Shown: positions 1-64,000 of the stretch, piece by piece
Layout: every line of letters starts with the position of its first letter
How positions within the stretch are numbered: position 1 is the stretch's first letter
Assembly: GCA_028871795.1 (NCBI GenBank)
Contig: JAGWMG010000009.1
Coordinates: forward strand, 62,001-126,000
Length of the DNA: 64,000 nucleotides
From: Alphaproteobacteria bacterium
GTDB taxonomy: Bacteria; Pseudomonadota; Alphaproteobacteria; Micropepsales; Micropepsaceae
Direction: 5' to 3'
Notes under the pieces: model-generated
What the model was told of the DNA's origin: nothing
The model's database searches: none
Seen by the model: only the letters and a program-made list of their open reading frames with translations
Position numbers and translations under genes: made by a program

Positions 1-1146
1 GCGGGCGGCGCGCAGAGACGGCTGTTCGCCGCCCTGCCCCAGCCGGCGCATCGCTTCTTCCAGGTCGGTAACCTGACGCGCGGCGGCGGCTTTGTCCGTC
101 AGCAGCGGAAACACGGCGTCCGCCAGCGTCTGGGGTGTGGCGCGTTCCTGGAGAAATTCGGGAATCGCCTCGCGATCGAGAAGCAGATTGGCGATCGTCG
201 CGAACTTGACGCGCACCATCGCCTTGAAGACCGCTGCCGTCAGCCAGCTTGCCCTGTAGGCCACAACCATCGGCGTGCGGGCGAGCGCCAGCTCCGTCGT
301 CACCGTGCCGGACGCCGCCAGCGCCGCGTCGGCGGCGTCGAAGGCGGCGAATTTCTCGTCCTCGCCTTCGACGATGTGGAGCGGCACCGGCCAGTCCGCG
401 GCGCCCTCGCGCACGCGCGCGGCGACATGGGACACCGTCGGCAAAACGCTCACCAGGCCGGGCACGCGCTTCGCCAGCAAGCCGACGGCCTCGCGGAATG
501 CCGGAAAGATGAAACGGATTTCGTTGGTGCGGCTGCCGGGCAGAACCGCCAGCAGCGGCGCATCCGGCGCGATACCATGGCGGGCGCGGAAGCCGTCGCC
601 GCCGGTCATGCGCTCGGCGCGTTCGATCGCCGGATGACCCACGAAAACGGCGCGCAGCCCGTAGCCCTCGAAGAACGGCGCCTCGAACGGCAAGAGCGCC
701 AGCACCAGATCGAAATAGTCCGCCATGGCGCGGGCGCGGTAGGCGCGGCTGGCCCACACCTGCGGGGCGACGTAGTTGATGGTGGCAATCCGCGGCGCGA
801 TCCGCTTGAGGCGCCTGGCGATGCGATGGGTGAAATCCGGGCTGTCGATCAGCACCACCGCATCGGGGCGCGTTTCAACCGCGAAATCCGCCGCCTGGCG
901 CACACGCGCCAGGATCGTCGGGATGCGCGGCACCACCTCGCGCAGCCCCATCACCGCGGTGGCGTCGAGAGGAAAGAGGCTCTGCAAACCCTGGGCGGCC
1001 ATCGCCTCCCCGCCGACGCCTACGATCTTCACGGTGTCGCCGGCGATGGCTTTGAGCGCCGCCATCAATTGCGCGCCGAGCCGGTCGCCCGAGGGCTCGC
1101 CGCATACCAGCATCAGCGTCAGAGGGTTCGCGGGCGCCCCGGACAT
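1..1146 (-). CDS. lpxB: Lipid-A-disaccharide synthase, 3' end outside the window
   Basis: Glycosyltransferase that joins UDP-2,3-diacylglucosamine and lipid X into the lipid A disaccharide at the inner face of the inner membrane. The 382 visible residues begin MSGAPANPLTLMLVCGEPSG and contain the family hallmark CGEPSGDRLGAQL near the N-terminus, a VLIDSPDF segment near residue 100, and LAVLPGSRTNEI at the start of the C-terminal donor-binding half. The frame is open to base 1, so the C-terminus lies off the left edge; the family is usually about 380-400 residues, so little is missing. The ATG starts two bases after the lpxI stop, in the lipid A part of the operon. Confidence 0.93.
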   Translation of the reverse strand, partial: MSGAPANPLTLMLVCGEPSGDRLGAQLMAALKAIAGDTVKIVGVGGEAMAAQGLQSLFPLDATAVMGLREVVPRIPTILARVRQAADFAVETRPDAVVLIDSPDFTHRIARRLKRIAPRIATINYVAPQVWASRAYRARAMADYFDLVLALLPFEAPFFEGYGLRAVFVGHPAIERAERMTGGDGFRARHGIAPDAPLLAVLPGSRTNEIRFIFPAFREAVGLLAKRVPGLVSVLPTVSHVAARVREGAADWPVPLHIVEGEDEKFAAFDAADAALAASGTVTTELALARTPMVVAYRASWLTAAVFKAMVRVKFATIANLLLDREAIPEFLQERATPQTLADAVFPLLTDKAAAARQVTDLEEAMRRLGQGGEQPSLRAAR

Positions 1147-1148
1147 CG

Positions 1149-1994
1149 TCACGGGGCCACGCCGACGAGAAACAGACCCAGCTTGTCCGCTTCCTCGATC
1201 ACCGCGCGCTTGCGCAGGATCAGCGCCCCGCCCGCTTCCACGGCAATGCCCGCCAAGCCCACGGCAGCGGCGTTCTGCACCGTCTGCACGCCGATGACGG
1301 GCAGATCCGTCTTGCGGTCCTGGATCGGCTTGGGCGCCTTCGCCAGAACCCCGCGCCGTTTGGTGGACGTGCCGCGAAGATGCCCAGGCAGACTCGCCAC
1401 GCGCGCGATCATGGCATCGGTGCCCTCCGCCGCTTCCACCGCCAGCGTCAGCCCGTCGCAAACCACCGCGGCCTGGCCGATGTCGAGCGCCCCCATGGCG
1501 CGCACGATTCTGAACGCCGCCGCGACGTCCTCTTCGCATTCCCCCGAAGGTGCCATGCGGCCCATTTGGCCCAGGGGCGCGAGCAACCCCGGCGCCGCCT
1601 GGGCCGCACCGACGGCAGAGAACCCCTCGCGCTCGAAAACATCGACCACCGCGCGCAGCAGTGCGTCGTCGCCCTTGCGCGCCGCCGCGATGACGCGCGG
1701 CGCCACGAGGACGCCTTTGACGTCGAGCTTGATCTCGGAGAATTTCGGCCGCGCCAGTTTGCCGGCTAGCAGCACGTCGCCGCAGTTGTGGGCGCGCAAT
1801 GCCTTGATGACCTTGTTCACCTCGCCCAGCGAGGCCCATTCGTGCGGATAGGACTTGACCCATTCGTCCGCCGCGCCGAGGAGTGCCAGCACGAAGACCT
1901 CGCGTCCGCTCTCGCGCACGCTTTCGGCAATGGCAAGGGGAAGCTCGCCGCCGCCCGCGACGATGCCCAGCGCCGGTTGCGGAACCTGGCTCAT
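1149..1994 (-). CDS. lpxI: UDP-2,3-diacylglucosamine pyrophosphatase LpxI
   Basis: LpxI (the DUF1009 family) hydrolyses UDP-2,3-diacylglucosamine to lipid X, the step before LpxB. The 281-residue length is typical. The N-terminus has the family pattern LGIVAGGGELPLAIAESV, and the C-terminal half contains GLTLAVEAAEGTDAMI and the conserved stretch ending KPIQDRKTDLPVIGVQTV. Its ATG overlaps the lpxA stop by four bases, so translation is probably coupled. LpxI replaces the unrelated LpxH in many alphaproteobacteria, and its place between lpxA and lpxB fits that. Confidence 0.93.
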   Translation of the reverse strand: MSQVPQPALGIVAGGGELPLAIAESVRESGREVFVLALLGAADEWVKSYPHEWASLGEVNKVIKALRAHNCGDVLLAGKLARPKFSEIKLDVKGVLVAPRVIAAARKGDDALLRAVVDVFEREGFSAVGAAQAAPGLLAPLGQMGRMAPSGECEEDVAAAFRIVRAMGALDIGQAAVVCDGLTLAVEAAEGTDAMIARVASLPGHLRGTSTKRRGVLAKAPKPIQDRKTDLPVIGVQTVQNAAAVGLAGIAVEAGGALILRKRAVIEEADKLGLFLVGVAP

Positions 1995-2815
1995 TCCGTG
2001 TCGGCCGGATCATCCGCACCGCGGATGCGCGCTCTGCAGATCGCCCGCTTGGCGGGCACCTGGATGAAATCGATCACCTCGACAACCTCGGCAACGTCGC
2101 TCCAGCGTTGGCGCGCCGCCGCCACGCGTTCGTCGAATTTGCCTTCGACTTCCAGAAATATCGCGCGATAAGCGGCCCGCATGGCGTGGATATTGGCGCG
2201 CGGAACGTTGCGGCGCTTCAAGCCGACGATATTGAGCCCCGCCAGCTTGGCGTGCGGGCCGTGGGCGATGCCGAACGGAATGATGTCCTCGTTGCAGCCG
2301 GAAAGGCCGCCAAGCATCGCGCCGCGCCCGATGCGGCCGAACTGCTGCACGGCCGCAAGCCCGCCCATGATGACACCGTCGGCTATGTCCACGTGTCCGC
2401 CAAGCTGCACGCCGTTGGCGAAGGTGACGTCGCTTCCTATACGGCAGTCGTGCGCGATATGGCTGTAAGCCATGAAGAAGCCGCGCGAACCCACTTCCGT
2501 CACGCCATGTCCCTTGGCGCTGCCAAGATTGAAGGTCACGCATTCGCGGATGACGTTGTCTTCGCCGATGACGAGACGGGTGCCTTCCGCCTCGTTGCCG
2601 CGGATCTGCGACTCCCCTCCCATGACCGCACCGGGATGCACCACCGTGCGGGCGCCGATTTCAGTCTGTCCGCCGACGACGACGTGAGAGATCAGACGAA
2701 CGCCATCACCCAGCTTCACCCGCGGTCCCACGGTGCAGAAGGGACCGATCTCGACGCCGGCCCCGAGAACGGCTCCGTCTTCAACGAGGGCCGTCGGATG
2801 AATTGCTTTCGCCAT
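1991..2815 (-). CDS. lpxA: UDP-N-acetylglucosamine O-acyltransferase
   Basis: First enzyme of lipid A synthesis: it transfers a 3-hydroxyacyl chain from acyl carrier protein to UDP-GlcNAc in the cytosol. The 274-residue protein is a left-handed beta helix, seen as hexapeptide repeats from residue 5 ([20 protein letters not shown]) through about residue 190. The catalytic histidine is probably in MAYSHIAHDC, and a C-terminal helical domain follows. The start at 2815 has a good family N-terminus ([11 protein letters not shown]) although it lies 35 bases inside fabZ; such overlap is common in this cluster. Confidence 0.95.
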   Translation of the reverse strand: MAKAIHPTALVEDGAVLGAGVEIGPFCTVGPRVKLGDGVRLISHVVVGGQTEIGARTVVHPGAVMGGESQIRGNEAEGTRLVIGEDNVIRECVTFNLGSAKGHGVTEVGSRGFFMAYSHIAHDCRIGSDVTFANGVQLGGHVDIADGVIMGGLAAVQQFGRIGRGAMLGGLSGCNEDIIPFGIAHGPHAKLAGLNIVGLKRRNVPRANIHAMRAAYRAIFLEVEGKFDERVAAARQRWSDVAEVVEVIDFIQVPAKRAICRARIRGADDPADTE

Positions 2816-3278
2816 TGGCGCTGTCCTGGATCATGGCGCTGAATTCCGCCTCCGCACATAGCATGTCGCCGACATAGGCTTCCCCGGAAAATCGCCACAC
2901 CGGGCCGCGTCTGCGCAGCGCCTTGACGCGCATCTGCAGCATGTCGCCCGGGCGGACCGGCTTTCTGAACCGCGCTTTTTCGATGGTCAAGAAATAGACG
3001 ATGCGGTTGTCGCACGTCAGTCCCAGGGTTTGCATGACGAGGGCGCCCGCGGTTTGCGCCAGGGCCTCGACGATCAGGACGCCCGGCATCACCGCATGAT
3101 CGGGAAAATGTCCTTCGAAATACGGTTCGTTGTAGCCGACGGCCTTGTGGCCCGTGGCGCTTTCGTTGATGACGATGTCGCTGAGCTTTTCCACGAACAG
3201 GAAGGGCGCCCGATGCGGAAGCAGACGCTTGATGTCCTCGATGCCGAGGACAGGATACGGGGAATGCTTTTCAGTCAT
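2781..3278 (-). CDS. fabZ: 3-hydroxyacyl-ACP dehydratase FabZ
   Basis: Hot-dog-fold dehydratase of type II fatty acid synthesis; removes water from 3-hydroxyacyl-ACP. In this operon it competes with LpxA and LpxD for the same 3-hydroxyacyl-ACP pool. The 165 residues contain [20 protein letters not shown] at the N-terminus, the catalytic histidine in [15 protein letters not shown] and the catalytic glutamate in [11 protein letters not shown]. The protein is slightly longer than the common 150-residue form because of a polar C-terminal tail, which is the part overlapping lpxA. Confidence 0.95.
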
Positions 3279-4317
3279 GGCCGTTCCGTTTCGGTTTCCT
3301 GATCAGCGCGGCCACTGCGTGCATCTCGCGCATCCAGTCCATCGCCGGCTTTGCGGGCACGCCGCCGTAGTCGCGGCCGCCGTCGAGTTCCTGGCCGGGC
3401 ACCACCGCCGCACGCCCCGCTATGCGCGCCCCGCTGCCGATGCGGCAATGATCCGAGATCCCCACCTGCCCGCCGATCACGACAAAATCGCCCAATATCG
3501 AACTGCCCGCGATTCCCGACTGCGACACGATCACACAATGGCGACCTATATGGACGTTGTGCGCAATCTGCACAAGGTTATCGATCTTCGTGCCTTCGCC
3601 GATGACCGTATCGCCCAACCCGCCGCGATCGACCGTGACGCAGGCGCCGATTTCCACCTTGTCCTGCACGATCACGCGGCCGAGCTGCGGAATCTTGACG
3701 TGGGCCTGTGCGTTGCTTGCGAAGCCGAACCCAGGCTGGCCGATTTGCGCGCCCGACAGGATCAACAACCGGTCGCCCAGATAGGCGTGGGAAATCGAAA
3801 CATTGCTGCCGATCTCGCAGCCGCGCCCGACCGCGACGCCGCGGCCGATCACGGTGTTGGGACCTAGGCAGGTGCCGTCGCCGATCTGGGCGTGCGGCCC
3901 AACGACCACCCCGGGGCCCAACACCACGTTCTCGCCGATTTCCGCGCTCGGATCGACGGGCGTGCACTGGCGCGACCAGTCGTCGGCTCCCGCCTGGGGA
4001 TAGAACAAGTCCGCCGCCGCCGCAAAGGCGAGCGGCACCGAAGCGCAAGGGATCGTCACCAGATTCGGCGGCGCTTCGACACCCTTGCGGGCCTTGGCCG
4101 CAACGAAACAGAACCCGGCCGCCGTCCGGGAGAATTCCGATGCGGCGCCGTCGCCCGTGTAGAACGTGAGGTGAGCGCCCACCGCGCCCGTCAGGCTTGC
4201 AACGTCCTCGATCTTCGCGGAACCGTCGGCGCCGGCCGGCAGGGCCGCGCCCGCCCTGGCGCAGATTTCGGCCAAGGTCCAAGGGCCGCGATTATCGTAG
4301 AAGCGAGGATCGGCCAT
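3271..4317 (-). CDS. lpxD: UDP-3-O-acylglucosamine N-acyltransferase
   Basis: Adds the second 3-hydroxyacyl chain, to N2 of UDP-3-O-acylglucosamine, third step of lipid A synthesis. 348 residues: an N-terminal uridine-binding domain of about 110 residues (with the LTFYTGDG segment), then hexapeptide repeats of the beta helix (for example [14 protein letters not shown]) and a C-terminal helix. The catalytic histidine is expected in [11 protein letters not shown] near residue 240-250. It ends eight bases inside fabZ and lies 27 bases after skp. Confidence 0.94.
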
Positions 4318-4344
4318 GACCGACTAGCCCAGCACGTCTCCGCG

Positions 4345-4956
4345 CTATTGCTGCTGTTGCTGCATACCGGGCGGCGGCGCCGTAAGTTCAACCTTCACCG
4401 TCGGCATTCTCATGTCGAGACGTTGAACGACCAGCGACGTCACGTCGATCGAGTTCGGCGCCAGGAGTATGGAGGAGCGGTCCAGAAGGACGGTCGCGCC
4501 GCGCTCCTTCATAATGCCTTGCAGGATCGGACCCAGCGCCTGTTCGATCTGCTGCTGGGCCTTGATGACGCCGCCCTGGATGAGTCCGCCGCGCTCCTGA
4601 ACTTTCCGCTGGAAGGACTGCGCCTTCGCCTGGAAATCCTTGATCCGGCGCGCCTTGACGTCCGGCGCGAGAATGGCGGCCTGCTGCTGAAGTTGAGTCT
4701 CTTCGCTCCTGAGCGAAGACTCCTCGCCTTTCAGTTCCGACTGAGCCTGGGCCTTGAGCGCCTCGACTTGGCGCTGAATATCCTGTCCCACCTTGGACCC
4801 CGCCATGACGCGGCGCATGTCGACCATCAGGATTCGCGCGGTAGGGGCGCCGCCCGGAGGCGGCGGAGCCGCGCTGGCGGCGTCCACGCCCGCCATGCCA
4901 AGGAAGATCAATCCTGCCATCAGGATGGTGTAGGTGATGTGCATTTTCGTCGTCAT
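4345..4956 (-). CDS. skp: Periplasmic chaperone Skp/OmpH family
   Basis: Periplasmic chaperone that escorts unfolded outer-membrane proteins to the BAM complex. I start at the ATG at 4956 rather than the upstream in-frame ATG at 5007, because 4956 lies four bases after the bamA stop and gives a signal peptide at once (MTTKMHITYTILMAGLIFLG, then an Ala-rich cleavage region). The mature 180 residues are charged and helical from about residue 70 to 150, the Skp coiled-coil tentacles, and end in a Gln-rich tail. The pairing with bamA is standard. Confidence 0.88.
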   Translation of the reverse strand: MTTKMHITYTILMAGLIFLGMAGVDAASAAPPPPGGAPTARILMVDMRRVMAGSKVGQDIQRQVEALKAQAQSELKGEESSLRSEETQLQQQAAILAPDVKARRIKDFQAKAQSFQRKVQERGGLIQGGVIKAQQQIEQALGPILQGIMKERGATVLLDRSSILLAPNSIDVTSLVVQRLDMRMPTVKVELTAPPPGMQQQQQ

Positions 4957-4960
4957 AAGT

Positions 4961-7360
4961 TTAGTACCCCGCGCCGGCGCTGAAGTGGATGAATTCGGTC
5001 TTATCATACGGTGCCTTGATCAAAGGCACGCCCAGGTCGATCTGCACCGGACCGAAAGGCGATTTCCAGCCGATGCTGATGCCTGCAGACACGCGCAGCG
5101 CCAGATTGTCCTTGATGCAGGACTGCGCGGCCGTGGCGGGCGGACATAGCGGTATCGGCGATTTGAGATGCCCGAGCGTGCCGAAATCCGAAAACAGCGA
5201 GAACTTCATCCCGTAGTCGGCCGGCACGATGTCGGGCAGCCGCAGTTCCGCGGTGCCGATGGCATAGAAATCACCGCCCACCGCGCCGTAATCGCCCTGC
5301 ACGTCGACATCGCGCGGGCCGATGCCGGCCAGCTTGAAGCCGCGGAAGCTGTCGCCGCCTTTGAAATAACGTTCCTCGATCGGAATCGTCGAATTGCCAT
5401 AGCCGGTGATGAAGCCGGAAGATGCGGTGAGCGAGCCGACAAACTCGTCGCCGAACAGCTTGTGATAGGTCGAGAACGATCCTTCCGTCTTCAAGTATTT
5501 CAGAGTGCCGCCGAAGCCGGCGAAACTCTGGTTGAAACTGAAGACGACGCCGGTCGTGGGTTTGAGATAGTCGTCCAGCGTATTGAAGACGAACGAATAG
5601 CCCAGCTCCGAAATCGTGTTCGAACCCGCGGCCAGCTGCACTTCCAGCGGCGCGCTCGCATACGGTGCCACCTTGCTGAGCCGGTAGGTATAGGTCAAAC
5701 CGATCTGGCCGTACTCGGACGTCGGAAAGCGGAAGCGCAAAACCGCCGCGCTTGTATCGCCTTGATAGGCGGCTTGATTGTAGTTGGTGACCCATTTGTA
5801 GAGGTCGAAGCCGGCCGCCAACTCCCGATCGAGAAACCAAGGCTCGGTGAAGCTGAACTGGAACTGCTTGCTCAGCGTGGACATCTGCACGCTGGCGCGC
5901 ATGTACTGGCCGCGGCCGAACAGGTTGCGTTCCGTGTAGGCAAACTCTCCGACGAAGGAACTGGTCGAGGAATAGCCGGCTCCGAGCGACAGTTCGCCCG
6001 TCGACTGCTCGGTGACCGCGACCGTGATGTCCGTCTTGTCGGGCCGCGAGCCCGGCGAATTCTTGATCGTGACGTCCTTGAAGAAGCCCAGCGCGCGGAT
6101 GCGGGTGCGCGAACGGTCGACCAGCTCACGATTGAAAGCGTCGCCCTCGGTGAAGCGCAATTGGCGTCGGATAACCTTGTCGAGCGTGCGCGCGTTGCCC
6201 ACGACGTTGATCTTGTCGACGTAAACGCGTGGTCCCTGCTCGATGTTAATAACCGGGTCGATCGTCCGCGCCTCGATGTTTCTCCGGAGGCGAATGCCCA
6301 CGTCCGCATTGGCGTAGCCCCTGGAGCCGACGGCGTTGATGAGCGCGTCCTTCGCGTTCTCCACCAGGTTTTCGTCGTAGGTGTCTCCGGTGGAAATCTT
6401 TACCAGAGGGCGCAGCGCCTGAGCGGGAAGTTCCTTGACCTTCGAAATTATGTCGACTTTGCCGAACTTGTATTTCGGACCCTCGGCGACGGTAAAGGTG
6501 ATGTAGAACGAGCTGTGGTCGGGCGTCAGTTCGGCCACCGCGGAAACGACATGGAAGTCTGCGTAGCCATGGTTCACGTAGAAGCGGCGCAACTGTTCGC
6601 GGTCGAAAAGAAGACGATCCGGATCGTAATTGTCGTTCGTCGCCAGAATGCGCCACCAGGTCGACTCCTCGGTGGCGATCTGCCCGCGCAGCGTATCGTC
6701 GTCGAAGACCTTGTTGCCGACGAAGATGATGCGCGCGACGCCGGTGGTCGGCCCTTCGTTGATGGAAAAGATCAAGTCGACGCGGTTTTGCGGGCGTTGG
6801 ATGATCTGCGGATCGACGCTGGCCGCGAACTTGCCGTTGCGGCGGTAGAGTTCGATGATCCGCTGAATGTCGGACTGCACCTTGGCGCGCGTGAAGACCA
6901 TGCGCGCCTTGAGCTGCACTTCCTTCTCGAGGTCCTTGGTGGTGACCTTGTCGTTGCCCTCGAAGGCGACCTGATTGATGATCGGGTTCTCGACGACGTT
7001 CACGGTCAGCGTGGAGCCGTCCCAATGCGTCTTCACATCAGAGAACAGCCCCGTCGAAAACAGCGATTTCAGCGCCCGGTCGGCCGCCGCCTCGCTATAG
7101 GTGTCCCCGACATGCAGGGTGATGTAGGTAAGAACCGTCGCAGGCTCGATGCGCTGGGTGCCCTGGACGACGATTCGTCTCACGACGGCCGGCGCCTCCG
7201 TTGCGGCTGGCGCGCCGGTCTCGTCGGGCGGGTTCGGCGCAGGAGACGCAACCGGGTTCAACCCCTGCGCGTAGGCCGTTGCCCCAACGGTGAAAGACGC
7301 AAAAAGCAGCGAGGCAGGGGCCACGCGCTTCAATCGGGCGAACAGGGCGTTTACGCTCAT
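4961..7360 (-). CDS. bamA: Outer-membrane protein assembly factor BamA
   Basis: Central beta-barrel of the BAM complex, inserting outer-membrane proteins. The 799-residue length is normal. It has a signal peptide ending in GATAYAQ, a Pro-rich linker, then five POTRA domains from about residue 60 (VRRIVVQGTQRIEPATVLTY) to about 430, and a 16-strand Omp85 barrel. The essential loop 6 motif is present as GDSFRGFKLAG near residue 675. The last residue is Tyr rather than the usual Phe or Trp. It sits between rseP and skp. Confidence 0.96.
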   Translation of the reverse strand: MSVNALFARLKRVAPASLLFASFTVGATAYAQGLNPVASPAPNPPDETGAPAATEAPAVVRRIVVQGTQRIEPATVLTYITLHVGDTYSEAAADRALKSLFSTGLFSDVKTHWDGSTLTVNVVENPIINQVAFEGNDKVTTKDLEKEVQLKARMVFTRAKVQSDIQRIIELYRRNGKFAASVDPQIIQRPQNRVDLIFSINEGPTTGVARIIFVGNKVFDDDTLRGQIATEESTWWRILATNDNYDPDRLLFDREQLRRFYVNHGYADFHVVSAVAELTPDHSSFYITFTVAEGPKYKFGKVDIISKVKELPAQALRPLVKISTGDTYDENLVENAKDALINAVGSRGYANADVGIRLRRNIEARTIDPVINIEQGPRVYVDKINVVGNARTLDKVIRRQLRFTEGDAFNRELVDRSRTRIRALGFFKDVTIKNSPGSRPDKTDITVAVTEQSTGELSLGAGYSSTSSFVGEFAYTERNLFGRGQYMRASVQMSTLSKQFQFSFTEPWFLDRELAAGFDLYKWVTNYNQAAYQGDTSAAVLRFRFPTSEYGQIGLTYTYRLSKVAPYASAPLEVQLAAGSNTISELGYSFVFNTLDDYLKPTTGVVFSFNQSFAGFGGTLKYLKTEGSFSTYHKLFGDEFVGSLTASSGFITGYGNSTIPIEERYFKGGDSFRGFKLAGIGPRDVDVQGDYGAVGGDFYAIGTAELRLPDIVPADYGMKFSLFSDFGTLGHLKSPIPLCPPATAAQSCIKDNLALRVSAGISIGWKSPFGPVQIDLGVPLIKAPYDKTEFIHFSAGAGY

Positions 7361-7443
7361 TCACTCGTCTCTGTCACTCATCTCTGGTCGGGCGTCACGC
7401 GAGGGCAGGCCTTGGCGTGCTGCGGGCCGAGGTTTTGAAGGGT

Positions 7444-8577
7444 CTACCGAACCAGATCGTTCCAGGTGGCGAAGATCATAAGAGCAAGCACCAACGCAAG
7501 TCCGACCCTGAATCCAACGTCCTGGACCCGCTCCCCGAGCGGCCGCCCCAGCACGGCTTCGCATCCATAGTACAGAAGATGGCCCCCGTCGAGGAGAGGA
7601 ATGGGAAAAAGGTTGATTAGACCGATGCTTACAGAAATGAAAGCCGCCAGATAGATAAGGCCGTAGAAGCCGTGCGAAGCCTCTTTTTGGGAAATCCCGG
7701 CTATTCCGATGACCCCGGTCAACTGGCTGGCGTCGGCGCGGTGCGAGACCATCCGCCACACACCGGTCAGCGACACGTCCACGATGAACCAGGTCTGGGT
7801 CACGGCGATCAAAGGCGCCTTGGCGGCCGGAATGGGGATGTAGACGGTGTTGTCGGGCGTGTCGTCGCCGGGCCCGACTCCGATGGCCATGGACTTCACC
7901 GGCGCGCCGTAGATGTCGGTATTCCCGATCCGGCGAGGCTGGATCGTCAACAGCATGGAGCGTCCGTTGCGCTCGATCGAAAACGCGAGCGGCTTGCCCT
8001 TGCTTTCTTGGACGATGCCCTGAAGCTCTCCGTAGAATTGCGTGACCGGTTTGCCGTCGACGGCGGTGATCTTGTCGCCCGGTCTGATCCCGGCCGCGGC
8101 CGCGGGCGAATTCGGCGTCACGGTGCCGACGACCGTCGATAGCGTCTTGGCGCCGAAGAACACGAACAGAAGAGTGAAGACGGCGATGGCCAGGACAAAG
8201 TTGGCCATGGGCCCCGCGACGGCGACCAGCGCGCGCTGATACAATGGCTTGAAAAAAAGGACATGCGACTTCTCGCCGGCGTCCATCGCGGCGACACGTT
8301 CGCGGTCGGGCGTACTGGCGGCGTCCGCGTCGCCCAGGAACTTCACGTAGCCTCCGAGCGGCAGCCAGGAAATCTTCCACCGCGTCCCCTTGCGGTCCGT
8401 CCAGCCGAATATCTCGCCGCCGAAGCCGATGGAGAACGTCTCGATGCCGACGCCGAAAGCGCGCGCCACCAGGTAATGGCCGAGTTCGTGAAAGAACACG
8501 ACGAATGTGATGACGAAGACGAACGCAGGCAGTCCCAGCGGGGCCCAGGCGAACAAACCATGCAACAAAGAAAACAT
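7444..8577 (-). CDS. rseP: Site-2 protease RseP-type, inner-membrane zinc metalloprotease
   Basis: Intramembrane protease that cleaves anti-sigma factors and remnant signal peptides. The 377 residues carry the zinc motif HELGH in the first membrane segment (VVFFHELGHYLVARAFGVG), one PDZ domain around residues 125-200 (GIRPGDKITAVDGKPVTQF), and near the C-terminus the second metal site in LINLFPIPLLDGGHLLYY. An AGGAG lies at normal spacing before the ATG. A longer reading frame on the same strand (7361-8602) is a frame shadow. Confidence 0.94.
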   Translation of the reverse strand: MFSLLHGLFAWAPLGLPAFVFVITFVVFFHELGHYLVARAFGVGIETFSIGFGGEIFGWTDRKGTRWKISWLPLGGYVKFLGDADAASTPDRERVAAMDAGEKSHVLFFKPLYQRALVAVAGPMANFVLAIAVFTLLFVFFGAKTLSTVVGTVTPNSPAAAAGIRPGDKITAVDGKPVTQFYGELQGIVQESKGKPLAFSIERNGRSMLLTIQPRRIGNTDIYGAPVKSMAIGVGPGDDTPDNTVYIPIPAAKAPLIAVTQTWFIVDVSLTGVWRMVSHRADASQLTGVIGIAGISQKEASHGFYGLIYLAAFISVSIGLINLFPIPLLDGGHLLYYGCEAVLGRPLGERVQDVGFRVGLALVLALMIFATWNDLVR

Positions 8578-8602
8578 CGCTACTCCTGTTTGACCCCGCC
8601 AC

Positions 8603-9841
8603 TCATGTCATCATGCGCTGGCAAACGTTTCGAGCAAGTTCCCGCGCCCGCGCATCCGCGGCCAGCACGCCGTCCAGGGATTCCGCCTCGACGTTCCCTG
8701 CGGGGCTTTTGTCCAGTGTCGTCTCCACGGCCCGCGGAATGTCCAGGAATCCGATCCGCCCGCCCAGAAAAGCCTCCACGGCGATTTCGTTGGCCGCGTT
8801 GAGGATCGTAGGGGCGAGCCCGCCGCTCTTCATGCAGTCCATGGCGAGGACCAGACAGCGGAAACGCTCGTGATCGGGGGCTTGGAAGGTCAACTGCGCA
8901 ACACCCGGAAGGTCGAGCTTGCGCGACGGCGAGGAAATGCGCCTGGGCCAGGCCAGCGCATGTGCGATCGGCGTGCGCATGTCGGGCGCGGACAGGTGCG
9001 CCAACGTCGAGCCGTCGACGTAGGAAACCAGGCAATGCACGATCGATTGGGGATGCACCACGACCGCGAGTTTTTCCACCGGCAAGGCGAAGAGAAAGTG
9101 CGCCTCGATCAGTTCCAGCCCCTTGTTCATCAGGGTGGCGCTGTCGACCGAGATCTTGGCGCCCATAGACCAGTTGGGATGCGCCACGGCCTGCTCGGGC
9201 GTCGCCGTGCGCATGCGCTCGAGCGACCAATCGCGGAACGGTCCCCCCGACGCCGTCAGCGTGACCCGGTCGACCTCATCCGTGTCGTCCGCCCGGAAGA
9301 CCTGGAAGATCGCGTTGTGTTCGGAATCGACGGGGATCACCGCCGCATGGGAGGCAGCCACCGCGCGGTGGAAAACCGTTCCCGCCGCCACGACGCATTC
9401 CTTGTTGGCGAGCGCGACCGTCGTTCCGCGCGCCACCGCAGCCAGCGCCGGCTCCAAGGCCGCGGCGCCCATGATCGCCACCATGACCGTCTCGGACGGC
9501 CTGGCGGCGGCCGCAATGACCGCGCTGCGGCCGGCGGCAACCTCGATGTCTGTCCCCGACAATACTTCCTTGAGCTGGAGATAAAGTCTCTCGTCGCCAA
9601 TCACGGCGATCTTCGGCCGAATCTTCCGCGCCTGCGCGGCGAGCCCGACGACATTCGATTGCGCCGTCAGCGCCTCCACCGGCAGCGCATCGGCGCCGTA
9701 GAATTGCCGCGCGTGGCCGATCACATCGAGCGTGCTGACGCCGATGGACCCGGTGGAGCCAAGGACGGTCACGCGCCGAGCCAGCACCGGCGAAAGGTCC
9801 GGCAGCTCCAGATCGCAGCGGTGGGCCGCAAGCGCCTTCAT
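8603..9841 (-). CDS. dxr: 1-deoxy-D-xylulose 5-phosphate reductoisomerase
   Basis: NADPH-dependent second step of the MEP isoprenoid pathway, making 2-C-methylerythritol 4-phosphate. The open frame extends far upstream through cdsA, but the true start is the ATG at 9841, whose ATGA overlaps the cdsA stop. This gives 412 residues with the nucleotide loop VTVLGSTGSIGVSTLDVIG at residues 24-42, the active-site segment VIPVDSEHNAIFQ, TASGGPFRDW, and the metal-binding MGAKISVDSATLMNKGLE. It lies next to uppS and cdsA, which use products of the same precursor supply. Confidence 0.95.
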   Translation of the reverse strand: MKALAAHRCDLELPDLSPVLARRVTVLGSTGSIGVSTLDVIGHARQFYGADALPVEALTAQSNVVGLAAQARKIRPKIAVIGDERLYLQLKEVLSGTDIEVAAGRSAVIAAAARPSETVMVAIMGAAALEPALAAVARGTTVALANKECVVAAGTVFHRAVAASHAAVIPVDSEHNAIFQVFRADDTDEVDRVTLTASGGPFRDWSLERMRTATPEQAVAHPNWSMGAKISVDSATLMNKGLELIEAHFLFALPVEKLAVVVHPQSIVHCLVSYVDGSTLAHLSAPDMRTPIAHALAWPRRISSPSRKLDLPGVAQLTFQAPDHERFRCLVLAMDCMKSGGLAPTILNAANEIAVEAFLGGRIGFLDIPRAVETTLDKSPAGNVEAESLDGVLAADARARELARNVCQRMMT

Positions 9842-10713
9842 GGACTGGCTCCGAACAACGGATCGAGATGAAAGACGAAGACGGCGACCGCCAGCGCCAC
9901 GACGGCGGCGAGCGTGGAATCGATGCGGTCGAGAACCCCGCCGTGGCCCGGAATTAGTCCGCCGCTGTCCTTGATGTGGAAGCTTCGCTTGACCCAGGAT
10001 TCGAACAGATCGCCCGTATGGGCGAAGACGGCGAGCACCGCTCCGAACAGGGCCGCCGCCCCCGCATGGCCGCCGATGACGGCGATGAAGACCGCTTCCG
10101 CGATGGCGGCCGCAACTAGCCCGCCGATCGCTCCGGACCATGTCTTGTTCGGCGACAGAACCGGCGCAAGCCTCGGCCCGCCCAATAGGTTGCCGACCAC
10201 CAGGGCGCCCGTATCCGTCGCCCATACGACCGCGAACAGGGCGCCGATCAGCCAGGCGCCATGCGCCGGCAACTCTCTCAGCGCCAGGAGCGCAAGCGTG
10301 GGGATGCCGAGATAGAGAACGCCGGCCGCCTGCCACAGCGGCTGGCTCCGCCGGGCCGTGCTCAGCGCCAGCACCAGCACCAGGAGTGCGCCTCCGGGCA
10401 GGATGACGTATGGCGCGATGCTATGGGGCCACAGGACGAAGGCGACAAGCGCCGAGCAGATCGTCGCCGCCGTTGGACCCAGCTCGAGCGCCGCGCTGCC
10501 GCCGCCCACGATCCGGTGCCATTCGCGCGCTGCAGCAAAGATCGCAGCCGCCGCGACGACGGCCAGATAAGGAGTGCCGCCGTAGATCGCGGCGATGACG
10601 ACCAGCGCCAGCACGACCCCGAAAATCGGCCTGGTGACCCAGTCGCGCGAGAACTTGACGGTGCGCAGGCCGGGCGCCCGGTTCGTCGCCGTGATGTCGG
10701 GCGACTTGCTCAC
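9838..10713 (-). CDS. cdsA: Phosphatidate cytidylyltransferase
   Basis: Integral membrane enzyme that makes CDP-diacylglycerol from phosphatidate and CTP. The start is the GTG at 10713, whose GTGA overlaps the uppS stop; the frame upstream of it only shadows uppS. The resulting 291-residue protein has about seven membrane segments and ends with the family signature: SPNKTWSGAIGGLVAA, then RSFHIKDSGGLIPGHGGVLDRIDS near residues 245-270. Confidence 0.93.
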   Translation of the reverse strand: MSKSPDITATNRAPGLRTVKFSRDWVTRPIFGVVLALVVIAAIYGGTPYLAVVAAAAIFAAAREWHRIVGGGSAALELGPTAATICSALVAFVLWPHSIAPYVILPGGALLVLVLALSTARRSQPLWQAAGVLYLGIPTLALLALRELPAHGAWLIGALFAVVWATDTGALVVGNLLGGPRLAPVLSPNKTWSGAIGGLVAAAIAEAVFIAVIGGHAGAAALFGAVLAVFAHTGDLFESWVKRSFHIKDSGGLIPGHGGVLDRIDSTLAAVVALAVAVFVFHLDPLFGASP

Positions 10714-11444
10714 GCCACGGATTCCGGCAGGGCGCCGAACCGGCGCTCGCGCCGCGAGAACTTGTCGAGCGCGTCGAGGAATTCCTCGCGGCCGAAATCG
10801 GGCCACAGCGTGTCCACGAACATCAGCTCGGCATAGGCCGACTGCCACAGCAGGAAATTACTCAGGCGCCGTTCACCGCTGGTGCGGATGACAAGGTCGG
10901 GCTCCGGCAAACCGCTGGTGAATAAGCGCGAACTCAACAGCTCCGGCGTGATGGTTTCCGGGTCGAGCCTGCCGTCGGCGGCGGCGCGCGCCAGTTCCCG
11001 CGCGGCGGCGGCGATTTCTTCCTGGCCGCCGTAATCGAAGGCGAATGTCAGGTTCATCCCGGTGTTCGCCAGGGTCCGCCGCTCGGCGTCTTCGATCATC
11101 TGGCGGATGTCTTCCTCGACGCGGCCGCGGTTGCCGATGATGCGGACGCGCGCGCCGCGCTGGACGATCTCGTCCAGGTCGTTGCGGAAATAGAGGCGGA
11201 AAAGCCCCATCAGCGCCCCAACCTCGCGGGCGGGCCGCTTCCAGTTTTCCGACGAGAAGGCAAACAGGGTGAGGTTCTCGAGTCCGATGTCGCAAGCCTG
11301 GCGCACGACTTCGCGCACCGCATTCACCCCGGCGACATGGCCGGCCTGCCGCGGCAGATGCCGCCGCTGCGCCCAGCGTCCGTTGCCGTCCATGATGATG
11401 GCGACATGACGCGGAAGATTGCTGTTATTCGGCACGACGGCCAT
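10710..11444 (-). CDS. uppS: Undecaprenyl diphosphate synthase (cis-prenyltransferase)
   Basis: Condenses isopentenyl diphosphate onto farnesyl diphosphate to make the C55 carrier for peptidoglycan and O-antigen. The 244 residues include HVAIIMDGNGRWAQRRHLPR with the catalytic Asp, the TLFAFSSENWKRP substrate segment, and the C-terminal RTSGERRLSNFLLWQSAYAE. It is 94 bases downstream of frr and translationally coupled to cdsA. Confidence 0.96.
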   Translation of the reverse strand: MAVVPNNSNLPRHVAIIMDGNGRWAQRRHLPRQAGHVAGVNAVREVVRQACDIGLENLTLFAFSSENWKRPAREVGALMGLFRLYFRNDLDEIVQRGARVRIIGNRGRVEEDIRQMIEDAERRTLANTGMNLTFAFDYGGQEEIAAAARELARAAADGRLDPETITPELLSSRLFTSGLPEPDLVIRTSGERRLSNFLLWQSAYAELMFVDTLWPDFGREEFLDALDKFSRRERRFGALPESVA

Positions 11445-11538
11445 ACGTGTTTCCCAGCAGCCCCGCCCGTTCCTGCGATTCGCGCGCGGGGGTTAACGCA
11501 CGCCCCATGCTGACCTTGTCGGAGCGCGAGGGCAATGC

Positions 11539-12099
11539 TCAGACTTGCATGATTTCCTGCTCCTTGCCCTGAAGCAGGTGATCGATGTCCTTGATGTGCC
11601 CGTCGGTCAGCTTCTGCAGATCGTCGCCGAGCTTATGGTGTTCGTCCTGGCCGATCTTGTGGTCTTTTTCGAGCTTTTTCAGGAGTTCCATGCCGTCGCG
11701 GCGCACGTTGCGGACTGCGACGCGCCCCTGCTCGGCGTATTTATGGGCCAATTTAACCAGTTCCTTGCGCCGCTCCTCGTTCAATTCGGGGATCGGGATG
11801 CGCAAGAGCTGGCCGTCCGCCTGCGGATTGAGGCCGAGGCCGGCGTCGCGGATCGCCTTGTCGACGGTCTTAACCATACTGCGATCCCATACCTGGACCG
11901 TCAAAAGGCGCGGTTCGGGGGTCGAAATGGTGCCAAGCTGGCTGATGTGCATCTGGTTGCCATAGGCATCGACCGTCACGGGGTCGAGCAAGGCGGGGCT
12001 CGCGCGGCCGGTGCGCAGGCCGGCGAATTCGCCCTTTAGTCCCGTTACGACACCCTTCATGCGGCGAATCATTTCATCCTTGTTGTAGGTCTCGCTCAT
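11539..12099 (-). CDS. frr: Ribosome recycling factor
   Basis: Splits post-termination ribosomes together with EF-G. The 186-residue length is exact for the family. Characteristic segments are [21 protein letters not shown] near residue 30, [16 protein letters not shown], and the C-terminal helix of domain I with [20 protein letters not shown]. The ATG lies nine bases after the pyrH stop with GGAGG upstream (reading the minus strand), the standard pyrH-frr pair. Confidence 0.97.
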
Positions 12100-12108
12100 C
12101 TGCGCCTC

Positions 12109-12834
12109 CTATGCCCTATCCTGGATGATCGTCGCCCGCCCCTTGCCGTTCAGCACCGCGACGAGCGCGCCTTTGTCGTGTATCGAGAATACGATGATGG
12201 GAATCCTGTTTTCGCGCGAGAGACTGACGGCGGCCGCGTCCATCACCTTCAGATCGCGCGTCAGGACGTCCTGATAACTGAGCGCCGCATAGCGTTGCGC
12301 GTCGGCGACCTTTTTCGGGTCGGCGCTGTAGACGCCATCCACCTGCGTGCCCTTGAGCAGCGCCTCGCAATTCATTTCCGCCGCCCTGAGCGCCGCCGCG
12401 GTGTCGGTGGTGAAGAACGGATTGCCGGTGCCGCCCGCAAAGATCACCACGCGGCCTTTTTCCAGATGACGGATGGCGCGCCGGCGGATGTACGGCTCGC
12501 ACACCGTGCTCATCGGAATGGCCGACAAGACGCGGCTCGCCACGCCAACCCGTTCGAGCGCCGCCTGCATCGCCAGAGCGTTCATCACGGTGGCGAGCAT
12601 ACCCATGTAGTCGGCGGTCGCCCGCTCGATGCCCTTGGCCGCGGCGGACAAACCGCGGAAGATGTTGCCGCCCCCGATCACCATGCAGAGCTGGATGCCG
12701 GCGCCGACAGCGTCTTTGGCGTCGTTGGCGATGCGATCGACCGTGGCGATGTCGATGCCGAAGGCCTGCGAGCCCATCAACGCCTCGCCGGACACTTTCA
12801 ACAGCACCCGGCGATATTTCGGCGTCGAAGACAT
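12109..12834 (-). CDS. pyrH: Uridylate kinase
   Basis: Phosphorylates UMP to UDP in pyrimidine nucleotide synthesis. 241 residues of the amino-acid-kinase fold: [13 protein letters not shown] at residues 9-21, the glycine loop [11 protein letters not shown], and the nucleotide segment [20 protein letters not shown]. It lies between tsf and frr with short gaps, as in most bacteria. Confidence 0.97.
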
Positions 12835-12845
12835 GGTGTCGCCTT

Positions 12846-13766
12846 TCAGTGGCCTGCCAGTTTGCCCACTTCGTCCGCGAAGTCGTCGTTTATCTTATCG
12901 ATACCTTCGCCGACCTGGAAGCGCACAAAGCCGGCGACTTCCACCGCCGCGCCGAAGTCCTTGGAAGCCTTTTCGAGCACTTTGCCGACCTGGGTCTCGC
13001 CGTCGATGACGAAAGTCTGCAACAGCAGCACGGTGTCCTCGTAGAATTTCCGCATACGGCCTTCGAGCATCTTCTCGATGACGTTTTCCGGCTTGCCCGA
13101 CTGGCGGGCAAGATCGGCCTGAACGGCGCGCTCGCGATCCACAACGTCCTTCGACAGGTGTTCCGGGGTAAGCGCCAGCGGCGCCGCGGCCGCCACATGC
13201 ATGGCGAGCTGTTTGCCGAGCGCCGCCAGCTTGGCTTTGTCGGCCGTCGATTTCAGCGCCACCAGGACGCCGATCTTGCCGAGTTCCGGCGTTGCGGCGT
13301 TGTGCACGTAGGATGCCACCACGCCGGGCGAAACCGCCAGCGCGGCGGCGCGACGCACGCTCATGTTCTCGCCGATCTTGGCGATCATGTCGATCAAGGC
13401 CTGCTGCACGCTGCCGCCGCCCATCCGTCCGGCAAGCACCTTCTCGACATCGCCGTCTTCTTCGAGAGCGATCCGGGCGGCCTGCTTGACGAAATCCTTG
13501 AACTGACCGTTGCGCGCGACGAAGTCGGTCTCGGAGTTCACTTCCACCAACGCGCCCGCATCGCCGCCGACAGCCACGCCGATCAGCCCTTCCGAAGCCA
13601 CACGGCCGGCTTTTTTCGCGGCCTTCGACAGGCCTTTCTTGCGCAACCAATCGATGGCGGCTTCCATGTCGCCGTCGGTTGCGGCAAGCGCCGCCTTGCA
13701 GTCCATCATGCCGACGCCGGTCTTATCGCGCAGGTCCTTCACCAGCGATGCGGTGATGTTCGCCAT
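12846..13766 (-). CDS. tsf: Elongation factor Ts
   Basis: Guanine nucleotide exchange factor for EF-Tu. I use the ATG at 13766 (protein begins [20 protein letters not shown]), preceded by GGAGG-like sequence, and not the upstream in-frame ATG at 13871, which would reach into rpsB. 306 residues: an N-terminal UBA-like domain ending [20 protein letters not shown], the core contact TDFVARN, and the C-terminal coiled-coil region. Confidence 0.96.
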
Positions 13767-13788
13767 TTTTGCCTCCGTTGTTATGATG

Positions 13789-14574
13789 TCAGACGGGCGG
13801 CGCCGCTTCGGCCGGCACCTCGGCGGCGGGAGCGAGATCGGGCAGCGTCGCGGCGGCGCCGGTATCGACACCGGCGGAGATCTGGCTCTCGGACAACCCG
13901 TCGATCACCGCGCGCGCCACCAGGTCGCAATAGAGCGCGATGGCGCGGGCGGCATCGTCGTTGCCCGGGATCGGATTGGCGATGCCGTCGGGATTACAGT
14001 TCGAATCGAGGATTGCGGTCACCGGAATGCCAAGTTTCTTGGCCTCCGAAATGGCGATTGCTTCCTTGTTGGTGTCGATCACGAACAGCATGTTGGGCAA
14101 GCCGCCCATTTCCTTGATGCCGCCGAGCGCCCGCTCGAGCTTGTCGCGTTCGCGCAGGAGGCCGAGCAGTTCCTTCTTGGTCAGACCGGAGCCTTGCGCC
14201 GATCCCAGCGTCTCCTCGATGGAGCGCAGCCGCTTGATCGAATTGGAGATGGTCTGCCAGTTGGTCAGCGTACCGCCCAGCCAGCGGTGATTGACGTAGT
14301 ACTGAGCGCAGCGCTTGGCCGCCGAGGCGATCGGCTCCGACGCCTGCCGCTTGGTGCCGACGAAAAGGATGCGTCCGCCGCCCGCCGCGACATCGCGCAG
14401 GGCAACCAGCGCCTGGTGCAGCAAAGGCACGGTCTGGGTCAGATCGATGATGTGAATGTCGTTGCGCGAGCCGTAGATGTACGCAGCCATCTTCGGGTTC
14501 CAGCGCTGGGTGCGGTGGCCGAAATGGGCGCCCGACTCCAGAAGCTGGCGCATGGTAAATTCAGGCAATGCCAT
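13789..14574 (-). CDS. rpsB: 30S ribosomal protein S2
   Basis: Ribosomal protein S2, first gene of the translation/envelope operon. Start at the ATG at 14574, with AAAAGGAGAAG upstream; the frame is open further but lacks family similarity there. 261 residues: [20 protein letters not shown] at residues 8-27, the [16 protein letters not shown] segment, and the [19 protein letters not shown] signature. An Ala/Pro-rich tail follows residue 235. Confidence 0.97.
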
Positions 14575-14825
14575 GAAAGACTTCTCCTTTTCCGGTTGGC
14601 CAGACGCGAGGAGATCACCCTTTGCGGTCGCTTCCGCTGTCGCGGACGCTCCCGCTTTCAGGCACCGGACGGGGACGGAGGAACACCCTCCATAACCCAC
14701 CCTCGCGCGCGGAATGGCCGGGGTTATAGGGGGTGGCCCGGATGTACGCAAGGCGCGCGATGGCGCTCCCCTGCCCTGCGTTTGGCGCCTCTTCGCAACG
14801 CCGAATTGTGTGCTAGATCAGTGCC
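14575..14825. promoter_or_regulatory. Divergent intergenic region, rpsB leader and aminotransferase promoter
   Basis: A 251-base gap between rpsB (minus) and the aminotransferase (plus). It must hold promoters for both. A TTATGG-like and a TATAAC-like hexamer occur on the minus strand around 14690-14725, which would leave a leader of over 100 bases for rpsB; GC-rich complementary stretches suggest that the leader is structured. I cannot assign exact -35/-10 boxes or name a known leader family. Confidence 0.4.
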
Positions 14826-16007
14826 ATGAACCCGATCCGAAGTGCCATCCTCAATCTCCAGCCCAACGGCATCGGCCGTGTCTCCCACCTCGGGCTGGGA
14901 CAACCGGACATCATCCCGCTGTGGTTCGGGGAGAGTGACGTCGTGACTCCCGCCTTCATCCGCGAGGCGGCCAAGCAGGCGCTCGACGAAGGCGTGACCT
15001 TCTACAACCACGCGCGCGGCATGATGGCGTTGCGCGAGGCGCTGCGGGACTTCCACAAGCGCACGGTCGGCGCCGATGTCGACGTCAGCCGGATTTCCGT
15101 GCCGGGCGCCGCGACGTTGGCGGTGGTCACGGCATTGCAGTGCCTGATCGAGGCCGGCGACAATGTCGTCATCGTCTCCCCGATCTGGCCCAGCATCTTC
15201 CAGGCGGCCGAGGTGGTGGGCGCCGAGCTTCGCTTCGCGCGGCTTGACGAAGACTGGGATATGCAATGCTGGCGGCTCGACCTCGACAAGCTGTTCGCGT
15301 CGTGCGACGCGCGCACCAAGGCGATTTTCGTCTGCTCGCCCGGAAATCCGACCGGCTGGACCGCCACCCGGGCGGAGCTGCAGGCCATCCTCGAATTCGC
15401 ACGCCGTCGGGGGATAGCCATCATCAGCGACGAGGTCTACGGCACGCTAGTGTTCGACGGTAGCAAGCACGCGCCGTCCTTCCTGCAGATCGCCAAGCCC
15501 GACGACAATCTCTTCGTCATCAACAGTTTCTCCAAGCCCTGGGCGATGACCGGCTGGCGGATCGGATGGCTGGTGCATCCGCCTTGTCTCGACGAACCGA
15601 TGGAGGTGATCACCATCGCCAACAACACGGGCCCCGCGACGTTTGCCCAGTACGGCGCGTTGGCGGCGCTGTCGCCGGAAGGCGACGCCTTCCGCGCCGC
15701 CATGCTCGAACGCTGCCGCGCGGGACGCGAGATCGTGCAGCAATTTCTCGACGGGCAGAACCGCATCCGCTGGATCAGGCCGGAAGGCGCCTTTTATGGT
15801 TTCCTGCATATCGAAGGACTGACGAACAGCCTTGGCTTTGCGCAAGATCTGGTGCGCCGCGGCCGCGTGGGCGTGGCGCCCGGTTCGGCCTTCAGCGGCC
15901 AGGGCGATTGGCGCGACGACTCCTACCTTCGCATCTGCTTCGCGCAGGATCCGGGGCGCTTGAGCGAAGGCCTTTCGCGCATCGAGCAAGCGCTCGCCAG
16001 CTCGTGA
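14826..16007 (+). CDS. Pyridoxal-phosphate aminotransferase, class I/II
   Basis: 393-residue fold-type I aminotransferase. Visible motifs: substrate segment GVTFYNHARGMMALREAL, the Asn of VCSPGNPTGW, the cofactor Asp/Tyr pair in ISDEVYG, the Schiff-base lysine in INSFSKPWAMTGWRIGWL near residue 240, and the carboxylate-binding Arg in SYLRICFAQ near residue 370. The substrate cannot be read from the sequence; aspartate or aromatic amino acids are the likely range. It stands alone, transcribed away from rpsB and convergent with dnaE. Confidence 0.88.
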   Translation: MNPIRSAILNLQPNGIGRVSHLGLGQPDIIPLWFGESDVVTPAFIREAAKQALDEGVTFYNHARGMMALREALRDFHKRTVGADVDVSRISVPGAATLAVVTALQCLIEAGDNVVIVSPIWPSIFQAAEVVGAELRFARLDEDWDMQCWRLDLDKLFASCDARTKAIFVCSPGNPTGWTATRAELQAILEFARRRGIAIISDEVYGTLVFDGSKHAPSFLQIAKPDDNLFVINSFSKPWAMTGWRIGWLVHPPCLDEPMEVITIANNTGPATFAQYGALAALSPEGDAFRAAMLERCRAGREIVQQFLDGQNRIRWIRPEGAFYGFLHIEGLTNSLGFAQDLVRRGRVGVAPGSAFSGQGDWRDDSYLRICFAQDPGRLSEGLSRIEQALASS

Positions 16008-16035
16008 TCGTACACCGACGTTGTGTCCGTAGGCG

Positions 16036-19000
16036 CTAAACCGATTCCACCGCAACGACGCCCGGCAGGGCTTTGATCGCGTCTTTCATCGCCACGCTGA
16101 CCTGATGGCGCTTGGGCAGCGCGATCTCGACTTCCTCTCCCGCGCCGCCCGGCACCACCAGCGTGACGATGCCCTTGCCGGGCCGGCGCAACTGCTCCGC
16201 CAGGGCGCCGAGCGCACAGGCATCGTTCAGGCGCACGCGCAGGCCTTCGCCCGCCTGCGCCGCCGCTTCGCCCAGATCGGCGATGGCGAGCGCGCGCAGC
16301 TTCAATTCTTCGCCGTCCCAGTCCGCCGCTGCCGTGACCAGCACGGCCTTTCCCGGTTCGAGCAACGGGCGCGAGGCCGCCAGTGCCTCGGAGAACACCA
16401 TCACCTCGAACAGGCCCGTCGGGTCGGACAGCGAAACGAAACCGAAAGGCTGGTCGTTGCGCCCGCGGCGTTCCTGCTTGCGGATGACGGTTCCCGCCAG
16501 AACCATGCGGAAGCCGGAGCGCCGGCGGTCTTCGAGCAGGGTGGCGTAATCGACCGCGCCCAGCCGCTTCAGCGCCGCGCCATAGGCATCGAGCGGATGG
16601 CCGGAGAGGTAGAACCCGACGGCGTTGAACTCCTCGTTCAACCTCTCGTGTGCCGGCCATTCGGCAACCGCGGGCAGACGCACCTCGCTTTCGCTCTGCG
16701 CCGGGCCTGCGAACAAGCTCGTCTGGCCGCTTTCGCGTTCCAGCGCATTGCGCGCCGCGCTGTCGAGCAGCAACTCGGCGGATTCCACCATCTGGCGGCG
16801 GTTGGAATTGAGCGCGTCGAAGGCGCCGGCGCGCGCCAGACTTTCGAAAGCGCGCTTGTTGACCAGTCTGGGGTCCACCCGCGCGGCGAAATCGCCGACG
16901 CTCTTGAAGGGGCCGTCCGCGCGGCGGATGGCGACGACGTGGTCCATCGCCAGCCGGCCCACGCCCTTCACGGCCGCCAGCGCGTAGGTGATGACCCCGG
17001 CTTCGGCGTCGCAGCCGAAGAACGCTTCGGAGCGGTTGATGTCCGGCGGCAGGACCTTGATGCCGAGCCGCTGCGCTTCCTGGCGGAAGACGTTCAGCCG
17101 GTCGGTGTTGCCGATGTCCAGCGTCATGGAGGCGGCCAGGAACGCGACCGGATAATTCGCCTTCAGATAGGCCGTCTGGTAGGCGACCTGCGCATAGGCG
17201 GCCGCATGGCCCTTGTTGAAGCCGTAGCCCGCGAATTTCGCCGCCTGCTCGAAAATCTGTTCGGCGATCGACGGCAGTATCCCCTTCTCGCCCGCGCCCT
17301 TGACGAAAATCCCGCGGTGCTTGGCCATCTCGGAAGGGATCTTCTTGCCCATGATCCGGCGCAACAGATCGGCCTGGCCCATCGTGTACCCGCCGAGCTC
17401 GCGCGCGATGCGCATGACGTCTTCCTGATAGGTCATCACCCCGAAGGTTTCCTTCAGGATCGGTTCGAGGGCGGGATGCAGGTATTCCGGCGCCTCCTTG
17501 CCGGTCTTGCAGGCGATGTATTTGGGGATCGAATCCATCGGGCCGGGGCGATAGAGGGCCACCAGCGCCACCAGATCGTTGATATGATCGGGCTTCATCT
17601 TGCGCATCAGGTCGCGCATGCCCGCGCCTTCGAGCTGGAACACGCCGACGCTGTCGCCGCGCGCCAGCATGTCGAAGGTGGCGCGGTCGTCGAAATCGAT
17701 GTTCTGCGTATCGAGTTCGATCCCGCGCCGTTTCAGCAGTTCCTCCGCCTTGGCGATGACGGTGAGCGTTTTCAGGCCCAGGAAATCGAACTTCACCAGG
17801 CCGGCCTTTTCCGCGTCCTCGTAATCGAACTGCGTGACCGGCATCTCGGAGCGCGGATCGCGATAGAGCGGCAGAAGCTCGTCCAGCGGCCGGTCGCCGA
17901 TGACGACACCGGCGGGATGAGTGGAGGCGTGGCGGTAGAGCCCCTCGATCTTCTCGACGATGGAGAACAGCCGCTCCGTCATCGGTTCCTGTTCGGCGAT
18001 CTGCTGCAGCCTGGGCTCGCTTTCCATGGCGTCGCGCAGTTCGACGTGGCGGCCCGGCGGGTTGGGGATCAGCTTGGCGATGCGGTCGACCAGCCCCAAC
18101 GGCATCTGCAGCACGCGCCCGACGTCGCGCACCGCGGCGCGCGCCTGCAGCGATCCGAGCGCGATGATGTGCGCCACCTTGTCGTGGCCGTATTTGTCGC
18201 ACACGTAGCGCACGACCTCGTCGCGCCGCTCTTGGCAGAAATCGATGTCGAAGTCCGGCATCGAGATGCGTTCCGGATTGAGGAAGCGCTCGAACAGGAG
18301 GCCGAAGCGGATGGGATCAAGGTTGGTGATGTCCAGCGCCCAGGCGACCAGCGAGGTGGCGCCCGAGCCGCGCACGCCCACGGGAATGCCGTGCGCCCGG
18401 GTCCAGCGCATGAAATCCGACACGATCAGGAAGTAGCCCGCGAACCGCATCTTGATGATGACGCCGAGTTCGTATTCCAGCCGTGCCCGATACACGGCTT
18501 CCTCGCCATGGCGGCCGTGCCGCCCTAGGCGCCGCGTGAGACCGGCTTCGGCCTGGACGCGAATCTCGTCTTCCGGCGCGCGCCCGGACTCCGGCACGAA
18601 TTGCGGCAGAATGGGATCGCGCCGTTTGGGCCGAAAGGCGCAGCGCCGCGCGATTTCGACGGTGTTTTCGATCGCCTCGGGTAGATCGGCGAATTGCGCC
18701 GTCATTTCCGCGACCGATTTGAAGCGATGTTCGCGCGTCAACCGCCTGCGGTCGTCCTGCGAAACGAAGGTGCCGTCGGCGATGCAGAGCAGCGCATCGT
18801 GTGCTTCGTACATCCCGGCGGGGCCGAAATGCACGTCGTTGGTCGCCACCAATGGCAACGCTTTTGCGTAGGCGAGATCGATCAGCCCTTCCTCGGCGGC
18901 GCGCTCCTCTGGCAACCCGTGGCGCTGAAGCTCGACATAGAGCCGCCCCGGGAAAATCGCCGCCAGACTGTCTAGCAAAGCGGCGGCCGCATCGGGCTGA

Positions 19001-19467
19001 CCTTCGACGATCAGACGGTTGAGCGGCCCTCCCGGCCCGCCGGTGAGCGCGATCAGCCCCTCCGAATGATCCGCCAAAGCGGCGGACGTCGCATGCGGCC
19101 AATCGCCGGGCTCGGCGTCCAGATAGGCGGCGCTGAGAAGCTTCGTCAGATTGCCGTAGCCGGCGGCGTTCTGCACCAGCAACGGCAGCATTGGCGGCTT
19201 GCTGCGCGAGCCGGAGCCGCCCCCCGGACGGCCCAACTCCACCGCCAGCAGGCAGCCGACGATGGGCTGCACGCCCGCTTTGGCGAGCGTTTCGGAGATT
19301 TCGAAGACGCCGAACAGATTGTTGACGTCCGTCACCGCCACCGCGGGCATGGCGCCGTCGCGGGCCAGTTTCGCCAGCTCGTCCGGCCGCACCGCCCCTT
19401 CGAGCAGTGAATAGGCGCTTTTCACCCGAAGATGCACGAACCCGGCGGGCTTCTTCGCCTCGGCCAT
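16036..19467 (-). CDS. dnaE: DNA polymerase III alpha subunit
   Basis: Replicative polymerase. The 1143 residues (from the ATG at 19467, with GAGAGG upstream; a GTG eight codons earlier is the alternative) include the PHP domain (FVHLRVKSAYSLLEGAVRP near the N-terminus), the catalytic aspartates in RISMPDFDIDFCQERRDEV, the finger region KFDFLGLKTLTVI, the helix-hairpin-helix and a C-terminal OB fold. It lacks the features of the mutagenic DnaE2 cassette (no imuA/imuB neighbours). Directly upstream is an SOS-box microprotein gene, so some dnaE transcription may be damage-inducible by read-through. Confidence 0.95.
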   Translation of the reverse strand: MAEAKKPAGFVHLRVKSAYSLLEGAVRPDELAKLARDGAMPAVAVTDVNNLFGVFEISETLAKAGVQPIVGCLLAVELGRPGGGSGSRSKPPMLPLLVQNAAGYGNLTKLLSAAYLDAEPGDWPHATSAALADHSEGLIALTGGPGGPLNRLIVEGQPDAAAALLDSLAAIFPGRLYVELQRHGLPEERAAEEGLIDLAYAKALPLVATNDVHFGPAGMYEAHDALLCIADGTFVSQDDRRRLTREHRFKSVAEMTAQFADLPEAIENTVEIARRCAFRPKRRDPILPQFVPESGRAPEDEIRVQAEAGLTRRLGRHGRHGEEAVYRARLEYELGVIIKMRFAGYFLIVSDFMRWTRAHGIPVGVRGSGATSLVAWALDITNLDPIRFGLLFERFLNPERISMPDFDIDFCQERRDEVVRYVCDKYGHDKVAHIIALGSLQARAAVRDVGRVLQMPLGLVDRIAKLIPNPPGRHVELRDAMESEPRLQQIAEQEPMTERLFSIVEKIEGLYRHASTHPAGVVIGDRPLDELLPLYRDPRSEMPVTQFDYEDAEKAGLVKFDFLGLKTLTVIAKAEELLKRRGIELDTQNIDFDDRATFDMLARGDSVGVFQLEGAGMRDLMRKMKPDHINDLVALVALYRPGPMDSIPKYIACKTGKEAPEYLHPALEPILKETFGVMTYQEDVMRIARELGGYTMGQADLLRRIMGKKIPSEMAKHRGIFVKGAGEKGILPSIAEQIFEQAAKFAGYGFNKGHAAAYAQVAYQTAYLKANYPVAFLAASMTLDIGNTDRLNVFRQEAQRLGIKVLPPDINRSEAFFGCDAEAGVITYALAAVKGVGRLAMDHVVAIRRADGPFKSVGDFAARVDPRLVNKRAFESLARAGAFDALNSNRRQMVESAELLLDSAARNALERESGQTSLFAGPAQSESEVRLPAVAEWPAHERLNEEFNAVGFYLSGHPLDAYGAALKRLGAVDYATLLEDRRRSGFRMVLAGTVIRKQERRGRNDQPFGFVSLSDPTGLFEVMVFSEALAASRPLLEPGKAVLVTAAADWDGEELKLRALAIADLGEAAAQAGEGLRVRLNDACALGALAEQLRRPGKGIVTLVVPGGAGEEVEIALPKRHQVSVAMKDAIKALPGVVAVESV

Positions 19468-19556
19468 CACGCCTCTCGATTCGACTGTCACTCAGCAGAA
19501 GTATCGGCCGCCCGCACCTCTAGACGAGGCTGCGCGGGTCTTCATCCACAGCAAGT

Positions 19557-19661
19557 TCAACCGGGCGCGAAAAACGCCTGCGCCGCGCTCGTCAGAACAA
19601 AGGACGAAACCAGGATAACCACCAACCCGACGCCCGCCGCCGCATCCTTCAACCACGCCAT
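19557..19661 (-). CDS. Putative SOS-induced small membrane protein (34 aa)
   Basis: Very short frame, MAWLKDAAAGVGLVVILVSS followed by FVLTSAAQAFFAPG. One hydrophobic span of about 20 residues with a Lys and Asp before it predicts a single-pass inner-membrane microprotein (or a short signal-like peptide). GGAG lies six bases before this ATG; another in-frame ATG at 19673 would give 38 residues. A consensus promoter with an embedded LexA box lies directly upstream. In Caulobacter, a LexA-controlled membrane microprotein (SidA) blocks cell division; function here is analogy only, and I see no clear sequence identity. Confidence 0.55.
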   Translation of the reverse strand: MAWLKDAAAGVGLVVILVSSFVLTSAAQAFFAPG

Positions 19662-19685
19662 GATTCGCTCCATCGTTAGGCGCGG

Positions 19686-19715
19686 ACCATATTCGTTCTT
19701 TGTTCGTTCTGTCAA
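19686..19715 (-). promoter_or_regulatory. LexA-regulated promoter (GTTC-N7-GTTC between -35 and -10)
   Basis: On the minus strand TTGACA (19715-19710) is followed 18 bases later by TATGGT (19691-19686). Between them the plus strand reads GTTC at 19695-19698 and GTTC at 19706-19709 with seven bases between, the alphaproteobacterial LexA box; a third GTTC lies at 19702-19705. Predicted start of transcription is near 19679, almost at the microprotein's first ATG, so the leader is only a few bases. Confidence 0.72.
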
Positions 19716-19742
19716 GAACAAAAAGGGACCAGCTAGACACCT

Positions 19743-20213
19743 TTACACTCCAAGGTGGTCTCTGAACGAGCCAAGCGAGATGCGCCACCAGCCGGCGACA
19801 TGCTGAAGCGTTGCGTACTCTGGGAACCCGTGACGCGCGACATGCTCCTGCGGAATAGTGTCCCAGGCCCGGTGTTCGATCGATATGCGTGTCTCGTCGC
19901 CGGCGGATTCAAAACGCACTTCGACCTCCGTTGATTGTTCCGGCCTGAAGGTCGCCTGTCGCCATTTGAAGACGAGGCGCTTGCCGGGTTCCCAAACCGA
20001 AATGCGTCCGATCTCGAATTCCCGGTCCCCTTGGAGTGTTGTGAATAGGCGTCCGCCGACGCCCGGTTCGAAGGCCAGTTTGCCGTCGCCGCGCGGTGTT
20101 ATTTGAAAGAGGCCGCCTGGCTGCCACCACAATGCGATTTCCTGCGTGAACGCTTCGAAGGCCCGCAGAGGATCAGCCGGTACCCGTAACGAAACATAGA
20201 CCTTCGATGTCAT
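19743..20213 (-). CDS. SRPBCC (AHSA1-like) domain protein
   Basis: 156 residues beginning MTSKVYVSLRVPADPLRAFE, the start of a START/Bet v1-like fold, with FKWRQATFRPEQSTEVEVRF and the C-terminal helix ending WRISLGSFRDHLG. Such proteins bind hydrophobic ligands; many are encoded with an ArsR regulator and a VOC protein, as here. The ATGA at 20210-20213 overlaps the arsR stop, so the three genes form one coupled operon. The ligand is unknown. Confidence 0.85.
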   Translation of the reverse strand: MTSKVYVSLRVPADPLRAFEAFTQEIALWWQPGGLFQITPRGDGKLAFEPGVGGRLFTTLQGDREFEIGRISVWEPGKRLVFKWRQATFRPEQSTEVEVRFESAGDETRISIEHRAWDTIPQEHVARHGFPEYATLQHVAGWWRISLGSFRDHLGV

Positions 20214-20542
20214 TTCCTGGTCTTTTGCAGATGACTCCGGAATGCCGCGAGTTGGCACGTCCACAGTCTTTCGGTCTCTTCAAGCCACGTTTTCAGATCG
20301 GCCATCGGTTTGTCGCTCAAGCGATATATGCGAACACGCGAGTCGAACGCATCGCGGTCTTCTTCGACAAGCCCGCTCGTGCGCAGAGTCTTCAAGTGGC
20401 GGCTCATGGCAGGAAAGGAAATTTGCGTCGCTTCGGCGAGTTCACCCGCGCGCCGAGGCCGTTCGCGCAGCAGATCGACGACGCGTCTGCGATGGGGATC
20501 GGCGAGCGCCGCGAGCGTGCGGTCCAGCTTGTAGGTACTCAC
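20210..20542 (-). CDS. ArsR-family transcriptional regulator
   Basis: Winged-helix regulator of 110 residues. I start at the GTG at 20542, whose GTGA overlaps the VOC stop; the open frame upstream only shadows the VOC gene. The helix-turn-helix is visible as ADPHRRRVVDLLRERPRRAG followed by ELAEATQISFPAMSRHLKTL, then the wing LVEEDRDAFDSRVRIYRL. There is no ArsR-type CxC metal site, which fits the metal-independent subgroup found with SRPBCC partners. It probably represses its own operon through the palindrome at 21026-21039. Confidence 0.88.
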   Translation of the reverse strand: MSTYKLDRTLAALADPHRRRVVDLLRERPRRAGELAEATQISFPAMSRHLKTLRTSGLVEEDRDAFDSRVRIYRLSDKPMADLKTWLEETERLWTCQLAAFRSHLQKTRK

Positions 20543-21003
20543 GTCAGATTCTTGAATTTGAGGCCGCTCGCCTTCTCCATTTCCTCGTTGGAAACATGCT
20601 TGATCGGTTGCGAGAAGGTCCAGTGATGGCCCTCGAGATCGGCGGCGATGTAGCTCCGTTCGCCGTAAAATTGATCGGCGGGCTCCATTACGATAATCGC
20701 ACCAGCCTGCCGCGCCCGGGCGCAATGCGCATCGAGGTCGCGATCGACACGCACATGAACGCGCTGGGTGTTCTTGCCGCCCAACGACGCCGGGCTCTTG
20801 GTCCAATCAGCCCATTCGCTACCAATCATGACGACGCCGTCACCAAAGCTCATCTCGGCATGCGCGATGTTGCCGTTGGCGTCAGTCAGCACTTCACTCG
20901 CGTCAAATCCAAATGCGCTTTGCAGCCATTTGAGCGCCATGCGATTGTCCTTATAGACGAGCGAGGGAATGAACGACGGACGGCGGGGTGCTGCAGTAGC
21001 CAT
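20539..21003 (-). CDS. VOC/glyoxalase-like (PhnB-type) protein
   Basis: 154 residues of the vicinal-oxygen-chelate fold, with paired beta-alpha-beta modules: SLVYKDNRMALKWLQSAFGF near the N-terminus, EMSFGDGVVMIGSEW, and RSYIAADLEGHHWTFSQP near residue 125. Similar proteins bind or modify small organic compounds or antibiotics. It is the first gene of the VOC-arsR-SRPBCC operon. Confidence 0.85.
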   Translation of the reverse strand: MATAAPRRPSFIPSLVYKDNRMALKWLQSAFGFDASEVLTDANGNIAHAEMSFGDGVVMIGSEWADWTKSPASLGGKNTQRVHVRVDRDLDAHCARARQAGAIIVMEPADQFYGERSYIAADLEGHHWTFSQPIKHVSNEEMEKASGLKFKNLT

Positions 21004-21025
21004 TTGAAACTCCTATTTAATTGTC

Positions 21026-21067
21026 ATATTGCACAATATTTAACACGATAAGCAAATATATTGTCAA
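21026..21067 (-). promoter_or_regulatory. Promoter and palindromic operator of the VOC-arsR-SRPBCC operon
   Basis: Minus-strand TTGACA (21067-21062), then TTAAAT (21043-21038) after 18 bases. The perfect palindrome ATATTGCACAATAT (21026-21039) touches the -10 and covers the expected start of transcription, the right place for an ArsR-type repressor. The region is AT-rich against the local background. Confidence 0.6.
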
Positions 21068-21183
21068 GGCACTCCCAGCCTCAAAACGAAAATCGACATA
21101 GCATGGCTGCATCGCAGGCGGAGCAGAAAACCGCCTGCATCGGGCCGGTAGCGGACGTTGCCGGTTCGGCGTCAGCCGTCGCC

Positions 21184-21846
21184 TCACCCCCCGACGACCT
21201 GCGCGATGACGAAGCCGTCGTAGCCTTTGACTCCGACGGTTTGCAGGACGGTGGCTGAGACCCGCGGCTCGGCGGCGATGGTGTCCACGAGCCGGCGCGT
21301 GCCCGTCACGCCCGCGTCGGTGCTATTCGCGTCGATCACATTTCCGTCGCGCACGACATTGTCCACCACGATCACGCTGCCGCGCCGCGAAAGGTTCAGT
21401 GCCCAGCGGAAATAGTCCGCGTTGGACGTCTTGTCGGCGTCGATGAAGAAGAAGTCGAAGGTGCCGGAAAGCCTGGGCAGCGTGTCGAGCGCGCGCCCGA
21501 CCATCACTTCGACGACATCCGCCAGACCAGCGCCTGCGATGTTGGCGCGCGCCACTTCGGCGTGTTTCGGGTCGACTTCCAGCGTGATCAGCTTGCCGCC
21601 GGGCGGCAGCGCGCGGGCGAGCCAGATGGTGCTGTAGCCGCCCAGCGTACCGATCTCCAATATTCTTCTGGCTCCCCGCATACGGGCCAACAGGTGGAGC
21701 AGCTTGCCCTGGTTCGGGGCCACGGCGATGTCCGGCAGGCCGGCTTCCCGGCACGCCTGCGCGGCAGCATCGAGCGCGGCGTCGGGCGCCAGCAGCAAGT
21801 CCGCGAAATAACGATCGACGTCGCACCACAGTTCTTTCGTCATCAA
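21184..21846 (-). CDS. SAM-dependent O-methyltransferase (CCoAOMT-like)
   Basis: 220 residues of the class I methyltransferase fold: the SAM loop ILEIGTLGGYSTIWLARAL near residues 60-80, LITLEVDPKHAEVARANI, and the metal/catalytic Asp in FDFFFIDADKTSNADYF, followed by IVVDNVVRDGNV. This is the pattern of cation-dependent catechol O-methyltransferases such as the caffeoyl-CoA family. The acceptor is unknown. It stands alone between two minus-strand units. Confidence 0.88.
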   Translation of the reverse strand: MMTKELWCDVDRYFADLLLAPDAALDAAAQACREAGLPDIAVAPNQGKLLHLLARMRGARRILEIGTLGGYSTIWLARALPPGGKLITLEVDPKHAEVARANIAGAGLADVVEVMVGRALDTLPRLSGTFDFFFIDADKTSNADYFRWALNLSRRGSVIVVDNVVRDGNVIDANSTDAGVTGTRRLVDTIAAEPRVSATVLQTVGVKGYDGFVIAQVVGG

Positions 21847-21923
21847 AGCGTGCTCCCGGTCTTTCCGTCACGAACCGAAGATAGGCACGACAACCGGCGT
21901 TGCCAACCCTGCGGCGTGCGAGG

Positions 21924-23393
21924 TCATTCCGGCAAAAGGTCGCCCAATTGCGTGCGCAGCGGAGCGAGATGCTTTTCGTAATGCCGCCAGCGGCCGGAAG
22001 ACCGGCGATAGAGCGGCTCGCGCACCTGCCAGACGCTCGCCGTCTTGACGGTGTTTTTCGCGCGATGGAACGACAGGCAGGCGTCGTCCCAGTCCAATCC
22101 GCAGAATGCCAGCAGCCGTTCCACGGCCGGTCTCGGTTCGCCGACGAAAGCGTCGTAGTCGAAATCGAGAATGTCCGCCCCGAAGCATGATTTCCAATGC
22201 GCCATCAGGCGGCGGTACTGCCGGTAACAATGCGCCGTATCCGCCAGGTCGAGCGCGTAACCCATGCTGTGGTCGAGATGCAGAAAATAGATCGACAGGC
22301 AATTGTCCAGCGGATGGCGCGTGGTGTGGACGATCTTGGCATCCGGAAACAGGCTTTTGATGAGACCGATGTACAGGTAATTGTCCGGACGTTTGTCCGT
22401 GACAAGATCGGCGCCCGGGAACAACGCGGCAATCCTGTCGCGATAGCGCGCGGCCAGCCCGTCGAGCGTCGCCGGCGCCATTTGCTTCATCGCAACGGGA
22501 AACGGCGCCAGCTCGGACTGCACGCAACCGGGCAGGAAATCGATCTCGCCGCCCGCCGTCACGCGCGGATGGCTTGCCAGGACCTGTTCGACGAGCGTGG
22601 AACCCGACCGAAACATGCCACAGATGAAGACCGGCGGCCGCGAGCTCGTGGATGCGGCGCCTCCAATTCCTCCGTGCGCAAAAGTCTCGACCAGTTGATC
22701 GACGTATTCTTCTTGCTGCCGCCGGTCATAGAGCGCGCCGCGGGTAACGGCGGATTCGCGGCTGTAACGGTTTGCCGAAACGTAAGTGTTGAACGCGTCG
22801 TCATAGGCCCCGCAACCGTCCAGCAGCTTGCCGAGAGCGAAAGTCAGACTCGCTCTGTCGGCGGCGTTGGCACCACCCATGGCGATCGTTTGTTTCAACC
22901 TTGCGATCAAGGGATCGGACGGTCCGGCAACAGTCTTCAGGTTCGCATAGCGCGCCAGCGCCACGTAACTGCGCGGATCGAGCTTCAGAATCCGCTCGTA
23001 AACAGCGAGAGCCTCGTCTCGCCGGCCGCGGTCTTCGTGAAGATTGCCGAGATTGAGGAGCGCGGGGAGATAATTCGGATTCAGCGCCAGCGCGGCCAGA
23101 TACTCCCGTTCCGCGGCGTCGTCCCGGCGCAGATGGTCCGCATAGATGACGCCGCAATTCAAGTGGACTTCTTCCGGCCGCGATACACCGCGCTTCAGAG
23201 CCTGCCCGTAGGACGCAAGGGCCGCGTCGAAGCGGCCCGACAAGCGTTGCAGAAGTGCGAGATTGTACCAGCTATCCGGCAAGTCCGGCCGGCGCGCCAG
23301 CAACCGCTCGTAGACGGCTTCGGCCTCGGCAAGCTTGCCCGCTTCACGCAACTCCGCTGCTTGGCGCAGCATCACATCGAGGTTTTCGCTCAC
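21924..23393 (-). CDS. TPR-repeat sulfotransferase
   Basis: 489 residues in two halves. Residues 1-240 are tetratricopeptide repeats (PDLPDSWYNLALLQRLSG, PNYLPALLNLGNLHEDRG). From about residue 250 there is a sulfotransferase domain with the PAPS 5'-phosphosulfate loop FICGMFRSGSTLVEQVLASH and the 3'-phosphate segment KIVHTTRHPLDNCLSIYF. Proteins of this design probably sulfate cell-surface or secreted targets, but no substrate can be inferred. M1 is a GTG; an ATG seven codons later is an alternative. Confidence 0.87.
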   Translation of the reverse strand: MSENLDVMLRQAAELREAGKLAEAEAVYERLLARRPDLPDSWYNLALLQRLSGRFDAALASYGQALKRGVSRPEEVHLNCGVIYADHLRRDDAAEREYLAALALNPNYLPALLNLGNLHEDRGRRDEALAVYERILKLDPRSYVALARYANLKTVAGPSDPLIARLKQTIAMGGANAADRASLTFALGKLLDGCGAYDDAFNTYVSANRYSRESAVTRGALYDRRQQEEYVDQLVETFAHGGIGGAASTSSRPPVFICGMFRSGSTLVEQVLASHPRVTAGGEIDFLPGCVQSELAPFPVAMKQMAPATLDGLAARYRDRIAALFPGADLVTDKRPDNYLYIGLIKSLFPDAKIVHTTRHPLDNCLSIYFLHLDHSMGYALDLADTAHCYRQYRRLMAHWKSCFGADILDFDYDAFVGEPRPAVERLLAFCGLDWDDACLSFHRAKNTVKTASVWQVREPLYRRSSGRWRHYEKHLAPLRTQLGDLLPE

Positions 23394-23418
23394 GGCCTTG
23401 CCGGCTTTGTGCCGCCCA

Positions 23419-24132
23419 TCATGTCCGGTTCACCAGCTCTTTGCCGTCGATCAACCGACCTTCGTGCAGGACCAGCGCGCGGTCCATTTTCGCGGCAAGC
23501 TGAAGGTTGTGCGTTGCCACCAGCGCCGCCAGCCCTTCGGCGCGCACGATAGCGAGGAGCGCTTCGAACACGCCCGCCGCAGTGCGCTGGTCGAGATTGC
23601 CGGTGGGCTCGTCGGCGAGCAGAAGCCGCGGCCCGTTCGCCAGCGCGCGCGCGATCGCCACGCGCTGCTGCTCGCCGCCCGAAAGCTGCGATGGACGGTG
23701 CGTCATGCGATTCTCCAGCCCCATCATGGCCAGCAGCCGCCGGGCTTCATCCTCGGCGTCCTTGCGGCGCTTTCCGGAAATGAGCTGCGGAATCATGATG
23801 TTTTCGAGTGCCGTGAATTCCGGCAGCAAATGGTGAGCCTGATAAACGAAGCCGATCGTATCGCGGCGGATGCGTGTGCGCTCGGCGTCGGAGAGCGACG
23901 AGGCGGCGGCGCCGGCAATCACGATTTCGCCCGCACTCGGCGCTTCCAGCAGGCCCGCCATGTGCAGCAGCGAGGATTTTCCCGCGCCCGACGGCCCCAC
24001 CAGCGCCACCAGCTCGCCCGCCGCCAAAGCCACATTCACGTCGCGGAAGACCTCGAGCTGGCCTTCGCCTTGCGGGTAGCGGCGGGCCACGGCGTCCAGG
24101 CGCAAGACGGCGGCGGCGAAGGCGTCATTCAT
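23419..24132 (-). CDS. lolD: Lipoprotein-releasing ABC transporter, ATPase LolD
   Basis: ATPase of the LolCDE complex, which extracts lipoproteins from the inner membrane. 237 residues with Walker [20 protein letters not shown]-loop [12 protein letters not shown], signature [15 protein letters not shown] and Walker [14 protein letters not shown]. It starts eight bases inside the 3' end of the permease gene. Confidence 0.93.
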
Positions 24133-25387
24133 AACGCAGCGCCTCCACCGGATCGAGGCGCGCGGCGCGCCAGGCGGGATAAAGCGTCGCCAGGAAACTG
24201 AGAGTCAAAGACATCGCCACGACGGTGATGACTTCGCCGGGGTCCATCTCGGCCGGCATGTGGCTCAGGAAATAGATTTCCGGATTGAACAGCGTCGTCC
24301 CCGTAAGCTGGGAAAGGAACACGCGAATCGTCTCGATGTTGGCGCAGAACGCCACGCCGATGCCGAAGCCGAACAGCGTGCCCGCGATGCCGATGCTGAC
24401 GCCCGCGATCATAAAGATGCGCATCACCGCGCCGCGCGTCGCCCCCATGGTGCGCAGGATGGCAATGTCGGACGACTTGTCCTTCACCAGCATGTAGAGA
24501 CCGGAGACGATGTTCAGCGCCGCCACCAGGATGATGAGCGTCAGGATGAGGAACATCACGTTGCGTTCGACCTGGATGGCGTCGAAGAACGTCGATTCCG
24601 TATCGTGCCACGTGTAGACGCGCGCGTACGGTCCGGCGGCGCGTTCGATGGGCGCCGCCATATCGTCTACCTTGTCGGGATCGGCGACCATCGTCTCCAG
24701 GCCGGTGACGGTGTTGTCCATGTTGAAATAGAGCTGCGCCTCGTCGAGCGGCATGAAGACGATGCAGCAATCGTACTTGCTCATGCCGATGTCGAAGGTG
24801 CCGGCGATCCTGTAGGTCTTGATGCGCGGCGTCGTTCCGAACGGCGTGACATTGCCGCGCGCCGCGATCAACGTGATCGTCATGCCGGGGACGAGCCGCA
24901 GGCTGCGCGCCAGCCGCTTGCCGACGATCACGGAATCTCCGTCTTCGTAATGCTCGAGCGCGCCTTCCGATAAAGTGCCGGAGACAACGGTGAACGTCTT
25001 GAGGTCGGCCTCGCGCAGGCCGCGCACCAGCACGCCGGCATTCAAGCCGCGGGCGCTGGCCATCGCCTCCCCGTTCACGATGGGCGCCACGCGCACCACG
25101 CCCGGCACCGCGCGCACGCGTGCGGCAACGCGGTCGTAATCGGGCAGGCCGCCCTCGAGGCCTTGGACGATGATGTGGCCGTCCAGTCCCAGAATCTTCG
25201 ACAGCAACTCGTGACGAAAGCCGTTCATCACCGCCATCACGATGATGAGCGTGGCCACGCCGAGCGCGATGCCGACCAGCGAGATCACCGAAATGACGGA
25301 GATGAAGCTCTCTGCCCGCTTGGCGCGCAGGTAGCGCCAGGCCAGCATCCATTCGAACGGCGCGAACGGCCTCGTATCAGCCCTCAT
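24125..25387 (-). CDS. lolC: Lipoprotein-releasing system permease (LolC/LolE family)
   Basis: Inner-membrane permease partner of LolD. 420 residues from the ATG at 25387: a cytosolic N-terminus [14 protein letters not shown], first membrane span with [19 protein letters not shown]-like sequence, a large periplasmic domain of about 220 residues, then three C-terminal spans of the FtsX fold. Only one permease gene is present, as in alphaproteobacteria that use a single LolC/E-type (LolF-like) protein. It begins 17 bases after the proS stop. Confidence 0.9.
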
Positions 25388-25403
25388 GCGCTCTTGTCTT
25401 TCG

Positions 25404-26723
25404 TCAGCGCGCAAATCTGTTCACCACCGCTTCCGCCGAGAGTTCTTCCTTGGCGCCGGTCTTGCGGTTCTTGACCTCGACGAGGCCCTTCTCCAGTCCA
25501 CGCGGACCGACGACCACCTGCCAGGGCAGCCCGATCAAATCCATGCCGGCGAATTTGGCGCCGGGCCGCTCCGCCGTGTCGTCGTAGAGTACGTCTTTGC
25601 CTGCTGCCTGCAACTTCGCATAGAGGCCTTCGCAGGCGGCGTCGGTCTTGGCGTCGCCGGTCTTGAGATTGACCAGGCCGATGTCGAACGGTGCCACCGG
25701 CTCCGGCCAGACGATCCCCGCCTCGTCGTGGGACGCCTCGATGATGGCGCCGACCAGCCGCGATACGCCCACACCGTACGAACCGCTCTCCACCGGCACT
25801 TTCTTGCCGTCCGGGCCGGCCACCACCGCCTTCATCGGCTTGGAGTACTTGGTGCCGAAATAGAAGATCTGACCGACCTCGATGCCGCGCGCCGACATGC
25901 GCTTGTCCGCGGGCACCTCCGCCTCGAAACGTGCCGCGTCGTGCACGTCGGAGGTGGCGGCGTAGAGATTGGTCCGCTGGCGCACGATCGGCTCGAGATC
26001 GCCGTCGAAATCCACGTCGGCGGGCGGGACCGGCATCTCCAGCAGGTCCTTGTGGCAGTAGACTTGGCTTTCGCCGGTGTCGGCCAGGACGATGAACTCG
26101 TGGGAAAGATCGCCGCCGATGGGGCCGGTCTCCGCGCGCATCGGAATGGTGACGAGCCCCATGCGCGAAAACGTGCGCAGGTAGGCGACGTACATCCTGT
26201 TGTACGAGCGCCGGGCGCCCGCCGTGTCCAGGTCGAAGGAATAGGCGTCCTTCATCAGAAATTCGCGGCCGCGCATCACCCCAAAGCGCGGGCGGACCTC
26301 GTCGCGGAATTTCCACTGGATATGGTAGAGATTGAGCGGCAGGGATTTGTACGAGCGCACATAGGCGCGGAAGATCTCCGTCACCATGTCCTCGTTGGTG
26401 GGGCCGTAGAGCAGCTCGCGCTCGTGGCGATCCTTGAGGCGCAGCATCTCCGGCCCGTAGGCGTCGTAGCGGCCGGTTTCCTTCCACAACTCCGACGGCT
26501 GCAGCGTCGGCATGAGGATTTCGACGGCGCCGGCCCGGTTCATCTCCTCGCGGACGATCCGTTCGATCTTCTTGAGCACGCGCAAGCCCAGCGGCAGCCA
26601 GGCATAGATGCCCGCCGCCTCCTGGCGGACCAGCCCGGCGCGCAGCATCAGCCGATGGGAGACGATCTGGGCCTCGGCGGGGGTTTCCTTGAGCAGTGGC
26701 AGGAAATAACGGGAAAGGCGCAT
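25404..26723 (-). CDS. proS: Prolyl-tRNA synthetase
   Basis: Class II aminoacyl-tRNA synthetase charging tRNA-Pro. The 439-residue length marks the short alphaproteobacterial type, which lacks the roughly 180-residue editing insertion. Motif 1 lies around [20 protein letters not shown], motif 2 around [20 protein letters not shown], and motif 3 [13 protein letters not shown]. The C-terminal anticodon-binding domain begins near residue 340. Confidence 0.95.
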
Positions 26724-26899
26724 GGCGGTTCCAGAGGGCGAAGCGGTCGGATGCCCCCTTCATAAGGAACGCCGCCCTTCGGGGCAATTGCCGTATTACA
26801 GCGGTGATTTACCGCCGGCTCTCCAGTCTGTGAACTGCGGCCCGCTTGACCGGCTGCGTCAGTCTCTCCACCCTTCGGCACCGACGAGGAGAGGCGACC

Positions 26900-27547
26900 A
26901 TGACGGCACCACGGCGTATCATCACCCTGATCGGCTTGGCCTTATTTCTCGTCGTTCCGGAGCTGGGCCTCGCCAAACACCTACCGACGGTGGCGGGCGT
27001 CGATCCGATGTACGTCCAGGAATGGTTCTGGTGGGCGCTGCTCGCCGTCGCGCTGCTCTATGTCCTGGCGGTTGAGCGGCGTTCGCTGACCTCGATCGGC
27101 TTCCGCAGGCCAAGCGGGAAGACCTTCGTTTTCGGTGTTCTCTTCGGCGTCTTGGGTGTGGCCGGCATCGTTGCCATCTATTCCTTGCTCTTCCCCGCGC
27201 TGCATCTGCAGCTGCCCGCGCAGGAGATGGAAAAGCTGCTGCACACGCCGTTCTGGTATCGTTTCTTCCTCGTCACCCGTGCGGCGACGATGGAAGAGAC
27301 GCTGTTCCGCGGCTATGGCATCGAGCGCACAGCCGAGTTGACGGGCAGCCGCTGGCTGGCGGGTGCGGTCACCTGGGTGCTGTTCACGCTGGCCCATCTG
27401 AGTGCCTGGGGCTGGGCGCAACTCATCGTCGCCGGTTACGGCGGGCTGGTTCTGACGGTGCTCTATCTGTGGCGGCGCGATCTGGTCAGCAACATGATCG
27501 CGCATTGGGTCACCGACGGCGCGGGCTTCCTGCTGCCGCACGGATAG
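26900..27547 (+). CDS. CPBP-family intramembrane metalloprotease
   Basis: 215 residues from the ATG at 26900 (GAGGAGAGG upstream), with about six membrane spans. The Abi/CAAX-protease motifs are present: the paired glutamates in TMEETLFRGYG near residue 135, the following Arg, and the histidines in FTLAHLSAWGW and NMIAHWVTDG. Members process prenylated or bacteriocin-type peptides or give self-immunity; the substrate is unknown. It is divergent from proS. Confidence 0.85.
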   Translation: MTAPRRIITLIGLALFLVVPELGLAKHLPTVAGVDPMYVQEWFWWALLAVALLYVLAVERRSLTSIGFRRPSGKTFVFGVLFGVLGVAGIVAIYSLLFPALHLQLPAQEMEKLLHTPFWYRFFLVTRAATMEETLFRGYGIERTAELTGSRWLAGAVTWVLFTLAHLSAWGWAQLIVAGYGGLVLTVLYLWRRDLVSNMIAHWVTDGAGFLLPHG

Positions 27548-27550
27548 GCC

Positions 27551-29191
27551 TCACCGTCCCACCGGCCGCATGGCCTCCAGCGGCACCTGGTAGGGCATGT
27601 CGTCGATCTCCGATTTGATGTCGACCGGCGGCGGCTGGTCGATGCCGGAGCCCTTCGCGTGGCGGTTCAATTCGTCCAGATCGAATCCCATCTGGATGTC
27701 GTAGGTGCGGTCGGGCTGGTTTCTGAGGCGCTGCTCGGCTTCGTACCATTTCCGCTTCGATTTGGAATCCGGGCAGCTTTCGCGTTCGTCGCCGGACGCA
27801 CCCCAGCGCAGCTCGATGCAATGGTAGGGATCGAACGACATGGCGAACAGCCGGTGCATCATGTCGTCGAAGTTCATCGGGACTGGCCGCTTGGCGGAGT
27901 TGAGGTAGGTGATGGTGCACGCCTTCGACTGCTTGTCGTAGGTCTGGCGCAGATCCTTCCGCAGGTCGTAGCCGTCATAGACGATGCGTCCGTCGCGGTG
28001 GACCCACAGCTCGATCATCTCGCCAAGGTCCTTGTAGAACTGCACGAACGCCGCCTTGATGCGCGCGTCGCGCGATGGCGTCGAATAGGTCTCCCATTCG
28101 CCGTCGTCGGAACCGTAGATGTTGTCGGGCAGGCGCGAAGGATGGGGTTTGACGGATATGCCGTCCTTGATGTCGAGATCCACGTACTGCGCGCGGTCGT
28201 TCAGATCGTTGCACAGCGTCTTCATCGTGGTCTTCAATTCGTAGACCGGGCTGAAGTTCATCTTGCCGCCGGACATGGCGATGCGCACGTATTCGTAGAA
28301 GGCGAATTCCTCGCCGTCGTAGAGATACCGCGCCTTTTTCACGTCCTGTTTGGGATTGGGCTCCGTGCCGAGATACTGGACCAGGGAATAATCGGGAATC
28401 TGCTCGTTCTTCGCCATCGTCATGCGGCCGCCGATCAGGTGCCCTTCCGAATCCCTGTGCGCGCCGATCAGCTTGAGCGGCCGCCAGTTCTTGAGCCCGC
28501 CGCCCAGCCGCACCGGGCTTTGGCCGAATTGCGCGCCGTAGACGCTGCGGGTGATGGTGTAATCGGGGTGGGCGTCCATGTAGTAGAGACGCCCGTCGGC
28601 ATCGATTTTGTAAACGATCCCGACGTGCCCGTTGATGTCGTAGACGATCGAGCCCGGCCGGACCGAACCCGGCTGGATGGCCGGCGAGTAGAAATCCGAC
28701 AGCACGCCGCGATGCTCGGCCGCATCGGTGCGATAGGTGCCGGAGAATACCGTGCCGATCACGTCGCGGATGGCGCGCGGTCCGTCGATGCCGCTGCCGC
28801 GATCAACGAGGTCGTGGCGCCCGACCGGGCGATTGGCCGTTTTGGTGAAGCGCAAGTCGCCGCCCGCCCCGCTCACCGCATCGACATAGGAAAACGGCAG
28901 ACCGTTCTTCCAGGCGTAGTAGGCGCGCAGCAGATAGGGCCATTTGGCGCAATCGACGTCGATGTCGAGAAAATGCTGATCGCTGCCGCGGTAGGGATTG
29001 GCGGGATCGCGCAGGCAGCTTTCCGACGAACTGCAATCGCTGGCGCCGATGGCGGCGACGAACCGGCCGAAACCCTCTTCGTCCGCGTCCGACCAATGAT
29101 CCTTGAGGATACGCCACGAACTGGCCGCGTGCGCGCCCGTCAGACTCACGCACAAGATCAAGATCACCGAGGCCAGGACCCGCATATGCAC
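27551..29191 (-). CDS. Secreted protein with NlpC/P60-like N-terminal part, function unknown
   Basis: 546 residues with a clear signal peptide (MHMRVLASVILILCVSLTGA, cleaved after AHA). I see a possible papain-like arrangement: a Cys early in helix-like sequence (DIDVDCAKWPYLLRAYYAWK), and about 130 residues later PGSIVYDINGHVGIVYKI, the His strand typical of NlpC/P60 enzymes. This suggests a periplasmic peptidase or amidase acting on the cell wall. The C-terminal 300 residues match nothing I recognise. It ends three bases after the convergent CPBP stop. Confidence 0.62.
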   Translation of the reverse strand: MHMRVLASVILILCVSLTGAHAASSWRILKDHWSDADEEGFGRFVAAIGASDCSSSESCLRDPANPYRGSDQHFLDIDVDCAKWPYLLRAYYAWKNGLPFSYVDAVSGAGGDLRFTKTANRPVGRHDLVDRGSGIDGPRAIRDVIGTVFSGTYRTDAAEHRGVLSDFYSPAIQPGSVRPGSIVYDINGHVGIVYKIDADGRLYYMDAHPDYTITRSVYGAQFGQSPVRLGGGLKNWRPLKLIGAHRDSEGHLIGGRMTMAKNEQIPDYSLVQYLGTEPNPKQDVKKARYLYDGEEFAFYEYVRIAMSGGKMNFSPVYELKTTMKTLCNDLNDRAQYVDLDIKDGISVKPHPSRLPDNIYGSDDGEWETYSTPSRDARIKAAFVQFYKDLGEMIELWVHRDGRIVYDGYDLRKDLRQTYDKQSKACTITYLNSAKRPVPMNFDDMMHRLFAMSFDPYHCIELRWGASGDERESCPDSKSKRKWYEAEQRLRNQPDRTYDIQMGFDLDELNRHAKGSGIDQPPPVDIKSEIDDMPYQVPLEAMRPVGR

Positions 29192-29221
29192 ACGCTCCGG
29201 GGTGCGCCGCGCGAAGTCAAG

Positions 29222-29569
29222 TTAACGGGGCCTGCGACTGCAGCCTGGCGCGGGTTTGGCCGGTTCCGCTTCCTCTACGACAATTTCCACGCGGCGGCCG
29301 CGGCGGTTTGGCACCAGAATAGGTGTGACGGAAACCCGGCTTAAATCGACGCCGGGCCCGGTGTCCGCAGGGGTAATCGGGTTGCCGGAGGCGTCCACCC
29401 CGCCGACGTAATCCGCTCCGGCAGGATTGGCGCCGCAAGTGTCCGTATTGTCACTTATGACAGCGCTAACTTTCGCCTTCGCCGGGCCGGCTTGTGCGCA
29501 TGGTAACGCAACCAATGGCAACAGAACCAATAAAGTAGTTATTCCAATAACTTCCGGCCTGCTCGCCAT
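29222..29569 (-). CDS. Small secreted protein, unknown function
   Basis: 115 residues from the ATG at 29569: signal peptide MASRPEVIGITTLLVLLPLV then CAQAGPAKAKV. The mature part has two Cys, a Gly/Asp-rich segment (ADYVGGVDASGNPITPADTG) and a basic, Pro-rich tail ending in GCSRRPR. No family recognised. It lies 30 bases before the larger secreted protein and could be co-transcribed with it. Confidence 0.55.
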   Translation of the reverse strand: MASRPEVIGITTLLVLLPLVALPCAQAGPAKAKVSAVISDNTDTCGANPAGADYVGGVDASGNPITPADTGPGVDLSRVSVTPILVPNRRGRRVEIVVEEAEPAKPAPGCSRRPR

Positions 29570-29780
29570 CGTACGTTCCCAAATATTCGTGACAATCTCG
29601 CGAAATTCCATTATCAGGGACTTGCATGAACGAACGGTAAGGCTGGCGCAAAAGAACGGCCAAGTTCGGGGAGAATTCCGCGGGAATCAGCGGGCAAAGG
29701 CCGGGTTTCACCCCGGCCTTTCGCATTTTGGTTTGCCACGCTAATCGCCTATTTTGCTGCCTTGGCTCGCGGGGGCGGAC
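29570..29780. other. Intergenic region upstream of the purine permease
   Basis: 211 bases between divergent genes. Apart from the hairpin at 29696-29721, described separately, I see no gene or recognised riboswitch fold. It should hold the permease promoter and the promoter of the small secreted protein. Confidence 0.4.
29696..29721 (+). terminator. GC-rich hairpin, terminator- or attenuator-like
   Basis: AAAGGCCGGG, a six-base loop, then CCCGGCCTTT: a perfect ten-base-pair stem. It is followed by only a short T-containing stretch (TCGCATTTTGG). No gene reads into it on the plus strand, so it could end a small RNA or control the permease mRNA 60 bases downstream. The minus-strand role is equally possible, because the stem is symmetrical. 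Confidence 0.45.
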
Positions 29781-31073
29781 ATGTTTGAAGAATGGTTCGA
29801 TCTGACGGCGCGCGGCACGACCGTCCAGCGCGAGATCGTGGCCGGCGTCACGACGTTCTGCATGATGGGCTACATCATGTTCGTCAACCCGCAGGTTCTC
29901 GCCGCTGCGGGCATGGACACGAACGCCGTCTTCGTGGCGACCTGCCTGTCCACCGCCATCGCAACGCTGCTGATGGGGCTTTATGCCAAGCTGCCGGTGG
30001 CGCTGGCGCCCGGCGTGAGCCTGAGCACCTATTTCGCCTACACGGTCGTACCGGCGCTGAACGGTGACTGGCGAACGGCGCTGGGCTGTGCGTTCGTCTC
30101 GGGCGTCCTGTTCGTGTTGATTACGCTGACCCCGCTGCGCGAATGGCTGGTCAACGCGATTCCCAGGAGCCTGAAGCTGGCAATTGCCGCGGGGATCGGT
30201 TTTTTCCTGGCGCTGATCGGTCTGTACAGCGCGGGGATCGTGGTGCCCAACGCCCAGACGCTCGTCCAGCCGGGGTTGCTGACAAGTCCCACGGTATTGG
30301 TCGCGGCCGGCACCTTCGTCGTGATCTTCGCGCTCGCCGTGAACCGCGTGACCGGCGCGGTGCTGATCGGCATCGTCGGCGCGACGGCGGTGTCTATAGC
30401 GCTGGGCCTGCAATACCCGCCCGTCATCGCCAGTGCCGTCCCTTCGCTGACGCCGACTTTTCTGGCGATGCAGCTCGAGACCGCCTCGCCGGGAGGCGCC
30501 GTGCTCTCCAGCATCCTCGTGTTCCTGCTGATCGAGATGCTGGACACGTCGGGGACGCTGACGGCCCTGGCGTACCAGGGAAATCTCCTGAACGAAAAAG
30601 GGCGGTTGCCGTATGCCGGGCGCGCGTTGACGGCGAGCGCCCTGGGCACGATGGCCGGCGCCGCGCTGGGGACGTCCCCCGTCACCGCCTACATCGAAAG
30701 CTCGACCGGCATCCAGGCGGGCGGACGCACCGGGCTGACGGCGATCGTGGTCGGACTGCTGTTTCTGGCAAGCCTTTCCATGAGTCCGCTGATCCAGGCC
30801 GTGCCCCCTTACGCCACCGGTCCGGCGCTGATCTTCGTCGCCGCGCTGATGGTAAAAGGTCTGAAGGACATCGACTGGGACGACATGAGCGAAGCGGCGC
30901 CCGCGTTGCTCACCGCGCTGGCCATTCCGTTCACCTATTCCATCACCACGGGCATCGGCATCGGTTTCCTCTCCTATGTGGCGATCAAGATCGTGTCCTG
31001 GCGCTGGCGCGACCTGAACTTCGCGGTGATCGTCATCGCGGCGGCGTTCGCGGCGAAGACCGTGTGGGCCTAA
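29781..31073 (+). CDS. AzgA-type purine (adenine/guanine/hypoxanthine) permease
   Basis: 430 residues from the ATG at 29781, with about 12-14 membrane spans of the NCS2/AzgA family. The N-terminus reads MFEEWFDLTARGTTVQREIV and then AGVTTFCMMGYIMFVNPQVL, which is the AzgA signature. Further conserved pieces are the substrate-site ALAPGVSLSTYFAY and LLIEMLDTSGTLTAL. Proton-coupled purine uptake at the inner membrane is the expected role; exact specificity cannot be read. Confidence 0.9.
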   Translation: MFEEWFDLTARGTTVQREIVAGVTTFCMMGYIMFVNPQVLAAAGMDTNAVFVATCLSTAIATLLMGLYAKLPVALAPGVSLSTYFAYTVVPALNGDWRTALGCAFVSGVLFVLITLTPLREWLVNAIPRSLKLAIAAGIGFFLALIGLYSAGIVVPNAQTLVQPGLLTSPTVLVAAGTFVVIFALAVNRVTGAVLIGIVGATAVSIALGLQYPPVIASAVPSLTPTFLAMQLETASPGGAVLSSILVFLLIEMLDTSGTLTALAYQGNLLNEKGRLPYAGRALTASALGTMAGAALGTSPVTAYIESSTGIQAGGRTGLTAIVVGLLFLASLSMSPLIQAVPPYATGPALIFVAALMVKGLKDIDWDDMSEAAPALLTALAIPFTYSITTGIGIGFLSYVAIKIVSWRWRDLNFAVIVIAAAFAAKTVWA

Positions 31074-31089
31074 AGCTCCGCGCCGCGGA

Positions 31090-31494
31090 TCATGCCTGTT
31101 CCAGCTCGACCAACGTGCCGACGAAGTCCTTCGGATGCAGGAAAATCACCGGCTTGCCGTGGGCGCCGATGCGCGGCTCGCCGGTGCCCAGTACCGTCGC
31201 GCCTGCCGCCGTCAGCTTGTCGCGCGCGGCGATGATGTCCTCCACCTCGTAGCAGAGGTGATGCAGACCGCCGTTCGGATTCTTCTTCAGGAACCCCATG
31301 ATGGGCGAGGCGTCGCTCAGCGGCTCCAGCAGTTCGATCTTGGTGTTGGGCAACTCGACGAACACGACCATGACGCCGTGATCGGGCTGCGGCACGGGCG
31401 CGGACACCTTGGCGCCGAGTACGTCGCGATAGACGGCCGCCGCCTTGGCGATGTCCGGCGTGGCGATGGCGACATGGTTGAGCCGGCCGATCAT
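31090..31494 (-). CDS. mce: Methylmalonyl-CoA epimerase
   Basis: Interconverts (R)- and (S)-methylmalonyl-CoA in propionate catabolism. 134 residues from the ATG at 31494 (GGAG six bases upstream). VOC fold with metal ligands in RLNHVAIATPDI, GGLHHLCYEVED and FVGTLVELEQ. It is the last gene of the nuo-birA-coaX-RNase J transcription unit, 34 bases after RNase J. Confidence 0.93.
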   Translation of the reverse strand: MIGRLNHVAIATPDIAKAAAVYRDVLGAKVSAPVPQPDHGVMVVFVELPNTKIELLEPLSDASPIMGFLKKNPNGGLHHLCYEVEDIIAARDKLTAAGATVLGTGEPRIGAHGKPVIFLHPKDFVGTLVELEQA

Positions 31495-31528
31495 GTTTTT
31501 CTCCAACACCGCGATGTCATGGCTTGCA

Positions 31529-33184
31529 TCATACCCACACCACTTCCACCCGTGTCACGGGCTTCTTGCCCCAGGCATCCTCGGCGGCGCCGCGCGCGGC
31601 ACGCCGCACCGTCTCCCTGAGCTTCTCTTCGTCGCCGCGCTTGGCATTGTGACGGCGTATGGTTCCTTCCACCGCGTCGCGGACCGCCGCGTGGACCGGT
31701 TCGGGGATGCCTTCCATGACGAAAGCCGGATCGGCGGCCACCCGGCCCTTGCCGTCGAGCACCAGCGTGATCGCGATCATGCCGGCGAAGCTCAGCGAGC
31801 GGCGCGCGCGCGACAGCCCGGCGCCTTCCGAAACCAGCACCAGGCCGTCCAGATGGACGCGGCCGGCGGGCGTCTCGTCGACGACCTGCGCCCTGCCCGG
31901 CGCCAGGCGCAGCATATGTCCGTTCTCGATCGTGACTGCCTGCGGCACCTGGAGCGAGCGCGCCAGGCGCGCATGCGCGCTCATGTGGCGCAATTCGCCG
32001 TGGACGGGAACGGCAATCCTGGGACGCGTCCAGCGGTACATCTGCGCCAGCTCGTCGCGCGCCGGATGGCCGGAAACGTGCACAAAATGGTCCTCGGCCG
32101 AGAGAACCTCGACGCCAAGCCCCGCAAGCTTGTTGTGCAGCGCGTGGATCGCCAGCTCGTTGCCGGGAATGATGCGCGAGGAAAAAATCACCGAGTCGCC
32201 GGGACCAAGACTGACGTTCTGGTGTTCGCCCGCCGCGATGCGCGTCAGCGCCGCGCGGGTCTCGCCCTGGCTGCCGGTGCACAGATAAAGCACGCGATGG
32301 GGCGGCAATTCGGCCGCTTCTTCCTCGTCGACGGTGCGCGGGAAATCGGCGAGATAGCCGGTGGCGCGGGCGGCCTCGACGACCTTGTGCATGGCGCGGC
32401 CGACGAGCGCGATCTCGCGGCCGTGAGCGTGCGCGGCCTTGGCGACGGTGTCCAGCCGCGCCACGTTGGAGGCGAAAGCGGTGACGGCGACCCGGCCTTT
32501 CAGCGTGCCGATCAGATCGGTGAGCGCCCTTCGCACCGTCGCTTCCGAGCCGGACTCGCCGGCCACCAGCGCATTGGTGGAGTCGCAGACCAGCGCCAGC
32601 ACGCCTTCGTCGCCGAGCTTTTGAAGGGCGTTGCTGTCCGTGATTTCGCCGATCAGCGGTTCGGGATCGAGCTTCCAGTCGCCCGTATGCACGACGACGC
32701 CGAGCGGCGTGCGGATGGCGAGCGCGTTCGGTTCGGGTATCGAATGGGTGATGGACACGAAGTCGATCTCGAACGGCCCCAGCTTCAGCTTGCCGTGCAG
32801 CGGCACGGAGTGCAGGCGTACCCGCTCCTTCAATCCCGCTTCCTCGAGCTTGCCCTCGATCAGCTTTGCGGTGAACGGCGTCGCATAAACGGGGCAGCGC
32901 AGCACCGGCCAGAGATAATGGATCGCGCCGATATGATCCTCGTGGGCATGGGTCGCCACGATGGCCAGAACGTCCTCGCGCCGTTCGGCAAGGTAGGAGA
33001 TGTCGGGCATGATGACGTCGACGCCGGGCGTGGACGCCTCGCGCCCGAACAGCACGCCGCAATCGACCACGATCCATTGGCGCGCCTCGGGCGGGCCGTA
33101 GCCGTAGGCGTTGAAATTCATGCCGATCTCGCCCGCTCCGCCGAGCGGGAGCAGGACCAATTCGTCGTCACGCGAAGCTACCAT
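31529..33184 (-). CDS. rnj: Ribonuclease J
   Basis: Metallo-beta-lactamase/beta-CASP nuclease with 5'-3' exo- and endonuclease activity in rRNA and mRNA processing. 551 residues: the zinc motif HAHEDH in IVATHAHEDHIGAIHYL near residue 75, GDWKLDPEP, and in the beta-CASP half VYLCTGSQGE-type sequence and HVSGHPARDEL. The ATG shares one base with the coaX stop (TGATG), so the longer open frame upstream is not used. Confidence 0.94.
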   Translation of the reverse strand: MVASRDDELVLLPLGGAGEIGMNFNAYGYGPPEARQWIVVDCGVLFGREASTPGVDVIMPDISYLAERREDVLAIVATHAHEDHIGAIHYLWPVLRCPVYATPFTAKLIEGKLEEAGLKERVRLHSVPLHGKLKLGPFEIDFVSITHSIPEPNALAIRTPLGVVVHTGDWKLDPEPLIGEITDSNALQKLGDEGVLALVCDSTNALVAGESGSEATVRRALTDLIGTLKGRVAVTAFASNVARLDTVAKAAHAHGREIALVGRAMHKVVEAARATGYLADFPRTVDEEEAAELPPHRVLYLCTGSQGETRAALTRIAAGEHQNVSLGPGDSVIFSSRIIPGNELAIHALHNKLAGLGVEVLSAEDHFVHVSGHPARDELAQMYRWTRPRIAVPVHGELRHMSAHARLARSLQVPQAVTIENGHMLRLAPGRAQVVDETPAGRVHLDGLVLVSEGAGLSRARRSLSFAGMIAITLVLDGKGRVAADPAFVMEGIPEPVHAAVRDAVEGTIRRHNAKRGDEEKLRETVRRAARGAAEDAWGKKPVTRVEVVWV

Positions 33185-33966
33185 CACGCCGTCCGCTTCT
33201 CCGCGTTGCGCGCGTGGACCAGGATCAGGCCGCGGATGGTGAGATCGGGATCGAGATGGTCGATCGCCGGCGTCTGCTTGTAAAACACTCTCGCCAGCCC
33301 GCCGGTGGCGATCACCGTCATGGGTTTGCCGTATTCCACCTTGATGCGGGCGACCAGGCCTTCCACCAGCCCGATGTAGCCCCAATAGAGGCCAGACTGC
33401 ATCGCGGGCACCGTATCCTTGCCGATGACGGCCTGGGTGCGCGCCAGCGCCACGCGCGGCAGCATGGCCGCGGCCTTGTGCAGCGCCTCGGCGGAGAGAT
33501 TGATGCCCGGCGCGATGACGCCGCCCTCGTAATCGCCGTTGTCGCCGACGATGTCGAAGGTCGTCGCCGTGCCGAAATCCACCACGATCAGCGCACCCTT
33601 GTAACGCTCGTGCGCCGCCACCGTGTTGACCAGACGGTCGGCGCCCACCGCTTCCGGCCGGTCGATGCGGATGGAGATGCCGAGCTCGACATTGGGATCG
33701 CCCACCACCAGCGGCTCGCAATTCAGGTAGCGCCGGCAAAGCTGGCGCAGATCGAACAGGGCGGCGGGCACGACCGTGGCGATGATCGCGGCGTCGAAAT
33801 CGGAAAAGCCCAGTTGGTTCATCGACAGCAGCGGCCCCAGCAGCACCGCGTATTCGTCGGCGGTACGCGTCGTCTTCGTCACCGCGCGCCATTCGCAGCG
33901 GATCTGCTTGCCGTCATAAACGGCGAAGACGATATTGGTGTTGCCGGCGTCGATGGCGAGCAGCAT
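33184..33966 (-). CDS. coaX: Type III pantothenate kinase
   Basis: First step of coenzyme A synthesis. 260 residues from the ATG at 33966. ASKHA-fold motifs: [18 protein letters not shown] at the N-terminus, the pantothenate segment with [15 protein letters not shown], the catalytic Asp in [14 protein letters not shown], and [11 protein letters not shown]. It lies between birA and RNase J, an order common in alphaproteobacteria. Confidence 0.95.
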
Positions 33967-33971
33967 GGCGG

Positions 33972-34724
33972 TTATCCGAAAAAAACTTCGCCGGCCGCGA
34001 TGAAGCGCGTCGTGCCGCCCGGCAGACCGAGCAGCAGCGTGCCGCTGTCGTCGATTCCCTGGAACACGCCGCTTATCTCCTCGCTCGCCAAGCGGACCCG
34101 GATGTGCGAGCCCACGCCCGACGCGCGCGACAGCCATGCCTCGCGCACCGGCGCGAACCCGGCCGTCCGCCAGGTCTCATACCATTTCGCAAACGCCGCA
34201 GCGAGGTGCAGCAAGGCATCCTTCGGAGTGGGCGGCGCGATACCGGCGGCGGCCAGAGAAACCGCCGGAAATTCCGTGTCTTTGGGGAACGCCATAAGGT
34301 TGACGCCGATGCCAACGGCCAGCCAGGCCGCCGCTCCGTCGGCCTGACTTTCAGACTCCAGCAGAATGCCCGCGATCTTGCGCCCGCCCGCGAGCACGTC
34401 GTTGGGCCATTTCAGCGTAATGCCGGCGTGCGGTGCGAACCGCGCCAGCATGTCCGATACGGCCAAAGCGGCGACAAAGGAAAGCTGAGCGCACTCCCCA
34501 GCCGGTTTGTCGGGGCGTAGGAGCAGCGTGGCGAAGAGATTGCCGGGCGCCGATTGCCATGTCCGGCCCCGGCGGCCGCGCCCCGCGCTCTGGCGCGCGG
34601 CGGCGATCCACAGCGGGCGCGTCTCGCCCGCCGCCGCTCGACGGCGTGCTTCCTGATTCGTGGAGTCGATGCCGTCGAGTTCGAGCAGGGCGTAACCGGC
34701 GGGCCACGCGGCCACAGCGGTCAC
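33972..34724 (-). CDS. birA: Biotin--[acetyl-CoA-carboxylase] ligase
   Basis: Attaches biotin to the carboxylase carrier protein. The GTG at 34724 overlaps the nuoN stop as GTGA, giving 250 residues; the frame upstream only shadows nuoN. Motifs: [18 protein letters not shown], the biotin-AMP loop [19 protein letters not shown], and [20 protein letters not shown] with the catalytic Lys. The N-terminal DNA-binding domain of bifunctional BirA is absent, so it is an enzyme only. Confidence 0.93.
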
Positions 34725-36148
34725 CGGAACAAGGACTGCGCGGCCGTCCCCGCCGCGTACAACAGCGGCGCCGGCATGAAGACGTACAGGATCGTGAACA
34801 GGCCGGACAACGCCAGGATCGTTCCCATGCCGGCGCCCATGACTCCTTCGAAGGGCCGCGCCGGTTCGTCGAAATACATCACCTTGACGATGCGCAGATA
34901 GTAATAGGCGCCCATGCAGCTCGCGAGGAAGCCGAGCAAGGCGGGAATGTAAAGGTGGGCCTCGACGGCGGCGAGGAACACATAGACTTTGGCGAAAATG
35001 CCCGCCAGCGGCGGCAAGCCGGCGAGGCTCAGCATCAACGCCGCCAGGGCGAAGGCCATCTTCGGACGCGTGCGCGCCAGGCCGGCGAGGTCGGCGATGG
35101 TCTCCACCGCTTCGCCGTCGCGCCGCATCGCCTGGATGCAGACGAAGACGCCGATGTTCGTCACCGCGTAGAACACGAGATAGAACAGCATGCCCTGCAC
35201 GCCAAGCTGCGTTCCCGCCGCCAGCCCCAGCAGCCCGTAGCCCATGTGGCCGATCGAACTGTAGGCCATCAGCCGCTTGATGTTGTTCTGGCCGATCGCC
35301 GCCACCGCCCCCAGCGCCATCGACAGCACCGACACCGCGATGACGACCTGCTGCCATTGATGGATGGCCTGGGGGAACGGCACCAGGATCGTGCGGATGA
35401 ACAGAACGAATGCGGCGACTTTCGCGGCAGAGGAAAAGAAGGCGACGATCGGCGTCGGCGCGCCTTCGTAGACGTCCGGCGCCCACATGTGGAACGGCAC
35501 CGCGGAGAGCTTGAACGCCAGTCCGGCGATCAGGAACACCAGCCCGAAAATCAGCCCGATGCCGGTGCCGGCCGCCTTCACCGCAGCCGCCACGCCCGCG
35601 AAATCCGTGGTGCCGGTGAAGCCGTAGATCAGCGAAATGCCGTAGAGCAGCATACCGGAGGACAACGCGCCCAGGACGAAATACTTGAGGCCCGCTTCGG
35701 TCGAACGCGCGCTGTCGCGGTTGAACGCGGCCAGCACGTAGAGCGCCAGGCTTTGCAGCTCCAGGCCCAGATAGAGCGAGATGAAACTGGCGGCGGACAC
35801 CATCAACAACATGCCGAGAGTCGAAAACGCGATCAGCACCGGCAGTTCGAAGCGCACCCGGCCTTCGTCCTCGAAGAAGCGCTGCGCCATCATCGTGCAG
35901 AGCGCCGCCGACAGCAGAATCAACGCCTTGGCGAAGCGCGAAAACCCGTCGACGACGAAGGCGCCGCGGAAGGCGCTCGCATCGGGAGCCGTCAGCACGA
36001 AATACATCCCGGCGGCCATCACCAGAACGATCAGGCCGGACAGGAATTTCGTCGCCTTGCCGCCCCGAAACGCGCCAATCAGCAGCGCGGCCATGGCGCC
36101 GACCGCCAGGATCAATTCGGGCAGAAGCGTCAGCAGATCGCGGGTCAC
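34721..36148 (-). CDS. nuoN: NADH-quinone oxidoreductase subunit N
   Basis: Antiporter-like proton-pumping subunit of complex I. 475 residues with 13-14 membrane spans; the starts are a GTG whose GTGA overlaps nuoM. Conserved lysine/histidine segments are visible in LIKS-type positions, notably [20 protein letters not shown] and [20 protein letters not shown]. Last nuo gene, overlapping birA. Confidence 0.95.
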
Positions 36149-37686
36149 CGCACGCCTCCCTGCCTGGCGAGCCTGGTGTGCGGCACGCGACGGTCGAAGG
36201 CGACGGCCTCACGGTGCTGCGCGATCAGGTGCGCCACCGATGCGCTGGTGACGTCGAACACCGGCTTGGGATAGACGCCCATCAGGATGGTGACGACGAC
36301 AAGCGGCGCCAGGATCGCCGTCTCGCGGAACGACAAATCCTTGATCGTCCGCAGCGCCGGCTTCACCAATTCGCCGAAGATCACCCGCCAATAGAGGTAG
36401 AGCATGTAGCATGCCGAAAGGATTGCGCCGGTGGCGGCGAAGATCGCGACCCAGGTGTTGACGAAGAACGCGCCCAGCATGGTGAGGAACTCCCCGACGA
36501 AGCCGCCGGTGCCGGGCAGCCCGACGTTGGCCAGCGCGAACACCATGAAGCACGCCCCATAGACCGGCATGCGGTTGACCAGCCCGCCATAGGCCGAAAT
36601 CTCGCGCGTGTGCATGCGGTCGTAGATCACGCCGACCGAGAGGAACAGCGCGCCCGAAACCACGCCGTGGCTCAGCATCTGGAAGATGCCCCCGTCGATC
36701 CCGACTTGCGTCAGGGTGAACAGACCCATGGTGACGAAGCCCATATGGGCGACGGAGGAATAGGCGATCAGCTTCTTGACGTCGTCCTGCGCCAGCGCCA
36801 CGAGCGATGTATAGATGATCGCGACGATCGACAGCACGAAGATCAGCGGCGCGAAGGTCACGGACGCCGAGGCGAACATCGGCAGCGAGAAGCGCAGGAA
36901 GCCGTAGCCGCCCATCTTCAGCAGGATCGCCGCGAGGATCACCGAGCCCGCCGTCGGCGCCTCCACATGCGCGTCGGGAAGCCAGGTGTGCACCGGCCAC
37001 ATCGGCATCTTCACCGCAAAGGAGGCGAAGAAGCCCAGCCACAGCAGGTTCTGCATCGCCACCGGGAAGTGCGCGGTGTTGATCAGCGTTTCGATGTCGG
37101 CGGTGCCGGCGTAGAGATACATCGCCAGGACCGCCAGCAGCATCAGCAGCGAGCCGAGCAGCGTGAAGAGGAAGAACTTGAAGCTCGCATAGACGCGCCG
37201 CTTGCCGCCCCACACCCCGATGATGAGGAACATCGGGATCAGCCCGCCTTCGAAGAAGACGTAGAACAGGAACAGGTCGAGCGCGGCAAACACGCCCATC
37301 ATCAGGCTTTCCAGCAACAGGAAGGCGATCATGTACTCCGCGACGCGCGTTTGGATGGATTTCCAGCTCGCCAGGATGCAGATCGGCATCAGCCCGCCCG
37401 TCAGCACCACGAACAGCATGGAAATGCCGTCCACGCCCATGTGGTAGTCGATGCCGCGGCCGATCCACGCCGCGCGCTCGACGAACTGGAACGCCGCCGT
37501 CGAGCCGTCGAAATTCGCCCACAGCACCAGCGACAGAACGAAATCGGCCAGCGTCACGATCATCGCGACCCAGCGTGCCGTGGAAGCCAGCGTTACCTCC
37601 GAGCCGCGCGTCGCCAGGATGGCCAGCGCTCCCGCTAGCGGCAGGAAGATGATGATGCTGAGGATGTGGCTCATAACGAAGCTCAT
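36145..37686 (-). CDS. nuoM: NADH-quinone oxidoreductase subunit M
   Basis: Antiporter-like subunit of complex I. 513 residues from the ATG at 37686, whose ATGA overlaps nuoL; the open frame continues upstream without family similarity. Landmarks: [39 protein letters not shown] and [19 protein letters not shown]. About 14 membrane spans. Confidence 0.96.
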
Positions 37687-39650
37687 GGCGCGACCCCCAC
37701 GATCACGAAGTATGAGGCCAGCGCCACCACGCCGATCAGCATGGCGAAAGCGTAGTGATAGACGTATCCCGATTGCAGCCGGATCGCGCCGCGCGCTGCG
37801 TCCATCACGCGGGCGGCGACTCCGTCGGGCCCCAGTCCGTCGATGGTGACGCCGTCGCCGAATTTCCACAGGAAGCGGCCGAGCCGCATGGCCGGGCGCA
37901 CGAACAGGAAGGCGTAGAGTTCGTCGAAATACCATTTGTTGTAGACGAAGGTGTAGAGCATACCCTTGCGCGCGGCCATCTGCGCGGGAAGTTCGGGATT
38001 GAGGATGTAATAGTAGAAGGCGATGGCGAAGCCAATGAGCGTGACCACGAACGGCGCCAGCTCCACCCACAACGGCAATTCCCGGACGCCCGCATGGCCA
38101 TAGGCCGCCGCCACCGCGCCGCGCCAGAAGCCACCTGAATCCGCGCCGATATAGAGATGCGCGAAGATCGCACCCGCAATCAGCGCGCCCAACGCGAGCA
38201 CCGCCAACGGCACCAGCATCGTCAGCGGAGATTCGTGGACGTCTTCGAGCTTGACGCCGTGCCCGTGGCCATGATGGCCCTCATCGCCGCGGTACTTCCC
38301 ATGGAATGTCATCAGGAACTGGCGCCAGGAATAGAACGAGGTCATCAGCGCGGCGGCGACCGTCAGCACGAAGGCGTAGGTGGCGATCGGCGTGCCCGCG
38401 AGATAGGCGGCGTTGATGATGCCGTCCTTGGAGTAGAAGCCCGCCGTGCCGATGCCGAGCAGCGGAATGCCGAAGCCGGTCAGCGCCAGATTGCCGATCA
38501 GCATCATCGCCCAGGTGAAGGGCAGCGCCTTGGCGAGCCCGCCCATCTTGCGCATGTCCTGTTCGTGATGCATGGCGGTGATGACGGAGCCCGCCGCCAG
38601 GAACAGCAGCGCCTTGAAGAAGGCGTGCGTGAACAGGTGGAACATCGCCGCGCCATAGGCCGATACGCCCGCGGCCGCGAACATGTAGCCGAGCTGCGAA
38701 CAGGTCGAATAGGCGATCACACGCTTGATGTCGTTCTGGAACAGGCCGATGGACGCCGCCATGAACGCCGTGGAGGCGCCGATGAAGGTCACGAAACCGA
38801 GCGCCACGGGCGCGTGTTCGTACAAGGGCGAGGCGCGGCAGACCAGGAACACGCCGGCCGTCACCATCGTTGCGGCATGGATCAAGGCGGAGACGGGGGT
38901 CGGGCCTTCCATCGCGTCGGGCAGCCAGGTGTGCAGGCCGAGCTGCGCCGACTTGCCCATCGCGCCCATGAACAGCAGCAGGCAGATGGTGGTGAGGATG
39001 TCGACATTATATCCGGCGAAGAGGAACGTCTTGCCGGCCATTGCGGGCGCCGCGGCGAACACCGCGTCGAAGTCAAGCGTCTTGAAGACAAGGAAGATGG
39101 CGAGAATGCCGAGCATGAAGCCGAAATCGCCGACGCGATTGACCACAAAGGCCTTCAGCGCCGCCTCGTTGGCGCTCGGCTTCTTGTACCAGAATCCGAT
39201 CAAGAGATAAGACGCCAGCCCGACGCCTTCCCAGCCGAAGAACACCTGCAGGAAATTGTTTGCCGTCACCAGCATCAGCATCGCGAAGGTGAAGAAAGAC
39301 AGGAACGAGAAGAACCGCGGGCGGCCCGGGTCGTCGCGCATGTAGCCGATGGAGTAGAGGTGCACCAGCGAGGACACGCCCGTCACCACCACCAGCATCA
39401 CCGCCGTCAGCGTGTCGACGCGAATCGTCCAGTTCACTTCGAAATCGCCGGAGGCAATCCATTGCCACAGCGGGACGACATGCGAATTTCCAAGGATCGC
39501 CACATCGTAGAAGGCGAAGATCGAAAACGCCGCGGAAACGAAGAGGGCCACCGTAGTCACCAACTCGCACAGCCGCGCGCCGATGAAGCGGCCGAGCAGG
39601 CCGGCGATGGCCGAAGCGGCGATGGGAAGGAAGACGATCGCGGTGTACAT
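37683..39650 (-). CDS. nuoL: NADH-quinone oxidoreductase subunit L
   Basis: Distal antiporter-like subunit of complex I, with the long lateral helix at its C-terminus. 655 residues; motifs include [11 protein letters not shown]-like sequence near residue 80, [19 protein letters not shown], and [19 protein letters not shown]. Two bases separate it from nuoK. Confidence 0.96.
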
Positions 39651-39651
39651 C

Positions 39652-39960
39652 TCAGCCCTTCAGAAGATTGACGTCTTCCACCGCGATGGTGCGGCGGTTG
39701 CGGTAGAACACGACCAGAATGGCCAGACCGATGGCGGCCTCGGCGGCGGCCACCGTCAGGACGAACAGTGCGAAGATCTGCCCCACCAGGTCGCCCAGGA
39801 ACGAGGAGAAGGCGACGAAGTTGATGTTGACCGCCAGCAGGATCAGCTCGATCGACATCAGGATGACGATCACGTTCTTGCGGTTCAGGAAGATGCCGAA
39901 CACGCCGATGGTGAACAGCGCGGCCGCAACGGCGAGATAATGACCCAGCCCGATCGTCAT
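39652..39960 (-). CDS. nuoK: NADH-quinone oxidoreductase subunit K
   Basis: Small three-span complex I subunit (102 residues, normal length). The essential glutamates are in [20 protein letters not shown] and in [20 protein letters not shown]. It starts immediately after nuoJ. Confidence 0.96.
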
Positions 39961-39961
39961 C

Positions 39962-40570
39962 CTATGCCCCCTGCCCCGGTTCGACGTCGATCAGCGTCAT
40001 GGCGTCCGCGGGCGTGCGCGACACCTGCCGGCGCACCGACTGGCGGCGCACGCCCGGCCTCTTGCGCAGCGTCAGGACGATGGCGCCGATCATCGCCACC
40101 AGCAGCACCAGCCCGGCGACCTGGAAGTAGTAGATGTAGTCCGTATAGAGAATGCGCCCCAGCGCGACCGTGTTGGATACGCCTGCGGGCGCGGCGGCTG
40201 CCGCGGCGCCGATCGCGTGCGGCGTGACGGTCCAGCGCCAGGCGATCGCAAAAATCAGCTCCAGCGCCAGCACGCCGCCGACCGCGATGCCGGGAAGAAG
40301 ATACTGCTGCGCCCCGCGCTTCAGGTCCGTGAAGTCCACGTCGAGCATCATCACCACGAACAGGAACAAGACGGCAACCGCGCCGACATAGACCACGACC
40401 AGGATCATCGCCAGGAATTCGGCGCCCAGCAGCACGAACAGCGCCGCGGCGTTGAAGAACGACAGGATCAGGAACAGCACCGAATGCACGGGATTGCGCG
40501 CGGCGATCACCATGAACGCGGCGCCGATCAGGATGGCGGAGAAGAAGTAGAAGGCGATGGCTTGCAGCAT
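39962..40570 (-). CDS. nuoJ: NADH-quinone oxidoreductase subunit J
   Basis: Five-span complex I subunit of 202 residues. The conserved region [20 protein letters not shown] is followed by the third span [20 protein letters not shown], which carries the pi-bulge region. A basic C-terminal tail follows the last span. Confidence 0.95.
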
Positions 40571-40585
40571 GTCCCCTTGATCCGT

Positions 40586-41074
40586 TCAGCGATACGGCGC
40601 GTCCAGTTCCAGATTCTGCGCGATCTCGCGCTCCCAGCGGTCGCCGTTCGCCAGCAGCCGCGCCTTGTCGTAGTAGAGTTCCTCGCGCGTTTCCGTCGCG
40701 TATTCGAAGTTCGGTCCCTCGACGATGGCGTCGACCGGACAGGCCTCCTGGCAGTAGCCGCAATAGATGCATTTCACCATGTCGATGTCGTAGCGCGTGG
40801 TGCGGCGGCTGCCGTCCTCGCGCGGTTCCGCCTCGATGGTGATGGCCTGCGCCGGACAGATCGCCTCGCACAGCTTGCAGGCGATGCAGCGTTCCTCGCC
40901 GTTGGGATAGCGGCGCAGCGCGTGCTCGCCGCGGAAGCGCGGGCTGAGCGGACCCTTCTCGAAAGGATAGTTCAGCGTCGGCTTGGGCGTGACGAAGGCG
41001 CGCAGGGAAAGCCAGAACGCCTGGACGAACTCCCAGAGGAATATCTGCCGTGCCGCGCGGTCGAGAGTAGCCAT
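40586..41074 (-). CDS. nuoI: NADH-quinone oxidoreductase subunit I (two 4Fe-4S clusters)
   Basis: Carries clusters N6a and N6b of complex I. 162 residues with the two ferredoxin motifs [17 protein letters not shown] and [17 protein letters not shown], each followed by the conserved proline. An amphipathic N-terminal helix would dock to the membrane arm. Confidence 0.97.
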
Positions 41075-41081
41075 TTGTGCC

Positions 41082-42113
41082 TCACGCGTGATGGTGGAAG
41101 ACGAGCACCCAGCCCGCCGTCAGCACCACCCAGAAAAGCGACGTCGGCAGGAATACCTTCCAGCCCAGGCGCATCAGCTGGTCGTAGCGGTAGCGCGGCA
41201 CGAACGCCTTCACCATCGCGATCACGAAGAACAGGCCCCACACCTTGATGAGGAGCCAGATCACGCCCGGCACAAGGGTCAGCGGCCATATCGCCAGCGG
41301 CGGCAGCCAGCCGCCCAGGAACAGAATCGACATCAAGGCGCAGAGCAGCACGATGTTGACGTACTCCGCGATCATGTACAACAGGTACGGGGTCGAGGAA
41401 TATTCGACCATGAAGCCGGCCACGAGTTCCGATTCCGCTTCCAGCAGATCGAACGGCGGGCGTTGGGTTTCGGCCAGCGCCGACACGAAGAAGATCACGA
41501 ACATCGGGAACAGGATGGTGAAGGCGAACCACCAGTGCTCCTGGGCACGCACGATGGCCGAGAGATTGAGCGAGCCCGCGAACAGCAGCACGGTGATGAT
41601 GACGAAGCCGATGGAGACCTCGTAGGAGACCATCTGGGCGGCGGAACGCAGCGAGGCGAGGAAGGGATATTTCGAGTTTGAGGCCCAGCCACCCATGATG
41701 ATGCCGTAGACGCTGAGCGAGGAAATCGCGAACAGATAGAGCACGCCGACGTTGATGTCGCAGAACACCCAGCCGTTGTCCAACGGCACGACGGCCCAGG
41801 CGGCGAAGGCGAGCACGAAGCTCAACAGCGGCGCCAGCAGGAATATGCCCTTGTTGGCGCCGGACGGGATGACCGGCTCCTTGAACATGAACTTGAAGAA
41901 ATCGGCAAAGGATTGCAGCAGGCCGAAGGCGCCCACGACGTTGGGGCCGCGCCGCATCTGCACCGCCGCCCAGACCTTGCGGTCGAACAACAGGAGGAAG
42001 GCGAGCATCACGAGAATTGCCGCCGTGAACGTCACGACCAGCGTTACCTGGCTGATCGTCCACGCCCAAGCATAGGGAAGTCCGAGGTGCGCGAGATAGT
42101 TCGTGAAGACCAT
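41082..42113 (-). CDS. nuoH: NADH-quinone oxidoreductase subunit H
   Basis: Membrane subunit forming the quinone chamber. 343 residues from the ATG at 42113 ([18 protein letters not shown]); the upstream extension has no family similarity. Conserved acidic loops [20 protein letters not shown] and [19 protein letters not shown] are present. About eight spans. Confidence 0.96.
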
Positions 42114-42117
42114 CGCC

Positions 42118-44256
42118 CTACTCCGCCGCCATCGCCGATGCGCCATGCCCGAACGCGCGCGAGCATTCGGCCATCGTGCGGCTGGCCCGCGCGATGGGAT
42201 TGGTGAGATAATAGTCGGTGATCGCCGAAGCGAGCGGCAGCGTCGCGTCCAGCGGACCCTTGCTCCCAACCGCATTCCAGACGGCCGGATCGGCCCCGCC
42301 ATGAACGGGCGCCTTGTCCCGCACGGTGAAATGCGGCGCCTGGGCGACGACCGCCGCGCACAGCGCCTCGCGGTTGTCGTAAGGCAGCCGCTTGCCCAGC
42401 ACGTCGGACAGCGCGCGCAGGATCGCCCAATCCTCCTTGGCTTCGCCCGGCGGGAAGGTGGCGCGTTCGGCTTCCTGCACCCTGCCCTCGAAATTGACGT
42501 ACAGCCCGTCCTTCTCCGTATAGGCGGCGCCGGGCAGGATCACGTCCGCGTTGTGCGCGCCGACGTCGCCGTGGCTCCCCTGATAGACGACGAAGGCCCG
42601 GCCGAGCTTGTCGGCGGCGAATTCGTCGGCGCCGAGCGAATAGATGAAATCGATCTCGCCTTTCTGCGCGCCGTCGACGATACCAGCCACGTCGCGGCCT
42701 GTTTGTCCCTTGGCCTTGCCCGGCAGAAATCCGAGATCGAGCGCGGCGACTCGCGATGCCGCGGTATGCAGCACGTTGAATCCGTTCCAGCCGCCTTCGC
42801 TCGGGCTGCCGGCGGGGCCGATCATGCCCGTATCGGCGGCGATCTTCGCCGCGAGCTTGAGCACAGCCGCACCGTCGGGGCGCGAAACCGCACCCACGCC
42901 AAGGATCAGCATCGGCCGCCTGGCGCTCATCAAGACCGTCGCGAAGGCATGACTGCCGTCCGCCAGCGCTTCCAGCAGGGTCGCGTCCGCGCCGAGCTGC
43001 TGTACCGGATAGGTGAGATCGACAGGCGCGCCGGCATTGGCGATCTTGAGATGGCCGTGCAGCCAAGCCTTGCGAATGCGCGCGTTCAGGACCGGCGCTT
43101 CCCAGCGCGGATTAGTCCCGATGAGCAGCAGCGCGTCCGCCGCTTCCACGCCCGCGATGGTCGTGTTGAACAGATAAGTCGGCCGCGGGCCGCCGAGCTT
43201 GGCGCCGTCCTGGCGGCAATCCAGATTGACGACGCCGAGCGCCGTCATCAGATCCTTCAGCGCCTTGATCTCTTCCGCCGCCGCCAGATCGCCGACGATG
43301 GCCGCCATGCGTTCCGCCGACGTCTGCGCCACGCGCGCCGCGACGGCGGCGAAAGCTTCCGCCCAGCTTGCCGGCGCCAGCTTTCCGTTCCTGCGGATAT
43401 AGGGCCGGTCGAGGCGCTGGCGCGAGAGTCCGTCGCAGGCGTGGCGCGCCTTGTCGGAAATCCACTCCTCGTTGACCTCTTCGTTGAGGCGCGGCAGCAC
43501 GCGCAGCACCTCGCGCCCGCGTGCGTCGACGCGGATGTTGCAGCCTTGCGCGTCCATCACGTCGATCGACTCGGTCTTGCGCAGTTCCCAGGGCCGCGCG
43601 TTGAAGGCGTAAGGCTTCGAGGTCAGCGCGCCCACCGGGCACAGATCGACCACGTTGCCGGAGAGTTCGGAGGCGAACGCCTTTTCCAGATAGGTGGTGA
43701 CCTCCATGTCCTCGCCGCGGCCGGTGGCGCCGAGATCGGGCACGCCGGCTACTTCCGTCGCGAAGCGGATGCAGCGCGTGCAGTGGATGCAGCGCGTCAT
43801 CGCCGTCTTGACCAGCGGGCCCATGTATTTGTCTTCGACGCCGCGCTTGTTCTCGGCGAAGCGGTGGAAAGCGGCGCGGCCGTAGGCCATCGCCTGGTCC
43901 TGCAGATCGCATTCGCCGCCCTGGTCGCAGATCGGGCAGTCGAGCGGATGGTTGATGAGCAGGAGTTCCATCACGCCCTGGCGGGCCTTCTTCACATAGG
44001 GCGAGTTGGTGTTGATCTTCGCGGGCGTGCCGTCCTTGTTGGGGAAGATGTCCTTCACCTGGAGCGAGCACGACGCCTGCGGTTTCGGCGCTCCCACCCA
44101 TTCGACCAGGCACATGCGGCAATTGCCCGCCACCGAGAGGCGCTCGTGATAGCAGAAGCGCGGAACCTCCGCGCCCGCCTGCTCGCAGGCCTGCAGCAGC
44201 GTGAGGTTGTCCTCCGCTTCCACTTCCTTGCCGTCGATGATGAGTTTTCGAGCCAC
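42118..44256 (-). CDS. nuoG: NADH-quinone oxidoreductase subunit G (Fe-S, molybdopterin-like fold)
   Basis: Large peripheral subunit, 712 residues. The N-terminal domain holds one 2Fe-2S and several 4Fe-4S clusters: [20 protein letters not shown], the HxxxC site of [16 protein letters not shown], and [16 protein letters not shown]. The rest has the molybdopterin-oxidoreductase fold without catalytic cofactor. Instead of following nuoF directly it is separated by about 500 bases containing a foreign-looking gene and a repeat. Confidence 0.95.
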
Positions 44257-44277
44257 GATCAGCGCTCCAAACCAAGG

Positions 44278-44399
44278 CTGTCATGGCCCGCGAATGCGGG
44301 CCACCCAGGTGATGAAGGGTGCATTTGCCTGGAACTTTGCAATATGTCCCCAACTGGATGGCCTGCAGTCGCAGGCCATGACAATGTGGGGACGATATT
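44278..44399. repeat. REP-like palindromic intergenic repeat
   Basis: Two GC-rich hairpins: TGGCCCGC/GCGGGCCA (44284-44303, GAAT loop) and ATGGCCTGC/GCAGGCCAT (44358-44379, AGTC loop). The outer sequences TGTCATGGCC (44279-44288) and GGCCATGACA (44374-44383) form an inverted pair, and the second hairpin is extended by GTCCCCA/TGGGGAC (44346-44352, 44386-44392) and AATAT/ATATT. Translations of it give the WPAFAGHD-type peptides typical of alphaproteobacterial intergenic repeats, so I read the spurious frames here as repeat, not gene. Confidence 0.7.
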
Positions 44400-44410
44400 C
44401 CGATAAAAAA

Positions 44411-44758
44411 TCATTTGCCTACGCCCCATAAGAAAACCACCAGCACAATAAATGCAGCAATTGGGAGAACAATCGGTGCCCAAAGGATTGCATACCTAAA
44501 AATAAAACCGCCAATAATACCCAATAGAAAGCCGAAAATTAGTCCAACAATCCCGCCTAATAACGCGCCCAGAAAGGCACCACCGATTCCACCGCCATGA
44601 AATCCAGTTACGATTCCGCCCAGAGCGCCAATCAGTCCAAGACCAATCGCAAGGAATTTTCCTATTGACCAGACGAAATCGCTAAACGTGCCTTCACCAT
44701 AGCCTTCATCACCAACCCAGACATAGAAATGTCCAAAGCGATCTCCGAGTTTGCTCAT
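44411..44758 (-). CDS. Glycine-zipper membrane protein inserted in the nuo operon, unknown function
   Basis: 115 residues: a polar N-terminus of 30 ([20 protein letters not shown]), then three or so hydrophobic spans rich in small residues, [34 protein letters not shown] and [15 protein letters not shown], with GxxxG repeats. The ATGA overlaps the nuoF stop, so translation should be coupled to nuoF. Base composition is clearly more AT-rich than its neighbours and the codons differ (many AAA, ATA, TTA-type), which points to acquired DNA. No complex I subunit matches. It could be an accessory assembly protein or a passenger. Confidence 0.65.
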
Positions 44759-46044
44759 TCTGCAGCCCTCCTCGTGACAAAACCGCGATACTCCGCGATG
44801 CGCCGTTCGAGTTCGGGACGGAAGTGTCGGATCAGGCCCTGGATCGGCCATGCCGCCGCGTCGCCCAGCGCGCAGATGGTGTGGCCTTCCACTTCCTTGG
44901 TCACTTCCTGAAGCAGGTCGATTTCCTCCACCCGCGCCTCGCCCCTTTGCAGCCGCGTCATCACCCGCCACATCCAGCCCGTGCCTTCGCGGCAGGGCGT
45001 GCACTGGCCGCAGCTTTCGTGCTTGTAGAAATAGGAGAGCCGCGCGATCGCCTTCACGATGTCGGTGGATTTGTCCATCACGATCACGGCGGCGGTGCCC
45101 AGCCCCGATTGCGCGTCCTTGAGCGCGTCGAAATCCATCAGCACCGTGTCGCAGACCGACTTGGGGATGAGCGGCACCGAGGCACCGCCCGGAATGATCG
45201 CCAGCAGATTGTCCCAGCCGCCGCGCACGCCGCCGGCATGTTTGTCGATCATCTCGCGCAGCGGAACGCCCATCGCCTCTTCGACGTTGCAGGGCTTGTT
45301 CACATGGCCGGAGATGCAGAACACCTTGGTGCCTGTGTTGTTGGGACGCCCGATCCCCGCGAACCACTCCCAGCCGCGGCGCATGATTTCCGGCGCCACC
45401 GCGATGCTCTCCACGTTGTTGACGGTAGTGGGGCAGCCGTAGAGGCCGACATTCGCCGGGAACGGCGGCTTGAGGCGCGGCTGGCCCTTCTTGCCTTCGA
45501 GGCTTTCGAGCAGCGCGGTTTCCTCGCCGCAGATATAGGCGCCCGCGCCGTGATGGATGTGGATGTCGAAATTCCAGCCGTGGATGTTGTTCTTGCCGAT
45601 CAGCTTGGCGTCGACGGCCTCGTCGACCGCGCGCTGCAGCGCCTCGCGCTCGCGGATGAACTCGCCGCGCACGTAGATGTAGGCGGCGTGCGCGCGCATG
45701 GCGAAGCCGGCCACCAGACAGCCCTCCACCAGCGTGTGCGGATCGTGGCGCAGGATGTCGCGGTCCTTGCAGGTGCCCGGCTCGGATTCGTCGGCGTTGA
45801 CGACCAGATAATGCGGCCGCTCTTTCACTTCCTTCGGCATGAAGGACCATTTGAGGCCGGTCGGAAAACCGGCGCCGCCGCGCCCGCGCAGGCCGGACTT
45901 CTTGATCGCATCGACGATGGCTTCGGGGCCGAGTTCGAGGATTTTCTTGGTGTCGTCCCAGTTGCCGCGTTTCCTCGCGGCTTCGAGGCCCGGCGACTGG
46001 AAGCCGTAGAGGTTGGTGAAGATGCGGTCTTTGTCGGCGAGCAT
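44755..46044 (-). CDS. nuoF: NADH-quinone oxidoreductase subunit F (NADH, FMN, 4Fe-4S)
   Basis: NADH-oxidising subunit of complex I. 429 residues from the ATG at 46044, which shares one base with the nuoE stop. Motifs: FMN/NADH loop [59 protein letters not shown], and the N3 cluster cysteines in [20 protein letters not shown] plus a later Cys in [13 protein letters not shown]. Confidence 0.97.
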
Positions 46045-46643
46045 CAGACCTTTTCCTTCAACGTCGTCGGGCCGTCTTCGGGCTCGGAGGAACGCCGCCC
46101 GGTCTGCGGGCCGGGTTTCGGCGTCTTGCCGTCGCGCAGCGACTGCAGGATTTTCTCGGTCGCGGGGCCGTCGAGGTCTTCGTAGGTGTCGCTGTCGATC
46201 AGGATCATCGGCGCGTTGACGCAGGCGCCGAGGCATTCCACTTCCATCCAGGTGAACTTGCCGTCCATGGAAACGGTGTGCGGCTTCTCGTGGATGTGCT
46301 TCTTGCAGGCCTTGACTACCTCGTCCGAGCCGCGCAGCCAGCACGGCGTCGTGGTGCACACCTGCACCAGATGCTTTCCCACCGGCTCCAGATTGAACAT
46401 CGTGTAGAACGTCGCCACTTCGAGCACGCGGATGAACGGCATGGCGAGCATCTTGGCGACCGCCTCGATCATCGGCTTGGTGACCCAGCCTTCCTGCTCC
46501 TGCCCGATCCACAAGGCCGCGATCACCGCCGACGCCTGACGCCCGGCGGGATATTTCGCGATCTCCTTTTCCACGCGCGCCTTGTTCGCGGCGCTGAAAG
46601 CGAAGCTGGCGGGTTGTTGGTGATGCAGGCGGCGCAGGCTCAT
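46044..46643 (-). CDS. nuoE: NADH-quinone oxidoreductase subunit E (2Fe-2S)
   Basis: Thioredoxin-fold subunit of the NADH-oxidising module. 199 residues with the 2Fe-2S ligands in [18 protein letters not shown] and [17 protein letters not shown]. The C-terminal 40 residues are Pro/Glu-rich and probably disordered. It begins four bases inside nuoD. Confidence 0.95.
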
Positions 46644-47830
46644 CTGTCAACCTCCCCGAACACGACGTCGATCGAGCCGATCACGGCGGAGACGTCCGCC
46701 AGCATGTGACCCCTGCACAGATAATCCAGCGCTTGCAGATGCGCATAACCCGGCGCGCGGATCTTGCAGCGGTACGGCTTGTTGCTGCCGTCGGCCACGA
46801 GGTACACGCCGAACTCGCCCTTGGGCGCTTCCACCGCCGCGTACACTTCTCCGGCGGGAACGTGGAAACCCTCGGTATAGAGCTTGAAGTGGTGGATCAG
46901 CGCTTCCATCGACGACTTCATCTCGGCGCGGCGCGGCGGCGAAAACTTGTGGTCGGTGGAGACCACGGGACCGGGCGGCATCTTCTCGATGCACTGTTTC
47001 ATAATCTTGGTCGACTGGCGCATCTCTTCCATGCGCATGACGTAGCGGTCGTAGCAATCGCCGTTCTTGCCGATGGGAATCTTGAAATCGAGTTCGTTGT
47101 AGCACTCGTAAGGCTGGGCGCGGCGCAGGTCCCAAGCGACGCCGGCGGAGCGCAGCATCACGCCGGTCATGCCCCACGCTTCTGCTTCCGCGCGCGTGAC
47201 CGTGCCGATGTCGACGTTGCGCTGCTTGAAGATGCGGTTGTCGGTGAGCAGGACTTCGATGTCGTCGAGCACTTTCGGGAAGGTGCCGCAGAACGCGTAG
47301 ATGTCGGCCAGTAGTTCCGGCGGCAAATCCTGATGCACGCCGCCGGGGCGGAAATAGGCCGAATGCAGGCGGGCGCCGCAGGCGCGCTCGTAGAAGATCA
47401 TCAGCTTTTCGCGCTCTTCGAAGCCCCACAGCGGCGGGGTGAGCGCGCCGCAATCCATCGCCTGCGTGGTGACGTTCAGCAGGTGCGACAAGAGCCGGCC
47501 GATCTCGCAATAGAGCACGCGGACATATTGCCCGCGCTTGGGCACTTCCAAACCGAGCAGTTTCTCGATGGCGAGGCAGAAGGCGTGCTCCTGGTTCATC
47601 GGCGAGACGTAATCGAGGCGGTCGAAATAGGGGATCGCCTGGAGGTAGGTCTTGTGCTCGATCAGCTTTTCGGTCCCGCGGTGAAGCAGGCCGATATGCG
47701 GATCGACACGGGTGACGATTTCGCCGTCGAGTTCGAGGATAAGCCTGAGAACTCCATGAGCCGCTGGATGCTGCGGTCCGAAATTGATGGTGATTTTGCC
47801 TTCGGCTTCAGGCTTGTCTATGACGGTCAC
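46640..47830 (-). CDS. nuoD: NADH-quinone oxidoreductase subunit D
   Basis: 49-kDa subunit lining the quinone site. Start at the GTG at 47830, GTGA overlapping nuoC, giving 396 residues. Motifs: [20 protein letters not shown] with the quinone-site His, [20 protein letters not shown], and the C-terminal [20 protein letters not shown]. It is separate from nuoC, not fused. Confidence 0.96.
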
Positions 47831-48435
47831 GGCTTCTTCTCCGCCTTCTCGTCGCCCGGAAGGATGTACGGCGCCCCTTCCCACGGACTCATGAAATCGA
47901 AGTCGCGGAATTCCTGGACGAGCCGCACGGGCTGATAGACCACGCGCTTGAGGTCGTCGTCGTAGCGCAGCTCCACGAACCCGGTCAGCGGGAAATCCTT
48001 GCGCAGCGGGTGGCCGAAGAAGCCGTAGTCCGTGAGGATGCGCCTGAGATCCGGGTGATCGGCGAAGGTGACGCCATAGAGATCGAAGGTCTCGCGCTCG
48101 TACCAGCCCGCGGCCGGAAAGACGCAGACGGCGGTGGGAACCGGCGACGCCTCGTCCGTCTCCAGCTTCACGCGGATGCGGCGGTTATTGGTCGTTGACA
48201 GCAGGTGATAGACCACATCGAACCGCTTCGCCCGCGACGGCCAATCCGCGCCGCAGACGTCGACCAGGATCTTGAATTCGCAATCGTCGCGCAGGAAGGT
48301 CAGCACGCCGATGAGGTCGAATGGCATCACATTGATCGTGAGCTCGCCAATCGCGACTTTTGAAGAAACCACTGCTTCCGGCAGCGCGGCTGCGATCTTC
48401 GAAGCAAGTTCGTCCAGAGTTTCCAATGCCGTCAC
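47827..48435 (-). CDS. nuoC: NADH-quinone oxidoreductase subunit C
   Basis: 30-kDa subunit of the peripheral arm. GTG start at 48435, GTGA overlapping nuoB; 202 residues. Family signature [20 protein letters not shown], then [20 protein letters not shown] and [20 protein letters not shown]. The C-terminus is charged. Confidence 0.95.
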
Positions 48436-48992
48436 CGCTCGATCGTGCCGGTGCGGCGGATTTTCCGCTGCAGCAGCATGACGCCGTAAACCAGCGCTTC
48501 CGCGGTCGGCGGACAGCCGGGCACGTAGATGTCCACGGGCACGATGCGGTCGCAGCCGCGCACCACCGAATAGGAATAGTGATAATAGCCACCGCCGTTG
48601 GCGCACGACCCCATCGAGATGACGTAGCGCGGCTCGGGCATCTGGTCGTAGACCTTGCGCAGCGCCGGCGCCATCTTGTTGCACAGCGTGCCGGCGACGA
48701 TCATCACGTCGGACTGGCGCGGGCTGGGACGCGGCGCGAAACCGAAACGCTCCAGGTCGTAGCGCGGCATGGCGGCATGCATCATTTCCACCGCGCAGCA
48801 GGCGAGCCCGAACGTCATCCACATCAGCGAACCGGTGCGCGCCCAGGTGATGAGCGCGTCGGCGCTTGCGACTACGAAACCCTTGTCGGAGAACTGGTCC
48901 TGCATCGCCTTGAAGTACGGATCGTTGTCGGCGCGCGGCGCGGCGCCTTCCACGCCGCTGCGGGCGCCCGTTCCGGCCGGGATCACTCCCAT
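48432..48992 (-). CDS. nuoB: NADH-quinone oxidoreductase subunit B (4Fe-4S N2)
   Basis: Carries cluster N2, the electron donor to quinone. 186 residues from the ATG at 48992 (overlapping nuoA by ten bases). Tandem cysteines in [20 protein letters not shown], then [20 protein letters not shown] and [20 protein letters not shown] complete the ligand set. Confidence 0.97.
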
Positions 48993-49348
48993 TCGAGCGC
49001 TCCCTTCTTCCACTCGTAGATGAAGCCGACGGTGAGGACGGCCAGGAACACCACCATCGACCAGAAGGCGAAGACGCCCGTATCGCCCAGCGTGATCGCC
49101 CACGGGAACAGGAAAGCGACTTCGAGATCGAAAATGATGAAGAGGATCGAGACCAGATAGAAGCGCACGTCGAACTTCGTGCGCGCGTCGCCGAAGGCGT
49201 TGAAACCGCATTCGTAGGCGGAGAGTTTCTCGGGATCGGGCTTGGAGGGCGCGATCAGCAGCGGCACCGCCACCAGAGCGATCCCGATGATAACCGCGAT
49301 CCCGATGAATATCAGGATCGGCAGATATTCCAGAAGCAGCTTCTCCAT
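48983..49348 (-). CDS. nuoA: NADH-quinone oxidoreductase subunit A
   Basis: Three-span complex I subunit, first gene of the nuo operon. 121 residues from the ATG at 49348 ([20 protein letters not shown]). The conserved loop [20 protein letters not shown] and the second span [20 protein letters not shown] with its acidic residues are present. Confidence 0.96.
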
Positions 49349-49638
49349 CGTTGGTTCCACTTGGCTAAACGATTCTTGCCGGTGTGGCGCTGGCACGCCG
49401 CAAGGATGTCCGGCCGTTTACTTCGCAGATGCAGTACATGCAGGGACCAACCCGGCACAACGCTGAATCGGAACGGGTTTAGAGCAGGAATCGCCGGAGG
49501 AAAACAGGAGATTTATGGAGAATTTCGGCACCTGCGCGCAATTGCGCATGGCGTGCCGGGCGCATCTCGCAGCAACAAGCCCCTCTTCGTCCTGTGGGCT
49601 TCGATGTGGAACTTTTTGTCGCGCTTGGCGGCGAAGAC
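49349..49638. promoter_or_regulatory. nuo operon upstream region
   Basis: 290 bases between nuoA and tRNA-Asp, both on the minus strand. It has no credible gene on either strand. The nuo promoter and the end of the tRNA transcript should be here, but I cannot assign boxes with confidence. Confidence 0.35.
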
Positions 49639-49715
49639 TGGCGGGAGCGACGGGGCTCGAACCCGCGACCTACGGCGTGACAGGCCGTCACTCTAACCAA
49701 CTGAGCTACGCCCCC
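49639..49715 (-). tRNA. tRNA-Asp (GTC)
   Basis: Complete 77-base cloverleaf with encoded CCA: acceptor GGGGGCG paired with CGCTCCC, D-arm AGCTCAGTTGGTTAGAGT, anticodon loop CTGTCAC with GTC at 49681-49679, and T-arm GCGGGTTCGAGCCCCGT. Intact, and not used as the attachment site of the island that starts 750 bases away. Confidence 0.95.
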
Positions 49716-49791
49716 GCGGGCGCCCGCGGCCTTTGGCCGCGAAGGACGGCCGATTTAGGGCGGCACCTACTCCAAGTCAAGCTGCGGGTCG

Positions 49792-50352
49792 TTACTGGCC
49801 GGGATAGCCGCCATCGTCTCCATCACCGCCGCCCCCGCCCTCATCTCCGCCCTGTCCGCCGCGAGGACGGCCGCGGCCGCCGCCATGATGGTCATTTTGC
49901 TCGCCTTCGCCCTTGTCACCCTTGCCGCACTGCTGCGGACGCAGCTGCTTGGCGGTCAACATGCCTTTGCCGGCAGTGTCCATTTGATCGAACAGAGAGC
50001 GGGCCGTGACGGCGAAATCGTCGAAATCCACGTAGCCGGCGTCTTTCCAGTCGACCAACGGAGAGGCGGCGGCTTGGTCCTCCTGCCAGCGCTTTTCGTT
50101 GACCGCGCGCACTTCGTCGGGTTCGAGCACGCCGTCGTGATTGGCGTCCGCCGCGTCGAAATCTTTTTTCAGACCGGCCTCCATCGCGGCGCGCGAGACG
50201 TTGCCGTCCTTGTCGGCATAGCGAAGCAGCATCGCAACCGCAGGATGCCACTCCGCTTCGCAACGCGCGTCATTGCCGCCTTGCTGCGCGCGGTGCGACG
50301 CGCAGCCCGCCAACACAAACAGCGAAAGCGCTGCGAACGCGGCTTTGCCCAT
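49792..50352 (-). CDS. EF-hand calcium-binding lipoprotein
   Basis: 186 residues from the ATG at 50352. Signal sequence with lipobox LAGC (MGKAAFAALSLFVLAGCASH), so a lipid-anchored periplasmic protein. Two EF-hand loops are visible, DKDGNVSRAAMEA and DANHDGVLEPDEV, plus a weaker DFDDFAVTARSL region. The last 40 residues are a Gly/Asp/Arg/His-rich low-complexity tail that might also bind metal. It is the last chromosomal gene before the island. Confidence 0.8.
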   Translation of the reverse strand: MGKAAFAALSLFVLAGCASHRAQQGGNDARCEAEWHPAVAMLLRYADKDGNVSRAAMEAGLKKDFDAADANHDGVLEPDEVRAVNEKRWQEDQAAASPLVDWKDAGYVDFDDFAVTARSLFDQMDTAGKGMLTAKQLRPQQCGKGDKGEGEQNDHHGGGRGRPRGGQGGDEGGGGGDGDDGGYPGQ

Positions 50353-50694
50353 GAGGCCTCTCCCTGGCGCCGGGACAAGACTAGCCGGGTTCCGGTCGCA
50401 AATGTTTGCCCGTTTTCGGAAGGGTAGCGCGCGGGCGCCTTCTATCGCATCGCGAGTGAAGGCTGGTGGGCGGTGACGGGTTCGAACCGCCGACCCCATC
50501 GGTGTAAAGACTTTTTTATCGGTTTCGGGCGGTTGCGGGTTGTTTCATTGTCCTTACAACCCATTGCTTTCCCACCATAAATCGTTTCACGTCGTTCGGC
50601 GATGGTGCGGGAAGCTTCTGCTTTTCTGCCCCCCAGCTGCCCCCCAGAACGGTCTTGTGTGGGGCCGAACCGCGCCGCGCGAAAGGAGGCGTAT
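50353..50694. other. Junction region between chromosome and integrated element
   Basis: 342 bases without a gene. It contains the EF-hand gene's upstream region, the tRNA-Val 3' fragment (50464-50509) and the integrase promoter/leader. An AAAGGAGG ribosome-binding site lies directly before the integrase ATG. Confidence 0.6.
50464..50509 (-). pseudogene. 3' half of tRNA-Val (TAC): attachment site of the island
   Basis: On the minus strand the sequence runs from the anticodon loop TTTACAC (TAC at 50506-50504) through the 3' anticodon stem CGATG, a T-arm with the GTTCGAAC loop, ACCGCCC and the CCA end at 50464. The 5' half (expected to begin GGGCGGT) is absent; upstream sequence does not pair with the CGATG stem. 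This is what remains when a tyrosine integrase crosses over in the anticodon loop: the intact tRNA should be at the other end of the island. Confidence 0.8.
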
Positions 50695-52038
50695 ATGAAT
50701 TGTAGCACCAAGCTCATCGCCACCGATCGCGAACTTCTAGGGCTGCGACCAGACGAGGCCGGTCGGTACGAGGTCGGCATCAAGAATGCTCGTGGGCTGT
50801 CGATCCGGGTGTACCCCGAAGGCGATAAGGTCTTTGAGCTTCGATATGTGGCCGCAAACGGTGCGCGCCGGCGGATGAAGCTGGGGACATACCCCGCGCT
50901 CAAATTGGCCGACGCTAAGAAGCAGGCTGGGAAACTCCGAAACGAGGTCGTTGACGGGAACGACCCGTCGGCCGAACGGGCAGCCTCGAAGAGAACTCAA
51001 AGAACGGGCGATACGGTGGAGCAGCTCGCAAGAGCGGCCTTCAAAGCAGCCAAACTGGGTCTTCATGGGGGGCGCAAAAAGCCGAAGAGTCCGTCCACCA
51101 TCACCAACGAAACCCGGCTGTATGAGCGCCACATCGCACCCAAATTGGGCAACAAGATCTTTACCGAGTTGAGGCGTCGCGACATTAAGGAGTTCATGCG
51201 GGACGTGGCCGCAGATAGCGGTCTCGCGCCTTCGAGCGTCGGACGGGTTGGGGAAGTCCTGAGCGGCATCTTCGCTTTTGCCGTTCATGAGGATCGGATC
51301 GAATCGAACCCGGTCGCGGGGCTATCGCATCCCCTTTCTTGGGTCAGCCGCGAACGACGCTTCAGCGATACTGCCCTGAAGGCGCTGTGGGACATGCTCG
51401 TGCTTCATTCCAAACCCATCCTACCAGGCGAGTTCTTGCCGGAAGACCCTCAATCGCGGCTCGACCCGCTGACGTGCCTCTCGGCTCGGCTCATGATCGT
51501 TACTCTTTGTCGTCGTGGCGAGGCCGTTGCGGTGAGGTGGGATGAAATTGATCGGGCTTCGAAGAAATGGACCGTGCCGCGCGAACGAACAAAAAGCAGG
51601 CGAACAGAGATCAAGCCGCTGTCCGATGAAGCAATCGCCATTTTGGATACCGCCGCGGCGGTCGCAAGACTGCTGTTCAACAATCAAAATTGCGAGTTCG
51701 TATTTCCCCTAACGGAAGACCCGTCAAATCATATAGACGGTCACCGCGTTGCGCGGGCGATGACCAGGCTTTGCAAACGCCTTGGCATTCCCCATGGCTC
51801 GCCGCACGATTTCCGGCGGACCGGTGCGACAACGCTAACTGACGAAAAGTATGGCTTCACCCGCTTTATCGTCTCGAAAGTGTTGGGACATCGAATTCGA
51901 GACGGTGCCGCGGTTACCGAGATCTATGACCTCAACGAATACCTTCCGCAAAAACGGGCAGCCATGGATGCCTGGGCGAAGCACGTCAGGGAGTTGAGGT
52001 CGCCGGCAGAGGCCGCGGCGAACCCAATAGCGGCCTGA
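50695..52038 (+). CDS. Tyrosine integrase (P4-like, DUF4102 N-terminal domain)
   Basis: 447 residues from the ATG at 50695. N-terminal arm-binding domain (KNARGLSIRVYPEGDKVFEL, RRRMKLGTYPALKLADAKKQ), a SAM-like core-binding domain near residues 110-210, and the catalytic domain: Arg in LCRRGEAVAVRW, HDFRR in GSPHDFRRTGATTL, LGH, and the nucleophile Tyr in AVTEIYDLNEYL. It lies 185 bases from the tRNA-Val fragment and surely inserted the element there. Confidence 0.93.
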   Translation: MNCSTKLIATDRELLGLRPDEAGRYEVGIKNARGLSIRVYPEGDKVFELRYVAANGARRRMKLGTYPALKLADAKKQAGKLRNEVVDGNDPSAERAASKRTQRTGDTVEQLARAAFKAAKLGLHGGRKKPKSPSTITNETRLYERHIAPKLGNKIFTELRRRDIKEFMRDVAADSGLAPSSVGRVGEVLSGIFAFAVHEDRIESNPVAGLSHPLSWVSRERRFSDTALKALWDMLVLHSKPILPGEFLPEDPQSRLDPLTCLSARLMIVTLCRRGEAVAVRWDEIDRASKKWTVPRERTKSRRTEIKPLSDEAIAILDTAAAVARLLFNNQNCEFVFPLTEDPSNHIDGHRVARAMTRLCKRLGIPHGSPHDFRRTGATTLTDEKYGFTRFIVSKVLGHRIRDGAAVTEIYDLNEYLPQKRAAMDAWAKHVRELRSPAEAAANPIAA

Positions 52039-52051
52039 ATTGGTCGGCCCC

Positions 52052-52080
52052 TTGACATTCTATGGTGAAACAACCATAAT
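52052..52080 (+). promoter_or_regulatory. Promoter and operator of the higBA-type operon
   Basis: TTGACA (52052-52057), 17 bases, CATAAT (52075-52080): a near-consensus sigma-70 promoter. Between the boxes and running into the -10 lies the inverted repeat TATGGT-N6-ACCATA (52061-52078), the probable binding site of the antitoxin below. Confidence 0.7.
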
Positions 52081-52094
52081 ACCAGGAGTGCAAA

Positions 52095-52454
52095 ATGAAG
52101 CCCGTTGAATGGATCGGCTCAAGCTATAAGGATTTTGTTGCTCTTCCCGAAGCGGTCCAGAACACAATGGGGCATGCGCTTTATCTGGCGCAGATCGGTC
52201 GTGCTCATGCATCGGCCAAACCCTTGAAAGGCTTTGGTGGTGCCGGCGTTGTTGAACTTGTGGAGGACGATCGGCACGGTACTTACCGTGCCGTTTACAC
52301 AGTGAAATTCGAGAGCGCGATCTACGTTTTGCATGCGTTCCAGAAGAAGTCGAAGAAAAGGATCAAGACGCCGCGCGAGGAAATCGAATTGGTGCGTCGG
52401 CGGCTGAAAGTCGCCGAGGAAGACGATTTGGCGCGGAGACGAGGTATAAGATGA
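52095..52454 (+). CDS. HigB-like toxin (RelE superfamily, phage Gp49-like)
   Basis: 119 residues. The RelE-type core is seen in AKPLKGFGGAGVVELVEDDR, TYRAVYTVKFESAIYVLHAF and the basic QKKSKKRIKTPREEIELVRR. Members cut mRNA on the ribosome. Its stop overlaps the antitoxin ATG, and toxin before antitoxin is the HigBA order. Confidence 0.87.
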   Translation: MKPVEWIGSSYKDFVALPEAVQNTMGHALYLAQIGRAHASAKPLKGFGGAGVVELVEDDRHGTYRAVYTVKFESAIYVLHAFQKKSKKRIKTPREEIELVRRRLKVAEEDDLARRRGIR

Positions 52455-52789
52455 GCAAGAAAGACGACACCACCATTCGGCGCGGCTCGGCAAACGTCTT
52501 TGCCGACCTTGGCTTTCCAAATGCGGATACGCACCTTCTCAAAGCGCAACTGATGAGTCGCGTGCAGGATACGCTACAGGACCGCAAGCTTACTCAGACT
52601 GAGGCGGCGCGTGTGACTGGTGTCAGCCAGCCTGACCTCTCCAGAATGCTGAAAGGGCAATTCCGGGATGTGTCGGTCGAACGCATTATGCGAATGCTGA
52701 CCAAGCTCGGCTGCGAAGTGGACATTGTGGTGAAGCCACAGGGTCGCAAGCGAGCGTTCGTAACAATTCACCTCGATCCAGCCGCTTAG
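52451..52789 (+). CDS. HigA-like antitoxin, XRE-family
   Basis: 112 residues. Helix-turn-helix DRKLTQTEAARVTGVSQPDL followed by SRMLKGQFRDVSVERIMRML. It should neutralise the HigB-like toxin and repress the promoter at 52052-52080. Its 50-base gap to the next gene is short, so the defence trio may be partly co-transcribed with it. Confidence 0.87.
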   Translation: MSKKDDTTIRRGSANVFADLGFPNADTHLLKAQLMSRVQDTLQDRKLTQTEAARVTGVSQPDLSRMLKGQFRDVSVERIMRMLTKLGCEVDIVVKPQGRKRAFVTIHLDPAA

Positions 52790-52800
52790 GCAGCTGCCTA
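52787..52800. repeat. Perfect 14-base palindrome at the antitoxin stop
   Basis: TAGGCAGCTGCCTA, whose first three bases are the antitoxin stop codon. A second GCCTA half-site follows at about 52811. There is no T-run, so not a normal terminator; a protein-binding site controlling the next operon is possible. Confidence 0.4.
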
Positions 52801-52839
52801 CCAGAGTCGCCTAACTGCCACCGCGCAGGAAAGCCAGCC

Positions 52840-53849
52840 ATGTCGGAAAATCGGGCGCCAGAACGCTACTTTTACCACAGCTTCCCCCGTCGACCGCAGA
52901 CCCAAGGCCATGGTCACGGCCTTACAATCCTCGAACTTATCCGCGACTTTGGGTTCTTGATGACCCCGGAAATCGCCCGCTGGCAATACTCCCATGCTGA
53001 CGGCACCCCGCCGCGCCGGCAATCGATGGTCCAGCGGCGCATCAGCTTTACCGAACTGGCCCCGGACGAGCTGGCCGGCCACGCCAAAGATTTCGGGCCC
53101 TTCGCTTTAGAATTTGACATCGATAGCCTCAAGCGACTGGGCGCCATCCCCGTCTTCTACGTGCCGCAAGCAGGCGAAGGCCGCGACGCCGGCGGACTTG
53201 GCGGCACGTTGATGATTCATCTGATCGATGCGATGCGGCTCACCGATCGCATCGCGCAGATGGAGGCCATTCTTGCCGGCGCGCCATCAGACCGAGTCCG
53301 TCAAGGGATCACTATTCCCGTCGACGCCGGACCCGTTCTGTTCGACCTCGATGTCAAAGAAGCGCGTGAAACCTTGCGGGCAATTTCCCTTGGTCTCGCC
53401 CCGGCACGGCAACTCGCCGCCTTCCTGGAGGGCGGCCTCAACTATTTCTATCCCGCGGACGGCCGCAACAACGCCGCTCTCCAATATTACCGCCAACGCG
53501 AATGGCGGGTGGCCGGCAATGTCGCCGTCTGCGACGAAGAGATGATGCATGTTCCTTCGGCGGCGCTGATTGACCGGTTGCTAGTACTGGATGCGGATTT
53601 TTTAACCGGCCGTTTCCTCCTGCCGGTGAAGTCACCTCCAACGCATCCCTTCACGGCATGCCTCCGCAGCGCCTCGTCGATTGGTGCTGGGTGTTTCACG
53701 AATTCGACGGCAAGCGTGCTCTCAATTGGGTACGGCGCGTGATTGTACCTGCTGAAGCGTTGGATGCCGCCACCAGCATGCTCAAGTCCTTGGCCGACGC
53801 GCGCCCTGTGGTGTCGCTTGAAAGCCTTGCCAACGAGGCCGGACGATGA
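52840..53849 (+). CDS. AbiGi-like protein, reading frame completed by a -1 shift
   Basis: Zero-frame translation gives 300 residues ending at 53742. A -1 shift at the TTTTTTA at 53598-53604 instead gives 336 residues ending at 53849, where the stop overlaps the next gene's ATG as ATGA, just as the other junctions here do. I therefore take the shifted product as the ancestral full-length one. Residues 65-115 (QRRISFTELAPDELAGHAKD, FGPFALEFDIDSLKRLGAIP, VFYVPQ) have the pattern of the AbiGi abortive-infection family: early FT(D/E)L, HA, FG-F-L-F and PVFYV. The shifted tail reads MPPQRLVDWCWVFHEFDGKR onward and ends SLESLANEAGR. Either a programmed frameshift or a one-base deletion. Confidence 0.65.
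53598..53636 (+). promoter_or_regulatory. Slippery TTTTTTA heptamer with downstream hairpins
   Basis: The heptamer is phased correctly for -1 shifting (GA-T TTT TTA in the zero frame). Directly after it ACCGGC (53605-53610) can pair with GCCGGT (53622-53627) around an 11-base loop, and the overlapping GGTG-AAGT-CACC (53625-53636) can form a second stem. The first stem begins closer to the slippery site than is usual (normally 5-9 bases). Confidence 0.5.
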
Positions 53850-54853
53850 CCGCCTCGCCCTCACTCGTGTTTGTCGTTGGCGCCGGCGCCAGCAAGGCGA
53901 TGAGTCCCAATATGCCGGTGGGAACGGAGTTGGCGGAGCGTATCGCGACCGCGCTTGCCGAAGAGTTCGGCGGCGATCAGCCGGCCATGTCCGGGCCCAT
54001 CAGCCAGGCGCTTGAAAAAATGCAGAACGGCTTGAATGACAACCGTATCAGAGCGGCCAATCAAATCCGCTATGCCATCGCCCGCAAGGATTCCATCGAT
54101 GATTTGCTGGATGAATGGAGCGACCAAAAGGAAATGTTGGAGGTCGCCAAGATCGCGATCACCCACGTCATTCTCAAATCGGAGGTTGAGAGTCACCTCG
54201 CACGCAAGTCGACGAACGACGATGCGTTTCTCTCGACCATTGGGGAGCTGCACCGCACATGGCTTGCCCGCATTGCCCGCCACGTCGGTCCAAGACTGCC
54301 GCGACGCGCGCTCGCCCAAGCGCTCCAAGACGTTGGCTTCGTCATTTTCAACTATGACCGTTACGTCGAGCAGATGCTTTTCGGTGAGCTACGCTGTCAG
54401 GGCATGGAAAAGAGCGCCGCCTATTACGCCGTCGAACATCTTCCGATCGTCCATGTCTATGGCAGCGTTTGTCCGTTCGGTGCGACCGCTGTTGCGCCAT
54501 TCGGCAAGGAGTCGCTCTTTCTGATGCCGCTCTACCAGGGTATCCGCACTTACACGGAACGGTCCTACAATGGGCCTGAATTGGCCAAAATGCGCGACAT
54601 GCTCGCCGGCGCCAAGAGAACCGTCTTCTTGGGATTCGGCTTTCATCCGACGAACATGACGCATCTAACAAGTTATGGGCTCAACATGCAGGGCCAATTC
54701 TACGGTGCCTGTCCCCATTCGAATCCGGGGCGATTCGAGGCTGCGAAACGGTTGCTCTATGCCGGCCCTCTTGAGGCTCAAACGAAGAACCTAACCGAAA
54801 TGGATTGCGCCCAATTCATCGAATCCTATCGCGCCGAACTGTTCGGTACATGA
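53846..54853 (+). CDS. SIR2-like NAD-domain protein, probable defence effector
   Basis: 335 residues. N-terminal NAD-binding loop FVVGAGASKAMSPNMPVGTE, near residue 180 FVIFNYDRYVEQMLFG (Asn-Tyr-Asp motif), near residue 205 PIVHVYGSVCPFG (the catalytic-type His), and VFLGFGFHPTNMTHL. This is the SIR2-like pattern of bacterial defence proteins, several of which degrade NAD after phage infection. There is no zinc-ribbon cysteine set, so it is unlikely to be a deacetylase. Both ends overlap neighbours by ATGA. Confidence 0.82.
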   Translation: MTASPSLVFVVGAGASKAMSPNMPVGTELAERIATALAEEFGGDQPAMSGPISQALEKMQNGLNDNRIRAANQIRYAIARKDSIDDLLDEWSDQKEMLEVAKIAITHVILKSEVESHLARKSTNDDAFLSTIGELHRTWLARIARHVGPRLPRRALAQALQDVGFVIFNYDRYVEQMLFGELRCQGMEKSAAYYAVEHLPIVHVYGSVCPFGATAVAPFGKESLFLMPLYQGIRTYTERSYNGPELAKMRDMLAGAKRTVFLGFGFHPTNMTHLTSYGLNMQGQFYGACPHSNPGRFEAAKRLLYAGPLEAQTKNLTEMDCAQFIESYRAELFGT

Positions 54854-55743
54854 GCGCTGTCGTCCCCAGCACAACGCCGGAACGCGCCGTCTATCCGCCG
54901 CGCATCCAGGCGTTCCGCGACGAGATCATCCGCCGCGTGCCCCGCGTGCCCAACAACAAGGTCACGCTGCAAGCCATGGAGGCGATGGCCACCCATCGCC
55001 TCATCCTAGCTTTCATCACTTGGCGGATGCGGCATATTCCCGCGAAGCCGCGGCGCGTGAGTGCCTGGTCGGGCGGAGTGTCGCGCTTCGATCTCCAGCT
55101 TGCCGACCGCACCTTGGGGCCGCTCCTGCAGAAGGTGAAGGACGGCAAGGATCTCAGGCCGCATCTGTCCAATCTTGCCAACACTGCCGGCATCGTCTTT
55201 CCCGGCGCGCGCGCCTCCGCGAAACGTAAAGATATCGATGCCATGCTGATCCGGGATGGTCTGTATCACTTTCACCTCGGCGCCGCCGGACCCGGCAATC
55301 CCAAAGGGCGTAGCGGCATCCTAGTCTTCGCTGAGATTCTGGAAGACGAATTCCGAATCGTAGCCCTGTCCGACCATTCCGCCTTTCAGTTCGGAACGCC
55401 GGAACACATGCGACTCTCCCGCATCGCGCGCGCGTATGTCGCAAGAGACATCTCCGCCGGCCAGGCCTTCATGGCGAATCCCGTCATGACCTCCGGTCAT
55501 TCGATGATCGCCACCATGTTTGCGGATCGCTGCGACGACTACATGCGCGCCGTAGACTCCTCCCTGGACGATCCGGCATTTATCGACAAACTCTATTCCG
55601 ACGATCCGCCGCGACGCGACGGGCAGTTCATACCCAGGCCACGATATCCGGGGCTGCAGTGGTTCTTCAACGACCTCGTGTTCGGCATATTCGACGAGAC
55701 GACGATGGTCTTCTTCCGAGTTTATCCCTTTTTCGATCGCTAG
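54850..55743 (+). CDS. Third protein of the SIR2/AbiGi operon, unknown function
   Basis: 297 residues from the ATG at 54850, overlapping the SIR2-like stop. Three parts can be seen: a basic helical N-terminal 100 residues, a beta-rich centre (IRDGLYHFHLGAA, RSGILVFAEILEDEFRIVAL, SDHSAFQFG), and a C-terminal part with HSMIATMFADRCDDYMRAVD and an aromatic end (GLQWFFNDLVFGIFDETTMV). The centre faintly resembles RelE-like folds, but I would not assign it. No signal peptide or membrane span. Confidence 0.75.
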   Translation: MSAVVPSTTPERAVYPPRIQAFRDEIIRRVPRVPNNKVTLQAMEAMATHRLILAFITWRMRHIPAKPRRVSAWSGGVSRFDLQLADRTLGPLLQKVKDGKDLRPHLSNLANTAGIVFPGARASAKRKDIDAMLIRDGLYHFHLGAAGPGNPKGRSGILVFAEILEDEFRIVALSDHSAFQFGTPEHMRLSRIARAYVARDISAGQAFMANPVMTSGHSMIATMFADRCDDYMRAVDSSLDDPAFIDKLYSDDPPRRDGQFIPRPRYPGLQWFFNDLVFGIFDETTMVFFRVYPFFDR

Positions 55744-55816
55744 AACCTGACCGTCTCAAACCGAGGTGGCGGCTCATCCATCGGAAGAATTGAACGCGAG
55801 ATCGCGAAGTCAAGGG

Positions 55817-56137
55817 TCATTCTATGCGGCGTCGGCTCCACACAAGCTGCGCTTCTTCGCTCTCCTTGGTGTGAAACATCGCGGCCGAGATTGGCTCCGG
55901 CAGACTCGGGTCGTCGATCTGTACGCTGAGATAGTCCCGCGGGGTCTCGTCCTTGGTCCGCTGCGCCCACGCGGCGCCGAGTTCCGACCTGCCTGCAAAA
56001 ATACGAAAGGCCGGTGCCCGGTCGTTCTCGCGATTGTCGTTGGGCACAAACTTCGCTTTCACGTCGATCGTGAGTGTCCGAATGGCGCCGCTCCATCCTC
56101 CGTCTTTCGTCGGCGTAAACGTTCCAATGATTGCCAT
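55817..56137 (-). CDS. DUF736 family protein of the conjugation module
   Basis: 106 residues, MAIIGTFTPTKDGGWSGAIR at the N-terminus and PAFRIFAGRSELGAAW in the centre, the pattern of the DUF736 family that accompanies Trb transfer genes on plasmids and ICEs of alphaproteobacteria. AAGGAG lies before the ATG. It lies 12 bases after the DUF2274 gene and convergent with the defence operon. Confidence 0.85.
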   Translation of the reverse strand: MAIIGTFTPTKDGGWSGAIRTLTIDVKAKFVPNDNRENDRAPAFRIFAGRSELGAAWAQRTKDETPRDYLSVQIDDPSLPEPISAAMFHTKESEEAQLVWSRRRIE

Positions 56138-56149
56138 ATATCGTCTCCT

Positions 56150-56431
56150 TCACTGCTGGGGTTGAACTTTCGGCTGTCTCGATCGTGGTCGATTGGACGC
56201 GGGCGGTCGCGTGTCATTGCCGTTCTTGCGGACCTTGGCGAACTCGCGATCGGCGGAGAGGAACTGCTCCACCATGTAGGGGATCAGTTCGCCGACGCTT
56301 TCGCTTTCGCCATAGGTCTCGCGGTATGCTTCGGCGTAGGCTTGCAGCGCGCTGTTTAGGTCCGCCGATACCGTTATCGCGATCTTGACCGGCTTGCGGT
56401 CGGGCAGCCTAGCGAGTTTGAGCGTTGCCAT
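56150..56431 (-). CDS. DUF2274 family protein of the conjugation module
   Basis: 93 residues starting MATLKLARLPDRKPVKIAIT, the DUF2274 pattern found directly after trbI, which resembles ribbon-helix-helix or small accessory proteins; the C-terminus is basic and Pro-rich. Its AGGAG lies in the old trbI end. The RIT insertion has now separated it from trbI by about 3.4 kb. Confidence 0.83.
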   Translation of the reverse strand: MATLKLARLPDRKPVKIAITVSADLNSALQAYAEAYRETYGESESVGELIPYMVEQFLSADREFAKVRKNGNDTRPPASNRPRSRQPKVQPQQ

Positions 56432-56443
56432 AGATAGTCTCCT

Positions 56444-56473
56444 TCAGCCGCGATAGGGGCGCAGCACCAAATC
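56444..56473 (-). pseudogene. trbI: Displaced C-terminal codons of trbI
   Basis: On the minus strand the bases before the DUF2274 ribosome-binding site read DLVLRPYRG and stop (TGA at 56446-56444), the usual end of TrbI. The trbI reading frame on the other side of the RIT element ends KDIVFR. The two pieces match as one original end ...KD-LVLRPYRG cut by the insertion. Confidence 0.8.
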
Positions 56474-56474
56474 A

Positions 56475-56557
56475 TATGCCGAGTTGGGAACTATGCTGAG
56501 TTCTACATGCATCTTGGCTTCTCCTGTGGTAAAAGCGCCGGAACCGCTCGGCATAGT
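56475..56557 (+). repeat. Left terminal repeat of the RIT element
   Basis: Three copies of one motif: TATGCCGA (56475-56482), ACTATGCTGA (56490-56499) and, inverted, TCGGCATAGT (56548-56557). The same set appears reversed at the right end. Probable recombinase binding sites. Confidence 0.75.
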
Positions 56558-56594
56558 TTCGTTTGACTGGGGTCGGCCGGCGTTGGTGTTGCCA

Positions 56595-57836
56595 ATGCAC
56601 CGGGCATATCGAAAGAGGCGCTCTCGACTCCGGGTCGAGGGGCCGTTGGCTCCTTACTTCGAGCCATATTCCGAATACCTCGCTGATCGCGGATATTCGC
56701 AGGTCTCGTATTGGAAGAAGACCTTCTTCATCAGCGAGTTCAGCCGTTGGCTTGGAATGAAGCGAATTGCGGCTAATGCGATCGTCGCCGAACATAAAGA
56801 GGTGTTCCTGCGCTACAGCGCGACGCGTCGCACGCCCAAGGGCGGCCAACGCGGCGCGTTGGACGGCATAACAAGCTGGCTTCAACACAAGGGCGTCATT
56901 GACGGCAAAGTTGCCGCTCCGACGAAGCCGTCGAGCATCGAGGCGATATTGCAAGAGTATGTGGTCTGGTCTCGGGAAGAGCGTGGTCTGGCGCCGAACA
57001 CGGGGGAGAATTACGCCGGCTATGTCAGACGCGTTTTGTCGAACATCCGCGGCACCAAAGAATTGCGACTTGCGGACGTTAAAGCCAGCCAGATCACCGA
57101 CTACCTTCGGCGCAACGCCCCACGCGACCGCACCTTCTCGAATGCCAAGAACACCGTCTCGGCACTGCGTTCCTTCTTCCGCTTCGCCCGCCATCGCGAC
57201 TATATCCAGACGGATCTTGCAGCGGCTGTTCCGAGCGTCGCCGGATGGTCGATGGCATCGATTCCGCGAGCGATGCCGGCCGATTGCGTTCGACGGCTTC
57301 TGCGCGAGAGCAAGACATGGCGTAACCCAGTGGGGCTGCGCAATCGCGCCATCCTTCTGTTGCTTGCGCGGCTCGGACTGCGCGCGGGGGAGATCGTCCA
57401 CCTCGAGCTGGATGACATCGACTGGTCGCACGGATGGCTGAAGGTGCATGGCAAAGGCCGTCAGGAACGGCCGCTGCCTTTGCCGCATGACGTTGGCGAG
57501 GCCATCGCGTCCTATCTGAAGAACGGGCGGCCGGAATCGACGTGCCGCAGAGCATTCCTTCGATCGCGGGCACCCTTCGATGGGCTGAAGACGCATAGCG
57601 ACATCTGTCAGATCGTGCGGCGCGCGATCGAGCAAGCGGGGCTCGAACTCGACTTCACGGGGTCGCATCAACTTCGTCATGCTTTGGCCGTCGACATGCT
57701 GCGCCAAGGGATATCGCTGACGGAGATCGGCCAGGTGCTGCGCCATCGCCATCCAGACACAACGCGGCGATATGCGAAGGTGGATATCGAGGGTTTACGC
57801 GAAGTCGCTCTGCCATGGCCGGGAGCATTGCCATGA
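56595..57836 (+). CDS. RIT tyrosine recombinase A
   Basis: 413 residues from the ATG at 56595; the frame is open to 56484, but a start there would lie in the terminal repeat, so the start is uncertain and no good ribosome-binding site is seen. Contains a SAM-like core-binding domain (NAKNTVSALRSFFRFARHRD) and catalytic residues: Arg in LGLRAGEIVHLELDD, HQLRH, HRH and Tyr in DTTRRYAKVDIEG. First of the recombinase trio. Confidence 0.85.
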   Translation: MHRAYRKRRSRLRVEGPLAPYFEPYSEYLADRGYSQVSYWKKTFFISEFSRWLGMKRIAANAIVAEHKEVFLRYSATRRTPKGGQRGALDGITSWLQHKGVIDGKVAAPTKPSSIEAILQEYVVWSREERGLAPNTGENYAGYVRRVLSNIRGTKELRLADVKASQITDYLRRNAPRDRTFSNAKNTVSALRSFFRFARHRDYIQTDLAAAVPSVAGWSMASIPRAMPADCVRRLLRESKTWRNPVGLRNRAILLLLARLGLRAGEIVHLELDDIDWSHGWLKVHGKGRQERPLPLPHDVGEAIASYLKNGRPESTCRRAFLRSRAPFDGLKTHSDICQIVRRAIEQAGLELDFTGSHQLRHALAVDMLRQGISLTEIGQVLRHRHPDTTRRYAKVDIEGLREVALPWPGALP

Positions 57837-58768
57837 ACGGCTTGCGCGCAGGTGTGGCCGAATACCTGGAGCTGCGGCGTTCCCTTGGCTTCCGGCTGAA
57901 GACGGATGAGCGGCTGCTTGGGCAATTTGCCGACTTTATGGAACGGCACCGTGCCGCACACATCACGGCAAAGCTGGCGGTACAATGGGCGCAGCAGCCG
58001 GCATCGACCAATGCGAACTATTTTGCCGGACGCTTGCGTGCGGTGCGCAGCTTCGCCCGTTACCGCATCCTGACCGATCCTCGCACCGAAGTCCCTGCCA
58101 CGGACTTGCTGCCACGCCAGAAAAGCACCTTCCGGCCCCATATCTTCAGCAACGAAGAGGTCACACGTCTCGTCGCGGCATGCCTGCAACGGAGGCGGGG
58201 CGCCAAGCCGATCTCGCGCTGGTCGCGCTATACGATCTTCGGCCTGCTCAGTGTGACCGGGATGCGCCTCGGTGAAGTCCTGAATCTCGATCTCGACGAC
58301 GTCGATCTCGATCAAGGCGTCATCACCGTGCGCAACGCGAAGTTCGGAAAATCCCGGCTGGTGCCGGTGCATTCGACGACCCGCGATGTCCTGCGCCTCT
58401 ATCGGGAGCGTCGTGACGAGTTCCTGGCGGGCAAGTCCATCAAACCGTTCTTCATATCGCCGATCTGCCGCCGCATTACACACACCACGCTCGAGCTCTC
58501 GTTCCGGAGGCTGACACGCAAGCTGGGGATGCGAGGCGCCGCGGACAAAACGGGGCCACGTCTCCATGATTTGCGGCACACGATGGCCGTCGAGGTTCTG
58601 CGCCGCTGCTATCGGGCCGGCGCCGATCCCGAGCGCCGACTGCCGGCGCTGTCCACGTATCTTGGACACACGCATCTCAACTACACCTACTGGTACTTGC
58701 ACCAGAACCCATCGCTGATGACGGAGGCGGTGGTACGGCTTCAGCATCGCTGGGAGGCTCCCGCATGA
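57833..58768 (+). CDS. RIT tyrosine recombinase B
   Basis: 311 residues from the ATG at 57833 (ATGA overlap with recombinase A). N-terminal core-binding domain with GVAEYLELRRSLGFRLKTDE, catalytic Arg in VTGMRLGEVLNLDLDD, HDLRHTMAVEVL, LGHTHLNYTYWYLH with the nucleophile Tyr. All tetrad residues appear intact. Confidence 0.9.
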   Translation: MNGLRAGVAEYLELRRSLGFRLKTDERLLGQFADFMERHRAAHITAKLAVQWAQQPASTNANYFAGRLRAVRSFARYRILTDPRTEVPATDLLPRQKSTFRPHIFSNEEVTRLVAACLQRRRGAKPISRWSRYTIFGLLSVTGMRLGEVLNLDLDDVDLDQGVITVRNAKFGKSRLVPVHSTTRDVLRLYRERRDEFLAGKSIKPFFISPICRRITHTTLELSFRRLTRKLGMRGAADKTGPRLHDLRHTMAVEVLRRCYRAGADPERRLPALSTYLGHTHLNYTYWYLHQNPSLMTEAVVRLQHRWEAPA

Positions 58769-59766
58769 AGTCCCCGATCCCGACCTTCCCGACACTTCTG
58801 CAACGGTTCTTCACGCAACGCTTGATGCAGCAGAAGCAAGTCAGCGCCCATACGATCAGCTCTTACCGAGACACGTTCCGGTTGTTGCTGCGTTTTGCGC
58901 AGAAGCGATTGCACACGCCGCCGGATCGACTCGCCTTCGAGAAGCTCGACGCGCCGCTCATCGCGGCCTTCTTGAACGAGATGGAGAAAGCGCGGAGCGT
59001 GACCGTGCGCACCCGCAATCTGCGGCTCACGGCGATCCGGTCGTTCTTCCGCTTCGCCGCCTATGAAATGCCGACGCACAGTGCGCAAATCCAGCGCGTC
59101 CTCGCGATGCCGGCCAAGCGGTTTGATCGCAAGCTGATCGACTTCCTGACCCGGCCTGAGGTCGATGCCCTCCTGGATGCGCCGGACAAGAGCACTTGGA
59201 GCGGTCGCCGGGATCACGTCCTGATGCTGACGACCCTGCAAACAGGCCTTCGCCTCTCCGAGGTCACCGGCCTTCAACGCCAGAACGTGACGTTCGGGGC
59301 GGGCGCTCATATCGAAGTCCTCGGCAAGGGGCGCAAGCAACGTGCCGTGCCGCTTTGCAAGTCGGTCGCCGATGTTCTCGAAGCGTGGTTCGATGAACTG
59401 AACCCGGCCCAGGACGATATCGTCTTCCCCAGCATCCGCCGCCAAAGGCTGAGCTCCGACGCCGTGGCGCGTCTTCTGAAAAAGCACATCACCATCGCTA
59501 GCAACGCATGTCCCTCGCTGAAGCAGAAGAACATCACCTTCCACTGCCTGCGCCACACGACGGCAATGGACCTGCTCCATGCTGGAGTAGAGCAAACCGT
59601 TATTGCACTCTGGCTTGGGCATGAGTCCATCGAAACCACCCAGATCTATCTCGACGCCGATCTGGCGCTGAAAGAGAAAATCCTCGCCCGCACGATCCCG
59701 TTCGACAGCAAGCCTGGGAAGTACCGTCCCGACAACAAGTTGCTGACGTTCCTCAACCAGCTATAG
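58765..59766 (+). CDS. RIT tyrosine recombinase C
   Basis: 333 residues, ATGA overlap with recombinase B. XerD-like: core-binding TRNLRLTAIRSFFRFAAYE, catalytic Arg in QTGLRLSEVTGLQ, HCLRHTTAMDLLHAG, LWLGHESIETTQIYLDAD with Tyr. Intact. Confidence 0.9.
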   Translation: MKSPIPTFPTLLQRFFTQRLMQQKQVSAHTISSYRDTFRLLLRFAQKRLHTPPDRLAFEKLDAPLIAAFLNEMEKARSVTVRTRNLRLTAIRSFFRFAAYEMPTHSAQIQRVLAMPAKRFDRKLIDFLTRPEVDALLDAPDKSTWSGRRDHVLMLTTLQTGLRLSEVTGLQRQNVTFGAGAHIEVLGKGRKQRAVPLCKSVADVLEAWFDELNPAQDDIVFPSIRRQRLSSDAVARLLKKHITIASNACPSLKQKNITFHCLRHTTAMDLLHAGVEQTVIALWLGHESIETTQIYLDADLALKEKILARTIPFDSKPGKYRPDNKLLTFLNQL

Positions 59767-59774
59767 GAGTAAGG

Positions 59775-59869
59775 ACTATGCCGATGAACTCTACATCTCG
59801 ATCCCATCATCTTCCTGCCTTTGTGCTGCTTCGAAGTCCCTTTGTCGGCATAGTTTTGCGGTCGGCATA
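59775..59869 (-). repeat. Right terminal repeat of the RIT element
   Basis: Mirror of the left end: ACTATGCCGA (59775-59784), TCGGCATAGT (59845-59854) and outermost TCGGCATA (59862-59869). Distance between the two outer motifs (15 bases edge to edge) is the same at both ends; the inner copy is 12 bases further in on this side. Confidence 0.75.
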
Positions 59870-59874
59870 CGATC

Positions 59875-59898
59875 TCGTATTCCGCTAGCGGAATACGA
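59875..59898. repeat. Perfect 24-base palindrome over the present trbI stop
   Basis: TCGTATTCCGCT followed by its reverse complement AGCGGAATACGA, six bases outside the RIT right end. It contains the current trbI stop codon (TAG at 59887-59885). No counterpart is seen at the left end, so it is either part of the element's asymmetric end or an insertion target. Confidence 0.7.
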
Positions 59899-61108
59899 TA
59901 TCCTTGTGAACGATGACGCGCAGTGACCAGCCGGGTCGCACCTTGATCGTCGGCTGGATGTTCAGATTTTTCTGCGTGAGCTGCTGGCCTGCCTGATTGA
60001 CGCTGTCTTGGGTCGATTGCCGGATGGCGGTCACAAGATCGCTCCGGCCGTTCAACGTCAGTTGCGTGCTGACGCCCAGCAAGGTTGAGATCGCCACACC
60101 CTTGAGCAGAGCCCACGTATGATAATCAACATCATCTTGAAGACCGGAATAGCCCTGCGAGTCCGTCGCCGGCAGATTATCGATCTGGATAGACGAGCCG
60201 TCTGGCATGATGATCCGCTGCCAAACAACAAGCGCGCGGCTTTGGCCGAACGCCACGACGCTGTCGTAAGTACCGATCAGCCGCGAGCCTTGCGGGATCA
60301 AGAGTATCCGACCACTGACTGAGTCGTAGACGTTCTGCGTGATCTGGGCGACGACAAGCCCAGGCAAATCCGAATCCAATCCTGTGATCAGACTGGACGA
60401 GATCAGCGTCCCGGCCATGACTTCATAAGGCGAGACAGGGTCTTGGATCGCATGCGGATTGTAAATATTGCGGTCATCGTGCGCGTTGACGAAATCGAGC
60501 TTGCGCTGCGCGTCGCCAGGATCGCGCGCTGGATCCAAAGCAAGACGTGTGTCCGCGGCAGCCGCGGCGTCGGCGGACGGCGGTGGGCCACTCATCCCGA
60601 CAGTCGCCGGATCGACCGAACCAGTGTGACTAGCGCCGGGTTGGAAGAACACATTTGCTTCGCTGGCCTGGCGCGCAAGTTGGGCCTGATGCATTTCTTC
60701 GGCGCGGGCCGTGTCGTTCTCGCTCGCCGTTCCAGATGCTGGCACACCGAGATTATTTCGTGCGCGCAACTCTCCTGGTCCGAGATCGCCCGGTAGCGCC
60801 GGTCCCAAGGCGGGAGGCTTGATCTTGTCGTAACCGGACGGCAGCGCCGCGAGGCCATCGGCGGTTGGCTTGCGGTCGATACTGTAGAGCTCCTCGCCTG
60901 AGGCAGGCTTCGCGATGGGTGTTGCTTTGAGCGCAAGCCAGGTCGCGGCGAAGATTCCGACCAAGGCAGTGCCAACAATACCGATCACCACATGCCGCTT
61001 GAAACGTGCGACCGGTCTCGGTCTCGCCCGAAGCACAAGCGACTCCGGATCGAGTTTCGGTGGACCCGCTGGTCCTGGCTGGATCGCTGCATCACTCATG
61101 TCGCTCAC
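59885..61108 (-). CDS. trbI: Conjugal transfer protein TrbI (VirB10-like), C-terminus altered by RIT insertion
   Basis: Envelope-spanning channel component of the Trb type IV secretion system. 407 residues: cytosolic N-terminus, one span at about 38-58 (HVVIGIVGTALVGIFAATWL), a Pro-rich periplasmic linker, and the VirB10 beta-barrel domain (VSPYEVMAGTLISSSLITGL, RILLIPQGSRLIGTYDSVVA). Ends KDIVFR instead of the family's LVLRPYRG, because of the RIT element. GTG start at 61108 (GTGA overlap with trbG); an ATG three codons in is possible. Confidence 0.92.
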   Translation of the reverse strand: MSDMSDAAIQPGPAGPPKLDPESLVLRARPRPVARFKRHVVIGIVGTALVGIFAATWLALKATPIAKPASGEELYSIDRKPTADGLAALPSGYDKIKPPALGPALPGDLGPGELRARNNLGVPASGTASENDTARAEEMHQAQLARQASEANVFFQPGASHTGSVDPATVGMSGPPPSADAAAAADTRLALDPARDPGDAQRKLDFVNAHDDRNIYNPHAIQDPVSPYEVMAGTLISSSLITGLDSDLPGLVVAQITQNVYDSVSGRILLIPQGSRLIGTYDSVVAFGQSRALVVWQRIIMPDGSSIQIDNLPATDSQGYSGLQDDVDYHTWALLKGVAISTLLGVSTQLTLNGRSDLVTAIRQSTQDSVNQAGQQLTQKNLNIQPTIKVRPGWSLRVIVHKDIVFR

Positions 61109-62115
61109 CGCGATTGTTGGTTGCCGTTTGTGTCCGCCGTGCGCAGGTCATTCGTTCGCTTGATGCGGACGACCTGCTGATGATCCTGGCCGAGCCGCAG
61201 CTCAGCGGTCTTGAAGAGTTGATCGACGATGTAGTAGTTGCCGCGCACCCGATAGTTCACCAGGTCGCTGCTGCCGCCTGGTCCAGCGACGAACAGCGGC
61301 GGCGCCTCGCCCTGATCGAGCGCCTTCGGAAACTCGATATAGACGTGAGTCCCGTCATCGAAGGCACGCATGGGCTTCCAAGGTGGATGGTCGCCACTGA
61401 TCTCATAGTTGAAGTTGAGATTGTCGAGCGCCGGAATGTTGTCGGTTGGCAAATGGGACGCGACCGTCCCAGCCCCGGCGTTTTCCGTGACCAAGCCATC
61501 CTGCGGATAGGTCCAGGAAATCGCCGCCATATAGGTGCGGCCGGTGCTTTCAAGCTGGAGATGGTAGGTGCGCCGATCCGTGGTGATGATGAGGTTGGTG
61601 CGAAGATTGGCCGCGAAGGGCTTCGCCAGGATGTGGACCTCTTTGGTCGCACCGGAGCCGCTCGTCGTGTCGCCGACCACCCAGCGCGTCGTGTCGCCGG
61701 CGGAAATCGCGGTCAGGTTCTCGCCCGGTTGCAAAGCGATGTCGCTGACTTCCTGCGGCGCGGCATAGAGCCGGTACAGCGCTCCTTCCGAGTACGGATA
61801 AATCTGTATCGCGTTGATATAGCCGTCGCTGGTCGGCTCTTGCAGCGCGGCGAGATTCGCAGCCTCGACGCTTTTTTTTGGCGGACGTGTAACATGGGCG
61901 ACCGGACGCGGCTTCGGCTGAAGCTGACCCGGCAGAGGAAGCGGCTGCACGATCTGAACGGTATGCACGATCTGCGGCGGATCGGGAACGATCGTGGCCT
62001 TTTGCAAGGGTGGGTCCCTCCGGAGAAACGACGGCAATTCGCTGGCGTTCGTGCAGGCCGAGAGCGCCATGGCGCAAACGGGCATCAACAGTGCGATGCG
62101 GATGGGACGATTCAT
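61105..62115 (-). CDS. trbG: Conjugal transfer protein TrbG (VirB9-like)
   Basis: Outer-membrane-complex component of the Trb channel. 336 residues from the ATG at 62115; signal peptide with lipobox-like LSAC (RIALLMPVCAMALSACTNAS). VirB9 domain with FNYEISGDHPPWKPMRAFDD, GTHVYIEFPKAL and the C-terminal NYRVRGNYYIVDQLF. The upstream extension is not used. Confidence 0.92.
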   Translation of the reverse strand: MNRPIRIALLMPVCAMALSACTNASELPSFLRRDPPLQKATIVPDPPQIVHTVQIVQPLPLPGQLQPKPRPVAHVTRPPKKSVEAANLAALQEPTSDGYINAIQIYPYSEGALYRLYAAPQEVSDIALQPGENLTAISAGDTTRWVVGDTTSGSGATKEVHILAKPFAANLRTNLIITTDRRTYHLQLESTGRTYMAAISWTYPQDGLVTENAGAGTVASHLPTDNIPALDNLNFNYEISGDHPPWKPMRAFDDGTHVYIEFPKALDQGEAPPLFVAGPGGSSDLVNYRVRGNYYIVDQLFKTAELRLGQDHQQVVRIKRTNDLRTADTNGNQQSR

Positions 62116-62129
62116 TTGGTGCTCCCTGC

Positions 62130-62813
62130 TTAGCTGTCGAGTTCGCGCGACCAGTTCACGCCATTGATGTAGAGACCGAGGGGATTCTTCTTCAGTGTTT
62201 CGGCGGTAGCGGGCTGCTTGGTGACGATGGAGAGAATCGCCGTCCAGTGTTCGGTCTTGGCGAGCGTGTCGTGCTCGAAGGTCTGCTCGGTCCATTTGAC
62301 CTGAAACGAATTGTCGGAGACCCGCACCACGCTGGTGACTTGCACCGACACGGTGCGCTCGCCAATCGCCTTGAAGGGATCGTTGGACTTTGCGAACTGA
62401 TTGAGAAACACCGCGCCGTGATCGGTGGCGTAGTCATAGGCTTCCAGCCAATCGCGCCGCACCACGACGGGATCGAGCGACAATTCGCGCACATCCGTGA
62501 TGAAGCGAGCCAAATACCAGGCGATTTCGGCATCGGTCGGCGTATAATTCTGGATGGCCGGGCCGATCGCCTGGACGGCGCCGAACTTGTCGACCTGCAC
62601 GACATAGGGCACGACGCGGCTCTGGGTCGATTGCCAGATCATTCCGCCGGCCAACAGGATCGCGAGTCCGAGCGAGGAGAACGAGGCGAGACGCCAGTTC
62701 TGGGCCTGTACACGGGCGCCACCCATACGTTCGTCCCAAGCCTGCGCGGCCTTTTGATACGGCGTCGTCGCCTCCGGCGTTTGGCCATAACGTTGCAGCG
62801 TGCGTCTGAACAT
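62130..62813 (-). CDS. trbF: Conjugal transfer protein TrbF (VirB8-like)
   Basis: Inner-membrane assembly factor of the Trb channel. 227 residues: cytosolic N-terminus (ERMGGARVQAQNWRLASFSS), one span near residues 47-65, and the VirB8 periplasmic domain (RVVPYVVQVDKFGAVQAIGP, FLNQFAKSNDPFKAIGERTV). It starts directly at the end of trbL. Confidence 0.93.
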   Translation of the reverse strand: MFRRTLQRYGQTPEATTPYQKAAQAWDERMGGARVQAQNWRLASFSSLGLAILLAGGMIWQSTQSRVVPYVVQVDKFGAVQAIGPAIQNYTPTDAEIAWYLARFITDVRELSLDPVVVRRDWLEAYDYATDHGAVFLNQFAKSNDPFKAIGERTVSVQVTSVVRVSDNSFQVKWTEQTFEHDTLAKTEHWTAILSIVTKQPATAETLKKNPLGLYINGVNWSRELDS

Positions 62814-64000
62814 CTATTTCTCCCGTTCGTCGAGGTCGGGTATGGCGGCGGCACCCGGTCGATCGCCTTCTTTGATGGCCTGGCTCGTGGTGTGAACGTG
62901 CGCACGCAGGCGCTGCTCGTTGCGCAGCCTTCGCGCCCAATCGGGCGTTCCACCCGATGATGCGGACGGCGGCGCGCTACTTGCCTTGTTCTCATTGGAA
63001 GCCTTGCCGGTCCTCGTCCCGCCGCTGGCACGGAACGCGGCGTCGCGGCCGGCTTGAACGCTGTCGTTGAAACCTGATGCGATGCGTTCGCCGATACCTT
63101 TGGCGGCGTTGCCGACGGCGCCGGCACCCGCGCGCGCCACGCCGGCCAGGCCCGCGCCAACGCCCGCGGCGCCGCTCGCGCCTGAAGTTGCCTGGCCGAG
63201 TTGATAGGCCGCCGATGCACCGGCGGTGAGTGCCGTTCCGGCGCGAACGGCACTCAGACCGGCGCCAGCCGCCAATCGTCCGGCACCCGCGGCACCGGCA
63301 CCGGCGAGCGCCGCACCGCCGACGAGTGCGCCGGCCGTACCGAGGGCTGCGCCCGCGCCCAATTGCGGCGCGCCGGAAACAAGACCCGTGGCGATGCCCG
63401 GACCGAAGATTCCCAGGCCGAACAGCGAAAGCGAAGCTAGCGCCAGCGACATCGCGTCTGCCAGGTTCGGTTGCTGGCCTTGGAGGGCCGAGGTGAATTG
63501 GCTGAAGAAAGTCGTGCCGATGCCGACGATGACGGCGAGCACCATCACCTTTATTCCGGACGAGACCACGTTGCCAAGGACGCGCTCGGCGAGGAACGCC
63601 GTCCTCCCCCATAACGCAAAGGGCACGAGCACAAAGCCGGCCAACGTCGTGAGCTTGAATTCGAGAATGGTGATGAAGAGCTGGACGGCCAGGATGAAGA
63701 AGGACAACACGACCACAATCCAGGCAAACAAGAGAACCACAATCGTCACGAAGTTGTTGAAGAAGGTGGTAAAGCCTATGAGAGAGCCGGCCTGCTGCAA
63801 GAGCGGCCACGCGGCTTGGAATCCGGTTCCCGCTAGCTTTCCCGGACGCAAGAGATCAGCCGCCGTCAATCCGCTGTTGGTCGCCTGGAGCCCCAGGGTC
63901 GAGAACGAATTGAAGATGACCATCGAGAGGGTCGAGAAGTTGTTGATGATGAAAGCAAAGCTGCCGACATAGAGCACCTTCTTAATGAGACGGGCGAGGA
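62814..64000 (-). CDS. trbL: Conjugal transfer protein TrbL (VirB6-like), 5' end outside the window
   Basis: Polytopic inner-membrane channel protein of the Trb system. The open frame runs off the right edge; the visible 395 residues include five or six spans (FFNNFVTIVVLLFAWIVVVL, FILAVQLFITILEFKLTTLA) and the long Ala/Gly-rich C-terminal half with a basic, probably disordered tail. The family is about 450 residues, so the N-terminus is missing. The ATG at 63977 is internal. Confidence 0.9.
   Translation of the reverse strand, partial: LARLIKKVLYVGSFAFIINNFSTLSMVIFNSFSTLGLQATNSGLTAADLLRPGKLAGTGFQAAWPLLQQAGSLIGFTTFFNNFVTIVVLLFAWIVVVLSFFILAVQLFITILEFKLTTLAGFVLVPFALWGRTAFLAERVLGNVVSSGIKVMVLAVIVGIGTTFFSQFTSALQGQQPNLADAMSLALASLSLFGLGIFGPGIATGLVSGAPQLGAGAALGTAGALVGGAALAGAGAAGAGRLAAGAGLSAVRAGTALTAGASAAYQLGQATSGASGAAGVGAGLAGVARAGAGAVGNAAKGIGERIASGFNDSVQAGRDAAFRASGGTRTGKASNENKASSAPPSASSGGTPDWARRLRNEQRLRAHVHTTSQAIKEGDRPGAAAIPDLDEREK

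Follow-up and report, generated by a model that had tools for sequence, protein, structure and literature searches.

The closest described system to the locus considered here is SidA of Caulobacter crescentus, an inner membrane protein of 29 amino acids through which division is inhibited by way of FtsW (PMC4211646), and AlphaFold 3 models of modest confidence put SidA on TM7 of FtsW (PMC13396833). The sidA gene is CCNA_02004 (PMC11034885) and C. crescentus dnaE is CC1926 (PMC1839093); a literature search for CC1927 and CCNA_02003 found no paper. We recognised a C. crescentus genome by its 100% PopZ identity (the exact match also supports the PopZ query itself), and identified SidA by PopZ, length, locus and NCBIfam model. 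The open reading frame directly before dnaE in that genome encodes 29 residues, is preceded by GAACATCTTGTGAAC, and matches div_inhib_SidA (NCBIfam NF033228) with 72.4 bits against a cut-off of 35; sidA and dnaE are nearly contiguous, with about 36 nt between them.

A comparable arrangement lies on the minus strand of the window, by which we mean the whole 64,000-nucleotide stretch of DNA analysed. It contains a microprotein gene directly upstream of dnaE, as sidA is in C. crescentus, and we judge it quite probable that this gene, at the ancestral sidA-dnaE locus, encodes a LexA-controlled division inhibitor of a divergent SidA type, most likely acting through FtsW. The features, from upstream to downstream, are these:

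19686..19715, minus strand: microprotein promoter, with TTGACA at 19715-19710, an 18-nt spacer and TATGGT at 19691-19686 (promoter scan)
19695..19709, minus strand: LexA-type box GAACGAACAAAGAAC (GAACN7GAAC), between the -35 and -10 (conservation in relatives)
19668..19671, minus strand: GGAG, Shine-Dalgarno-like and kept in relatives (alignment of relatives)
19557..19661, minus strand: SidA-type microprotein MAWLKDAAAGVGLVVILVSSFVLTSAAQAFFAPG, 34 residues with a single membrane span (open reading frame and conservation)
19542..19550, minus strand: TGTGGATGA, DnaA-box-like and conserved, in the gap from the microprotein gene to dnaE (putative function)
19500..19505, minus strand: GATACT, a conserved -10-like hexamer that may belong to a separate promoter for dnaE (putative function)
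16036..19467, minus strand: dnaE, replicative DNA polymerase III alpha subunit (open reading frame and domain search)

A preliminary description of this DNA had the coordinates and the anatomy right: promoter, box, reading frame and then dnaE follow one another on the minus strand. It placed a LexA box between the -35 and -10, where TTGACA, the box and TATGGT are indeed all present, and it proposed a single-span protein of 34-38 residues, the 34-residue version of which is favoured by the conserved GGAG and ATG. It also put dnaE about 90 bases further on, and the distance from the microprotein stop codon (19559-19557) to the likely dnaE start is 89 nt. The longest dnaE reading frame begins at a GTG at 19491, and we consider the ATG at 19467 the likelier start.

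The promoter scan found one site in place of 0.0 in shuffled sequences. Counting GAACN7GAAC motifs was dismissed as uninformative by itself, the control pattern being equally frequent: there is one match in the window against 1.9 expected, which is not significant, and genome-wide the motif is no commoner than its reversed pattern (80 and 82 matches respectively). The abundance of the motif would favour the view that box and reading frame are both products of chance. However, an exact GAACN7GAAC lies within 110 nt of the microprotein start at 30 of 30 homologous loci and in only 1 of 608 control windows, and it is this conservation that makes the box significant; the seven spacer letters vary freely across the 30 loci. 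The start, the Shine-Dalgarno-like motif and the protein are conserved as well, and we regard a chance origin as extremely improbable.

The genome has one LexA gene, whose own promoter is of the same design as that of the microprotein (TTGACG...GAACTAAAGTAGAAC), and the exact lexA box also precedes the microprotein in two relatives (L043 and L052). Further GAACN7GAAC boxes lie between uvrA-like and ssb-like reading frames and before two Y-family-polymerase-like reading frames, the names being taken from reading the translations. The microprotein thus has a conserved LexA operator in its promoter and a LexA in its genome. We also note a LexA-type box, GAACAAAACAGGAAC, 81 nt before a DNA-methyltransferase-like reading frame at another locus of the same genome (L007). 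In the same genome, with loci L003 and L025 and a PF07733 search considered, one DnaE-type polymerase only and no DnaE2 was found (the assembly is 96% complete), while the two Y-family-polymerase-like reading frames carry LexA-type boxes. Immediately 5' of the LexA box, TTTTGTTCTTG (window 19710-19724, minus strand) is conserved at homologous places in L031-L060, and is kept even at loci without the GAAC that comes after it in the window, where GTTCT-N4-AGAAC forms an inverted repeat. This element may serve as an additional LexA half-site or simply be the -35 region.

The microprotein most likely starts at the ATG at 19661. The alternative ATG at 19673, which would yield 38 residues, is mostly absent in relatives, whereas ATG 19661 is conserved, and the shorter form is favoured by a GGAG-type motif and an ATG that relatives retain immediately ahead of the conserved W-x-K-D. 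The best 19-residue mean hydropathy is 2.17, and nearly all relatives are 29-35 residues long, so that the protein is of about 30 residues with a single membrane span. The preliminary description had proposed tBLASTn as a check on conservation, and in that search 34 of the 37 genus genomes have the frame, with the box at all 30 loci; the three genomes with no match are incomplete assemblies (58-74% complete), and outside the genus there is a single weak match (E 0.15) in another genus. W3, D6 and A9 are invariant in an alignment of 22 sequences. The pooled pN/pS is 0.51, with several close pairs at 0.07-0.22 and a few others near 1, and the reading frame is, as judged by sequence comparison, under purifying selection.

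The relationship between the microprotein gene and dnaE requires separate consideration. In the genus genomes in which dnaE was located, the microprotein gene lies just upstream of it. A different gene follows the microprotein in four genomes (G007, G010, G025 and G032), and in two of these, G007 and G010 (loci L066 and L070; dnaE located), microprotein and dnaE are separated by another gene, about 140 codons long, with box and microprotein kept. The 89-nt gap contains a TGTGGA element in 23 of 24 relatives and GATACT in 17 of 24, both far above shuffles. These elements suggest that dnaE has a promoter of its own, which DnaA may control. Across the class, DnaA-box-like sites with no more than one mismatch occur before dnaE in 34% of cases and in 6% of control stretches, and this enrichment across the Alphaproteobacteria may reflect DnaA control of dnaE. 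A scan for terminator-like sites between the microprotein gene and dnaE found none, so read-through into dnaE is possible; the preliminary description had suggested that dnaE may be damage-inducible.

That absence, together with the separation of only about 36 nt in C. crescentus, could be taken to mean that the transcript is mainly a LexA-controlled dnaE leader, in which the promoter raises polymerase after damage and the small reading frame is a translated tuning leader. We think this improbable, since the reading frame conserves its amino acids and retains its membrane span, G007 and G010 keep the protein and the box despite another gene before dnaE, and dnaE is preceded by its own promoter-like element, which is conserved. 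As to the wider neighbourhood, in other alphaproteobacteria an ABC-transporter (lolD-like) gene lies directly before the microprotein-dnaE unit or dnaE; in the window an AHSA1-domain gene, an ArsR-type regulator, a glyoxalase-like gene and others (19743-25414, minus strand) stand between lolD/lolC-like genes and the unit.

When the regions upstream of dnaE were surveyed across the class, the combination of box, small single-span reading frame and dnaE was seen in families f4 (for example at locus L081), f9, f57 (Caulobacteraceae), f72, f108 and f113. A similar small reading frame lies upstream of dnaE in f110, and there are likely further cases in f51 and f104, found by reading sequence only. 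Examples of the encoded proteins are MSEWVKDTAALFVLGAVMWSGFALTAAAQAAG, MDWVKDAFGLATLVGLWGAFAAWGEIISTVVGG and MTNFLKDFLALSSVVGVLWAVTVWSAIVGSALT.

Is the microprotein related to SidA by descent? The alternative is that SidA was replaced here by a membrane microprotein of separate descent, itself under LexA control, perhaps with another target, which may be the membrane potential (as for DinQ, TisB and similar toxic SOS peptides) or another part of the divisome. In keeping with this, the window microprotein gives no match to the NF033228 SidA model, whose equivalog threshold is >35 bits, a genome-wide search (G000) at E <= 10 gives none either, and searches of the microprotein against Pfam and NCBIfam matched no family. 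Direct comparison of the genus profile with that of SidA is marginal, with 3 and 7 shuffles out of 200 scoring as well. Small hydrophobic helices carry little sequence signal. Because the direct comparison is weak, we took a route through intermediates, namely ten small-ORF proteins of other families, the same ten being used for both comparisons. With hhalign the genus profile matches these at E 1.5e-7 (94% probability), and Caulobacteraceae SidA matches them at E 4e-6 (87% probability) with no sequence common to both alignments; none of 400 column shuffles, half of them preserving the end-span-end blocks, equalled either score. None of the intermediate families tested reaches the SidA model cut-off, which is exceeded only in Caulobacteraceae among the genomes tested, and some Caulobacteraceae forms are already under it.

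The distribution of carriers is also informative. On an 84-row DnaE tree every carrier belongs to a single group of 54 rows (support 84/69), which also includes non-carriers, among them Rhodobacterales, and the carrier state requires 8 changes compared with 28 in shuffles. Five carriers were labelled by hand: L066 and L070, whose box is outside the part that was scanned, and L277, L279 and L280, which have near-consensus boxes and a clear SidA-like reading frame; L105, labelled a carrier, is doubtful. The 8 changes are an overestimate, because four rows labelled non-carriers (L262, L271, L272 and L274) also show SidA-like reading frames and near-consensus boxes. The simplest reading is one origin of the sidA-dnaE layout, with losses. 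The significant profile links through intermediates, the confinement of carriers to one part of the DnaE tree, and a locus, operator and length class all the same as those of SidA argue against an unrelated replacement, which we consider unlikely.

We therefore return to the reading of a SidA relative. Since the microprotein occupies the place where Caulobacter keeps SidA, it is probably a remote form of SidA, missed by annotation, which holds up cell division upon DNA damage, by analogy with that protein. It is SidA-type by locus and likely descent, and lies outside the curated SidA equivalog. The preliminary description saw a SidA-like LexA-controlled layout, which the conservation of frame and box in relatives bears out, and contrasted it with SidA by its adjacency to dnaE, a contrast that falls because C. 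crescentus sidA also adjoins dnaE. Its proposal of an undescribed damage checkpoint stands as regards a LexA-controlled, SidA-like microprotein but not as regards newness, the locus being SidA's own; with sidA itself directly preceding dnaE in C. crescentus, the microprotein is most likely a divergent SidA relative and not a new kind of checkpoint.

It is well established that LexA bound between the -35 and -10 represses and that RecA-stimulated LexA cleavage derepresses. At this locus, LexA so bound would keep the microprotein gene off, and DNA damage would activate RecA, bring about LexA cleavage and allow the 34-residue protein to be made; damage induction is thus inferred from the promoter layout. 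The protein would enter the inner membrane with its short K/D-bearing N-terminus inside and the helix across, an N-in, C-out topology being predicted from the single lysine near the N-terminus. It would then contact FtsW, blocking a late division step until repair is done, as SidA does; arrest through FtsW is the most likely mode by analogy with SidA. There are two FtsW/RodA-family genes in the genome.

Several families beyond Caulobacteraceae thus have the sidA-dnaE locus, with a protein that is still recognisable yet far more divergent. This distribution, with the placed carriers confined to a single part of the DnaE tree, suggests a long-standing SOS checkpoint linked to dnaE. More tentatively, and we hold this to be possible rather than probable, LexA box, sidA and dnaE may constitute an ancient module coupling division arrest to polymerase supply, in which one LexA-controlled transcript halts division and raises dnaE, an intergenic DnaA-box-like promoter links dnaE to the initiation of replication, and the lineage of the window represents a distinct SidA subfamily missed by existing annotation. 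SidA-type inhibitors can be found by position instead of sequence, and it is now testable how so variable a helix keeps reaching the divisome, and why the checkpoint remains in front of the replicative polymerase.

Other known inhibitors are more distant. DidA of C. crescentus is, like the SidA type, a damage-induced small membrane division inhibitor that targets late divisome proteins, but it has 71 residues, is SOS-independent and DriD-controlled, and lies at a different locus (PMC4211646). YneA (Bacillus), SosA (Staphylococcus) and ChiZ (Mycobacterium) are likewise damage-induced small membrane division inhibitors, with FtsW contact shown for YneA and predicted for the others (PMC13396833), although they belong to other lineages and loci, and outside the membrane span YneA and ChiZ carry LysM and SosA an extended helix, unlike the microprotein. 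SidA differs from the microprotein in its signature (A-R-E-S-x-A-L as opposed to W-x-K-D-A-A-A-G) and its length (29 as opposed to 34 residues); the gap to dnaE is longer at the microprotein locus, with a promoter-like element, and the microprotein sequence is too divergent for the SidA model. Nevertheless, the two share a basic/acidic pair near the N-terminus, the locus directly before dnaE, the GAACN7GAAC operator, one span and a length of about 30 residues.
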